DNA from: a virus
IMG/VR virus record: IMGVR_UViG_3300027856_000099
Span: 1-45,426 of that record
DNA: 45,426 nucleotides
Strand: one strand, 5' to 3'
Shown: positions 1-45,426 of the stretch, piece by piece
Numbering within the stretch: the stretch's first letter is position 1
Layout of the letters: each line of letters begins with the position of its first letter
Notes under the pieces: generated by a model
Databases searched by the model: none
Seen by the model: only the letters and a program-made list of their open reading frames with translations
What the model was told of the DNA's origin: nothing
Position numbers and translations under genes: made by a program

Positions 1-133
1 CTTCAGGTAAAGCAGCTGCTGATAATGGTATTGATGCAGTAGGTGGTACACTTACTACTGAGCTTACTACAGTCATTAAGAACACACCTGCTAACGTAGT
101 CATTAATGGTTTGACTGCCGCTGCTGCTGGCTA
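1..133. repeat. Left copy of 133-bp terminal overlap
   Basis: This stretch is the same as 45294-45426 apart from a single C/A difference at base 127. The repeat lies inside a coding sequence and keeps its reading frame. This is what is expected when a circular or circularly permuted genome is opened at an arbitrary point, rather than a biological terminal repeat with its own signals. The one mismatch looks like population variation or an assembly-end error. Confidence 0.93.
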
Positions 134-134
134 G
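1..134 (+). CDS. Major capsid protein, C-terminal part (continues from 44201 across the circular junction)
   Basis: The first 131 bases are the last 43 codons of the capsid gene that starts at 44201 and runs off the right end; the frame begins at base 3 and stops at TAG 132-134. Bases 1-133 match 45294-45426 except at 127, where C here (Ala codon) is A at 45420 (Asp codon). Joined across the overlap the protein has 408 residues and ends in a small, Ala-rich tail. What is seen is the duplicated sequence and continuous frame; that the ends join is inferred from it. Confidence 0.9.
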   Translation, partial: SGKAAADNGIDAVGGTLTTELTTVIKNTPANVVINGLTAAAAG

Positions 135-161
135 AACTAGTAGCTAGTTAGAACCCTTGCT

Positions 162-234
162 TCTCCCTGTAGACCTGTGTATGTTTTTACTTTAGTCCTG
201 AATCGCCTTTAGTAATTACATATCTACAGGGAGA
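162..234 (+). promoter_or_regulatory. Long-range 12-bp stem downstream of the capsid gene
   Basis: Bases 162-173 (TCTCCCTGTAGA) are perfectly complementary to 223-234 (TCTACAGGGAGA), enclosing a 49-base loop. It sits between the stop of the major capsid gene (134) and the next gene (272) in the only longer gap of the head module. A TTTT tract follows a few bases after the right arm. It could be a leaky terminator or an RNA processing/stability element that sets capsid expression above that of downstream genes; the function is inferred. Confidence 0.5.
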
Positions 235-271
235 GCATTTTCTCCTCCCATAAACCTTATAGGTAACCCAA

Positions 272-760
272 ATGAGTAATGAAAACAAAGTAAAAGTTGA
301 TACAGCCGCACTATTAGCTAACCTTAAAAATAAAGCTAATCCAGAAGGTTCAGCACCTGTTGTAGAAACTGTTGTAGAAACTGATCCAGTTGTAGTACCT
401 ACAGCAGCAGCTCCAGTTGTAATTCCAACTCCAGTAGTAGATCAATACCAGCAATATACTGCTTCTCGTGCTTCTACCTGTCTTATTACTCCTACTGGTA
501 AGAGAATTAATTTTACTAATTATCAGTATTATACTAAAGATCCTGAGATTGTAGCTTACCTAGATCGAGAGATTGCAAGTGGCTTAAGAGGCTTTACTAA
601 AGGTAAGGTACTTACAGCTGAAGAGCTTAATCCAGAAGCTGCATTGAAGCGTAAGATTATTGATGAGTTCAAAGATAGCCAAGAAGGACGTGAGTTCGGT
701 AATACTAAGGCTGTAGAAGACAGAACTACTGCACTTTCTTCTGGTCAAGTAGCTAACTAA
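272..760 (+). CDS. Hypothetical head-region protein (162 aa)
   Basis: Not recognised. It starts at ATG 272 after an AGGT-type ribosome site. Residues ~25-60 are a low-complexity Pro/Val/Ala/Thr stretch, followed by a mixed polar C-terminal half with a short Lys/Glu-rich helix. It is the first gene after the major capsid gene and precedes the adaptor, so a virion or head-assembly role is inferred from position only. The low-complexity N-terminus resembles that of the scaffold-like protein at 42920, but no homology is claimed. Confidence 0.75.
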   Translation: MSNENKVKVDTAALLANLKNKANPEGSAPVVETVVETDPVVVPTAAAPVVIPTPVVDQYQQYTASRASTCLITPTGKRINFTNYQYYTKDPEIVAYLDREIASGLRGFTKGKVLTAEELNPEAALKRKIIDEFKDSQEGREFGNTKAVEDRTTALSSGQVAN

Positions 761-806
761 TAAGCTACTAACTTTAGTCTCAGCTGATAACTTATAGGGG
801 ATCTAA

Positions 807-1421
807 GTGAAAACCTTTGAATCATTGTTAGACGATGTGTATATTATAACTAATAGACCTGAGTTAGAAGCTGAGACTTCTAGCGCAATCCGTTTAGCTA
901 CACTAAAAGCACATCACTTAGATTTCTATTCTCGCGATATGACTGAAAAAGTAATTACATTTAATGAGAAGAAATACAAGCAGTCTATTGACTTGTACTC
1001 ATTAGCTAATAATTATCGTGCAGCTAAGTATTTACGCTTAAGCGATGGTGAAGGTGATTGCACTAATACCGATGATATTGTTGGCTCATTCATAGAAATG
1101 ATTACGCCTGATGAAATACTAGATTCATATGGTAGAAACCGTGTGAACGTATGTTACGTAGCGGGTAGAATGCTAGAGATAAAAGCTAATGTAGATTTTG
1201 ATACAGCTATTTTTGGATTCTATGTAAACCCAATAGTAACACCTAGCGGAAGTTATGCTAGCTGGGTAGCTAATATACACCCCGGAGCTATCGTTAATGA
1301 AGCTGCTAGGGTAATCTTTAAGATGATCGGATATGATGAACAGTCCGCTCAATACAATACGTTAGTAGGTGAAGAATACGCCTTACTTAAAATCACTGGC
1401 CTTTCGGATGTAGGATACTAA
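807..1421 (+). CDS. Probable head-tail adaptor/connector protein (204 aa)
   Basis: The start is GTG 807, chosen because a strong AGGGG ribosome site lies about 8 bases upstream. The protein is mostly helical at its N- and C-terminal ends, with a C-terminal segment of small, helix-forming residues and a LVGEEYALLK ending typical of podoviral adaptors that dock on the portal. It lies downstream of the capsid and upstream of fibre and nozzle genes, the usual place for such a protein. Assignment rests on position, size and general sequence character, not on a signature motif. Confidence 0.6.
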   Translation: MKTFESLLDDVYIITNRPELEAETSSAIRLATLKAHHLDFYSRDMTEKVITFNEKKYKQSIDLYSLANNYRAAKYLRLSDGEGDCTNTDDIVGSFIEMITPDEILDSYGRNRVNVCYVAGRMLEIKANVDFDTAIFGFYVNPIVTPSGSYASWVANIHPGAIVNEAARVIFKMIGYDEQSAQYNTLVGEEYALLKITGLSDVGY

Positions 1422-1425
1422 TACT

Positions 1426-2367
1426 ATGGTCACATCATGTAAAGAAATAAATGCATGGCAAGAAGGTTGTTCTGATGCAGTAGTTTGTGATCCTTGTGAT
1501 TCAGCTAATGGTGAACAGCGTTTTATAGCTACAGCTGCTCAGACACTTTTCACATTAACAGCTTTCTCTTATGCTCCAGGTACTAATAGTCTTCGGGTAC
1601 ATAGGAATGGTTTACTTGTAGATCCAGCTAATGTAATAGAACTTTCTACTACTACATTCTTCCTTCAGAATGAAACAGTACTCGCAGGTGATGTAGTAGT
1701 AGCTAATGCATGTCCTGGTATTACTGCTGAAGTAAGTGTACTTGTAACTGATCTCGCCACTACTGAAGTAGTACTTATTGCTGGACAGCTAATAGTGAAC
1801 TTCGGAGCAGCTGTACCTGTAGCTAACGGTGCACTTTATATCAGCGGTCCAGGTGTAGATAATGGTCGGTTAGTATTAGGTACAGACTATTCTGCTGATA
1901 CTGTTAATAACATTATAACTCTTACAGATTCTTATCCAGCAGGTACTATACTCCTTCTCGCTTATAGCGATGTTGGACCTACTGCATCACATTTTGTTAC
2001 AGCATTATTTGATGTTGCCTTACATGGTCTCGGAGGAGAGCCGGGTGTAGCAGCTTTTAGTGCACCAATCCCTGATAACTCTACAATCATCCGGGCATAT
2101 TATGAAGTAATAACAGCGCTTACAAGTGCAGGCGCTTCTGTTCTTACTTGGGGTATCCTTGCAGCTGACATTGATGGTCTCTTAGCAGCGACTGCTTATG
2201 ATAATGCAGCGTTTGCTGTTGGCTATCATGATTTTTTACCTGATGGTAGTGCAGCACTTTTCACCACTAAAACCACGTTCGCTTCACAGTTGGTTGTAAC
2301 AATTGCAACTGCTGGTCTTACAGCTGGCAAGATTCGTGTTTGGTATGAATACGTAACTAGCGAATAG
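1426..2367 (+). CDS. Tail fibre-like / receptor-binding protein (313 aa)
   Basis: Residues ~30-95 carry a beta-rich module (QTLFTL..FSYAPGTNSLRVHRNGLLVDP...TTTFFL...VLAGDVV) that is common in phage tail fibres, and a second degenerate copy of the same VFTL-like beta arrangement may follow at ~110-180. The C-terminal third is beta-rich with no catalytic motif. It starts 4 bases after the adaptor stop. The N-terminus has three to four cysteines (CKEINAWQEGCSDAVVCDPC), unusual for a cytoplasm-assembled virion protein and perhaps a metal or disulphide knot. Fibre role inferred. Confidence 0.6.
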   Translation: MVTSCKEINAWQEGCSDAVVCDPCDSANGEQRFIATAAQTLFTLTAFSYAPGTNSLRVHRNGLLVDPANVIELSTTTFFLQNETVLAGDVVVANACPGITAEVSVLVTDLATTEVVLIAGQLIVNFGAAVPVANGALYISGPGVDNGRLVLGTDYSADTVNNIITLTDSYPAGTILLLAYSDVGPTASHFVTALFDVALHGLGGEPGVAAFSAPIPDNSTIIRAYYEVITALTSAGASVLTWGILAADIDGLLAATAYDNAAFAVGYHDFLPDGSAALFTTKTTFASQLVVTIATAGLTAGKIRVWYEYVTSE

Positions 2368-2410
2368 AATAACCTAGGAGCCCTCGGTAGCTCAGGAGAG
2401 TATAGAACTA

Positions 2411-3211
2411 ATGAAAACCTTTATTAGCGTAGCGCAGATGAAACTAGCATATCTTACTGCTGGTCAACTGGTAGAAACTTCAGGATACTATGCTCCAGGA
2501 GATGGTGGACAAGCTAGATATTTAATAAAAGCTAGTGAAGCTGTAGATAATGTAGGTAACCATGATCTTGCAGGTACTACTGTAGCTGTCTTACAATCCA
2601 TTGAATCTGCAAATGTAAAACAATTTGGCGCTAAAGGAGATGGAACTACTGATGATACGATAGCATTTAATAGTGCTTGGACAGCCTCAAATCCTGCATT
2701 TGTACTTGTTCCAGTAGCTTCTTATGAAATACCGGGAACAGTAACAGGAAGTTTTTACTCCTTTGGTGCAGTTACTATAGTAACTGGTACTGTAAATACA
2801 ATCTTTAATCTTTTAGTCGTACTTGAGAGTCAAATTACAGATGGTTCTATTCTTGCTCGTATAGCTTCAAATGAAGCGATTAGTGGTCATTGGGGAATTC
2901 CTTCTACACCTAATGTACAGGATGGTAATTATACGCTTGTTTTAGGTGATGCTGGAAAGACGATTCATAAGCAAGCTGGGGGCGCTGGAGAAACATATAC
3001 CATTCCTGCTAATACAGCTGTTGCGTTTTCTAATGGTACGTTAATCTGTATCCAGAATGATGGTGGAGGTGATTTAAGTATTGCTATCACAACAGATACA
3101 TTGACTGGAACTGATGGTGTAACTGGTACAAGAACACTTGGTGATAATCATATAGCAGTTATTCAGAAACTAACAGCTACAACATGGAAGTATGCTGCGA
3201 GTGATCTGTAA
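2411..3211 (+). CDS. Short tailspike-like protein with pectate-lyase-type start domain (266 aa)
   Basis: Residues ~1-70 resemble tailspike head-binding regions, and ~73-100 (VKQFGAKGDGTTDDTIAFNSAW) is the classic entry sequence of phage beta-helix tailspikes. The long beta-helix that normally follows is missing: only ~40 residues separate it from a compact C-terminal beta module (YTLVLGDAGKTI ... TIPANTAVAF ... NDGGGDLSI) of the kind found at fibre tips. The stop overlaps the next ATG by one base. It therefore looks like a reduced spike: a binding or trimerisation module without an enzymatic barrel. Confidence 0.65.
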   Translation: MKTFISVAQMKLAYLTAGQLVETSGYYAPGDGGQARYLIKASEAVDNVGNHDLAGTTVAVLQSIESANVKQFGAKGDGTTDDTIAFNSAWTASNPAFVLVPVASYEIPGTVTGSFYSFGAVTIVTGTVNTIFNLLVVLESQITDGSILARIASNEAISGHWGIPSTPNVQDGNYTLVLGDAGKTIHKQAGGAGETYTIPANTAVAFSNGTLICIQNDGGGDLSIAITTDTLTGTDGVTGTRTLGDNHIAVIQKLTATTWKYAASDL

Positions 3212-3678
3212 TGAGTAATTTATTACAGATACTTATGGGTATACTAAGTGGAGGTATCACTCTATCAGGAGGTAGTGGAGGTACTGTATTACAAACTGAT
3301 CCTTCATCAACATATGACAGTACGGTTGGTATTCGATTTAATACTGATGGTACTATCGAAACTGGTAAGTCATTAGATGGCGCTGCAATTACTTGGTCTC
3401 CTGCGGGTACTTGGATTAATCCTATTAGCGCAGCTGATGGTACATATAGTGTTCGTTTTACAAATAAAGTTCAGGATCTTGGTGTTGGAGATTGGTCTGC
3501 TGAAGCTGCTGCTGATGATACTTGGATTGCACTCAGCGCACAACGTGTTTGGACATCAAATAAGACTGCTGCTGGGGAGCGTAAATTTACAGTTGATTTT
3601 GAAGTAAGAAAGACTGCTGGTCCACCGCCAGTTACTGGATCGTCACAATGGGTATTTCATATTGATAATGTAGTTTAG
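3211..3678 (+). CDS. Hypothetical tail-fibre-associated protein (155 aa)
   Basis: It starts at ATG 3211 on the last base of the preceding stop codon, so translation is probably coupled. The N-terminus (residues 1-30) is Gly/Ser-rich; the remainder is a beta-rich domain with many Trp residues (ITWSPAGTWINPIS...SVRFTNKVQDLGVGDWSAEAA...WIALSAQRVW). No catalytic motif is seen. Its place between the short spike and the nozzle-like protein points to a tail or fibre subunit. Confidence 0.65.
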   Translation: MSNLLQILMGILSGGITLSGGSGGTVLQTDPSSTYDSTVGIRFNTDGTIETGKSLDGAAITWSPAGTWINPISAADGTYSVRFTNKVQDLGVGDWSAEAAADDTWIALSAQRVWTSNKTAAGERKFTVDFEVRKTAGPPPVTGSSQWVFHIDNVV

Positions 3679-3699
3679 TAGCAGAGGGATTATATTATT

Positions 3700-5256
3700 G
3701 TGGCACAACAATACTATTCAGTAGATTTAAAGAGAGCTAAGTTCCCACTCTTGTCTGAATTACAGACACAGACTATTATAAGCTTCAACTCAGTAGGTAA
3801 GAATTCTGGAGATGAAGCTCCTCAGATAGCTTATTGTGAGAATGTATTTCCTACTTTAGAAGGTGTAGAGTCTGTACAGTTCCAATCAGTGATACCAGCA
3901 GCTGTTGGCTTATCCACTGGAGATTTCTTTACAGATGTAAGAGTGATATATGGATCAGCTCTTAATAGATTCTATCTAGGATTAACCTCATTGGGTACAT
4001 TTTGGGTACTGGATGAAAGCGATATAGAGAATCCTTTCTGGGTTGAAGAAGCTATACCATCATTAGTAATAACAGGATCTTTTAATTCAGAGCTGCTTAC
4101 TATTGGTACAGTGAATGGTGTAAGCTATCTATATTATAGAGGTAATACGTTTGTCTCTACCTATGATGAAACTACTGAAGCGTTTGTGAATACAGTACCT
4201 ACTGGCTTAGCTATGGCTGATGTACTAGGATTCACTGCTACCTCTGGATACTTAGTAGCTTATACTAAAACTGCAGTAGCTTGGAGTAGCACTATACTCC
4301 CTACCGACTTTGTACCTGATAGAATAACAGGAGCTGGAGGCGGTAATGTAGATGGTATAGCAGGAGCAATTCTTTTTGCTACTCCTACTCCTTTAGGAAT
4401 GAATTTCTATACTCAGGCTAATGTAATTGGTGCTTCCTATACTGGTAACATACGTTACCCTTTCAAGTTTAGAGAGGTAGAGAATTCTAAAGGTGGAATC
4501 TCTCTAGATCAAATTGCGTATGAAGCTAATAGCGATCCACAGTATGTATATACTAAAGCTGGATTTCAAACTATTAATACTCGTGTTGCAGAGACAGTAT
4601 TACCAGAAGTGACTGATTTTCTTACTGGTAGGCGTATAGAGACATTTGATAAAACTAATGTAGCGTTAGTAGAGCGTAACCTTACTGCAAACGAGGTTAT
4701 GTTTAAGAAGGTAAAGTATATTAATTCTCGCTATATCCTCATATCTTATGGTATCGATGAGTATACTCATAGTATAGTATATGATACCAGTCTGTCTCGT
4801 ATGGGTAAAATAGTCTTAGATCATACTGATGTATTTGAATATGTAGGTGATCAAACTGAGATAGCTAAACAATCAGTTACATACTTGCATAGAGATGGAT
4901 CTTGTACTGTATCTTTCTTTAATCCAGATGCTCCTCCCTCTCCTAATAATCCAGGCATAGTAATGCTAGCTCGTATTAAGGCTTCCCATACTAGACAAAT
5001 GACTCTTCTAGGTGTATTGCTTACGCTAATAGGATCTAATCAAACTGATACTCCATTCTTTTGTTTCGATTTACCTACATTAGATGGATTGAATGCTAGC
5101 ACAGCTTCTCCAGTTTCTGGCACCTTAGCAAAGTCCACAGGTAACTTAAGAGAGTACCATTGGAGACAGACAGCTGATAGCCATAACATATTAATTCAAG
5201 GTAAGTTTAGGCTTACTACTGCATTAATTACATATACTATTAATGGTAGAAGGTAG
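3700..5256 (+). CDS. Nozzle / DNA-stabilisation-type tail protein (518 aa)
   Basis: It starts at GTG 3700 after an AGAGGG site. The protein is beta-rich throughout, with repeated strand-turn patterns (for example FWVLDESDIENPFW, YLVAYTKTAVAWSS, SHSIVYDTSLSRMGK) consistent with a beta-propeller such as podoviral nozzle or stabilisation proteins, which plug the portal channel after packaging. Its length and place after the adaptor fit this role. No tape-measure gene is present, which supports a short tail. Family assignment is inference from pattern and context. Confidence 0.55.
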   Translation: MAQQYYSVDLKRAKFPLLSELQTQTIISFNSVGKNSGDEAPQIAYCENVFPTLEGVESVQFQSVIPAAVGLSTGDFFTDVRVIYGSALNRFYLGLTSLGTFWVLDESDIENPFWVEEAIPSLVITGSFNSELLTIGTVNGVSYLYYRGNTFVSTYDETTEAFVNTVPTGLAMADVLGFTATSGYLVAYTKTAVAWSSTILPTDFVPDRITGAGGGNVDGIAGAILFATPTPLGMNFYTQANVIGASYTGNIRYPFKFREVENSKGGISLDQIAYEANSDPQYVYTKAGFQTINTRVAETVLPEVTDFLTGRRIETFDKTNVALVERNLTANEVMFKKVKYINSRYILISYGIDEYTHSIVYDTSLSRMGKIVLDHTDVFEYVGDQTEIAKQSVTYLHRDGSCTVSFFNPDAPPSPNNPGIVMLARIKASHTRQMTLLGVLLTLIGSNQTDTPFFCFDLPTLDGLNASTASPVSGTLAKSTGNLREYHWRQTADSHNILIQGKFRLTTALITYTINGRR

Positions 5257-5261
5257 AGAAA

Positions 5262-5456
5262 ATGAGTGAAGTTCCAGAAGGACGAAAAGAAGTTAGTTTA
5301 GAAGAGCTTGCAAAATTACAGCGAGCTGGAAATGTAAATGTAGCAGATATTCAAGTTGAAGGTATCTGTACTATATTTAGAAAAGATGGTAGCGTCAAAG
5401 GACAGATGAAAATTTGTTCTGTTGAAGAAGCCGAAGCTGCAGCCGCAGCATCATAA
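5262..5456 (+). CDS. Hypothetical small protein (64 aa)
   Basis: ATG 5262 lies 5 bases after the nozzle-like stop, with a GAGAAA spacer and upstream GGTAGAAGG. The protein is acidic, with a helical N-terminus (EVSLEELAKLQRAG), a small beta hairpin (IQVEGICTIFRKDGSVKGQMKI) and a poly-Ala/Glu tail. Not recognised; structural or chaperone roles are both possible. Confidence 0.65.
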   Translation: MSEVPEGRKEVSLEELAKLQRAGNVNVADIQVEGICTIFRKDGSVKGQMKICSVEEAEAAAAAS

Positions 5457-5478
5457 CACTAACACCGGAGAATTAAAG

Positions 5479-5880
5479 ATGCAATTAGTAGATGCGTTAA
5501 GAACTACCTTGGCTGCCGCTATTGTTACTGATCTAGGAGCAACGGCATTCGCGAGATGGTACACAACTGGTTTGACTACGCTATTAGCTAGTGCTGCTTG
5601 TAGCAATCCAGCATTCATTGCAGGTGCTGCAGGAGTTACGGACCTTGATGTTACGCCAGCAGTTGAGGATACATCACCCGCAGCAGCAGGTACTTGTGTA
5701 CGTCTAACATTCCATCTGAATAGTACAGCGGCATCTGGCTTGTGGCGTTTACAGTTAGGTGTAGCTACTAGTGGTTCACCAGATATTACAATGGCTAACA
5801 ATGTTATCGCAACAACTGATACTGTTCAGCTCTCTAGCCTTAGCATTACAGTTCCTGCTGGAACACCTGACGTAACATAA
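5479..5880 (+). CDS. Hypothetical virion-type protein (133 aa)
   Basis: A longer frame opens at 5422, but the real start is taken as ATG 5479, which has a GGAG site 9 bases upstream and does not overlap the previous gene. The protein has a helical start (MQLVDALRTTLAAAIVTDLG) then an Ala/Thr/Ser-rich beta domain. This composition resembles small phage fibre or decoration proteins. It stops 3 bases before the sulfotransferase ATG. Function unknown. Confidence 0.65.
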   Translation: MQLVDALRTTLAAAIVTDLGATAFARWYTTGLTTLLASAACSNPAFIAGAAGVTDLDVTPAVEDTSPAAAGTCVRLTFHLNSTAASGLWRLQLGVATSGSPDITMANNVIATTDTVQLSSLSITVPAGTPDVT

Positions 5881-5883
5881 GTC

Positions 5884-6747
5884 ATGGAAGAGAATAAGGA
5901 AGGGGCGATATGGTTAGCGTCATATCCTAGATCTGGTAATACATGGTTGCGTTGTTTGCTAGAAGCTTATAGACGTAATGGTAAGCTAGATCTGAATGAT
6001 ATCAGGATTAGTAGTGCCGACGGTGGTGCTACTCTCTTGCGTGCTATATCCCCTATACCATTGGGAGACTTAGGATTAAACGCACAGCTATTGTTGCGTC
6101 CTGCTGCCTTGCTTAATCTCTTCTGTAGGTTAAACTCCCCTCTATGGATTAAAACTCACTTTGCTAATTTTCAACCTGATGGTTTACCTCATTGTATTCC
6201 TAAAGAGTTTACTAGGAAGGCTGTTTATATAGTTCGTGATCCTAGATCTGTAGTTTTGTCTATGGCTAAGTTCTTTCAGTTCTCGATTGACGCTGCAGTT
6301 GATACGATGGGATTTAAGGATTTTACTATTGGGGATAATATAAACTTCTCTAGTCAACTAGTTTCTAGCTGGACTAATCATGCAGCTTCTTGGACTAGTG
6401 AAAATAAATTTCCTGTTCATATTGTACGCTATGAAGATATGATTAAGGATACAGAGAAAGAACTAACTGAAATACTAGAGTTTCTTGGGGAGGAAGTTAA
6501 TACTGAAATAGTTAAAGCTGCTGTTAAAGTTACAAGTATGGCACAGCTTAAGCAAGTAGAAGATACTGAGGGCTTTCAAGAAAACAGAAGTCAAGGAGGT
6601 AAGTTCTTTAATGAAGGTGGAATTCGCTGGCAAGATGAGTTAGGACCTAAGTGGATTAAAAGAATTGAAGAAGCTCATGGACCAGTTATGAAAGCTCTAG
6701 GTTATTTAGATTCAGAGCCTACTTCTATTTCATTGGTGGTGAACTAA
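5884..6747 (+). CDS. Sulfotransferase (PAPS-dependent, Sulfotransfer family)
   Basis: The family moves a sulfate group from PAPS to a hydroxyl or amine. The 5'-phosphosulfate loop is plain at residues 13-21 (SYPRSGNTW) with Arg16, Ser17 and Thr20; the 3'-phosphate motif is at ~115-126 (VRDPRSVVLS) with Arg118 and Ser122. A conserved RYEDM follows, then a GGKFFNEGGIRW segment near the C-terminus, where the RKG-type PAPS loop is expected. It sits inside the tail operon, starting 3 bases after one structural gene and overlapping the next by one base. It may sulfate a fibre, a virion glycan or a host surface glycan; the acceptor is unknown. Confidence 0.88.
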   Translation: MEENKEGAIWLASYPRSGNTWLRCLLEAYRRNGKLDLNDIRISSADGGATLLRAISPIPLGDLGLNAQLLLRPAALLNLFCRLNSPLWIKTHFANFQPDGLPHCIPKEFTRKAVYIVRDPRSVVLSMAKFFQFSIDAAVDTMGFKDFTIGDNINFSSQLVSSWTNHAASWTSENKFPVHIVRYEDMIKDTEKELTEILEFLGEEVNTEIVKAAVKVTSMAQLKQVEDTEGFQENRSQGGKFFNEGGIRWQDELGPKWIKRIEEAHGPVMKALGYLDSEPTSISLVVN

Positions 6748-7217
6748 TGGCCCGTTTTATACTTCTTGCTAAAGCTACTGGTCAATCAGGACGGGTTGAG
6801 GGAGACTCTTGTGGTGTCTTTCCTAATAACTATGTCTTTGGTGAACGTGAAGATAAATCTGTTTGGATAGCTAATGGTAACGATCCTAATGACTGGCCAG
6901 GTACATTCTTGATTGTTACTGTCTTAGGTATAGGGTGGCGTTCTGCTCGTAGATTTAAACAACCCCACCGTAGACGTGCACATGTTCTCGATCCTGAATT
7001 TCAAGCACCAGATGCTGATGATAGATTTGTTCGTATTGGACGTAATCGCTGGAGATTTAGGCTAAATAATCTACCCATCCCGAAGCGTAGAGAGTTGCGT
7101 GAGAACGGTGTTATTACATTAATCTATGATAAGGCTGTATTAAATAACGTTATTATCGACAAGGCAAATCTTGATGTGCTGATTCATGATAATGAAAATA
7201 ACGAGATTGATCCCTAA
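6747..7217 (+). CDS. Hypothetical tail-region protein (156 aa)
   Basis: It starts on the last base of the sulfotransferase stop and ends on the first base of the next ATG, so the three genes are translationally linked. The N-terminal part is beta-rich (ARFILLAKATGQSGRVEGDSCGVF) and the middle very basic (RSARRFKQPHRRRAHVL). The C-terminus is acidic. Not recognised. Coupling on both sides suggests it works with the sulfotransferase or the fibre at 7217. Confidence 0.7.
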   Translation: MARFILLAKATGQSGRVEGDSCGVFPNNYVFGEREDKSVWIANGNDPNDWPGTFLIVTVLGIGWRSARRFKQPHRRRAHVLDPEFQAPDADDRFVRIGRNRWRFRLNNLPIPKRRELRENGVITLIYDKAVLNNVIIDKANLDVLIHDNENNEIDP

Positions 7218-9826
7218 TGGCTGACCAAAATTATGATATTGATGGCATTAGTTTCACAACACTTGATCTAGCATTTGTTGATTATGAAGCTAATCATAAT
7301 TATGCAACCGGCGATAATATGGCGTTGTTTAATATCAGTATAACAACTGCTGATACAGATGATGCAAAACTTGACTCATCAGCAGGCGGGTCACCTGATA
7401 TAGATAACCATCCATTAATAACACCAACTTCAGGTGCAGGGCATGAAGGGATATGGAGTACATCAAAACAACGCCTTACTGGTAGTCCTGGTAGCCAATC
7501 AGCAATGCTTGAGATTAACGAGGACTTTGTTCAAGTTAAGGGTTTACAAATAGAAGTAACAGGTAGTGGAACTAGTGATGAATGTATCGAAGTTTTCTCT
7601 GGTGCAAATAGCTGTCTGATTGAAAAATGCATTATAAAAGTTAGTGGTAGCGGTTCTTCTCAAGATGGGATCTATACCGGTAATGTCGCTGTTACTAATG
7701 TTAATGTGTTTGATTGTTTATTAGAGGGCAATTCGACCTGCCGTTCGTTGATTAATGCACAGAATTACAGCGGTTCAAATGATCAAACATGGCAAATTGA
7801 ACACAATACGTTTATAGGACAGAGCGGCGGTGATAATGGGTTAGCAGGACAAGCAGACGCTCCAACCCGTGATGTTACAATGGATGCTTGGAACTGTATC
7901 AGCCTCAATAATGGCACTGACTACTGGGCCAATGGTGCGAACTTTGTTAATGGTGATCGCGGAATAATTGCTAGTGATACTTCTGCTACAGGTGAGTTTG
8001 GAACAGGTACTTATAATCATAATAGCGTAACGCTGAAAGATAGTGATACGGCAGGTGATACTGTACTGGTTGAATCTCTATCAACACCAGATTATCAACT
8101 AAAAGATGGTGTAACAGGTACACATGTAGCTATAGGTACAGCACAAACGGGAGGCGTTCGTGATTCGCGCGCCGATACCACGTTAGATATAGCTGGCAAC
8201 TCACGACCTACGTATGGTTCCGGTGATCGGGACATGGGCTGTTTTCAACATATTAGTGTTGGTACATTAACAGCATCAGGTACGCCAATACTAGCAGAAA
8301 TAACAGCTGTTGGTACAGTTATTCAAACTCAAGTAGCAAGTGGTGGACCCTCAATAGCTAGTCCCACAGCAAGCGGTATATCTACAATAATTAAGAAAGC
8401 TACCGGTACAGTTGTAGTAGCAGCGGTAGTAGCATCTGGTGTTTCTGGTCTAGGTAATTTAACCTCTGACGGTACACCTAATATTGAGGAAATAACTGCT
8501 ACTGGTGTATCTAAGATAATCAAGAAGTCTGACGGTACAGTAACATTAGCTGAGATAATTGCTGCTGGCGTTGCTAGCTTTGCTCAAGATAGTTCTGGTA
8601 CACCAAACATCAGTGAGATTATAGCTTCTGGTATAGCTACTATATTTAAGAAAGGTAGTGGCGCTTTAGTAATAGAAGAGATAACAGCTTTAGGTGTAGT
8701 TGATCAAATACAAAAGCCTAGTGGTGCACCTAGCATTGAGGTAGTTTCTGCTTCAGGCGTTTCTAAGATAATTAAGAAAGCTACTGGTGCGGTAACACTA
8801 GCTGAAATAGAAGCTTCTGGGTTAGCTGGGTTAGCTGGAACTTTATCATCTTCTGGTAATCCTTCTATAGAAGAAATCACTGCTGCTGGTACAGTTATAC
8901 AGACTCAGAAACTTTCTGGTGCTTTATCAGTTGAAGAGATAATTGCTTCTGGTGTATCTACTATAGTTTCTGCGGTTAATCCTGCTAGTGGCACGCCATC
9001 TATTGTAGCGATAAAAGCTTCAGGTGTCTCAGCATTAAATGTTATCCCCTCTACTACTCCTACTACTAGGTACGAAGGTGGAATAGATCTAGATTTAGCT
9101 AGGCCCGGAGATATTGAAGATCCTGCTACTGATAGGGCTATAGATTTCTTACATGATGCAGTAGAGAAATTAGCTCAAGATGTACCAACTGCTCATGATA
9201 ATCTTAATGATATAACTCCTAACCAGCATCACAATCAAGTACATGGTTTATATGGAGAGGATCACGAAGATGTAAGTACCACTGAAGAGTTAGAAACAGG
9301 TAGTGTACTTACTTATATAGCACAGGCTGAGGGTGGAAATAGTAAGTTTGAAGCTAAGAATGTCTTTGTCTCTAGAGGCTACGGAGGTATAGAGAATACA
9401 AGTGGTCCAAGCTTATCTGATCTAGGAGCTGGTTGGCAAGTTGTACCAGCGGATGCTATATTAATTACTACACCCGCTGGCGTTACTCAAGATCATGCTA
9501 ATGATGCCATAGCACTTGATAGTAAGGGAATATGGAATGTAGGTATTCTTATATCTCTTACTCATAATGAGAGTAATGCTGGCAGAACTTTTGATATACA
9601 GATATATAATAGTACTGATGCTGTTGAGCTTGGGGTTATTCCAGTTCCTATAGGACGTAACCAGCCGGGAACTCTTATATCTCTTAATCTTATAGTAGAA
9701 ATACCAGCAACATCTATTGAAGGTGATTTGATACAACTAAGAATAGGTAATGGTGATACTGTTACCTCAGTTGTTTTAGTGGCATACCAGTTTAGTGCAA
9801 CACATATATCTGAGTTTATAGGATAA
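7217..9826 (+). CDS. Large tail fibre: beta-helix, tandem repeat stalk and C-terminal jelly-roll-like domain (869 aa)
   Basis: Three regions are visible. Residues 1-~345 look like a right-handed beta-helix (ISFTTLDLAFVDYEAN..., IEKCIIKVSGS..., VNVFDCLLEGNS) closing with DIAGNSRPTYGSGDRDMGCFQ, the ending of choice-of-anchor pectin-lyase-like domains. Residues ~350-610 are about 13 degenerate repeats of ~21 residues. Residues ~625-869 contain a helical HHNQVHGLYGEDH neck and a beta-rich tip. A surface-binding fibre or spike is the likely role. No catalytic residues can be assigned by eye. Confidence 0.72.
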   Translation: MADQNYDIDGISFTTLDLAFVDYEANHNYATGDNMALFNISITTADTDDAKLDSSAGGSPDIDNHPLITPTSGAGHEGIWSTSKQRLTGSPGSQSAMLEINEDFVQVKGLQIEVTGSGTSDECIEVFSGANSCLIEKCIIKVSGSGSSQDGIYTGNVAVTNVNVFDCLLEGNSTCRSLINAQNYSGSNDQTWQIEHNTFIGQSGGDNGLAGQADAPTRDVTMDAWNCISLNNGTDYWANGANFVNGDRGIIASDTSATGEFGTGTYNHNSVTLKDSDTAGDTVLVESLSTPDYQLKDGVTGTHVAIGTAQTGGVRDSRADTTLDIAGNSRPTYGSGDRDMGCFQHISVGTLTASGTPILAEITAVGTVIQTQVASGGPSIASPTASGISTIIKKATGTVVVAAVVASGVSGLGNLTSDGTPNIEEITATGVSKIIKKSDGTVTLAEIIAAGVASFAQDSSGTPNISEIIASGIATIFKKGSGALVIEEITALGVVDQIQKPSGAPSIEVVSASGVSKIIKKATGAVTLAEIEASGLAGLAGTLSSSGNPSIEEITAAGTVIQTQKLSGALSVEEIIASGVSTIVSAVNPASGTPSIVAIKASGVSALNVIPSTTPTTRYEGGIDLDLARPGDIEDPATDRAIDFLHDAVEKLAQDVPTAHDNLNDITPNQHHNQVHGLYGEDHEDVSTTEELETGSVLTYIAQAEGGNSKFEAKNVFVSRGYGGIENTSGPSLSDLGAGWQVVPADAILITTPAGVTQDHANDAIALDSKGIWNVGILISLTHNESNAGRTFDIQIYNSTDAVELGVIPVPIGRNQPGTLISLNLIVEIPATSIEGDLIQLRIGNGDTVTSVVLVAYQFSATHISEFIG
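8268..9039 (+). repeat. Tandem ~21-codon repeats inside the fibre gene
   Basis: About 13 degenerate units follow the pattern S-G-x-P-x-I-x-E-I-x-A-x-G-V, alternating with linkers such as STIIKKATG or TVIQTQ. DNA copies differ strongly at synonymous positions, so the array is old or under selection at the protein level. Such Gly/Thr/Ser/Ile repeats build extended stalks in phage fibres. Confidence 0.85.
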
Positions 9827-9905
9827 TAGAATACCCTATATCCAGATACATCGTATTACCGTATATTATATAAGATACTAGCAATAATATTGCAGGAGAA
9901 ACATT

Positions 9906-10565
9906 ATGGGCTTTATCGCAGACATAGGTTCTTTAGGTGAATCCTTGTTTGGTAAGGAGGAAACAACTAGTACAGCTGAGTTTGGAACACAGGCAACTTC
10001 TGCTAGGGCAGATGTATCTGGTGTGGGTACTAAGCAATTACAACTTGATCCTGCTGCTATACAACAAATAATCAAAGATATACTTGGCGCAGATAATGGA
10101 TTAGCCAGTATCTTTAATGCTGAGAATCAAGCAGGTATCTTTGATAGCTCAGTAGCACAGCAAGCTGCAGGGGATTTAGTCTCTAATATTGTAGGTGAAC
10201 TTGCTAAGATTACTGGTAAGGAAGTTGTTACTGAGGATCAAAGTCAACAGCAGAGTAGTCTTACTGAGGAAGAAAGACGTAGTAATTCACTAGTAAGCAA
10301 CAGCGGATTACTAAAGGAATCAGGTGTAGAGAAGTTCTCTGCTTCAGTAGATAACACAATTGGCTTTGGTGGATTTGAGTCCTTGAGACCTCCTGATACT
10401 CCCTTCGCTGAACAGGTTGATGCTAATAAAGAAGCTGTTCTTGGTGAAGATAAAGATGCGGGTGATGAAGATTCTGGAAATATAGTAGATGAGAATACTG
10501 CTAAATCAGATGAAATGGCAGCAGCTATTACTGATATTGTAATTAGCGCTATGGCAGGAGGATAG
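9906..10565 (+). CDS. Hypothetical internal virion protein (219 aa)
   Basis: ATG 9906 follows a GCAGGAG ribosome site. The protein is acidic, rich in Ala, Ser, Gln and Glu, and predicted largely helical with a disordered C-terminal acidic stretch (GEDKDAGDEDSGN). It is the first of three consecutive genes before the lysis cassette. In podoviruses three adjacent genes in this position usually encode the internal or ejection proteins, so this may be the smallest of such a set. Confidence 0.6.
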   Translation: MGFIADIGSLGESLFGKEETTSTAEFGTQATSARADVSGVGTKQLQLDPAAIQQIIKDILGADNGLASIFNAENQAGIFDSSVAQQAAGDLVSNIVGELAKITGKEVVTEDQSQQQSSLTEEERRSNSLVSNSGLLKESGVEKFSASVDNTIGFGGFESLRPPDTPFAEQVDANKEAVLGEDKDAGDEDSGNIVDENTAKSDEMAAAITDIVISAMAGG

Positions 10566-10569
10566 TATC

Positions 10570-13143
10570 ATGGCAGAGACACTCCCAGCTTTAAAAGAAC
10601 TAGATATAGGTATGGCAAGTGAAACAAATGTGATAGCTAATCAGATAGCAACTGAGTTAGATTTAGCTACTACACCTAATCTACCTGCAGTTATAGAAGC
10701 AGAGCAACAAGCTGTTATCCACTCTATACCTAGATTACCTGCGCCTGGAGTAGCAGGAGCTTCTCAGCCAGCTATCTCTCCAGCGACAGGCACAGTTGTA
10801 GCTGGCTCCTTAGTAAATGGATTACCACCAGCTGCTGCTGCTGCACTAGCTCGTAGCAGAGAGCTTACTGGTGCTATAGCTAATCAGTTACAAAAAAATC
10901 TAGGAGCATCTGCTAGTAATGCTGATGCTATGGCTGACGCTATTGCTGAACGTATTGGTGCAGATCAAATTATAGCTTTACAAACAAATACTGAGGATAT
11001 GAAAGCTCAGAATCAGTTAATCAAAGTAGTACGAGAAAGTACTAGTTCAGAAAATCAAACCAGACTTATGGATCAATTACATGAGCAGGCACAAGATGTA
11101 CAAGAACTCTTAGAAGAGAGGGAGCAAGATGCAGCTGAAGGAGGCTTTGGTTTCCTTATCAAGTCTGCATTGAATAAAGAAATCTACGGTACTCCTGGTG
11201 GCGCTAAAGATATAGAAATCAATGCAGGACTTAAGCAGTACCAGTCTACTCTTGCTGAGATACAGGGAGTAACTGCTGCTACTGAAAGCTTCCAGCTACA
11301 GAATGCTGCTACTAGAGAACTAGTAACTGAAGGTACTATTGCTGCTGATACAAGGAAGATAGCTGCTACTGGTCAGGTAGAACTATATAAAGTAACTCTA
11401 GAACAGAATCGCTCTAATGCTGAAACATTAAGAACTTTACTCTCTGTCTCATCTAGAGAGATGGATCTTATAATGAAAGGCTACCAGCTAGTAAATAGCA
11501 TAGAGGGTCAGCAGATTCAAAGAGAGCGACATGCATTAGATGTGCAGAAGTTTGAACGCCAAAAAGTTATGGATGAAGTAACTGCTCAGAGAAATAAGAT
11601 AGCATTGCGAAGAGAGACATTAAGTTTAAAGGTAGAGCAAGGACTAGCTCCCAATAAAGCAAGAATTCAGGAATTAGCAATAAACCAAGCTGAAGTAAAC
11701 TTAGAGCGGGAGATTATAGCTCTTACTGTAGATGATGAAACTCTAAATGATAGGCTTGCTGCATCTAAGATTGCACGAGCGCAGGCAGAAACAAATTTAG
11801 ATACATCGCTTCTAGCATTTGAACAAGCAGAAACTGCTGCGGTAGATGCAGATAAGCTAGCAGTATTACGACTCCAATTAGAAGCTGATAAAGTAACTGC
11901 TGCGAGAACTATACTTGAAGCTGAAGAATTTGAAGCCTCTGCTGCTATTAGGCTAGCACAGAAGGAAGGAGCATTAGAATCACAAGATCTTAATAATAGA
12001 ATACAAAGAGCAGTTGCTGAATATACAGAGCTAGTGGCAGAAGGTAAAGGAGAAGAAGCATTAGCAGTATTAGAAGATGCTATGAATGAGAGAGCAGATC
12101 TTGCTACAGTAAAAGCATCTCATGCAGAGAATGTAGCAGCTTATCAAAGCTTTATCTTTGGTGCTCATGCAGTAGAATCTCTTGAAGTTATTAACTCACA
12201 GCTTGATAATGATAATGCTTTATATACGCTAATGCGCCAACTAGGTTCAGCACGTGGGCCTAATGGAGAATTCATGATAGGAGTTACTCCTGCTAGGTCT
12301 GAGGCAAACCTTACTCTTATGGAAGGGGCTGGAGTAATAAGTAATAAAATTCCCGGCGTAAGGATCATACGAGAAATACGTGCTATCATACAGAAGCAGG
12401 ATGAAGAGAACCCTGCACTCCCGCAAGATGAGATTTCTAGAGCTAGTAGATTCAATGCTGCTACTACAAAGTATATGCAAGAACAGGAAGCTGAGATAGT
12501 CTTTGGTGATACTACCAATCCATTACAGCCACCTACTATTCCTCAACTAGTAGAACTATCTCCTACTCTTGCAAAGCAACCTTTATTTTCTGATGTGCTT
12601 ACTCCTTCTGGTAATGTAGATACGAATATAGATACAATCTTTGCTAAAGCATTACAAGCTATGTCAACTGATATTATCTCACAGGAAGAAGCAGTAGAAG
12701 GTGTGGTAGCTCTCGGTAATACTATAGGACTTAATAATAATGTTAATCATCATGGTATGCAAACTATTGGTTTGCCTTATGTAACTACGGTTAATATGAG
12801 AGTAATGCGGCCAAGAGGATTTGGTGCTAGCCTTTTAGATACTATCTCAGGTTCTACAGCTGCTAGAGTAGCAGCTCCTGTAGGCTTAGGAATTATTACT
12901 GCAGGATTAGTTGCAGCCTCCCCTATCTCACTTGGTACTAGCCTTTATCCAGCAGCTATAACAGGTACTGCCGTTGCTGGTACTGCCGCAGCAGGTACTG
13001 CCGCACTAGGAAGTTCAGACTTTATTACACTCAACTTAGTTGACCCTGTAGCAGTAAGACAGCATATGATAGCTATACTTTCTTCTTCTACTTTAGGTGG
13101 AGAGGATACTGAGGATGTTTTAGATGAAGCAGGAGGGGAATAG
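10570..13143 (+). CDS. Large helical internal/ejection protein (857 aa)
   Basis: It starts 4 bases after the previous stop. Residues ~100-540 are almost pure heptad-like, charged helix (for example LEEREQDAAEGG, ERQKVMDEVTAQRNKIALRRETLSLKVEQG, IARAQAETNLDTSLLAFEQAETAA), pointing to long coiled coils. Near the C-terminus (~755-810) lie small hydrophobic Ala/Gly stretches (AAPVGLGIITAGLVAASP, ITGTAVAGTAAAGTAALG) that could insert into a membrane. This layout fits a protein that is packed in the capsid and forms a DNA-ejection conduit. No enzyme motif seen. Confidence 0.62.
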   Translation: MAETLPALKELDIGMASETNVIANQIATELDLATTPNLPAVIEAEQQAVIHSIPRLPAPGVAGASQPAISPATGTVVAGSLVNGLPPAAAAALARSRELTGAIANQLQKNLGASASNADAMADAIAERIGADQIIALQTNTEDMKAQNQLIKVVRESTSSENQTRLMDQLHEQAQDVQELLEEREQDAAEGGFGFLIKSALNKEIYGTPGGAKDIEINAGLKQYQSTLAEIQGVTAATESFQLQNAATRELVTEGTIAADTRKIAATGQVELYKVTLEQNRSNAETLRTLLSVSSREMDLIMKGYQLVNSIEGQQIQRERHALDVQKFERQKVMDEVTAQRNKIALRRETLSLKVEQGLAPNKARIQELAINQAEVNLEREIIALTVDDETLNDRLAASKIARAQAETNLDTSLLAFEQAETAAVDADKLAVLRLQLEADKVTAARTILEAEEFEASAAIRLAQKEGALESQDLNNRIQRAVAEYTELVAEGKGEEALAVLEDAMNERADLATVKASHAENVAAYQSFIFGAHAVESLEVINSQLDNDNALYTLMRQLGSARGPNGEFMIGVTPARSEANLTLMEGAGVISNKIPGVRIIREIRAIIQKQDEENPALPQDEISRASRFNAATTKYMQEQEAEIVFGDTTNPLQPPTIPQLVELSPTLAKQPLFSDVLTPSGNVDTNIDTIFAKALQAMSTDIISQEEAVEGVVALGNTIGLNNNVNHHGMQTIGLPYVTTVNMRVMRPRGFGASLLDTISGSTAARVAAPVGLGIITAGLVAASPISLGTSLYPAAITGTAVAGTAAAGTAALGSSDFITLNLVDPVAVRQHMIAILSSSTLGGEDTEDVLDEAGGE

Positions 13144-13145
13144 TA

Positions 13146-16100
13146 ATGGCTGGCAAAACAGCTTTTCAGGAAGCATTAGAGACTGGTGTAGTTCCTAGCT
13201 TTTACCAAGCAGCAGATACTCTTAGTATAGCTAATCGTAATCCTACCTTTGTACAGTCTATAAACCATGCAGCAGATAGTATACCAAAGTTCATAGGTGT
13301 ATCTCTAATCTCTGGTGCTAATGAGATCTATAATATCCCTGCTAGTATAGGAAATATATTTGGTGCTGATAATGCGATCTCTAAAACTGAAGATGTAGTA
13401 GCTAGCTTAGATAGCAATCTTTCTGCATTCTATGAGGATCATAAAGGCGGCGCTGATTTAGTAGGTTTCATGGCATCTTCTCTAGTACCCGGAATTGGCT
13501 CGATTAAGATCTTAAGTGCAATGCAAAGATCTCTTAAGGGAGCTATAGCTGCTGGTAAGTATGGTAAGAATATGTCTCAAGGCTTAGGACTACTCGTACC
13601 CGGCAAACAGACTAAGCTAGCTGCTGCTATAAAAGAAGTAGCTAATGGTACTGCACCTGCTAAATTATCTAACACTAATGCACTACGATCTATAGGTGCT
13701 GGTTTTGGTCAGAATATACTAGAAGCTACTGCATTTGAAGTAGCGGTAACTGCTACTATGTCTTCTAGCCCTATATTAAGTAACCATGACTTTGGAGATT
13801 TTGTAGCTAACATAGTCATAGGTGGTGCAGTCTTTGGTGCATTCGGAACAGCTATTCATGCAGCTAAAGTAAACAGTGCCTTAAAGAAAGCATCAACTGA
13901 GTGGGATAGTGCAGCAAGACCTTTTACTTTCATAGAAGAGAGTGCTGCTAAGTCTGCAACACATGAAAGTATTTCATTAGATCTAGAGCAGCTTAAGAAT
14001 ATGCCGGAGCTTCCTAAGACAAGTGATGCAGAATTGTTAGGTAATTTAGCTTCTGCTCGTGATACTACAATACGAAAGCTATCAGGAAGAATAAGGAAGC
14101 AGGTAGGAGAGCTAGCTCATGGCGATCAAGATATAGCTAATATCTATCATGGAGTCTTGAATCAAACTGATATAACTAACCGACAATATAATTACGTAGA
14201 CTTACTTGATATCTCTCGTTTAGGTCAACCTACTAAAGAGATCGGGGATATAGATCGTCTATCTAAGAAAGTACTTAGAGGTCAAGTAGATTTAGATGAT
14301 CCTGAGATGAAAGCTTTTATTAATGATGAAAAGCATGTATCTTATGTACGCATGTACGGAGATGATGTAGGAAAAGTTTACGAAGATGTTCCAGCAGTAC
14401 GATCGCTAGCTGATAGTATAGGTCGTGATGAGATTATAGAAGTAACTAAGCGTTTTGTGAGAGTAGGAAGCGAACATAAATATACTTTCTCTCAAGCTAA
14501 TAACACAGGTAAGCATGCTAATGCAGATACAGTTACTTCGGGTGATATTATGAGATTGAAGCCTGATGGAACCAGAGCTATGTCACCTAGAGAAATAGAA
14601 GCTAGATATATCTGGAGTAGAAGTGAGCAACTAGAAAGTTTCAGGAATGGTCCTATAGTTATTCATGGTAATGATATTCCTATGTTAGAGAAGCTCTTAC
14701 GTGAAAGACCGGGACCAATAAGCGGTCTTGTAGATCGTGTTGATTCCGAGGTTAAGTTCATATTACCTGAAAATGCTGTTGGTGATCCTAGAGTAATGGG
14801 ATTGCAAGAGTACATATTTAAGCAAAAGATAAATCTAGCTCATCAGATGGATGCTGGGAATATTGCTGCGGGTAAGGTAATACTAACTCAAGAGCAAATA
14901 GCTAAAAATGTAAACATAAGAAATAGAGTCCTTAGTGGAGAGCAAAGAACTACTCCTACAGGTGACTATCATCAGGATGATATGCTGGCGCTAGATGCTT
15001 ATACAGCAGAAACTGCAGAGAATCTTGGTGTAGAAGTAATAGGTAATAAGATTCAAATAGGACCTTCTAAGCAGGGCGGTAAGGAACTTTGGGAAATTCC
15101 ACAGACGGTAAGATCTATCTATGGCAGTACTCGCAGGAAAAGAACTGTTGGAGCACGTGATATAGATAATTTCGTAACTGAGAACATGGTAGTTATTAAA
15201 GAGCATCAAGTAGCATACCAAGCTAGTGCTGATATTGCTGCTGGCTATGTGCTTGGCGCTGATATCATGGCAGCGCTACCTTTGATTACTACTCCCAGAG
15301 TACGAGCTGGAGCTGTAAGTACTGGTGCAGGACCGGGTAGATTTACAGCTGCGTCTTCTAACTATGGTTCTCTTGCAGCTGCAGTAGAGTATATAGGCTC
15401 AGTTACATCTAGAGCTATTGGAGCTTTTAAGACTAGAGCAAGAGATACATTAGAACCACACCTATATGCTCTTGGTCAGAATCAAGAAGCAGCTATAGAG
15501 TGGGCTACTCTTAATTCTCGTGTGAGAAACATTAAAGGAGAGTATGCACTTAATGATACTGGTGATGCATTAATACCTTCAGTAATGAAACGCTACGAGG
15601 CACAAGTGGCAGCAGCTACAAAGAACAAGACTGAGATGCCTGAAAACTTTGTACTTCCTGATCCTAATATGCCACTAGAGATTCCATTACTCTCACAAGA
15701 AGTACGAGATATGGTTGCAGCGCATATACAAGTTAATGGTATACGCACTGAAGGACTTGCAGCTATTAAAGCAGCGCAAGGAGTAGAGATCTCTAGATCA
15801 GCTGATGCTTTCTATGCTATTCCAATAAATCCACAAGACTATAAGCACTTTGCTATAGTAATAGATCGCTCTGCTACTGGAGGTGGTGCTAATCGTACTC
15901 TCTTTGCCAGTAGTGCTGATGAACTTAAGAAGATGAAGGCTAAGATTGAGCAAGGTAATCCCCATTTAGAAGTACGTACTAAAGGTGAAGCTGAAGAAGC
16001 ATTCGCTAACATCGGTCAGTGGGATTATGAGAAAACTATGAACAGTACTTATCTTAACACTGAGATGCAGCGAGCAGGTACTAGTGCTCCCTTCATTGTA

Positions 16101-18197
16101 TCTACTGATCCTAAGAAAATAATAGATGATGTATTAAGCTGGCATCTCCAACGAGAGACAGGTATAGTACGAGAAGCTATAAGTGCTAAGTATGAAGTAC
16201 AATTTGAAGAGCTTAGAAGATTAGGTGATGATGCTACTAACATTCAAACATCTAAGTTCTCTGATCAAAGCTTGTTAACATTCGCGGATGAGTCAGTTAA
16301 GAATCCTTTTGGCTCTTATATTAAGACTGCACTAGCTGTTAAGGATCATGCTAGCTATCCTATCTGGACATCTCTTAATAAGTATGCAGATAATGTAATA
16401 TCGCAGGTACAAAAATCTGCAAGTGATGCTTTCTATGCTGTTAAGACTGATGCTGATGTAGGTCAGATTAATAAGATGCTAGAACGAGCAGGTTATAAAG
16501 GAGTGCAGTATGATGCAGAGATGAATATATTTGCAAATGCACGACCTGCTAAAGGTACTCTTAGTGCTATAGTACAAAAAGCTAATAGCACAATGGCTAC
16601 TATAGTATTGCGATGGGATTTTCTTAACGCTATCAATAACGCAGTCTCTGCTAATGTATTACTTGGCGCAGAGGTGAAAGCAGTTCAGCGAGCTATAAAT
16701 AGAGGTGATAGTGACGCGATAGGAGAGTTAGCAAAGCTTACTAAGATAGCAGTACCCGGTACTGATGGTGGCTTAATGCAAGCACCTACTAAGCTTATAG
16801 CTAACTCTCTTAACAAGCTTCACAATGAGGGATTGCAAGGCCCTACCATGCAGTTCTACAGAGACAATGGCTACCTTACTTCTATCACTGATCAGTACCG
16901 AGATGCTATTGAGACTCTTACTTTTACTGGTCGAGAATCAGTAGATGCTTGGAACTCTAGGATGAATGGTCTTAGAAAGAATATGCGAGATATAGGAGAT
17001 GCTGGTGAGAGGTGGACTGGTAATAGATTAGCAGAAGAATTTAATAGGTTTATTGCTGCTGATGTAATGAAGCAGATCTCAGATGTAGGAGTTAAGCGAG
17101 GTCTTATCTCTGCTGCTGAGCAGAAAGCTTATATTAATACCTTCGTAAATAGAACACAGGGTAACTACTTAGCATCTCAAAGACCTATGGCATTTCAAGG
17201 ACCAATAGGACAAGCTGTAGGACTCTTTCAGACTTACCAATTCAACCTCTTACAACAGCTATTCCGTCACGTAGGAGAAGGGCATGCTAAAGATGCTCTT
17301 ACCCTTATAGGACTACAAGGTACTATCCATGGTATGAATGGACTGCCAGCATTTAATGCAGTTAATACTCATATTGTAGGAAGTGCATCAGGTAATGCTC
17401 AACATAGAGATGCGTATGATGCTACCTATGGAATAGCAGGTAAAGAAGCTGGAGACTTCTTAATGTATGGTATGGCTAGTACTGCACTGGGCCTACTACA
17501 TCCAGATTTGAAAGTGAATCTATATACTCGTGGTGATCTTAACCCTAGACAAGTTACTGTACTACCTGTCAACCCTGCTAAAGTACCTATCATACAAGCC
17601 TTTGGTAAGTTTGCAGCTAATATAATTAATACTACTAAGCAACTTCCTATCCCTATAATAGGAAAAGGTGGCGATGTAGCTACTGTCTTACTTAAGGGAC
17701 TTGAGCATAATGGTATAAGCAGACCATTAGCAGGCTTAGGTGCTACACTACAAGCGTTTAATAATCCTAACCGTGCGAGCTTCAGTACTAGTAAACGTGG
17801 GAATGTAGTAGCTGCTAATGACTTACTTAGTCTAGCTAACCTTGCTCGTATTTCAGGAGGTAAGCCACTGGATGAGGCTATAGCATTAGATGCTACTTAC
17901 CGCTTCCAGACTTATGGATTGAAGGATGCTAGGAAAAGACACATCTTAGGAGCAGCTATTAAATCCACAGTGCTTGCTGGTAATAATCCTACTGGTGAAC
18001 AGATTAATAATTTTGCTACTGACTATGCTGCTGCTGGTGGTAGGCAAGAAGAATTCGCAGGATGGTTTACTCAACTATATAAAGAAGCTAATAGTTCTCA
18101 AGCTAATGAGATATTAAGAAACCTTAACAGTCCATACAATCAAGCTATGCAAGAGATCATGGGTGGCGAACCAATCAGAGATTTCTCTGGTAACTAG
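13146..18197 (+). CDS. Giant internal virion/ejection protein (1683 aa)
   Basis: The largest gene in the genome, starting 3 bases after its neighbour's stop. The N-terminal ~250 residues contain amphipathic and hydrophobic segments (GFMASSLVPGIGSIKIL, GDFVANIVIGGAVFGAFGTAI). The C-terminal part includes a conserved-looking helical block around the QGNYLASQRPMAFQGPIGQAVGLFQTYQF stretch. The size and place match the T7 gp16-like class of ejection proteins, but I see no transglycosylase catalytic motif, so peptidoglycan cleavage is not supported. Confidence 0.65.
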   Translation: MAGKTAFQEALETGVVPSFYQAADTLSIANRNPTFVQSINHAADSIPKFIGVSLISGANEIYNIPASIGNIFGADNAISKTEDVVASLDSNLSAFYEDHKGGADLVGFMASSLVPGIGSIKILSAMQRSLKGAIAAGKYGKNMSQGLGLLVPGKQTKLAAAIKEVANGTAPAKLSNTNALRSIGAGFGQNILEATAFEVAVTATMSSSPILSNHDFGDFVANIVIGGAVFGAFGTAIHAAKVNSALKKASTEWDSAARPFTFIEESAAKSATHESISLDLEQLKNMPELPKTSDAELLGNLASARDTTIRKLSGRIRKQVGELAHGDQDIANIYHGVLNQTDITNRQYNYVDLLDISRLGQPTKEIGDIDRLSKKVLRGQVDLDDPEMKAFINDEKHVSYVRMYGDDVGKVYEDVPAVRSLADSIGRDEIIEVTKRFVRVGSEHKYTFSQANNTGKHANADTVTSGDIMRLKPDGTRAMSPREIEARYIWSRSEQLESFRNGPIVIHGNDIPMLEKLLRERPGPISGLVDRVDSEVKFILPENAVGDPRVMGLQEYIFKQKINLAHQMDAGNIAAGKVILTQEQIAKNVNIRNRVLSGEQRTTPTGDYHQDDMLALDAYTAETAENLGVEVIGNKIQIGPSKQGGKELWEIPQTVRSIYGSTRRKRTVGARDIDNFVTENMVVIKEHQVAYQASADIAAGYVLGADIMAALPLITTPRVRAGAVSTGAGPGRFTAASSNYGSLAAAVEYIGSVTSRAIGAFKTRARDTLEPHLYALGQNQEAAIEWATLNSRVRNIKGEYALNDTGDALIPSVMKRYEAQVAAATKNKTEMPENFVLPDPNMPLEIPLLSQEVRDMVAAHIQVNGIRTEGLAAIKAAQGVEISRSADAFYAIPINPQDYKHFAIVIDRSATGGGANRTLFASSADELKKMKAKIEQGNPHLEVRTKGEAEEAFANIGQWDYEKTMNSTYLNTEMQRAGTSAPFIVSTDPKKIIDDVLSWHLQRETGIVREAISAKYEVQFEELRRLGDDATNIQTSKFSDQSLLTFADESVKNPFGSYIKTALAVKDHASYPIWTSLNKYADNVISQVQKSASDAFYAVKTDADVGQINKMLERAGYKGVQYDAEMNIFANARPAKGTLSAIVQKANSTMATIVLRWDFLNAINNAVSANVLLGAEVKAVQRAINRGDSDAIGELAKLTKIAVPGTDGGLMQAPTKLIANSLNKLHNEGLQGPTMQFYRDNGYLTSITDQYRDAIETLTFTGRESVDAWNSRMNGLRKNMRDIGDAGERWTGNRLAEEFNRFIAADVMKQISDVGVKRGLISAAEQKAYINTFVNRTQGNYLASQRPMAFQGPIGQAVGLFQTYQFNLLQQLFRHVGEGHAKDALTLIGLQGTIHGMNGLPAFNAVNTHIVGSASGNAQHRDAYDATYGIAGKEAGDFLMYGMASTALGLLHPDLKVNLYTRGDLNPRQVTVLPVNPAKVPIIQAFGKFAANIINTTKQLPIPIIGKGGDVATVLLKGLEHNGISRPLAGLGATLQAFNNPNRASFSTSKRGNVVAANDLLSLANLARISGGKPLDEAIALDATYRFQTYGLKDARKRHILGAAIKSTVLAGNNPTGEQINNFATDYAAAGGRQEEFAGWFTQLYKEANSSQANEILRNLNSPYNQAMQEIMGGEPIRDFSGN

Positions 18198-18222
18198 AAA
18201 ATACTCACAAGGAAAATAGCAA

Positions 18223-18621
18223 ATGAAAATACTATCTTTTATATTACCAATGTTAATGTTGTCTGTATCTGTCAATGCCACTGAAGTTACATTATCTTAT
18301 ACATTACCGATTATTGATTGTGAAAACAACCCGCTTAGTCCATCAGACCTAGGATCAGTAGAGATATACATGAGTGATTCTCCTATTCCAAGTATAGGAG
18401 AATCTTGCTCTAATCCAGCAGAACCAGCACCAGTAGGATTTACACCTGTTATAGTTCCTGCTGGTGAAACTACTGTGGTAGTAGATTTAGCACCCGGAGT
18501 CTATTACTTCCGTGCGAGAGTCAGCACTACTGGTGGACTTTGGTCAAACCTATCTGAGCAAACAATACATACTGTTGATAATATTCAGGCAATGCCACCA
18601 ACTGTATTTATCATCGGATAA
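18223..18621 (+). CDS. Exported small beta-sandwich protein of the lysis region (132 aa)
   Basis: A clear signal peptide covers residues 1-19 (MKILSFILPMLMLSVSVNA, cleavage likely after NA). The mature part has two cysteines (C34, C62) and an Fn3-like ending with VVVDLAPGVYYFRARVSTTGGLWS. No lipobox is present, so it is not a typical outer spanin. ATG 18223 follows an AAGGA site. It precedes the endolysin. A periplasmic accessory of lysis or superinfection control is possible; function unknown. Confidence 0.7.
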   Translation: MKILSFILPMLMLSVSVNATEVTLSYTLPIIDCENNPLSPSDLGSVEIYMSDSPIPSIGESCSNPAEPAPVGFTPVIVPAGETTVVVDLAPGVYYFRARVSTTGGLWSNLSEQTIHTVDNIQAMPPTVFIIG

Positions 18622-18646
18622 GAGTTAGTGATTAGAGGATATTAGT

Positions 18647-18988
18647 ATGAGACTTGGAGAAAAGCAAGAACTGTTTGCTGAGCTATATGCTGAACATCTT
18701 ATCTGGCTACATGCGCTAGGATATAAGACTCGTCTAGGTGATGTGTTTGCTACTACTGGTCATAGAACTGGATCTAACCATTACAAGAAGTTAGCTGCTG
18801 ATATTAACTTATTCCTTGCAGGTGAGTATATATCTACTACTGAAGGCCATAAGATTTCTGGTACTAAGTGGGAGTCTAGGCATGAGTTATGCCGTTGGGG
18901 AGGTAACTGGGATAAAGATAGTCATCCCGGAGAAGCTGGCGAAGATGATGGTAATCATTATAGCTTAATACATAACGGGGGCATGTGA
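18647..18988 (+). CDS. Endolysin, M15 peptidase family (113 aa)
   Basis: M15 enzymes cut peptide cross-links in peptidoglycan using zinc. The zinc signature is visible as S43-x-H45 ... D52 (TGSNHYKKLAADINLF) and a C-terminal His at ~103 (DDGNHYSL), at the spacing usual for short phage L-Ala-D-Glu or D-Ala-D-Ala peptidases. There is no signal peptide, so it needs the holin at 19282 to reach the wall. The start has an AGAGG site, and the stop overlaps the next gene's ATG. Confidence 0.85.
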   Translation: MRLGEKQELFAELYAEHLIWLHALGYKTRLGDVFATTGHRTGSNHYKKLAADINLFLAGEYISTTEGHKISGTKWESRHELCRWGGNWDKDSHPGEAGEDDGNHYSLIHNGGM

Positions 18989-19278
18989 TGTCACTGGAAT
19001 CAATAATTAAAAATTGGCAATTGATTTGCTGTCTTGTAAGCATTGTGTTTATTGCAGGTATATCTTTTGCTACTAATGATACTATTAATGCTGCGCAAGA
19101 TAGAATTATTGCAACACATACAGTTAAACTTGCTGAGGATGATAAACGAGAACAATTAGATGCTATCTCTGATGCTCTCTTAAAGCAAGATGTGGCTACA
19201 ATTAAAAAAGATGTAGCAGAAACTAAAAGAGATGTGAAAGAGTTATTGAAAGAAATTCGTAAACTAGAGAAGGATTAG
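18988..19278 (+). CDS. Membrane-anchored coiled-coil lysis protein, spanin-like (96 aa)
   Basis: ATG 18988 overlaps the endolysin stop (TGATG), preferred over GTG one codon upstream. Residues ~10-28 form one membrane helix (WQLICCLVSIVFIAGISFA) and the rest is a charged helix with heptads (DVATIKKDVAETKRDVKELLKEIRKLEKD). The shape matches inner-membrane spanins, which link to the outer membrane at lysis. No embedded outer-spanin frame with a lipobox was found, so this remains a shape-based call. Confidence 0.6.
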   Translation: MSLESIIKNWQLICCLVSIVFIAGISFATNDTINAAQDRIIATHTVKLAEDDKREQLDAISDALLKQDVATIKKDVAETKRDVKELLKEIRKLEKD

Positions 19279-19281
19279 AAG

Positions 19282-19692
19282 ATGGGAATTGGTAATGCTA
19301 TTAAAGGATTTTTCGGAGGTGGTGATGCAGTAGCAGGAGTTACCGCAGTAGGCACTGTAATTGATAATCTCTTTACATCTAAAGATGAGAAGCTAACTCA
19401 TGAAGAGATAAGACTGCGAATTGCTCAACAGCCGCACATGGTACAAACTGAGATTAATAAGTTAGAAGCTGGATCTAGGTTTGGGTTTGCAGCTAACTGG
19501 CGTCCAGCAATAGGATGGGTCTGTGCTTTAGGGCTATTTAACTTCTTTATTATTAATCCTTGGATACAGTGGTTTACTGATAAGCCGGGACCTGAGTTAC
19601 CTTTTGATATAATCATGCAGCTTACTCTTGGTATGCTCGGCCTACTAGGTACTATGCGTACAGTTGAGAAATTACGAGGTAAAACTAAGTAG
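19282..19692 (+). CDS. Holin, 3TM (GTA-holin-like) family (136 aa)
   Basis: The protein has a glycine-rich amphipathic start (IGNAIKGFFGGGDAVAGV), a central charged stretch ending in NKLEAGSRFGFAANWRPAIGW, and two strong membrane helices (~WVCALGLFNFFII and IIMQLTLGMLGLLGTM) ending in a basic tail. NWRPAIGW before a membrane segment is characteristic of the 3TM holin family. It would form membrane holes that release the endolysin. It ends the plus-strand late block, 7 bases from the convergent minus-strand genes. Confidence 0.78.
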   Translation: MGIGNAIKGFFGGGDAVAGVTAVGTVIDNLFTSKDEKLTHEEIRLRIAQQPHMVQTEINKLEAGSRFGFAANWRPAIGWVCALGLFNFFIINPWIQWFTDKPGPELPFDIIMQLTLGMLGLLGTMRTVEKLRGKTK

Positions 19693-19698
19693 TACTAG

Positions 19699-19920
19699 CT
19701 ACTCTGTCCAGTGATTAACAGTATCCCACCTTGCGTAAAGACCTAGACTAAGACGCCAACGTATAGAGTGGAGTTGAATTATATTAGGTTTAGTGCCAAC
19801 TGTTATGTGGTTAATACCTTTGGGATAACCAGTTAGTCTTAAGGTATTAACATCTAAACCTTTTGGCCAAGTTATCCAATTACCACCTTCATGGTCTGTA
19901 TACTCATCTGGTTGTCTCAT
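19699..19920 (-). CDS. Hypothetical small protein (73 aa)
   Basis: The last gene of the minus-strand block, overlapping its upstream neighbour by 4 bases (ATGA). It is rich in Trp, Tyr and His (GGNWITWPKG, RWRLSLGLYARWDTVNHW) and probably beta-rich. Not recognised. No terminator with a T-run is visible in the 6-base gap to the convergent holin gene. Confidence 0.6.
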   Translation of the reverse strand: MRQPDEYTDHEGGNWITWPKGLDVNTLRLTGYPKGINHITVGTKPNIIQLHSIRWRLSLGLYARWDTVNHWTE

Positions 19921-20243
19921 TGCATTCTACTTCCCGGTGGTAGTATTATATCTGTTATTGGTGCAGCACTAGCTCGTAGCTTCTGCCATAACTGATCATA
20001 CATATGCTCTATTTGCTCAGGTAGATACAGTCCATGCATACCTATATTAAACTCAGCGGCTACTATTCCTACCGCTATACCTTCATCGAATTCATTAGGA
20101 TCATTAAGTATACCAGCCTCCTTAGTAGCTATAAGTATTTTCATAGCTAACTTAGGATGGTTATCTCTTATCTCTTTCTCAAAAGCTATCCTTGCTTCAG
20201 AGAACATTACTATCCTTCTTCCATGATTGTATTCTTCAGTCAT
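19917..20243 (-). CDS. Hypothetical protein (108 aa)
   Basis: It starts at 20243 with an AGGAGAT site inside the end of the DHH gene; start and stop overlap as ATGA. The protein appears mainly helical (FSEARIAFEKEIRDNHPKLAMKILIATKEAG). No domain recognised. Tight coupling with the DHH phosphoesterase suggests joint expression in nucleotide or DNA metabolism, but function is unknown. Confidence 0.65.
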   Translation of the reverse strand: MTEEYNHGRRIVMFSEARIAFEKEIRDNHPKLAMKILIATKEAGILNDPNEFDEGIAVGIVAAEFNIGMHGLYLPEQIEHMYDQLWQKLRASAAPITDIILPPGSRMQ

Positions 20244-21193
20244 GCTAGATCTCCTGAAAATAGCCTATCCTGTGCTATAATGAAACCAGCTGCATTCTTA
20301 TGACCGCCTCCTCCTAACTCCTTAGCTATATCTTCTACGTCAAAGTCTCCTTCCGATCGTAGCGAGACTCTAAATACACTTGGCATACCTATCTCTCTCT
20401 TCATTGCAGAGTAAGTTAAACCAAAAGTACCAGAGGTCTTACATAAAAGATGACCTACATCTGAAGCATATTCATAGTTACATCTTACCATAAGTCCTGT
20501 AGATCCAAGGATAGTTATCCACTCTGCGTATCCACATATCTCTTCTATCTTAGCCTCATAGAGATCTAATATCTCCTGTCCTTCCTGTACTACTTTACAA
20601 TACCCAGTAGCATGACACATCATAGCATTAATATCAGTCCAGTTTTCTATAGTTTGCTCTTGATTCTTTAAGTACCTATCTACTGCTTTAGTATGCTTCA
20701 TATCATATGACCAGTTATCTCTATCTTGTACATGCTGTACTAGCAATGGTGCTTCTTCTTCTTTTGGAAAGAAATACATATGAGTCATACCAGCACCAGA
20801 CATACCATTATTTAGACCTATGTAAACCTGCTTATCAAATAGAGATACAGTTGCTTTCTCATATTTGGTACGCGGCACATCTGGTAGATACCTATCGAAA
20901 GCTGTCTTATGATGGTCTAGCATTACGATGTTAGCTTTACTAGTCTTTACTATAACTGCTAAGCACTGTTCAGTAAGAGAAATATCTAGTATGTAGATTA
21001 TATCATAGTGATCCCGTATTATGAATTGATCTACTATATGATGCTGTAATTCTTGTTCTTGTCCGTCTGCATAAGTTAAAGGATATAACTCAGGTGCTTC
21101 ATATCCTGCTCGTTTAGCTGCTACAGTTGCTAGCCATGCACTAGTGAATCCATCGGTGCAAGACTCCCCATGGTATACTACTAGTATTTTCAT
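20240..21193 (-). CDS. DHH-family phosphoesterase (317 aa)
   Basis: DHH enzymes are Mn-dependent nucleases or phosphodiesterases, such as RecJ-like exonucleases and nano-RNases. Motif I is HGESCTDGFTSA (residues 8-19), an Asp-Ile-Ser metal motif is at ~70-72, the DHH triad is at 93-95 (LDHHKTA), and the C-terminal DHHA1 substrate motif GGGGHKNAAGF is at 294-304. The full catalytic set is therefore present. It is the last recognised enzyme in the replication operon, overlapping the DUF3987 gene by 4 bases. It may recycle host DNA or short oligonucleotides, or trim DNA ends. Confidence 0.85.
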   Translation of the reverse strand: MKILVVYHGESCTDGFTSAWLATVAAKRAGYEAPELYPLTYADGQEQELQHHIVDQFIIRDHYDIIYILDISLTEQCLAVIVKTSKANIVMLDHHKTAFDRYLPDVPRTKYEKATVSLFDKQVYIGLNNGMSGAGMTHMYFFPKEEEAPLLVQHVQDRDNWSYDMKHTKAVDRYLKNQEQTIENWTDINAMMCHATGYCKVVQEGQEILDLYEAKIEEICGYAEWITILGSTGLMVRCNYEYASDVGHLLCKTSGTFGLTYSAMKREIGMPSVFRVSLRSEGDFDVEDIAKELGGGGHKNAAGFIIAQDRLFSGDLA

Positions 21194-22539
21194 AATAATC
21201 CCCTTTCAGTTTGAGTAAGTAAGTCCCAATCTATAAGACCTTCTGTTCCTTGTGCTAATACTTTCTTAATAGGTAAATATCCACCCACTACACACTGTAT
21301 CTTTTCAGCTTGTAAGAGATTATTTATAATATCTATTAGCTGAGTTCTATTATCTAAATCCTGATGTGATACTTTCCATAAGTTTTGTAAGGTGAGAGGT
21401 AAAGTTGTTCCATCTAAAGCTAGCATTAGCTTATGCGTAATATCTGAGTTTCTAGCTTTACCAAACTCTCCTAATGCTTTAGGCATTAGTTGTTCTGTGA
21501 AGGATAGTAAAGTATTGGCATAGACTATATCTATAGGTTCTATTACTGTAGATACTCTAGAAGCTACCAATACTATAGTAAGTTTAATTAAATGTGTAAG
21601 TCTTCTATTAGCATAGTGCTCAAATCTGAGATCCTCTATGCCTCCCCATGTATGGTATATCTCTTCCATTAATTGTCTAGCCTCTGGTGTTAGTGTAACT
21701 TCTCCTGATACTTCTTGTTTTATTTTATGCAGCCAATCTATTAATTTCTGCTGTGCTATTAGATTAGGCGCAGGAGGAAAAGTATGTTTAACACCAGAAG
21801 GCTCACCATACACAAGTAACAACCTACTGAAGAAACCTTGCCCAAGAGTGTCAGTCGGAAATGCTTGAGAGAACCCAGTAGGAGTATTGCCGCCAAGAAT
21901 ACTAATAGTAGGGTTAGGGATATATACAGATTTACTGTTCTTAAGTCTATAGTCATAGATTCCATCATAGTCCCAAAGTTCTCCTAGTATAGATATAAAA
22001 TCAGTATTACCTATACCAATAAAGTTATTAAATTCATCCGCTGCTACAAATGTTTCACATGGCGGGCAGTCAAGATAGCGTGCAGTACTCACTAAGTGGT
22101 TCTCATCTCTACCACCTTCATCACCAAAGAGATTAGCTTCCATTAAATCTAATCCTTCTGAGTCTGTACCTAGAAATCTATCAGCCTGTTCAGCCATATC
22201 TAACAGGAACTTTTCTTGTCTGGTTTTCTTAGCAGCGAATGTAGTATATCCCGCTTTCGATATTAGCTTAGCACCTATCTTAATCGCACTAGATTTCTTA
22301 GTGCCCGGCGAACCTATAAGCATAGTATATAAATTAGGATGTATAGTAAAGTGTCCATGCTGGAAGTATAAGCTTCTACCAAGATATGCAGAGAGACAAG
22401 TAATAGCAGTCCAACGATGAAAGAAAGTAGGACACTCTGTCTGATCTGTATAGTCTAGGTATAAATCTATGAAATCTGGTTCGCGAGGTATAGATCCAGG
22501 TACTAATTTTAGAGGAGTATCTAAGAAGTTAGTACTCAT
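21190..22539 (-). CDS. DUF3987-type P-loop ATPase, probable replicative helicase (449 aa)
   Basis: A P-loop is at residues 76-84 (GSPGTKKSS), where the usual glycine before the catalytic lysine is Lys81. A Walker-B-like VAADEF lies at ~165-170 with D168 and E169, and GNTPTGFSQAF...GQGFFSRLLLVYGE matches the sensor segment of DUF3987 proteins. The family occurs in phages and primase-helicase proteins and is thought to unwind DNA at the fork. Start and stop overlap both neighbours as ATGA, next to the DNA polymerase. No primase domain is attached. The substitution in the P-loop deserves attention. Confidence 0.72.
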   Translation of the reverse strand: MSTNFLDTPLKLVPGSIPREPDFIDLYLDYTDQTECPTFFHRWTAITCLSAYLGRSLYFQHGHFTIHPNLYTMLIGSPGTKKSSAIKIGAKLISKAGYTTFAAKKTRQEKFLLDMAEQADRFLGTDSEGLDLMEANLFGDEGGRDENHLVSTARYLDCPPCETFVAADEFNNFIGIGNTDFISILGELWDYDGIYDYRLKNSKSVYIPNPTISILGGNTPTGFSQAFPTDTLGQGFFSRLLLVYGEPSGVKHTFPPAPNLIAQQKLIDWLHKIKQEVSGEVTLTPEARQLMEEIYHTWGGIEDLRFEHYANRRLTHLIKLTIVLVASRVSTVIEPIDIVYANTLLSFTEQLMPKALGEFGKARNSDITHKLMLALDGTTLPLTLQNLWKVSHQDLDNRTQLIDIINNLLQAEKIQCVVGGYLPIKKVLAQGTEGLIDWDLLTQTERGLL

Positions 22540-24824
22540 TGCTTAAGCTCACTCCAGTACTTAACTCCATGGTTTAAATCTACAGGTACTACAAAGGTAC
22601 GCTCTACCTTATCATATCCAGTGACAGTTACACCCATTTCCATGATACTTTTAACCATACTACATAGGTACGCATGCCCTTCTCGGTACTGAAAGAGTAT
22701 ACTATCATGTATCTGAGCTATGAGCTTAAAGTTAGGAGCGTGCTTAGGGTTAAGGCAGATAAGTTTAAACACTTGCAAGTAAGCTTTATTCAATGTCTGT
22801 GCATTAAGACACTGTGGCTTGTGTGCTATATACGAATTCAGAACTGACTTACTTTTAGCAGGATTACCGAAGCATCTTCTCATCCAACCACCACTTTCTA
22901 ACATACCAGTAGTAAGCACTTCCTCTATGACACCCGGATACATTACACCTTCTATATCAGGATAGGTTTTATGGAATGTTTCAAGTAAGTACTCTGCTAC
23001 CTGTCTTAGCGACCAGTATGATGGTAGTCCTAGTAGCTTCCTAGCTATAGCTACATTTTCCTCACCCATAGTATCTATAAGAACTGACCAACCCATGTTA
23101 TAGTTAGCACCATGGTTTACATTCTTAGCTATTACTCGTATAGCATATGTAACTTTCTCCTCCACCATACCAAAGAATAAGGCAGCGTTACGCTTATGAA
23201 AGTCAGGAGCATTCTCTACTGTATCTATCAATGTAGCGTCACCGCTAATATAAGCTGTATCTCTTGACTCAGCCTGAGCGTAATCAGCTTCTCCCCATAA
23301 GAAGCCGGGATCACTAATAAAAGTTTGTTTAACTGCTGGCCCTCTATTTATATTCTGTATCTGTAAGCCACACCAAAAGTGATGTTCTCTACTAGCAAGT
23401 CTACTGGTATCAGTACCGTGAGGATTGAGAGCATAGAGAATACGAGAACCAATACCATCTAGTCTAGAGAACTCCTTACCCGCAGTAATATAAGTGGATA
23501 CCAGCTTCCTATACTTTCTTATTTTAATTACTAGATTAATAACTTTTGCATTGAAAGGGTGTCTGAACTTTACCTTCTTAAGAGCAAGCTTATCTGCCTT
23601 CTTTATATCCTTACAGCCTAAGAGATCTAACAACGACCGCATATTATAACGTCCGTTTACATTAAAGTCATGACCTTCAGGTATACCTAAGATAGTATTA
23701 AGCTGGTCTTGTAGTATCTTTTGTTTCTCTACTACTGCCTTCCTAGCATCAGTCATCCGTTCCATGTCTCTAGCTATACCTGTCATCTCGCTTAAGTGAC
23801 AAGGGAATACTAAAGGAAACTCTAGTGCATAGTTATCTAAAGCCCAAGCAGGAGCTTCAAGTAACATAGCGAGGAAAGCATTACCAGTACCCCAAGTGTC
23901 AAGAGCATTATACCTATAATATTCATAAAGATCGTTAGTTTCTGCAAGGTCTTTCCAATACGTTGCCTCACGAATGAAAAACGAATTGAGAAATCCAAGG
24001 TCCTTTGGTAACTCGCTGTACCATGAATGAAACAAATGAGCAGTATCATAAAGGTAATTGAACAAAGGAGCGTTGTAACGGCTAAGGTAGCTAACATCAT
24101 ATTTTCCATTTTGTAATACCTTTGGTGCTGGTAAGTTATTCCACTTACGCATGATTGATAGGTTGTAGGTAGAGTCCATAGGGAGTACTAGAGAGTCGCT
24201 ATATATATCTCCAGTATCAGCATAGAAGAATCCTGTATATGAGAGACATCTTATAGTAGCATTTTCTTTAAATGTTTCTATATCTACAGCTATAAGGAAA
24301 CAAGCATCTGATGAAAATTCTTTATACCAATAAGTTTCATTGCTAGGATTAAGTAAGTTCCAGCCAGTAAACTCTGTCTCTTTATACCAAGTGTCCTGCT
24401 TAATAAGTTTATCTACGAACCGAGTAGTAAGAAACTTACCATACGTCACTGTAGCCAGAGACTTCAGCGGTGGTAAGAATACTATCTCAAGATCCTTATG
24501 CCAGAAGTGGCTACCAGCATAATCTGATAATGAAGGCGCGCGTTTCTTGTCCCAATTCAGTAGCTTCCGTAGCAGTGGTACGCTTGTACTTAGTATCTTA
24601 GTGATACCTTTTTTAGCACAATACATCTCTACCTGCATGAGTGTAGTAACAGGTTCGAGATACAGAAAGCAAGAGGTTCCAGCGGTACAGGACTTAAGCA
24701 TACGTAGGTATGACTTATCCATATGAGTGCCTAAGAATAGCATAGCATCATCTGCTATGATTTTAGTAGGCTGCGCTTTCTTTAAGTTAGCTATATGATT
24801 AGCTAGTGATACCTTGCTATTCAT
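22536..24824 (-). CDS. DNA polymerase, family A, with 3'-5' exonuclease domain (762 aa)
   Basis: Exonuclease motifs: D181-I-E183 (Exo I), NGKYDVSYL near 245 (Exo II) and YRYNALDTWG (Exo III). Polymerase motif A has D514 (GEADYAQAE), motif B is R563-x3-K567-x3-H571-x3-Y575 (RVIAKNVNHGANY), and motif C is IHDSILF with D707. Thus all metal ligands are present. Two positions differ from E. coli Pol I: the Phe762 equivalent is His571 and the Glu after the motif C Asp is Ser708. It is the replicative polymerase and follows a tiny coupled ORF. Confidence 0.93.
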   Translation of the reverse strand: MNSKVSLANHIANLKKAQPTKIIADDAMLFLGTHMDKSYLRMLKSCTAGTSCFLYLEPVTTLMQVEMYCAKKGITKILSTSVPLLRKLLNWDKKRAPSLSDYAGSHFWHKDLEIVFLPPLKSLATVTYGKFLTTRFVDKLIKQDTWYKETEFTGWNLLNPSNETYWYKEFSSDACFLIAVDIETFKENATIRCLSYTGFFYADTGDIYSDSLVLPMDSTYNLSIMRKWNNLPAPKVLQNGKYDVSYLSRYNAPLFNYLYDTAHLFHSWYSELPKDLGFLNSFFIREATYWKDLAETNDLYEYYRYNALDTWGTGNAFLAMLLEAPAWALDNYALEFPLVFPCHLSEMTGIARDMERMTDARKAVVEKQKILQDQLNTILGIPEGHDFNVNGRYNMRSLLDLLGCKDIKKADKLALKKVKFRHPFNAKVINLVIKIRKYRKLVSTYITAGKEFSRLDGIGSRILYALNPHGTDTSRLASREHHFWCGLQIQNINRGPAVKQTFISDPGFLWGEADYAQAESRDTAYISGDATLIDTVENAPDFHKRNAALFFGMVEEKVTYAIRVIAKNVNHGANYNMGWSVLIDTMGEENVAIARKLLGLPSYWSLRQVAEYLLETFHKTYPDIEGVMYPGVIEEVLTTGMLESGGWMRRCFGNPAKSKSVLNSYIAHKPQCLNAQTLNKAYLQVFKLICLNPKHAPNFKLIAQIHDSILFQYREGHAYLCSMVKSIMEMGVTVTGYDKVERTFVVPVDLNHGVKYWSELKQ

Positions 24825-24862
24825 TTGGAGGTATCCAACCTAAATCTATAAGAGCTACTCAT
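24821..24862 (-). CDS. Possible 13-codon leader ORF before the DNA polymerase
   Basis: An ATG at 24862 overlaps the stop of the 58-aa gene (ACATGA). The frame reads MSSSYRFRLDTSK and its TGA overlaps the polymerase ATG (AAATGA). The polymerase itself has no strong ribosome site at usual spacing, so ribosomes may be handed on through this mini-ORF. What is seen is the exact double overlap; the coupling role is inferred. Confidence 0.4.
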   Translation of the reverse strand: MSSSYRFRLDTSK

Positions 24863-25035
24863 GTGTGTTCATTCCAATACTGGTTCACTAGCCACTCACT
24901 TAACTTATCCATCTCTTGATTTAAGTGATCTTCAAGCTTCTTAGGATACGAAGTTTCATCATCTGGCATTGGTAGATCATGCTTACGAGCATCAAACAGT
25001 TTAAATCTAAGATGCTCCCTAATACTATATCCCAT
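24859..25035 (-). CDS. Hypothetical small protein (58 aa)
   Basis: ATG 25035 is preceded by a GGAG site (GGAGAATATCATG). The translated product is helical and charged (MGYSIREHLRFKLFDARKH ... LSEWLVNQYWNEHT). It lies just downstream of a minus-strand terminator and begins the polymerase block. Not recognised. Confidence 0.68.
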   Translation of the reverse strand: MGYSIREHLRFKLFDARKHDLPMPDDETSYPKKLEDHLNQEMDKLSEWLVNQYWNEHT

Positions 25036-25059
25036 GATATTCTCCTAGTTCTTATACCT

Positions 25060-25093
25060 AAAAAGCCCCACTACCAACGATCGGTAGCAGGGC
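25060..25093 (-). terminator. Rho-independent terminator, minus strand
   Basis: On the minus strand an 11-bp stem (25083-25093 with 25065-25075, two G-U pairs) encloses a 7-base loop and is followed by TTTTT (A-run 25060-25064). The two wobble pairs become mismatches on the plus strand, so it is directional. It ends the SSB-like gene's transcript 23 bases after its stop and separates it from the polymerase block, which must be read by readthrough or a nearby promoter. Confidence 0.8.
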
Positions 25094-25115
25094 CATCTCC
25101 GTGCTCTGTAAGATA

Positions 25116-25574
25116 CTATGTGACTTGTATCTCTTTAATCTGCAAGTACAAGCGGTCAGGATCTTGCTTGTCCTTTCGAGTAGTAGTAAGAATAAGGCAC
25201 TCTACATCCTTAACTCCTTCTACTATCTGTCGGACAGTACTAAGTCCCAATGCTTCACCGAAAGGTTTTGCACACTTCTTAAGATTACCGCGTGCAAACT
25301 CATTCTCTAACATGAATGCTATACTGCTAGTATGTCCGGGCTGATCTTTCTCTTCCTGAGGATCAGCAAGTTCTAGAGTTTCAATAAGCACAAAGCTAAG
25401 TTCTACTGACTGCTTATCGTTAATCTCTTTCTCTTCAAAAGAAGCAGTAACTTTGTGAGCACCCGGTTTGAAAGGTGTAAACTCTGGCAGATCTTCAAGA
25501 TCATCTAGCGTAGCATCAAGAAGGTTATCAAGACCATCAAGCTGCGAAGGTACTTCTGGTGTAGGTGTTTCCAT
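25116..25574 (-). CDS. SSB-like / recombination partner protein (152 aa)
   Basis: The protein has an acidic N-terminal arm (LDNLLDATLDDLEDLPEF) followed by a beta-rich domain (GAHKVTASFEEKEINDKQSVELSFVLIETLEL ... VECLILTTTRKDKQDPDRLYLQIKEIQVT) with an OB-fold-like look. It sits directly downstream of the Sak4-like ATPase; Sak4 recombinases are known to work with, and often lie beside, a phage SSB. A terminator follows directly, typical for an abundantly made protein. No SSB signature was confirmed, so the role is an inference. Confidence 0.5.
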   Translation of the reverse strand: METPTPEVPSQLDGLDNLLDATLDDLEDLPEFTPFKPGAHKVTASFEEKEINDKQSVELSFVLIETLELADPQEEKDQPGHTSSIAFMLENEFARGNLKKCAKPFGEALGLSTVRQIVEGVKDVECLILTTTRKDKQDPDRLYLQIKEIQVT

Positions 25575-25628
25575 GGTAATAGTTCCTATGAATGAATGAA
25601 TAAATTGAATAGATATAGTATGTATATC

Positions 25629-26537
25629 TTATTTCTGTTTTTCTTTTAGTTTAGCTAGAACGGATAGAGCTGAGACACCTCCTGTAGATTTTGGTTTTGG
25701 TTTAACTTTCTTAGTACTTAATGTTACTACTGGTGCATCTGGAGTAGGGTATAAGTCTGGTTTGAAGATTTGTAACAAGCTAGCTTCAGCCGTTGCATTC
25801 TCTATTGCTATACCTGTACGAGAGCCAGTTAGTATGTTAGTACTAGCTGTAGTAGAAGAAGTAAAGGTATGCTTTCTATTCTTTACTTCACAATATACTA
25901 TGTGATCGAAATACTTAGCGCAGTTACGACTGAAGTTACGAGTACCTGCTACTGGTACTAGTCTAGCTTTCTTACCTTCAGTTTTAGCTTCAATCTCATG
26001 ACTGATTACAATCACATGATAGCCTGATTGTTGGATATGAGATAAGAATATATCTAATAGTTTACCAAGATTACCCCAGTCATCATAGTCTAGTTTGTAA
26101 TCATCAGCTTCAGCTTTAGTTATATTAGCTATAGCACTGTTAGTAAGCTGTGTCATAGAATCAAATACTACTACAGTATCTAGATCTCTTAAGTTAGGAA
26201 GATCAGTATTAATTACTGGTGTATTCTCCCTTTGACAGATCATACAACCTACCTTACCATGAGCCTCGCATATGACACAGGGTTGCTTAACCATTTTAAG
26301 ACCTGTCTCTATAGCCATAGGATAAGAGCGAGTGTCTGGTATGGTAATTAATTCTATCCGCTCTTGATAGGCTGTAGGTAATTGAAATAGTGTTTCATAT
26401 CCGTTCTCAAAATCTACCCAGATTAGGTTATAGAATTCTGCCAGTTTACCTGCTAGTAAAGTCTTACCTGTTTTAGGTGGCCCAAATAGCAAACACCTAT
26501 GTACCTTTGTTGATTCTAGTGTGTTTAGTTTAGCCAA
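25629..26537 (-). CDS. Sak4-like RecA-fold ATPase / single-strand annealing recombinase (302 aa)
   Basis: A Walker A box (GPPKTGKT, residues 19-26) and a Walker B (TVVVFD, Asp at 126) define a RecA-type ATPase; VVISHEIEAK and VAGTRNFSRNCAKYFDHIVY fit Sak4-like phage recombinases. A CxxC-x7-CxxC zinc ribbon (residues ~87-101) is inserted between them. The frame is open to TTG 26579, but the start chosen is TTG 26537, which has GAGGAG 8 bases upstream; no ATG is available before the P-loop. Recombination and DNA repair, with the SSB-like and Cas4-like neighbours, is the likely role. Confidence 0.75.
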   Translation of the reverse strand: MAKLNTLESTKVHRCLLFGPPKTGKTLLAGKLAEFYNLIWVDFENGYETLFQLPTAYQERIELITIPDTRSYPMAIETGLKMVKQPCVICEAHGKVGCMICQRENTPVINTDLPNLRDLDTVVVFDSMTQLTNSAIANITKAEADDYKLDYDDWGNLGKLLDIFLSHIQQSGYHVIVISHEIEAKTEGKKARLVPVAGTRNFSRNCAKYFDHIVYCEVKNRKHTFTSSTTASTNILTGSRTGIAIENATAEASLLQIFKPDLYPTPDAPVVTLSTKKVKPKPKSTGGVSALSVLAKLKEKQK

Positions 26538-26632
26538 TGTCCTATCTCCTCTTTCATTAGGATTTGATATTCGAGCCAAGCTATTAGATTAGCTATGTCT
26601 CTAGCATATCTATGGTTACTAGAAACTTTCAT
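26525..26632 (-). CDS. Possible small ORF overlapping the ATPase start (35 aa)
   Basis: ATG 26632 overlaps the stop of the upstream 67-aa gene (TCATGA), and its TAA at 26525 lies 13 bases inside the ATPase reading frame counted from TTG 26537. The product would be MKVSSNHRYARDIANLIAWL followed by YQILMKEEIGHWLN. The end of this ORF carries the ribosome site for the ATPase, so it may serve translational coupling. Real protein status is uncertain. Confidence 0.45.
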   Translation of the reverse strand: MKVSSNHRYARDIANLIAWLEYQILMKEEIGHWLN

Positions 26633-26832
26633 GACTCAGCTTCTATCTCTTTCCAGTATGCATTTATTCTTTTATGAGATTCTTTAATACGCATACTGAT
26701 AACTTCTCTACTACCTGTACCAGTCTTAATAAGGTGCTTCCTTACAGACTGCTTAAATTCTCGTAGCTCTCTACCTTCTGCTATAACTTCACGTATGAGA
26801 GTTTTCATAGGATCTTCTGTTATCTCATTCAT
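26629..26832 (-). CDS. Hypothetical small helical protein (67 aa)
   Basis: It overlaps the upstream nuclease gene by 8 bases. The protein is fully helical and charged (MNEITEDPMKTLIREVIAEG ... VRKHLIKTG ... RIKESHKRINAYWKEIEAES). No motif recognised. Position between nuclease and recombinase suggests an accessory to recombination, but there is no direct evidence. Confidence 0.65.
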   Translation of the reverse strand: MNEITEDPMKTLIREVIAEGRELREFKQSVRKHLIKTGTGSREVISMRIKESHKRINAYWKEIEAES

Positions 26833-27913
26833 TAGAAGTTGCCTTAGCTATCTGTGCTGCGATTAGCTCTTCAAATGACACAGTAAATTCATACCCTTCC
26901 TGCTCTACTGCTATCTTCTCTACTAGCTTATCAGTAAGAGGCTTAGTAAGATTCTTAGTAGCTAGCGTACACAGACTCAGATACTCACAGTCACGGAAAA
27001 AGTCATAGCAAGACTCCCCATGTAAAGGATAGGTTTCATAGCTTTCATATAGTGAAACAATTTGGGTATCTATTAGGAGTTCTTGCAGCCACAGAGCACG
27101 CTGGAGGAGCGACTTCTGGAATGGTAGCTGCTTATAGGAATAGGATTTACTTTCATACACGAGATACAGTACGGTGTATGAGCTAAGTTCAGGAAACATT
27201 ATATCTAGTACTACGCTGTAACCTACAGCTTGACCTGAGTTTTTATATAAAGCTGGTTGTGCAGTCATACTAGTAGTCTTACATTCTAGTACCATAATAT
27301 CTTTATTAATCTTATGCTGCAATACTGCGTCTACGAAGCCACGATAGCGGAATCCATCAGGTAATAGTATTTGAAATCCTAACTCAGTGGCGGGCTTACC
27401 TTCATACCATACTAATTCGTAGTCTACTAAGAATCCTTGAGTACGCATGTCTAAAAATTTTTGTACAGCAAATTGTGCTAACCAGTAAGATTTATTCTGT
27501 CTAGGGTTAGTATCTAGTAGCTCTGTATTCCACGCTAAAAAGGTATCTATTATTACTTGTTCTTCTGTTTTACCTTCTAATGTAGATGCTACGCCTGTGC
27601 CTACAGCATGACCATAAGCAAAGGTAACTTCTTGCTCTGCTTCTTTCTCATCAGCTAGTGCTGTCTCTGTAGCTGATAGCCTGTATAACTGGTACTTACG
27701 AGGGCAAGTATGTAAGAGAGTACGAGAGGAATGAGATAAGAGTTGTAGCCTAGGATCTATCTCGCTTTCTGCTAGCTCTACTATTACTGGTATATTTTCT
27801 AGCTTCTCTCCTTCGTTAGCTATAGATACAGCTAATGGATCAGATGCCATAGAGATAGGATTATTAGTGGATAAGAACTTATCTAGATTTGGTAAGGTAT
27901 TCATAGATTGCAT
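26825..27913 (-). CDS. Cas4/RecB-like PD-(D/E)XK nuclease (362 aa)
   Basis: The nuclease core is visible: LSHSSRTLLHTCPRKYQLYRL near residue 57-77 (with the first Cys), GFVDAVLQHKINKDIMVLECKTTSM (Asp then E-C-K) around 193-217, and a C-terminal cysteine group CYDFFRDCEYLSLC near 300-315. Together with the early Cys this gives the four-cysteine pattern that holds an Fe-S cluster in Cas4/AddB-like exonucleases. Such phage enzymes make single-stranded ends for annealing recombinases, and a Sak4-like gene follows. No cas1 or CRISPR array is present. Confidence 0.78.
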   Translation of the reverse strand: MQSMNTLPNLDKFLSTNNPISMASDPLAVSIANEGEKLENIPVIVELAESEIDPRLQLLSHSSRTLLHTCPRKYQLYRLSATETALADEKEAEQEVTFAYGHAVGTGVASTLEGKTEEQVIIDTFLAWNTELLDTNPRQNKSYWLAQFAVQKFLDMRTQGFLVDYELVWYEGKPATELGFQILLPDGFRYRGFVDAVLQHKINKDIMVLECKTTSMTAQPALYKNSGQAVGYSVVLDIMFPELSSYTVLYLVYESKSYSYKQLPFQKSLLQRALWLQELLIDTQIVSLYESYETYPLHGESCYDFFRDCEYLSLCTLATKNLTKPLTDKLVEKIAVEQEGYEFTVSFEELIAAQIAKATSNE

Positions 27914-28211
27914 TCTCGATTTGAATTGTACTGAGGGGTATAGTTATGTGTGGTTTTAGTACTCTAGCTAGCTCTGTTAGTTCATATGATGCGAGCATAT
28001 CAGGTACAATAGCAGTAACTATCTGTATATCTATCGGAGCGAGGTACTTAGCTAATGCTATGGCTCCTTCCATGTAATTCAGGTATGCTTCATAATCACA
28101 ATTGGTATAGATATATAGATAGGTAGCTAGAGGTGTGGGTACAGTATCAGCTATACGGGATTGCTTAAAACGCTCTAGTATGATACCCGAATGGCTACTA
28201 AGAGCCATCAC
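27879..28211 (-). CDS. Hypothetical protein (110 aa)
   Basis: It overlaps the nuclease gene by 35 bases and the upstream 56-aa gene by 14 bases. The sequence suggests an alternating alpha/beta fold (ATYLYIYTNCDYEAYLNYMEGAIALAKYLAPIDIQIVTAIVPDML), somewhat like a small Rossmann-type or nucleotide-binding fold with a Tyr-rich first strand. No known motif. Start may be ATG 28211 or the adjacent ATG 28208. Confidence 0.62.
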   Translation of the reverse strand: MMALSSHSGIILERFKQSRIADTVPTPLATYLYIYTNCDYEAYLNYMEGAIALAKYLAPIDIQIVTAIVPDMLASYELTELARVLKPHITIPLSTIQIENAIYEYLTKSR

Positions 28212-28368
28212 TCTCTACCGCTTCATCAAGTATCTTAACTGCTGTTACAACTAATTTAGGTTCTTGCTGTAGGCAAAGCAACGCTTGTATGATTGCATTC
28301 TCAAGAACATTGATTCTTGTAGTGTATGCATTAAAATACTTTTGTTCTCGTTTAGTAAGCTGGGTCAT
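28198..28368 (-). CDS. Hypothetical small protein (56 aa)
   Basis: Read directly from the minus strand: ATG 28368 overlaps the upstream gene's TAA (TAATG). The product is MTQLTKREQKYFNAYTTRIN and on to a helical, Leu/Gln-rich end, stopping with TAG at 28198. The gapless overlaps on both sides support it as a real gene. Function unknown; the N-terminus resembles the KREQKYF-type helix of small phage regulatory proteins, without firm homology. Confidence 0.65.
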   Translation of the reverse strand: MTQLTKREQKYFNAYTTRINVLENAIIQALLCLQQEPKLVVTAVKILDEAVESDGS

Positions 28369-28640
28369 TACAGGTCATCGACAGTCAGCTTGCTAAGAGC
28401 TTTGCGTGGCTTAGCTTTAATAACCTTAGTAGCTATTTCTGTTTGTGTCTGTTTCTTAAGACCTGTTACCAGTATAGCACACTCTTCTTCGCTAAGCAGA
28501 GTAACTGTATCAGGATCATTCTTAAGTGAGCGATGTATGTCTCGCAGTAGTGTAGGCATGGTAGGTAGAGATTCTAGCAGTGCATTCTGTAGCTGTGCTA
28601 GCTTCTCTTTAATCTCAAAAGCTTGGGTTGTTGCTGTCAT
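28368..28640 (-). CDS. Hypothetical small protein (90 aa)
   Basis: ATG 28640 overlaps the upstream gene by 4 bases. The protein is helical at the start (FEIKEKLAQLQNALLESLPTMP), has a central LLSEEECAILVTGL segment and a basic C-terminal tail (KVIKAKPRKALSKLTVDDL). It could bind nucleic acid through that tail, but nothing is recognised. It belongs to the cluster of short early genes. Confidence 0.65.
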   Translation of the reverse strand: MTATTQAFEIKEKLAQLQNALLESLPTMPTLLRDIHRSLKNDPDTVTLLSEEECAILVTGLKKQTQTEIATKVIKAKPRKALSKLTVDDL

Positions 28641-28852
28641 GCTATTGCCCTCCGATAGCGTACATGAATTAATCTGTTCTTCCTACGTAAGTACTTCCTA
28701 CGTCGCTCTATCTGATCATACCTTAGACCATTACTATTACAGCCTTTAGCATTTAATCTACGAGACTTCGGTATGCGCATAAACTTAAGCTCAAGCGGAA
28801 GTTCTGTTAATGCAGTAGCCATTAATCCTAACGTTGTTGGAGAAAGTGTCAT
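28637..28852 (-). CDS. Hypothetical basic protein (71 aa)
   Basis: ATG 28852 has an AAAGGA site. The C-terminal half is very basic and Arg/Tyr-rich (RYDQIERRRKYLRRKNRLIHVRYRR), compatible with DNA or RNA binding. The N-terminal part is a short hydrophobic helix. No motif is recognised. Confidence 0.62.
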   Translation of the reverse strand: MTLSPTTLGLMATALTELPLELKFMRIPKSRRLNAKGCNSNGLRYDQIERRRKYLRRKNRLIHVRYRRAIA

Positions 28853-28869
28853 AACTAGATTCCTTTAGT

Positions 28870-29136
28870 TTATCCACCTAAATCACGGGCTGTTAGTGTA
28901 GCGTACGATAGTAACTCGGCTTTCCTAAGAGTAAACGTAAGTAAGGTGTTATCTGATTCATCATATAATTTAAAGCGGGTACTTTGCTCTAGGCATTCTA
29001 ATTTCCAGCCTATATCCTTAGTCTTTTCCTTCCTTACGCCTAGTACTATCTTTCTATGCTGCTCAATAGGTGCGGCGCAAGAGGCGGTGTTCTTAGTTTT
29101 TAGAGCTAACCAGATTGGCTCATACTTTCTAATACT
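28870..29136 (-). CDS. 88-codon open frame without an ATG, directly behind an in-frame TAA
   Basis: Immediately after the TAA of the 57-aa gene (29137) the same frame stays open for 88 codons. It has protein-like content (KYEPIWLALKTKN..., KLECLEQSTRFKLYDESD, LLTFTLRKAELLSYATL). No ATG, GTG or TTG in frame; ATT at about 29133-29131 is the first unusual candidate. It may use a non-canonical start, readthrough of TAA, or be a damaged gene. Its stop is 18 bases before the next gene's ATG, as expected for a real coding unit. Confidence 0.5.
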   Translation of the reverse strand, partial: SIRKYEPIWLALKTKNTASCAAPIEQHRKIVLGVRKEKTKDIGWKLECLEQSTRFKLYDESDNTLLTFTLRKAELLSYATLTARDLGG

Positions 29137-29310
29137 TTACTCGCTAGGTAGTTGCTTGTTTAAAGCTGTATAGATGCTCTGCCTAACCATCTGATTTTCT
29201 AAAGATTCAGCGTCTATACAGACGAATGTGAGGTCTCTTATAAGTCTAGCCTCAGCTTCATCTAAAACTAGAGTGATAATAATATCGTGTCTACTTGTGG
29301 CTACTGCCAT
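29137..29310 (-). CDS. Hypothetical small protein (57 aa)
   Basis: ATG 29310 follows an AAGGA site. Sequence begins MAVATSRHDIIITLVLDEAE and ends in QSIYTALNKQLPSE. The beta-strand plus two-helix layout with an ALxxxLP end is frequent in small phage proteins that begin with a VTLxLxxxEA strand. It is the first gene after a promoter-like element at 29330-29391. Confidence 0.65.
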   Translation of the reverse strand: MAVATSRHDIIITLVLDEAEARLIRDLTFVCIDAESLENQMVRQSIYTALNKQLPSE

Positions 29311-29330
29311 GATAAGTATTCCTTGTGTGT

Positions 29331-29391
29331 TTTTATATATGCTATCTATTGCGCCATCGAGCTATGGATAGTAACGCTAAATAGTATATAT
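29331..29391 (-). promoter_or_regulatory. Promoter/operator-like dyad upstream of the minus-strand small-gene operon
   Basis: TTTTATATAT at the left and ATATATAAAA at the right form the ends of a large imperfect dyad around a CCAT-CGAGCT-ATGG inner palindrome. The core CGCCATCGAGCTAT is shared with 30764-30777. It lies between a terminator and the first gene of an operon, so it is a good place for a promoter or operator. Function inferred. Confidence 0.45.
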
Positions 29392-29431
29392 AAAAAGAGA
29401 GGCAGCGATACTTATTCTGGGCTGCCTCTCT
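29392..29431 (-). terminator. Rho-independent terminator, minus strand
   Basis: A perfect 11-bp stem (29396-29406 AGAGAGGCAGC with 29421-29431) and a 14-base loop are followed on the minus strand by TTTTT (A-run 29392-29396). There is no T-run on the plus-strand side. It lies downstream of the stronger terminator at 29679-29725 with about 250 noncoding bases between. Confidence 0.85.
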
Positions 29432-29678
29432 AGAGGTTTAGAAATATAGTTTCATCATAAGATGATTACGGTTACCTCATGGGAGTTACCTCATTAGTTA
29501 CTTCGGAATAGTAAACTACTTTGAAGATGGCCTACGCTCTTGATATTCTATCAGGCTTGCAAAATACGTTGATCACTTTACAGAGAGCCTCAAGACACAG
29601 CTTAGTACTGTTGCGTAGCTTAGTTCTAGATTGGGGTGAGAGATATAAATACCCGCCACCTTCAAAATAGTCTATGGT
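29432..29678. other. Gene-free stretch between two minus-strand terminators
   Basis: No ORF with a normal start and ribosome site is seen on either strand. A minus-strand frame from ~29690 to 29532 reads as protein-like (for example YLYLSPQSRTKLRNSTKLCL) but lacks a start codon. Since terminators bound both sides in the same direction, the stretch may be its own short transcript (small RNA) or a gene remnant. Confidence 0.4.
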
Positions 29679-29725
29679 AAAAAAAAACCCGCTAGCAAGA
29701 AAAGGAAATTAAACCTGCTAGCGGG
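29679..29725 (-). terminator. Strong rho-independent terminator, minus strand
   Basis: A perfect 10-bp stem (29688-29697 CCCGCTAGCA with 29716-29725) and an 18-base loop are followed on the minus strand by nine T (A-run 29679-29687). It lies 52 bases after the stop of the 278-aa gene and makes that gene the end of its transcript. Confidence 0.9.
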
Positions 29726-29777
29726 AGATACTTGTTACGGATAGCTGGAAAACTATGGACCGTAACTATCTTTTAGA

Positions 29778-30614
29778 TTACAGGTTAGCCAGAAGCTGCT
29801 CATCTGTAACGTTAAGGAATGTGTTTGCTTTGGTAAGCAAGAACTCAACACACTCTTGATACTCTTGTATGTTCTCAGAGTTATCCGCGTAGATAGCTAA
29901 CTGACCTACCAAAAGGTTCAGTACAGGTTCATTGGTCTTAACCTGTGCCAGCTTACCAAGAAGGATCTTAGCAGCATTAGCAATCTGTTCAACAGTCTTA
30001 CCAGTAACAGATGGCATGACGTTAACATAGTCCTGAGCGAAGCCTTCCCAAACTTCTTTAGCAATACCACCACCACGACGCTGTGCTTTAGGTTGCTTGC
30101 TAATAGCATCCCAAGTTACTAGATCTATCGGGAAGGTAGCAGCAGTAAATGTAACATCTTCATACAAGTACTCTCTTGCTGCGTCAGTAACAATCTTATA
30201 GATAGCTTCAAACAGCAGTTCCATCTGCAAGCCACCTGCTTCTAAGATACCTACTACGCCTTCGACTGATGGGAAAGGGATAGGAATCTGTACTGAGTTA
30301 CGGACAGTTTCAATACCAGTCTCTTTGTCAGTGTTCTTCTTAAAGTTAAACTGTATCGGCTTAACGTCTACTTTAGAGTCGTAGTTAACTTGGATGTTTT
30401 TAAGCAACTCTGCCATCTCTTCCTTAGAAGGGTTAGGTGCAGCAATCGTATGCCGCGTTATATCTTCCTTGCCTGCTTCTACAATTACTTCAGTAGTAGT
30501 AATGTCTGCTGCTGTAAGCTCATCTTCTTGTGTTACAGCTTCTTGGGTGCTATCTTCTACAGGCGTTTCTTGTCCTGCATCTTGTCCTGCTTTAAGTTGA
30601 TCTAAGTTGTCCAT
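29778..30614 (-). CDS. Isolated, probably abundant early protein of unknown function (278 aa)
   Basis: ATG 30614 follows an ACAGGAAAC site. An acidic N-terminal arm (~residues 1-60) is followed by a domain beginning with a beta hairpin (PIQFNFKKNTDKETGIETVRNSVQIPIPFPSVEGV), helices, a basic PKAQRRGGG loop, and a helical C-terminal half. It is flanked by a 173-bp leader with a promoter-like element and a strong terminator, the layout of a highly expressed gene. The block order resembles the protein at 36895. A DNA-binding or host-control role is possible; not recognised. Confidence 0.72.
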   Translation of the reverse strand: MDNLDQLKAGQDAGQETPVEDSTQEAVTQEDELTAADITTTEVIVEAGKEDITRHTIAAPNPSKEEMAELLKNIQVNYDSKVDVKPIQFNFKKNTDKETGIETVRNSVQIPIPFPSVEGVVGILEAGGLQMELLFEAIYKIVTDAAREYLYEDVTFTAATFPIDLVTWDAISKQPKAQRRGGGIAKEVWEGFAQDYVNVMPSVTGKTVEQIANAAKILLGKLAQVKTNEPVLNLLVGQLAIYADNSENIQEYQECVEFLLTKANTFLNVTDEQLLANL

Positions 30615-30748
30615 GAGAATTGTTTCCTGTTTGTGTGTAAATTAGTTAGTGGGTAAAAGGTAAAAGAGAGTTGTCTCTCAACAGAACAACCATGATCTCA
30701 TGGATACGAGAATCCGTCAATAGGGAATTTGCTCATATCCAAGATAGC

Positions 30749-30785
30749 ATGGCTTATAGCTACGCCATCGAGCTATAGCTATTAG
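30749..30785 (-). promoter_or_regulatory. Promoter/operator-like element with a 7-bp stem upstream of the 278-aa gene
   Basis: TATAGCT-ACGCCATCG-AGCTATA forms a 7-bp stem with a 9-base loop. The 14-base core CGCCATCGAGCTAT is identical to the core at 29330-29391. Both lie in gaps just upstream of minus-strand transcription units. Hairpin promoters are known for some phage polymerases, but none was recognised here, so an operator for a regulator is equally possible. Confidence 0.45.
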
Positions 30786-30787
30786 AC

Positions 30788-30958
30788 TTACATTGATACG
30801 AGTATAGCCAATATGCCGAGAATAACGGCAGGGAATAATACCTCTTCGAATAGAAACTTAAGAGTATCTGCTGACACTAGGCTAGATAATATATTTAATA
30901 CCATAAAACCTAGTGTCAGTATGATTACTATAGCTAAGAACCATGTCGGCGCTATCAT
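30788..30958 (-). CDS. Small membrane protein with two transmembrane segments (56 aa)
   Basis: ATG 30958 has an AGGG site and lies 3 bases after the upstream stop. Residues ~5-26 (TWFLAIVIILTLGFMVLNIL) and ~40-56 (VLFPAVILGILAILVSM) are strongly hydrophobic and separated by a short SADTLKFLFEE loop. It could be an early inner-membrane protein (superinfection exclusion or host take-over) or a second holin-like protein, but it is far from the lysis cassette. Confidence 0.68.
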   Translation of the reverse strand: MIAPTWFLAIVIILTLGFMVLNILSSLVSADTLKFLFEEVLFPAVILGILAILVSM

Positions 30959-30961
30959 AAC

Positions 30962-31183
30962 TTACCCTGCTATACGACGTGGACGGAAGCCATAGATAGG
31001 ATAAGATTTACCAGCTTTAAATACATCAATGTTTTTACGTGGAGTAAACCTTCCACAATACCAATCTGATCCATTATATAATTTACATATTTCAGTTATA
31101 ATTATATCTGGATTGTTGCGAAGTACTTTACTTCTATGGTGTCTAGCTGACATTGGACCAATTAAACCAATTACATTTTTCAT
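30962..31183 (-). CDS. GFRPRR-tail small protein, copy 1 (73 aa)
   Basis: ATG 31183 follows an AGGAG site. It begins MKNVIGLIGP and ends YGFRPRRIAG. The same frame of motifs appears in the 77-aa protein at 35566 (MKDTIGLIHP ... LNGFRPRRVA), showing that the two are paralogues about 4.5 kb apart. The middle is variable with aromatic residues (WYCGRFTPRK). Function unknown; the shared Arg-rich tail may bind nucleic acid or a shared host target. Confidence 0.7.
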   Translation of the reverse strand: MKNVIGLIGPMSARHHRSKVLRNNPDIIITEICKLYNGSDWYCGRFTPRKNIDVFKAGKSYPIYGFRPRRIAG

Positions 31184-31193
31184 TTTACTACTC

Positions 31194-32903
31194 CTATGAC
31201 TCAGTTGGTGTTGGGTTTAATACTTCTTTAGGTAACTTACCTTTAAAGTACTCTGCTTTCTCTGCTAAGGTATCGCCTTTAATACGTTGTGATATGATAC
31301 CTTTAGTAAAGGTCTCAGGCTCACAGATTACATAAAGTTCTTCTCTTGCTCTGGTTACTGCTGTATACAGTAGTTCTCGCTGCATCATTACAGCATGACT
31401 TTGGTGAAAGCCTAAGAACACCTTACGCCATTCACTACCCTGTGACTTATGTACTGTAAGAGCATAAGCATGTAGTAAGCTATTAATTTCAGCACTGCTT
31501 GATAATGTTACTTCAGTCTCGCTATCTAGTAAGCGTACTACTATCTTATGCGAGGATTGGTTAACGCGATCATCTGAGCTAGCTACTTGCTCTAATAAGA
31601 AGTCTACATCGTCTTCATGATAGCTTGCTCTATGTCCATCGCGTTCTTCTACTGCTTTAGGATTATGTCCCCAGTAGTCTAGGTTCATGCTACATGACTG
31701 GTACTTAGCACCTGTATAAGAGGGGTTAAGCTCGATACTTACAACTTCTGCATCTTCGCGATCATATAGTACCCTATCACCTTCAGATAGGTATACTTTA
31801 ACAAAACCAGCTATAACTTCATGCGTAACAGCATCTCGCTTTCTTGCAAGGTGGTTAGCTATGTGGCGATTAAGTTCTAATGTACCGCAAGCTTTATTGT
31901 AAGGTATAAGAATCATATCCTCATTAGGATTATAGAGTTTGGTATCTATACTTTTCTTAAAGAATGCAGCTAACGTCATTATAGCGTGGTCTGGGTGTAG
32001 TTTCTTTTTCCACGGGTGAATAGTTAATTTACCCGGTACATGCCAGTCCTTGTATTCTTCTAAAGGTATAGGTACACCACTAAGTATCTGGTGAGCTAGC
32101 TTAATGATAGGTGATTCTAAAGCTTGTCTGTACACTTGCGTAAGCTCTATAGTAGGTAATTCATTAAGCTTAAAGCCTAAGATAGCAGGTCCAAACACTG
32201 GCGGTAACTGCTGTATGTCACCTATGAATATGAACTGTACCTCATGATCAAGAGCAGCTAGTAGTTGGTTATACAACTCACCTCTACCTTCGCCCATCTC
32301 TTTAGGTAAACCACCTAGCATAGATGCTTCTTCTATCACGATAGTATGGATAGAACTAGGCAATGGCCTATGTGCATTACGGGAAGGTTCAAAGCGCATG
32401 GTATTCTTAAGTTCATTAGTCTCAGGATCTAATACTTCATAGTATACAGGAGCATACTCTAGTAGCTTATGCACTGTAATACAGTTATTCTTAAGATCCT
32501 CAGTCTGTACCTTACGAATGTTATTAACAGCGCGGCGAGTGTAAGAACATATAACTACACCGGGCGTATTATCTCGTAGGTGCTTATGACCATCAGACAT
32601 TAGCGGAGGTATAGCTAAGTCAGTAGATGCTAGGATAGCTTTAAGCGCACCTTGACTGCAAGTAGTTTTACCTGTACCTGCTGCACCTATAAGTACACAT
32701 GACTTACCTGCTGCTGCTAAGTCTATGAACTCTTGTTGCTTAGAGTTATAGGTGATAAGCTCCCCGTGCATACCTGTTATGGTATCATTAGTAGACAATA
32801 CTTCAGCAACAGCATCTAATGTTGTAGTGTCTGAGGGAGGTGCTTCTGCGTTCTCTTTTACCTTAGCTAGTAAGGCAGCAAAGTCTATTTTATGCTTAGT
32901 CAT
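31194..32903 (-). CDS. SF1 helicase, RecD/Dda-like (569 aa)
   Basis: Walker A is at residues 73-80 (GAAGTGKT), a DExx-like motif II appears as TIVIEEASML, motif III as FIFIGDIQQLPPV, and the C-terminal motifs as YALTVHKSQGSEW and YTAVTRAREELYVI. This set is typical of 5'-3' SF1B helicases such as Dda and RecD2. It probably helps replication-fork progress or recombination. The TAA overlaps the helicase ATG by one base with the upstream gene. A variable N-terminal arm (~50 residues) precedes the core. Confidence 0.9.
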   Translation of the reverse strand: MTKHKIDFAALLAKVKENAEAPPSDTTTLDAVAEVLSTNDTITGMHGELITYNSKQQEFIDLAAAGKSCVLIGAAGTGKTTCSQGALKAILASTDLAIPPLMSDGHKHLRDNTPGVVICSYTRRAVNNIRKVQTEDLKNNCITVHKLLEYAPVYYEVLDPETNELKNTMRFEPSRNAHRPLPSSIHTIVIEEASMLGGLPKEMGEGRGELYNQLLAALDHEVQFIFIGDIQQLPPVFGPAILGFKLNELPTIELTQVYRQALESPIIKLAHQILSGVPIPLEEYKDWHVPGKLTIHPWKKKLHPDHAIMTLAAFFKKSIDTKLYNPNEDMILIPYNKACGTLELNRHIANHLARKRDAVTHEVIAGFVKVYLSEGDRVLYDREDAEVVSIELNPSYTGAKYQSCSMNLDYWGHNPKAVEERDGHRASYHEDDVDFLLEQVASSDDRVNQSSHKIVVRLLDSETEVTLSSSAEINSLLHAYALTVHKSQGSEWRKVFLGFHQSHAVMMQRELLYTAVTRAREELYVICEPETFTKGIISQRIKGDTLAEKAEYFKGKLPKEVLNPTPTES

Positions 32904-33934
32904 TATAGCGCATCCTCTGGATTATTTTTTATTGGAGGTTTAGTATCTGGTGTAGTAAGTGTAACAGCTACCTTGTAAGCAAGCTTAGCTTTAAGGAAAG
33001 ACAGCTTATCAGGATAATCTATTAATACCGGTGGTTCTGTTGGCGCATTGTTTACTATGCTAGTCAATGCTGCCGCAGTCTTAAGCTCACCTTCTTTCTG
33101 ATCTGTTGTAAGCTTAAGTGAATCTATATCTAGCATAGTATACCCTAACGCTAAATTGGAACCACCTAAGTAATCTAGATGTAATGCAACTCCTTTCTTA
33201 AGAGTTTCAGCTAAAGTAAAGAAGTGTATAGACTCTGGCTCTATATTAGCATAGCAATACTGCTGTACTTCTCGTATTAGATTTAGTGGAGTCTTAAACA
33301 TCTTAGCAGAGTTAAAGCAAGAGCGTATTACCTGCTGGTAAACTTCGTTCTTTTCATAAGGAAACTCCGCTGCTTGTGAAGCCCAGCTAGCTACTATACC
33401 CGGTAACTGTTCAGCAGGTATTCCTATAGCTAGCTTCTCATCTAGTAAAGCTTCTATCTTAAGTAAGCTCCGCTGCTGTGCATAGGTAGCTCTTGAGACA
33501 TTAAAATCTACTAAGTTCTGTTGCCATGCTGCAATCCAGTTATGTACCTGATCGAGACGCCCATTATCATAGTTTACTACGAAACTGGGTTGTCTAAAAG
33601 AAGGATGTTGAATTATAGATGTTTTCTGATAGACACTAATAAGCTGTGCTAAATTGTTCTGCACTAACTTAGTAGTATGAGTTTCACTAGGATTACAGGT
33701 GGCGGGTGAATTCCATTCTACTTGACCTGTAGCTTGTAAGAAAGCACAGAACAAGAGGTAGCTATCTACCTGAGTTAGTTTGTTTCTTGTATGCTGATAA
33801 TATAGTGTATACAGTTTCTTATGCGAGAGAGTAAATATAGGATGATAGTAGCCAATACTAGCTGGTATCTCAGTACCTTCTAGTCCTGCTATCTTAAAAC
33901 GTAAGCCACTAATGGCGCATGTTACATTAGCCAT
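32903..33934 (-). CDS. Hypothetical replication-module protein (343 aa)
   Basis: Not recognised. The N-terminus has a zinc-less beta patch (MANVTCAISGLRFKIAGLEG) and PIFTLSHKKLYTLYYQ, followed by mainly helical sequence rich in Tyr and Leu. It overlaps the SF1 helicase by one base and the upstream gene by one base. Since no primase is found elsewhere and this is the largest unknown in the replication block, it is the best candidate for an unrecognised priming, loader or initiator function. This is inference only. Confidence 0.62.
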   Translation of the reverse strand: MANVTCAISGLRFKIAGLEGTEIPASIGYYHPIFTLSHKKLYTLYYQHTRNKLTQVDSYLLFCAFLQATGQVEWNSPATCNPSETHTTKLVQNNLAQLISVYQKTSIIQHPSFRQPSFVVNYDNGRLDQVHNWIAAWQQNLVDFNVSRATYAQQRSLLKIEALLDEKLAIGIPAEQLPGIVASWASQAAEFPYEKNEVYQQVIRSCFNSAKMFKTPLNLIREVQQYCYANIEPESIHFFTLAETLKKGVALHLDYLGGSNLALGYTMLDIDSLKLTTDQKEGELKTAAALTSIVNNAPTEPPVLIDYPDKLSFLKAKLAYKVAVTLTTPDTKPPIKNNPEDAL

Positions 33935-34422
33935 TAGACTCCTGCCTTAGCTTCAAATTCTCTAGCTTCATCAGCAGCCATAAGATCATGTAAGTATCTA
34001 TACTCTTGAAATGCTTCTATCTCAGGTACTGTACAAGACATAGGCTCTTTTAGATACTTCAAGTAACACCTTTCCCAATACTGTTCTTTAGTTTCAGTAC
34101 CATCAAGCTTAGCTATCTCATCTGTATGTGCTCCAAGAGTCTCCATTATAGCTATCTTAGGATCACTATGCTTAATTATAGTATAAGCAGGAACTATAGC
34201 ATCATTAGCTATTTTAGATACGAGAGTACTTATCTTACCCATAAGCTGAAGGAATGTTACCTCTACAGTAGGTGGGAATGATCTAGCAGTATCAAGTGGA
34301 TTGTCAGGATGGTAAGGTGGCTTCACTAAGTCATCTATGTAAGCTACCTTGAGTATCCTATCTAGTGCTTCTACTTCTTCCTTAGAGAAAGCAGGACGAT
34401 AGCGGTGTTTAGAGGTTGCCAT
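33934..34422 (-). CDS. Hypothetical protein (162 aa)
   Basis: It overlaps the upstream DUF6011 gene by 14 bases and ends on the start of the next. The protein is largely helical, with an N-terminal basic segment (MATSKHRYRPAFSKEEVEALD) and a later AKLDGTETKEQYWERCYLKYL region. Nothing recognised. The tight packing implies co-translation with the replication genes. Confidence 0.65.
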   Translation of the reverse strand: MATSKHRYRPAFSKEEVEALDRILKVAYIDDLVKPPYHPDNPLDTARSFPPTVEVTFLQLMGKISTLVSKIANDAIVPAYTIIKHSDPKIAIMETLGAHTDEIAKLDGTETKEQYWERCYLKYLKEPMSCTVPEIEAFQEYRYLHDLMAADEAREFEAKAGV

Positions 34423-35101
34423 TATCTTTCATCTCCGTAGATAGCATATGGTAAAGTATGCCTTGTTGAGTATCATTAAGAAGCTTAAACTCTCTAAACA
34501 TCTCAAGTACAGGCTCTTTAGAGAATACTGTAGTAGTAGGCATTTCACCTAAGCACTCAGTAGGCTCTGGTATGATAGCATTACCATCTTCATCTATAGC
34601 AAAGCTACCTGATGCTGCCTTTACATGCCCACTAGCACCTAGTTCTTCCAGTAACCTCTCTTGATTAACAAGTACTTGTTCAGGGCTAGTAGTCATGCTA
34701 TCACTATCAGGGAACCAGAAACCTCTGCATATCGGACCGATACCTAGTTCTATACTAAGTGCATTAGTAAGAGTTCTACCGCAGCAGCAGCAAGTGCCAG
34801 TAATCTTACCATCGTTCATAGCTATACGCTCAGGTTCACTAATAGCTTCTATTACTAGTTGCTTCTGCTTAGCTGTAATCAAGCTAGGGTGCCTTACCTT
34901 AAGCAATCCTGCTGGTGAGATCTTACCTATGTAAGACCAGTTATCATCCTTAATATAAAGGTATCCGGGATTAGTACTGACATCACTAGCAGCACTAATA
35001 CGTAAGCCTTCTATGCGAAAGCAAGGGTTCTTACCTGCTTGTAACATATGATGCATAGCAATACCTAGCTTATGCTTAGGTGTCCATGATTGTGTACCCA
35101 T
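34409..35101 (-). CDS. DUF6011-type zinc-binding protein (230 aa)
   Basis: Around residues ~105-130 lies GTCCCCGRTLTNALSIELGIGPICRGFW, the signature of DUF6011, where paired cysteines (CxxC...C) probably hold zinc. The N-terminal part has a beta-rich RIEGLRISAASDVSTNPGYLYIKDD stretch that may bind nucleic acid. The family is common in phage and plasmid replication or regulatory modules, with unknown biochemical role. ATG 35101 lies five bases after the preceding gene stop. Confidence 0.72.
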   Translation of the reverse strand: MGTQSWTPKHKLGIAMHHMLQAGKNPCFRIEGLRISAASDVSTNPGYLYIKDDNWSYIGKISPAGLLKVRHPSLITAKQKQLVIEAISEPERIAMNDGKITGTCCCCGRTLTNALSIELGIGPICRGFWFPDSDSMTTSPEQVLVNQERLLEELGASGHVKAASGSFAIDEDGNAIIPEPTECLGEMPTTTVFSKEPVLEMFREFKLLNDTQQGILYHMLSTEMKDNGNL

Positions 35102-35105
35102 AATC

Positions 35106-35270
35106 TTATTCCTTTCCTTTTAGTTGTTTAATAATTTCTTCCTGTTCAACAGCTTTATCAAGCCACTCTTTTTGTAGCTTAGGGTTAGAAGTGCTTTCAG
35201 CTAAAGCAAAGCATTGTATTAGCCTTTGTTCAGCACTACGTATCTTAATACCAGTTAATCTATCTTTCAT
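35106..35270 (-). CDS. Hypothetical small protein (54 aa)
   Basis: The frame opens at ATG 35333, but the start chosen is ATG 35270 because it has an AAGGA site 8 bases upstream, unlike 35333. The product is helical and charged (MKDRLTGIKIRSAEQRLIQC...). If the longer form is real it would add an N-terminal hydrophobic-basic stretch (MLIQIAMVLIKGLLDKKRK) that might anchor it to the membrane. Function unknown. Confidence 0.58.
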   Translation of the reverse strand: MKDRLTGIKIRSAEQRLIQCFALAESTSNPKLQKEWLDKAVEQEEIIKQLKGKE

Positions 35271-35356
35271 TACTAGCTTCCTTTTCTTATCTAACAAACC
35301 TTTAATAAGAACCATAGCTATCTGTATTAGCATAACTATGGGTCTGATAAAGACTC

Positions 35357-35569
35357 TTAGCCTGTGGTAGTTACTACAGCTATAGCACCAAGTCCGATAC
35401 CTATGATAGCAACCCAGTAGAGAACATCCACTGCTCGTTTATAAATAAGCTTCCAACGCTTACGGTTACGTTTGATAGTATCAATATTAGGCGTACGAGT
35501 AATGCGATCAATACGTCTAACGCTACGGTCCCACTTCTTACGTTTGTTAACGTTGCTAGTCCAGTTCAT
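35357..35569 (-). CDS. Small basic protein with one C-terminal membrane helix (70 aa)
   Basis: ATG 35569 overlaps the upstream stop (ATGA). The N-terminal ~45 residues are very basic (NKRKKWDRSVRRIDRITRTP ... KRNRKRWKLIYKR) and are followed by a membrane segment (VLYWVAIIGIGLGAIAVVTT) at the very end. This tail-anchored layout with a cationic cytoplasmic arm fits an early membrane-associated host-interaction protein. Not recognised. Confidence 0.65.
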   Translation of the reverse strand: MNWTSNVNKRKKWDRSVRRIDRITRTPNIDTIKRNRKRWKLIYKRAVDVLYWVAIIGIGLGAIAVVTTTG

Positions 35570-35799
35570 GCTACCCTCCGAGGACGGAAGCCATTCAGAT
35601 GTAAGCGATCAGCAACACACTTCCAACTAGCTGGTGGATTAACAATTCTAACTGAAGCATTGTACCAACCTTTAACTCTGACACCATTTATATATAAACT
35701 GTCGGTAATATTTACCACTTCTATTTCCATACCTCGTAACTCAGCACTGTCACTATGCCAGCAACTAGCAGGATGTATTAAACCTATTGTATCTTTCAT
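35566..35799 (-). CDS. GFRPRR-tail small protein, copy 2 (77 aa)
   Basis: Starts MKDTIGLIHP and ends LNGFRPRRVA; both ends match the 73-aa protein at 30962, so they are paralogues with diverged centres. ATG 35799 has an AAGGA site and lies 35 bases inside the upstream gene; the stop overlaps the next ATG. The middle is a likely beta hairpin pair (EIEVVNITDSLYINGVRVKG). Function unknown. Confidence 0.7.
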   Translation of the reverse strand: MKDTIGLIHPASCWHSDSAELRGMEIEVVNITDSLYINGVRVKGWYNASVRIVNPPASWKCVADRLHLNGFRPRRVA

Positions 35800-35956
35800 A
35801 ACTTTTTCCTTTTAGTTTACGTTCTTGATATAACAACCACTGACCTAAGCCAGTATATGGTTGTCCTGTCCTGTAATAAGTCCGTGAGCTATACTTGCTA
35901 GTATCTACGGGTAATACTTTCATAGCTCCCTCTACTACTTTATCTTTATTACTCAT
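35765..35956 (-). CDS. Hypothetical small protein, first gene of the minus-strand early block (63 aa)
   Basis: ATG 35956 has an AAAGGGA site about 10 bases upstream. The protein is Tyr/Arg/Lys-rich (KYSSRTYYRTGQPYTGLGQW, YQERKLKGKSYERYNRF). It is the gene closest to the divergent control region and so one of the first expressed. No motif is recognised. Confidence 0.58.
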   Translation of the reverse strand: MSNKDKVVEGAMKVLPVDTSKYSSRTYYRTGQPYTGLGQWLLYQERKLKGKSYERYNRFNTSC

Positions 35957-36040
35957 CTTATCTATTCCCTTTATTAACTTACAGTGTATGACCAGTCCTT
36001 ACCTAAGAAGTAAATCGGAATTTTGGCAAAGTGGCCCTAT

Positions 36041-36062
36041 TTGACATTTTGACAGAATGACA
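36041..36062 (+). repeat. TGACA array, left (three copies, 8-bp period)
   Basis: TGACA occurs at 36042, 36050 and 36058 with exactly 8 bases from start to start, in the sequence TTGACATTTTGACAGAATGACA minus its final few bases. It faces the right array as an inverted partner. An eight-base period suits side-by-side binding of a dimeric or multimeric protein. Confidence 0.75.
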
Positions 36063-36290
36063 ACGATGTGTCAAGCCCCTATTTAGGGGTACGTATCCGT
36101 GGCTATGTTATAGGTAACAGGTATATATCTAGCTATCTAACAGTACCTGATTCGCCTCTGTATAGAGGAGTGTATTTAAACATTACTAATTCATAAGTAC
36201 ATACCTATACTTAGATACTACTACTATACATACCTATTAGATACAGCAAGAGATAGGAACATACCCCTAGATACCGATACCTCAGGCTAG

Positions 36291-36311
36291 TGTCAAAATG
36301 TCATTTTGTCA
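36291..36311 (-). repeat. TGACA array, right, inverted (three copies, 8-bp period)
   Basis: TGTCA occurs at 36291, 36299 and 36307, again with exact 8-base steps. On the minus strand it reads TGACAAAATGACATTTTGACA. It is the inverted partner of the array at 36041-36062, with about 228 bases between them; another TGACA is at 36324. Confidence 0.75.
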
Positions 36312-36352
36312 AAGCTGACCATATTGACAATTTACCTAATCCTTAATCTAGT

Positions 36353-36464
36353 AACTGTGCATACGATTGAAGTTATACTAATGCGTACTATGCTTAGCTA
36401 CCAGTACCATAACTGCGCTTACGAGTGAAGTATATATAAACGGTTACGCTCTTAGCTAAAAGTA
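36353..36464 (+). repeat. Two 54-bp imperfect tandem direct repeats
   Basis: Units 36353-36406 and 36411-36464 align end to end: AACTG-y-GC-w-TACGA-k-TGAAGT and, at the far end, CTTAGCTA..AGTA. They have a 58-base step. The region is AT-rich between the two conserved ends. Placement directly before the plus-strand cassette suggests tandem promoters or a replication-initiator site. Confidence 0.65.
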
Positions 36465-36590
36465 AATGAGTTGTAAGTGTTTGATTTTACAGGGATTATA
36501 AAAGCTAAAAAGCTTGCATCCCTATATAGAAGAGTCCATTATTCATACATACCCGGCAACAATGCCGAATCAAGCACAGGGACCCAGACC

Positions 36591-36866
36591 ATGCGACCAA
36601 AACTGAATGACATCGTTTATATCTTGCAAGCTTTGAATCTCGGACGATTCATTATTACTGATTGGCAGAAGCAAGCTAAGCAAACGTACATCTACCTTGA
36701 ATCAGAACATCAACCGCACCTTAATGGATGGAGACTTAGAGGTGTAGAAGTACAGTGTTGGACAGTAGCAATAGCCAGACCGAATGGAATCATTGAATCA
36801 ATGGATTGTGACTACCAGCCTGAAAAGTACCAAGCAGTACAAACCGCCAATAATGGCATTCACTAG
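36591..36866 (+). CDS. Hypothetical protein (91 aa)
   Basis: The chosen start is ATG 36591 with an AGGG site 9 bases upstream; a GTG at 36477 would add 38 residues but has weaker initiation context. The product starts MRPKLNDIVYILQALNLGRF and is rich in Trp and Tyr, with a beta strand pair (GWRLRGVEVQCWTVAIARPNG). Codon use is more GC-rich than in neighbouring modules. It precedes the 36895 gene by 28 bases. Not recognised. Confidence 0.62.
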   Translation: MRPKLNDIVYILQALNLGRFIITDWQKQAKQTYIYLESEHQPHLNGWRLRGVEVQCWTVAIARPNGIIESMDCDYQPEKYQAVQTANNGIH

Positions 36867-36894
36867 AACCACCAACAAAAGAGAGTAAATTATC

Positions 36895-37638
36895 ATGACC
36901 ACATCAACTGATAACAACGTACCAGCAGCAACACCCCGGCCTACTGACAAGGGAGCAGAAACCGCTGGCCAATTCTTTCCTTATAACAGCGTAGAAGGAA
37001 CACCAGCAGCGCCGACTGGTTACAGGCAAGTTACTTGTAACTACAAGCAGACCGCAGCTATGAAAGCGAAAGGTACGGAAGCAAAACCTAACGTCTATGT
37101 CACTGTACCTAATGACCACGTATCTATCGCTCAGGTGATTGAGAACATAGAAACGCTGGCTCCGTTTGTTAGCGCTTACTTGTCTAGCGTTGAAGACTCT
37201 ACTATCCGCGCCTATCATAAGGATGGTGGCACTCAGGTATTCACGGAGACGCTAACATTGGCGAAGATACTCGAAACTATCGAAGAGTCGCACAGCAGTA
37301 TCAACGGTGAGCAGATCACGGAGTGGTTTACCGAAGCTTGCGCATCTAAGTTACTGGTCATACTGGCTAACAAACTGGGAACTGATGATCCGGCAGAACT
37401 TACCGAGGAACAAGGCGCTAAGGTCAAGCAGGTGATTGAGTCTTACCTTGCACAGTTCATTAGTCTGGCATCTGGCAAAACGATGCTCCCAGTAGCGCAA
37501 CGAGTAGCACTAGCTAAGTGTTTGAAGCTTACCGACGCTGATACTTCACCGATGGGTATCAGGTTTACCAGTCGTTTCGCTAAGATGGAAAAGAAAGAAA
37601 CCGAAGCACTGGCAAGCTTGGGAGACTTGGAACTGTAG
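36895..37638 (+). CDS. Unknown protein of the plus-strand early cassette (247 aa)
   Basis: ATG 36895 follows an AAAGAG site. An N-terminal disordered arm (~40 residues) leads to a beta hairpin (RQVTCNYKQTAAMKAKGTEAKPNVYVTVPNDHVSIAQVIENIE), then helices. The layout parallels the protein at 29778. Codon use is richer in G and C than that of structural genes (many ACC, GCG, CTG, GGC). A strong 15-bp hairpin follows its stop directly. It may be an abundant nucleic acid or host-binding protein; not recognised. Confidence 0.7.
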   Translation: MTTSTDNNVPAATPRPTDKGAETAGQFFPYNSVEGTPAAPTGYRQVTCNYKQTAAMKAKGTEAKPNVYVTVPNDHVSIAQVIENIETLAPFVSAYLSSVEDSTIRAYHKDGGTQVFTETLTLAKILETIEESHSSINGEQITEWFTEACASKLLVILANKLGTDDPAELTEEQGAKVKQVIESYLAQFISLASGKTMLPVAQRVALAKCLKLTDADTSPMGIRFTSRFAKMEKKETEALASLGDLEL

Positions 37639-37646
37639 CAAGTAAC

Positions 37647-37689
37647 AAGTAGCGCGGGCTAGGTAATAGGACTTAGCTCGCTGCTACTT
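37647..37689 (+). terminator. Strong hairpin directly after the 36895 gene (terminator-like, no T-run)
   Basis: AAGTAGCGCGGGCTA (37647-37661) pairs with TAGCTCGCTGCTACTT (37674-37689) apart from one bulged base and one mismatch or wobble, with a 12-base loop, starting 8 bases after the stop codon. There is no immediate T-run, so it may protect the mRNA end or work as a Rho-aided terminator. Confidence 0.5.
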
Positions 37690-37743
37690 ACTGGACTAGT
37701 AACGTAGGACTATCTAAATTTTCTCGCTTCGCTCGGTTAAGGT

Positions 37744-37908
37744 GTCAGCAAGCTGACTATTAAGTAATCTTATTAAAAGCATCAATGAATAGCAAGCTAT
37801 CCTTAAGTAGTCTTATTACAAGCCTAATGAGTAGCAAGCTACCCTTAAGTAGTCTTATTCCTAATGAGTACTGCGTACCATTCAGTAGTTTTATTACACC
37901 ACACACGA
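37744..37908 (+). repeat. Array of short palindromes with covarying arms (four units)
   Basis: The palindromes are GTCAGC-AA-GCTGAC (37744-37757), ATAGC-AA-GCTAT (37789-37800), GTAGC-AA-GCTAC (37831-37842) and GTAC-TGC-GTAC (37868-37878). Arms differ while pairing is kept. Spacers share TTAAGTA-r-TCTTATT, and the last three palindromes follow directly on AATGA. Steps are about 45, 42 and 37 bases. A functional DNA or RNA structure is likely. Confidence 0.7.
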
Positions 37909-38116
37909 CACAATCTATCCAGAAGGGTGGGGTAGGAAGCTTTTTTAGACTATCCGAGACGCGCTATCCTAAGGAACATCCCTATTTTTCCTAAACTTTT
38001 TATACATATTGCTATCTAAGAAGTCTATTTACGATTACTACCTATGCATCCTATAGCTAACTGTTATAGTAGTATATCAAGATAGCCGCGATCAGTTCTT
38101 ACCAGAAGGAGGAAAC

Positions 38117-38791
38117 ATGTTGCATGATATGAATAATATAACACTTGCAGACTTGGGTTTCCAAGATGGTAAGAAGATACCAGTTTCTGCTGCTCCTACA
38201 GAAGTATCTGCCGTAAATGGTAAACTTGCGCGCGGCACAACTACTAGTATCGAAGATCGTGCATTAGTATTACTAGGTGCTGGTATTGGAGGAGAAGCAG
38301 TAGCTAATGCATTAGGTGTAACTCCTGCTAGAATTAGTCAGTTACTATCTGAGCAAACATTCTCTGATGCTGTAAGTACTCTCCGCTATGAGAATCTCCA
38401 GAAACATAATAACAGAGATGCTTCTTATGATACCATAGAAGATAAGTTATTAGCTAAACTAGAACAAAGTCTTGGATTTATACTAAAACCTGCTGATCTG
38501 TTAAGGGCTATTAGTACTATTAATAGTGCTAAGCGTCGTGGTCAGTCTAGTCCAGATCAAGTAGTAAACCAACAGAATATTGTAAACTTAATATTACCCA
38601 CAATTATTGCAGAAAAATTTACAGTTAATATAGATAACCAAGTAACCCGTGCAGGGGAACAAGAACTCCACACATTGCCAGCATCTACTTTACTAAAGAA
38701 TGTAGAGGATGCTAGCTTAGTACGACAAAAAGCACTTTCTCTTTTAGAAGCGCCACTTACTGAGGAGGATACTCGAATAGAGGCGTTGTAG
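38117..38791 (+). CDS. Terminase small subunit (224 aa)
   Basis: ATG 38117 has an AGGAGG site. Residues ~40-85 form a helix-turn-helix (EDRALVLLGAGIGGEAVANALGVTPARISQLL), the kind by which small terminases recognise packaging DNA. A long helical middle and a Glu/Leu-rich C-terminus that may bind the large subunit follow. It is the first gene of the head module, just after the palindrome array, and two genes precede the portal. The assignment is by position and HTH. Confidence 0.72.
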   Translation: MLHDMNNITLADLGFQDGKKIPVSAAPTEVSAVNGKLARGTTTSIEDRALVLLGAGIGGEAVANALGVTPARISQLLSEQTFSDAVSTLRYENLQKHNNRDASYDTIEDKLLAKLEQSLGFILKPADLLRAISTINSAKRRGQSSPDQVVNQQNIVNLILPTIIAEKFTVNIDNQVTRAGEQELHTLPASTLLKNVEDASLVRQKALSLLEAPLTEEDTRIEAL

Positions 38792-38814
38792 TATAAGAGA
38801 AAGCGAGGAATATC

Positions 38815-38994
38815 ATGTGTAGAAAATACCATGTTAGAGGAGAGGATCTTACTTTGGAACAAGTATTAGCTCGCCTACAAAGTAAAACGACTATTACTAC
38901 TAAAGTAATATATAGCCAGCAAGAAATAGTATCTGCTTCTAAGGTGCTAGAGAGACTTGCAGCTAGAGTTAATTCTGCACCTCGTATATTATGA
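38815..38994 (+). CDS. Hypothetical small protein overlapping the large terminase start (59 aa)
   Basis: ATG 38815 has an AGGA site; its TGA overlaps the large terminase ATG at 38991 (ATGA). The product starts MCRKYHVRGEDLTLEQVLAR and is mainly helical with a coiled C-terminal part (ASKVLERLAARVNS). The coupling makes it likely to be real and to act in packaging. Not recognised. Confidence 0.68.
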   Translation: MCRKYHVRGEDLTLEQVLARLQSKTTITTKVIYSQQEIVSASKVLERLAARVNSAPRIL

Positions 38995-40550
38995 CTACTA
39001 CACTAGAATCATTAGGAGGTACCGAACCTACAAGTATTGGTTTCCAGAATGCAGAAGATACTACTCTACCTGAGGTCAACGAGATACAGCAGGTGGGAGC
39101 TTCTGCGCAGGAAATACAAAAACTAGCTAAGTCTGATCTAGATTTCTTAGCAGCTTTAATTATGCCTACCATCTTTACGTTCTGTTTCCCACCAGTATTT
39201 AAATCAGTCTGGACTTGGATGTTAGGCTATGTAAAGCAGAGTAGAGTATTTCCACAACTTGCATTAGGCTTACCTCGTGGTTTTGGTAAGACTACCTTAA
39301 TGAAGATTTTTATAATCTATTGTATACTCTTCACTAATAAGAAGTTTATACTAATAATATCTGCTATTGCACCTCTCGCGGAAGCTATTTTAGCAGATGT
39401 GATAGATATGTTAGAAGAGCCAAATATTAAAGCTGTCTTTGGAGACTGGAAACTTGGTGTAGAGAAAGACACACAGAAAATTAAGAAGTTTGGATTTAGA
39501 GGACGTAATATAACATTAGCGGCAGTAGGAGCAGAAGGTAGCTTACGAGGACTTAATATTAAGAATACTCGTCCAGATGTTATGCTCTTTGAAGATGTAC
39601 AATCTAGAGAATGTGCTGATAGCTTAGTACAAACTACTTCTCTTGAGAATTGGATAGTAGGAACAGCGATGAAAGCTAAATCTCCTACTGGTTGTATGTT
39701 CTTATTTGTAGCTAATATGTATCCTACTAAGCATAGTATCTTACGTAAATTTAAGAAGAATGCTACTTGGATTAAGTTTATAGCTGGTGGTTTACTTGTA
39801 GATGGTACATCTCTTTGGGAAGAACTCCAGCCAGCAACACAGCTTATTAAGGAATTTGAAAATGATCTGGCTATGGGTAAGCCTGAGATATTCTATGCAG
39901 AAGTTCTTAATGATGAGAATGCTAGTGCTAATAACTTAATTGATCTATCTAAGCTACCAGATTCTCCTTATAGCGAAGGTGATATATCTGGCGGTAACTT
40001 TATAGTAATAGATCCAGCTACAGACAAGATAGGTTCAGATGCTGTATCTGTAGGTTATTTTGAGATACATGATGCTTTACCTATGTTAATGGAATTACGT
40101 GAGGGTAGATTCTCTCCAGGGGATACAATTCACGAAGCTCTTAGACTAGCTCTTACTCATAACTGTCGTCTCATAGCTGTAGAATCTAACGCTTACCAAT
40201 ATTCTTTACTCTATTGGTTTGAGTTTATTTGTAGACAACTAGGTATAGCAGGCATAGAAGCAGTACCTATATACTCAGGTATTAAGAATAAAAATGCTCG
40301 TATACTTACTATGTTTAAAGCTTATGCAGCAGGTGAGTTTTTTGTACATGATGAATGTAAATTAAGTGTACATTTACAGATTACTGGATTTAATCCACTA
40401 AAAACAGATAATGTAGATGGTATACTTGATTTACTTACATATGCGCCGCGCGTAGTAAATGAGTTTGGAGAATATGTAATAGCTGGTAACATAGTAGAAT
40501 CACAAGAATTTGAAGCAATAGAAGTACCTGATTATAATAACCCATTCTAG
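38991..40550 (+). CDS. Terminase large subunit (519 aa)
   Basis: The packaging motor has its ATPase Walker A at residues 95-101 (PRGFGKT), Walker B at 196-202 (DVMLFED, Asp201-like/Glu201 acid pair) and a nuclease domain beginning IDPATDKIGSD with Asp341, followed by ESNAYQ. The order ATPase then RNase-H-like nuclease matches phage TerL. It sits between the HTH protein and the portal. It cuts concatemeric DNA and pumps it into proheads. Confidence 0.93.
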   Translation: MTTTLESLGGTEPTSIGFQNAEDTTLPEVNEIQQVGASAQEIQKLAKSDLDFLAALIMPTIFTFCFPPVFKSVWTWMLGYVKQSRVFPQLALGLPRGFGKTTLMKIFIIYCILFTNKKFILIISAIAPLAEAILADVIDMLEEPNIKAVFGDWKLGVEKDTQKIKKFGFRGRNITLAAVGAEGSLRGLNIKNTRPDVMLFEDVQSRECADSLVQTTSLENWIVGTAMKAKSPTGCMFLFVANMYPTKHSILRKFKKNATWIKFIAGGLLVDGTSLWEELQPATQLIKEFENDLAMGKPEIFYAEVLNDENASANNLIDLSKLPDSPYSEGDISGGNFIVIDPATDKIGSDAVSVGYFEIHDALPMLMELREGRFSPGDTIHEALRLALTHNCRLIAVESNAYQYSLLYWFEFICRQLGIAGIEAVPIYSGIKNKNARILTMFKAYAAGEFFVHDECKLSVHLQITGFNPLKTDNVDGILDLLTYAPRVVNEFGEYVIAGNIVESQEFEAIEVPDYNNPF

Positions 40551-40567
40551 AATCTAGGAATAATACG

Positions 40568-42589
40568 ATGGCAGCCTCCGTTTCAGTAGCACTTGGTAAG
40601 AAGTCTCAGGATGCATTTAGAGAGTATTACCGTTCCTTACAGTTGCAAGAAAATATAACACGAAATGAGTCTCGTTCTCGCTTAGAGAAGATTGATCGTA
40701 TGTATATGCGAGAGCTAGATAGAACTAAAGAACAACAAGATGCTCGGGAAGCTAATGCTAGAGGAGACTCTGATAGAATTCAGAATATTACTATACCTGT
40801 AATTAAGACTCAAGTAGAGACTGCTACTGACTACCAAGCATCTGTATTTCTTACTGGTCATCCTATCTTTGGAGTAGTATCTGCTCCACAGTGGATAGAT
40901 CAAGCAATACAGATGGAAACAATACTAGAAGATCAATCTATAAGAGGTGGTTGGGTAAGAGAGCTAGCTATGTTCTTTCGTGATGGCTTTAAGTATAACT
41001 TTGCTCCAATAGAAGTAGATTGGTCGCAGGAAGTAACATTTGCTGTAGAAACTGATGTACAGAAGAACTTATCTGAAGGTGTACCTAAGGAAGTAATTTG
41101 GAATGGAAATCGTATACGACGTCTTGATCCTTATAATACTTTTATAGATAAAAAAGTACCAGCTTCTGAAGTCTATAAGAGAGGTGAATATGCAGGCTTT
41201 ACTGAATTTATGTCTCGTATAGAACTTAAAACTTTCATTTCACAGCTTACTGATAAGATAGTTGGAAATATAGTACCTGCTTTTGAATCCGGACTAGGTG
41301 CTGCTACTGGTGCTCAGAATGCAGGAGCTATGAACTTCTATATCCCAAGTATTAATCCAGTAGTACAAGAAACAGATAATAAGCGTGGAGCAATTAACTG
41401 GATGAAGTGGGCAGGATTCTCAGATTATAGAAAGGATATAGAATACAAAGATGCTTATGAAGTTACTACTTTATACTGTCGTGTGCTTCCGTCTGAGTTT
41501 AATCTTAGAGTACCTAATTCTAATACTCCTCAGATATATAAGATAGTGTTAGTAAACCATGAGCATATTATCTATGCAGAGCGTCAAACTAATGCTCATA
41601 ATTACTTACCTATTCTTGTAGGTCAACCTGCGGAAGATGGTCTTTCTTACCAGACTAAGTCATTAGCTACTGATGCTGAACCCTTCCAGTTCGTAACTAG
41701 TGCTTATATGAACTCTATCATGGCTTCTAGGAGACGAGCTGTTAGTGATAGAGCATTATATGATCCTTCTAGAGTTACTAGTGCTGCTATTAACAGTGCT
41801 AATCCTAGTGCTAAGATTCCTGTTCGACCAGCTGCTTACGGTAAGCCATTAGCAGAAGCTGTATATGCTTTTCCATACCGAGAAGATCAGCAAGCAGCTT
41901 CAATGCAAAATGTACAAGCATTACTTGGACTTGCTAACAATCTAGCTGGTCAAAACCAAGCTTCTCAAGGACAGTTTGTAAAGGGTAATAAGACTCTACA
42001 CGAATTTGAGTCTGTAATGAATAATGCTAATAGCAGAGATCAGGTAGTTTCTATCTTGCTAGAAGCTCAAGTATTTGTACCTATGAAGTTGATACTTAAA
42101 ATCAACATACTACAGTTTCAAGCTGGTGTTACTATATATAATAAAGATCAGAATGTAGATGTAACTATAGATCCTGTAGCTCTTAGAAAAGCTGTATTAG
42201 AGTTTAGAATTTCTGATGGTTTGATACCAGCTTCTAAGCTTATAAATGGTGAAAGCTTTTCTGCTGCATTACAAGTAATAGGTACATCTCCACAGATAGG
42301 ACAATCTTATAATATAGGTCCTATGTTCTCTTACTTAATGAAAACTCAAGGAGCTGCTATTTCTGATTTTGAGAAATCTTCTGAGCAAGTAGCTTATGAA
42401 CAAGCATTAGCTCAGTATAATTCTTTAGTAGCTTTAGCTTTAGAGAAAGATAGAGACATAAAAGAATTAGGAGAAGCTCCTTCACCTGAACAGTTTGGTT
42501 ATGTACCAGCACAGAACACACCCAGACCACCTGAAGCTAACGTACAATCTAGCGCAGGCACCTCAGAAGTATTAGCACCCTCACCATAG
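40568..42589 (+). CDS. Portal protein (673 aa)
   Basis: Large, mainly helical/beta protein directly after TerL. Blocks such as FREYYRSLQLQENITRNESR, DRIQNITIPVIKTQVETATDYQASVFLTGHPIFG and YKIVLVNHEHIIYAERQTNAHNYLPI are typical of large podoviral or SU10-type portals, which start with a clip-and-stem fold and end with a variable barrel. The C-terminus is Pro-rich. It forms the dodecameric vertex for DNA entry and exit. Confidence 0.85.
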   Translation: MAASVSVALGKKSQDAFREYYRSLQLQENITRNESRSRLEKIDRMYMRELDRTKEQQDAREANARGDSDRIQNITIPVIKTQVETATDYQASVFLTGHPIFGVVSAPQWIDQAIQMETILEDQSIRGGWVRELAMFFRDGFKYNFAPIEVDWSQEVTFAVETDVQKNLSEGVPKEVIWNGNRIRRLDPYNTFIDKKVPASEVYKRGEYAGFTEFMSRIELKTFISQLTDKIVGNIVPAFESGLGAATGAQNAGAMNFYIPSINPVVQETDNKRGAINWMKWAGFSDYRKDIEYKDAYEVTTLYCRVLPSEFNLRVPNSNTPQIYKIVLVNHEHIIYAERQTNAHNYLPILVGQPAEDGLSYQTKSLATDAEPFQFVTSAYMNSIMASRRRAVSDRALYDPSRVTSAAINSANPSAKIPVRPAAYGKPLAEAVYAFPYREDQQAASMQNVQALLGLANNLAGQNQASQGQFVKGNKTLHEFESVMNNANSRDQVVSILLEAQVFVPMKLILKINILQFQAGVTIYNKDQNVDVTIDPVALRKAVLEFRISDGLIPASKLINGESFSAALQVIGTSPQIGQSYNIGPMFSYLMKTQGAAISDFEKSSEQVAYEQALAQYNSLVALALEKDRDIKELGEAPSPEQFGYVPAQNTPRPPEANVQSSAGTSEVLAPSP

Positions 42590-42605
42590 GATTACGGAAA
42601 CCATC

Positions 42606-42881
42606 ATGGCTCATCTTATACCTAACGATTTTTCCTCTTACCAGCTTACTGAACAAGAAGAGCTGGAAGGTTCATTATTAACTATTACTCAGAAGCAAGT
42701 GATACAGAATTACTTAGCAGCTGCTGCTCACGAGAAGAACGGGTTAGAATACTCTGCTGCAGAACATGATAGGTTCTGTCAGCAAGAAGCATCTTTAAAA
42801 GGTCAGATAGATGCTTACCGTTTTATCTTAGCAACATCTGAAGCTTCAGAAGAACTATTAGCTAATCCAGAGCCAGTTTAG
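42606..42881 (+). CDS. Hypothetical small helical protein (91 aa)
   Basis: ATG 42606 lies 16 bases after the portal stop with a weak GGAAA site. The protein is helical (QYLAAAAHEKNGLEYSAAEH, LKGQIDAYRFILATSEASEEL), acidic, with no motif. Position between portal and scaffold-like gene suggests an assembly chaperone or minor head protein, without direct evidence. Confidence 0.65.
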   Translation: MAHLIPNDFSSYQLTEQEELEGSLLTITQKQVIQNYLAAAAHEKNGLEYSAAEHDRFCQQEASLKGQIDAYRFILATSEASEELLANPEPV

Positions 42882-42919
42882 GCTTATACTCAGTACACAA
42901 CCATTAGAAGGTAACTCCC

Positions 42920-43681
42920 ATGGGCATGTTCGATATATTTACATCACCACCAGCAGTAGAACCAACGGCAGCAGTTCCAGCAGCACCAGTGGTAGCACCA
43001 GCTCCAGGAACTCCTGTAGAGCCGGGTAATATACCACCGGGTGCAGGAATAGCAGATCCTAATAATCCAACTCTACCACTGGGAGTTGTACCACCAGTAG
43101 TAGCTGAACCAGTTGTTCCGGAACTCCCACTAGATCAGTTTAAGACTCTATGGGATGATGTAGCTATAGACCCAAATGCCCCTACGCCTGAAGTTCCTGT
43201 AGAGCTTAAAGCAGAAGACATTCAGAAAGCTGTAGCTAATGCTAACTTCACACAAGCTATAACTCCTGAACAGATGACAGCTATAAGTGAAGGAGGTGAA
43301 GGTGCACAGAAAGCTTTTGCTGAAGCTATGAATGTAGTAGCACAGCAAGTAATGATACAGTCTACATTAGTAGGTAATAAGCTTACCAATAACGCTGTAG
43401 CTAAAGCATTAGAATTAGAACGTGCTAAAATTCCCCAGATGTTAAGAGATCAAGCTACTACAGCTCATCTTACTGACACTAATCCCATCTTTGATAATCC
43501 TGCAGTCAAGCCTATAATAGAACAAACTAAGGCTCAGTTACTTGCAAAAAATCCTACTGCAACACCTGAACAAATCACCCAAATGACACAAGATTTTATC
43601 TTAGCTATGGGTGAAGCATTCGCTCCTAAAGCTCCTGATCTAGCTCCAGGTGAGACAGATTGGACAAGGTTTGGGGTATAA
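42920..43681 (+). CDS. Scaffold-like protein with Pro/Val/Ala-rich N-terminus (253 aa)
   Basis: Residues ~8-75 are low complexity, rich in Pro, Ala and Val (TAAVPAAPVVAPAPGTPVEPG). The C-terminal ~150 residues are helical and charged (QKAVANANFTQAITPEQMTAISEGGEGAQKAFAEAMNVVAQQ). Such a disordered plus helical layout right before the major capsid gene is usual for internal scaffolding proteins. No protease motif is seen. Scaffold role inferred from position and composition. Confidence 0.65.
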   Translation: MGMFDIFTSPPAVEPTAAVPAAPVVAPAPGTPVEPGNIPPGAGIADPNNPTLPLGVVPPVVAEPVVPELPLDQFKTLWDDVAIDPNAPTPEVPVELKAEDIQKAVANANFTQAITPEQMTAISEGGEGAQKAFAEAMNVVAQQVMIQSTLVGNKLTNNAVAKALELERAKIPQMLRDQATTAHLTDTNPIFDNPAVKPIIEQTKAQLLAKNPTATPEQITQMTQDFILAMGEAFAPKAPDLAPGETDWTRFGV

Positions 43682-43713
43682 CTTTTTAACTTAATCTTTT
43701 AGGGAATACTATT

Positions 43714-44130
43714 ATGTTTCATAGAGTCAAGATTGAACAGAAGACTAATCGTATGCCACAGCTATCACGAGCTGGAGTTGGCTTAACAGCTAACTTCGCT
43801 ATAAACAATCGTGCAGCTGAGACAGACCAAACTCTTACTGTAGGTCATGTATCCGGTGGGTTAATCCATCAAGGTACTACGCTTACTAGTGACGTTATTT
43901 ATACTCTGCCTACTGCTGCGTTACTTGCAGCTGCATATACAGGTATGGATGTAGGTGATGCTTACAGTTTTGTAGTTAATAACTCTCAGGTAGGTGCCTT
44001 TGATGTTACTATTGCTGTGGGTGTTGGTATTACTAAGGTAGGTGCTAATAACACTCTATCCGTACCTCCGCAATCTTCACGAATCTTTACTTTGGTTAAA
44101 ACAGCTGCTGCAACTTTTAATCTGTTTTAG
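43714..44130 (+). CDS. Capsid decoration-like protein (138 aa)
   Basis: The protein is beta-rich (MFHRVKIEQKTNRMPQLSRA, FAINNRAAETDQTLTVGHVSGG, RIFTLVKTAAATFNLF) and lies between scaffold and major capsid genes. The ATG follows a GGGAATACTATT spacer. A decoration or head-stabilising role fits position and size, but there is no known-motif match. Confidence 0.62.
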   Translation: MFHRVKIEQKTNRMPQLSRAGVGLTANFAINNRAAETDQTLTVGHVSGGLIHQGTTLTSDVIYTLPTAALLAAAYTGMDVGDAYSFVVNNSQVGAFDVTIAVGVGITKVGANNTLSVPPQSSRIFTLVKTAAATFNLF

Positions 44131-44200
44131 ACCTTAGTATTATCTTCTAACCTTTTAATATTACTTTTTATTACTAATGCCTGCGGGCGGAGAATAACTT

Positions 44201-45426
44201 ATGACTACCGGAATTTTTAATACTGGTAATTTTACAACTGATCTGGCAGCGAAATCCTTTGCGGCTATGATTACGCGTTTGATGCCTAATGGTAATGCAC
44301 CACTGTTTGCATTATCTTCTATGCTTTCAGATGAAACTGCGCTGCAAGTTGAGCATGGCTTCTTCTCTAAGACAATGATCTTTCCTGAGATGAAGCTTGA
44401 TGGTGCTATCGGAGATGGTATAATCACAGCTTGGCAAGTAGATACTACAGCTAACTTACTACCTGGTATGATTATGCGAGTAGATTCTACAGGTGAGAAT
44501 ATCATCATAGATAGTATCACTGATGCTACTAATGTAGTAGTAACTCGTGGTGTTGGTACTGTTACTGCTATCCTTATAGCTGACAATATTGAAATCTATC
44601 AAGTTGGTAATGCGTTTGAAGAAGCGTCTGATCGACCTCTTGCTAATAATATCATTCCAGTTCGTGTAACTAACCTGACCCAGATTTTCCGTAATACTTG
44701 GGCTATCTCAGGTTCTGCACAAGCTACTAAGGTTATTGCAGGTGATAGCACTGATGCTGAGAATCGTCAAGATTGTGCTGCACTTCACGCAGCTGACATT
44801 GAGAAAGCATTGTTCTTTGGTCAGAAGTCTTCTGGTACTCGTAACGGACAACCTTTCCGTACGATGGCAGGACTTGTAGCTATGATTGAGGATGCTTCCT
44901 TTTATCCGCCAATCTATGCTGGTGTAGTTAATAGCTTTACAGCTGGCGGTACTACTAACTGGACTCAGTTGTTAGGTTTCCTTGATCCAGTTTTTAATCA
45001 AGCTACTGATCCTAAAGGATCTGCTGAAAGAGTTCTCTTTGTTGGTGGAGCTGCTAAGCTTGTTATCAATGAGATTGGTCGCCTTAATGGTACCTATCAC
45101 TTGGTAGATGGTCAAACTAACTTTGGCTTGCAGTTCACTACTCTTACTACTCCTCGTGGTAAGTTCCGTCTTATTGAGCACCCGCTCTTTAATACGAATA
45201 CTAGCTGGTCTGCTATGGCTGTAGGTGTTGATTTGCCTACCTTCCGTCTTGCTTATCTTGCAGGTAGAAAGACTCAGAATATGGAGTTTAATACTTCAGG
45301 TAAAGCAGCTGCTGATAATGGTATTGATGCAGTAGGTGGTACACTTACTACTGAGCTTACTACAGTCATTAAGAACACACCTGCTAACGTAGTCATTAAT
45401 GGTTTGACTGCCGCTGCTGATGGCTA
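44201..45426 (+). CDS. Major capsid protein, SU10/DUF5309-like (N-terminal part; full length 408 aa)
   Basis: ATG 44201 follows a GGCGGAG site. The frame is open to the right end and resumes at base 3, stopping at 134. The RNGQPFRTMAGL segment in the middle and the RLAYLAGRKTQNMEF end match the DUF5309/SU10-type HK97-fold capsid proteins, as do length and gene order. The frame is missed by finders that need a stop because it crosses the junction. Upstream 44131-44200 contains only AT-rich spacer and the ribosome site. Confidence 0.85.
   Translation, partial: MTTGIFNTGNFTTDLAAKSFAAMITRLMPNGNAPLFALSSMLSDETALQVEHGFFSKTMIFPEMKLDGAIGDGIITAWQVDTTANLLPGMIMRVDSTGENIIIDSITDATNVVVTRGVGTVTAILIADNIEIYQVGNAFEEASDRPLANNIIPVRVTNLTQIFRNTWAISGSAQATKVIAGDSTDAENRQDCAALHAADIEKALFFGQKSSGTRNGQPFRTMAGLVAMIEDASFYPPIYAGVVNSFTAGGTTNWTQLLGFLDPVFNQATDPKGSAERVLFVGGAAKLVINEIGRLNGTYHLVDGQTNFGLQFTTLTTPRGKFRLIEHPLFNTNTSWSAMAVGVDLPTFRLAYLAGRKTQNMEFNTSGKAAADNGIDAVGGTLTTELTTVIKNTPANVVINGLTAAADG
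45294..45426. repeat. Right copy of 133-bp terminal overlap
   Basis: Same as 1-133 apart from A at 45420 (C at 127). It lies in the C-terminal codons of the major capsid gene and in the same frame. The overlap supports circular closure. Confidence 0.93.

Follow-up and report, generated by a model that had tools for sequence, protein, structure and literature searches.

A short array of palindromes upstream of the small terminase gene of an uncultured podovirus probably serves, judging from its sequence, as a group of double-stranded DNA operators, three or perhaps four in number, at which a dimeric winged-helix regulator of the MarR/SlyA type would bind; this regulator would most likely belong to the host. 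The window analysed here is the whole IMG/VR record (45,426 nucleotides), and the portal relatives of this phage include PaP2, 119X, PaMx41, EBPR podovirus 3 and Polaromonas phage Tiera. If the operator reading is correct, MarR operators of a host type stand in a row beside the packaging signal of an uncultured phage, and the array would let the virus directly read host physiology.

Palindrome array between p247 and terS

The interval between the stop codon of a 247-codon gene, p247 (36895..37638, plus strand), and the terS-like gene that begins at 38117 holds four short palindromes, located where the preliminary description had placed them. Palindromes 1 to 3 are perfect and of the AGC-AA-GCT type: GTCAGC-AA-GCTGAC (GTCAGCAAGCTGAC, 37744..37757), ATAGC-AA-GCTAT (ATAGCAAGCTAT, 37789..37800) and GTAGC-AA-GCTAC (GTAGCAAGCTAC, 37831..37842). 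Palindrome 4 is the variant GTAC-TGC-GTAC (GTACTGCGTAC, 37868..37878) with imperfect outer AATG/CATT arms (37863-37882). The shared centre claimed for the array thus holds for the first three palindromes and not for the fourth, whose lack of the AGC-AA-GCT core counts against the operator reading. The left flank of unit 2, CAATGA (37783..37788, plus strand), is matched by TAATGA at 37825-37830 and 37862-37867. A box of the form TCTCGCTTCGCTCG-R-TTAAGGT (37722..37743, plus strand) runs into palindrome 1.

The palindromes are joined by a common spacer. Its motif TTAAGTARTCTTATT occurs in three exact copies and one with two mismatches, and no further copy with fewer than three mismatches was found in the whole window, in agreement with the shared spacers noted earlier; a dispersed phage promoter was rejected because the motif is confined to the array. 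The spacer TTAAGTAATCTTATT lies at 37760..37774 (plus strand), with more copies at 37803-37817, 37845-37859 and 37881-37895. The 170-nt array is the window's peak in density of palindromes with arms of at least 5 and a 2-nt loop, and its summed-arm score was equalled or exceeded in 9 of 2000 dinucleotide shuffles of the array region. Spacing between units, which had been called regular, is so only roughly: 44, 42 and about 37 in the window, and 49 and 40 in the one related array (L152). Helical phasing of the units was rejected on these values. A coding interpretation was also discarded: an ORF at 37785-37994 spans part of the array, where 42 nt would make 14 codons, but it has no evident ribosome-binding site, and its frame is broken in L152 by spacer indels.

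Between units 2 and 3, which duplicate each other over 34 nt, the sole differences, A37789/G37831 and T37800/C37842, make up one base pair of the palindrome, and this confirms the observation of compensated arms; the chance that two random substitutions fall on partner positions is about 0.003. Among the five distinct core-sharing units of the two phages, the two pairs next to the core are always paired (100%) and present two to three pair types. The covariation score of these units was equalled or exceeded in 21 of 500 shuffles. The reach of compensation is short, and in this respect the claim that the arms differ and stay paired has to be narrowed: the third pair outside the core is broken in two of the five units, farther pairs mostly fail, and pairing ends after five or six pairs.

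Conservation of the array among relatives

A TerL search yielded 79 loci, and 40 upstream zones of relatives were inspected directly. The array was present in two of these zones (L004, a near-identical copy of the window also recovered as L083, and L005) and absent from the other 38. Pattern searches together with zone inspection identified no carriers beyond the window, L004/L083 and L005/L152, and searches with two DNA patterns and with p247 returned only the same two contigs. The array region had no DNA match in annotated phages and plasmids. L152 is therefore the only other independent array-bearing relative, with 90% for TerL and 86% for terS against the window.

In the alignment with L152, palindromes 1 (14/14 positions) and 3 are identical, palindrome 4 is missing, and palindrome 2 is symmetrically altered, ATAGC/GCTAT in the window against ATCAGC/GCTGAT in L152. 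A hand count gave 36 of 39 matching columns (about 92%) for units 1-3, against 45 of 97 (46%) for the array spacers; the corresponding value for the p247 gene is 0.72. The flanks of units 2 and 3 are about 86% conserved, and the box preceding palindrome 1 is identical at 21 of 22 positions, its pattern being restricted to these two viruses in a pattern search. Spacers are homogeneous inside each genome yet divergent between the two. Palindromes and their CAATGA flanks are thus conserved islands between the two array-bearing phages.

The array-bearing phages share a rearrangement of the neighbouring gene. In homologues elsewhere (over 30 loci; L012-L080) p247 lies on the minus strand with its start facing cos, and it is flipped in the array-bearing phages only (the window, L004 and L005). 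Either the origin of the array or its retention may go with this inversion.

A search of viral contigs for a three-core pattern returned 101 stretches, mostly without palindromic arm extension, and the only family members among them were the window's copy and L152. One stretch, on the 260-kb contig IMGVR_UViG_3300037851_000542 (L156, 1007-1135), has four intergenic AGCAAGCT palindromes, 35-36 bp apart, with long and perfectly compensated arms; we regard it as an unrelated look-alike rather than a homologue.

Resemblance to MarR/SlyA operators

The preliminary description offered three roles for the array (packaging site, repeated protein-binding site or structured RNA) and knew of no described family with such a layout. 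The second of these roles is the one that survives, and the statement about families has to be corrected in part, since there is a close resemblance between the palindrome and the operator consensus published for SlyA. Units 1-3 and the units of L152 match the inverted repeat TTAGCAAGCTAA at 10 of 12 positions, and in units 2 and 3 the ten matching bases are contiguous. Like SlyA/MarR operators, for example those of the E. coli and Salmonella slyA promoter, the window's candidate sites have the AGCAAGCT core, the AA centre and the size of an inverted repeat read by a dimer, and they are clustered as at the hlyE promoter (PMC2156107). They differ from such operators in their outer bases, in the repeat period of about 42 bp and in their location in a phage without a MarR gene of its own. 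Mutagenesis of Salmonella SlyA reduced the consensus to TTA-N6-TAA and stressed the outer bases (PMC5797941), at which the array units carry ATA, GTA or TCA. This argues against a canonical SlyA site and less so against sites for other MarR members; we do not claim SlyA itself as the binder, since the stressed bases differ in the array. No MarR gene was detected among the ORFs of the window, which makes a host regulator the probable binder.

The same tandem palindromes are associated with MarR-family genes in bacteria. A scan of bacterial genomes for pairs of TAGCAAGCTA sites spaced 20-50 apart produced 41 stretches, 36 of them outside long ORFs. Seven of these 36 loci, from six different lineages, adjoin a gene with a Pfam MarR domain (two in Neisseria and one each in Moraxella, Pseudovibrio, an alphaproteobacterial MAG, Paenibacillus and Spirochaetaceae). 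MarR proteins accounted for 7 of 60 adjacent ORFs versus 3 of 220 other ORFs at the same loci (Fisher P 0.001), in a comparison made with a profile built from six of the adjacent proteins, all seven of which are called MarR by Pfam. Two of the three non-adjacent MarR ORFs overlap their palindromes and are probably adjacent as well, so the test is conservative. For most palindrome pairs found in the scan, no MarR gene lies alongside. The loci of Neisseria and Moraxella include ATAGCAAGCTAT, the 12-mer of window unit 2, and the sites near the MarR gene of the Spirochaetaceae MAG are the unit 3 12-mer, GTAGCAAGCTAC. Bacterial and phage arrays are further alike in being intergenic and in having two or three sites. 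In contrast, bacterial spacing varies (about 23 bp in Neisseria versus about 42 in the window), and the bacterial palindromes sit at the regulator gene itself, which the phage does not have.

We infer binding by a host MarR protein, and with it the identity of the controlled promoter and the sign of the effect. Each AGC-AA-GCT palindrome would be contacted by two regulator subunits, one per half-site, and with adjacent sites occupied a promoter in the interval from p247 through cos to terS would be repressed or de-repressed. A search for sigma-70-like promoters at the array gave none. At hlyE, SlyA acts by relief of H-NS-like silencing (PMC2156107), and de-repression in the phage would resemble SlyA acting against H-NS.

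A conserved cos-like element downstream of the array

Directly downstream of the array lies an element (37929..38001, plus strand) of the form GGGG-N-GAAGCYTTTTT-N16-TATCCTAA-N-TT-CTAAACTTTTT. Its parts are GGGG, GAAGCCTTTTT, a variable stretch of about 16 bases, TATCCTAA, some 15 further bases and CTAAACTTTTT. It is common to about 45 IMG/VR relatives, Tiera and PaP2, with a fixed layout and upstream of terS. The Tiera record both starts and ends within this element, its end mapping to about 37972/37973 in the window, so that a DNA end of a relative falls inside the element; the Tiera authors used PhageTerm for the genome ends and rearranged the genome (PMC9959647). Because of its family-wide conservation and the Tiera genome end, this element appears to be a better candidate for the packaging site (cos) than the array. 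The terS-like gene that follows (38117..38791, plus strand) was assigned on synteny and similarity to Tiera, with no Pfam or PHROG match; its product has a helix-turn-helix with the recognition helix TPARISQLL. It is followed by terL (38991..40550, plus strand; phrog_38, 2.4e-48). The window and the Fredfastierviridae-type podoviruses (PaP2, 119X, PaMx41), Tiera and EBPR podovirus 3 share portal homology and the terS-terL-portal order; PaP2 and Tiera have the cos-like element as the window does, and no array was seen upstream of it. Two things that the preliminary description had merged are thus separated, a putative operator array specific to one lineage and a deeply conserved cos-like element, the latter predicting DNA ends for the whole podovirus family.

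Alternative explanations

The proposal that the array itself is the packaging site fares poorly, as 38 of 40 zones lack it, as the conserved element and the Tiera genome end map downstream of it, and as the TPARISQLL helix is identical in array-less relatives (such as L010, L021, L023, L024, L028, L030 and L033), so that nothing indicates a dependence of TerS on the array. Across relatives the TerS helix is kept throughout, while the array is not conserved with it. A weaker version, in which TerS or IHF-like factors bind the array and it acts beside cos as an enhancer peculiar to this lineage, is also unlikely. The array does precede the cos-like element by about 50-190 bp, with terS following closely, and other phages have short repeats arrayed at cos or pac, as at lambda cosB. 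The window resembles such cos/pac regions with TerS-binding sites, for example the PaP3 cos (PMC7672466), in having short sites that recur close to terS and to a likely DNA end, but its array does not follow TerS, the cos-like element is separate from it, and the array is missing from nearly all zones although the element is present there. Rather unlikely too, in our estimation, is a function as palindromic iterons of a replication origin or as sites for another phage-encoded DNA-binding protein. Tandem units with a conserved CAATGA flank, spacers homogenised within each genome and a position near the strand switch of gene order would suit it; GC skew, however, tracks gene strand with no separate origin signal at the array, no recognisable initiator or regulator adjoins the array, and there are relatives without it.

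Compensated arms are also what a structured RNA would show, with hairpins in the transcript of either strand, for instance in a processed 3' UTR of p247. Symmetric arm changes are, however, equally expected from a two-fold symmetric protein site, and no G-U intermediates occur among the arm pairs of the five core-sharing units. As RNA, single unit hairpins reach only 0 to -4.3 kcal/mol, unit 2 not folding at all, and as DNA hairpins units 2 to 4 have zero energy; this weakness argues for recognition as double-stranded DNA. The plus-strand region is somewhat more stable than shuffles (z = -2.3), but its minimum free energy fold uses mainly other pairings, such as a hairpin after p247, and leaves the unit 1-3 hairpins unformed. 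The minus strand is average (z = +0.2), and an Rfam search returned nothing credible. We therefore consider an RNA role, which had been among the original suggestions, very unlikely. Least probable of all appears a neutral origin by local duplication, in which template-switch (quasipalindrome) mutation and not selection perfected the palindromes. Template switching yields symmetric changes without selection, units 2 and 3 are near-identical duplicates, and within a genome the spacers have been homogenised; against this, the palindromes stand out as islands of conservation when the two phages are compared (about 92% vs 46%).

Other palindromes in the upstream zone

Fur-box-like 13-bp palindromes, such as AATGCGAATCATT, occur in roughly one quarter to one third of the 40 upstream zones, with counts that vary. 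The sequence AATGNNAATCATT or a similar one is found 20-115 bp upstream of the cos-like element in L015, L017, L020, L030, L032, L035, L038, L065, L070, L071 and L072; the candidate sites of relatives are AATGNGAATCATT. The 9-mer GAATGAGAA was present in 7 of 40 upstream zones and in 0 of 783 control tiles. These palindromes would fit a zone of host-regulator operators. A speculative extension, to which we assign a low probability, is that this podovirus family uses the zone upstream of cos as an exchangeable landing pad for operators of host regulators, carrying MarR/SlyA-type arrays in the window's lineage and Fur-box-like palindromes in the quarter to third of relatives, through which the stress or iron state of the host would gate late expression or packaging.

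A few other features of this zone were recorded. A strong hairpin without a U run lies right after the p247 stop (37649-37690), and the matching position of L152 holds a hairpin whose sequence differs (GGGAGC...GCTCCC). In L077 a 40-nt palindrome with 16-bp perfect arms (about 27-66) lies shortly before the cos-like element, close to where the contig starts. Contigs apparently often start 50-200 bp upstream of the cos-like element (L011, L024, L036, L042, L050, L056, L077), possibly as assembly breaks in a repeat-rich zone.
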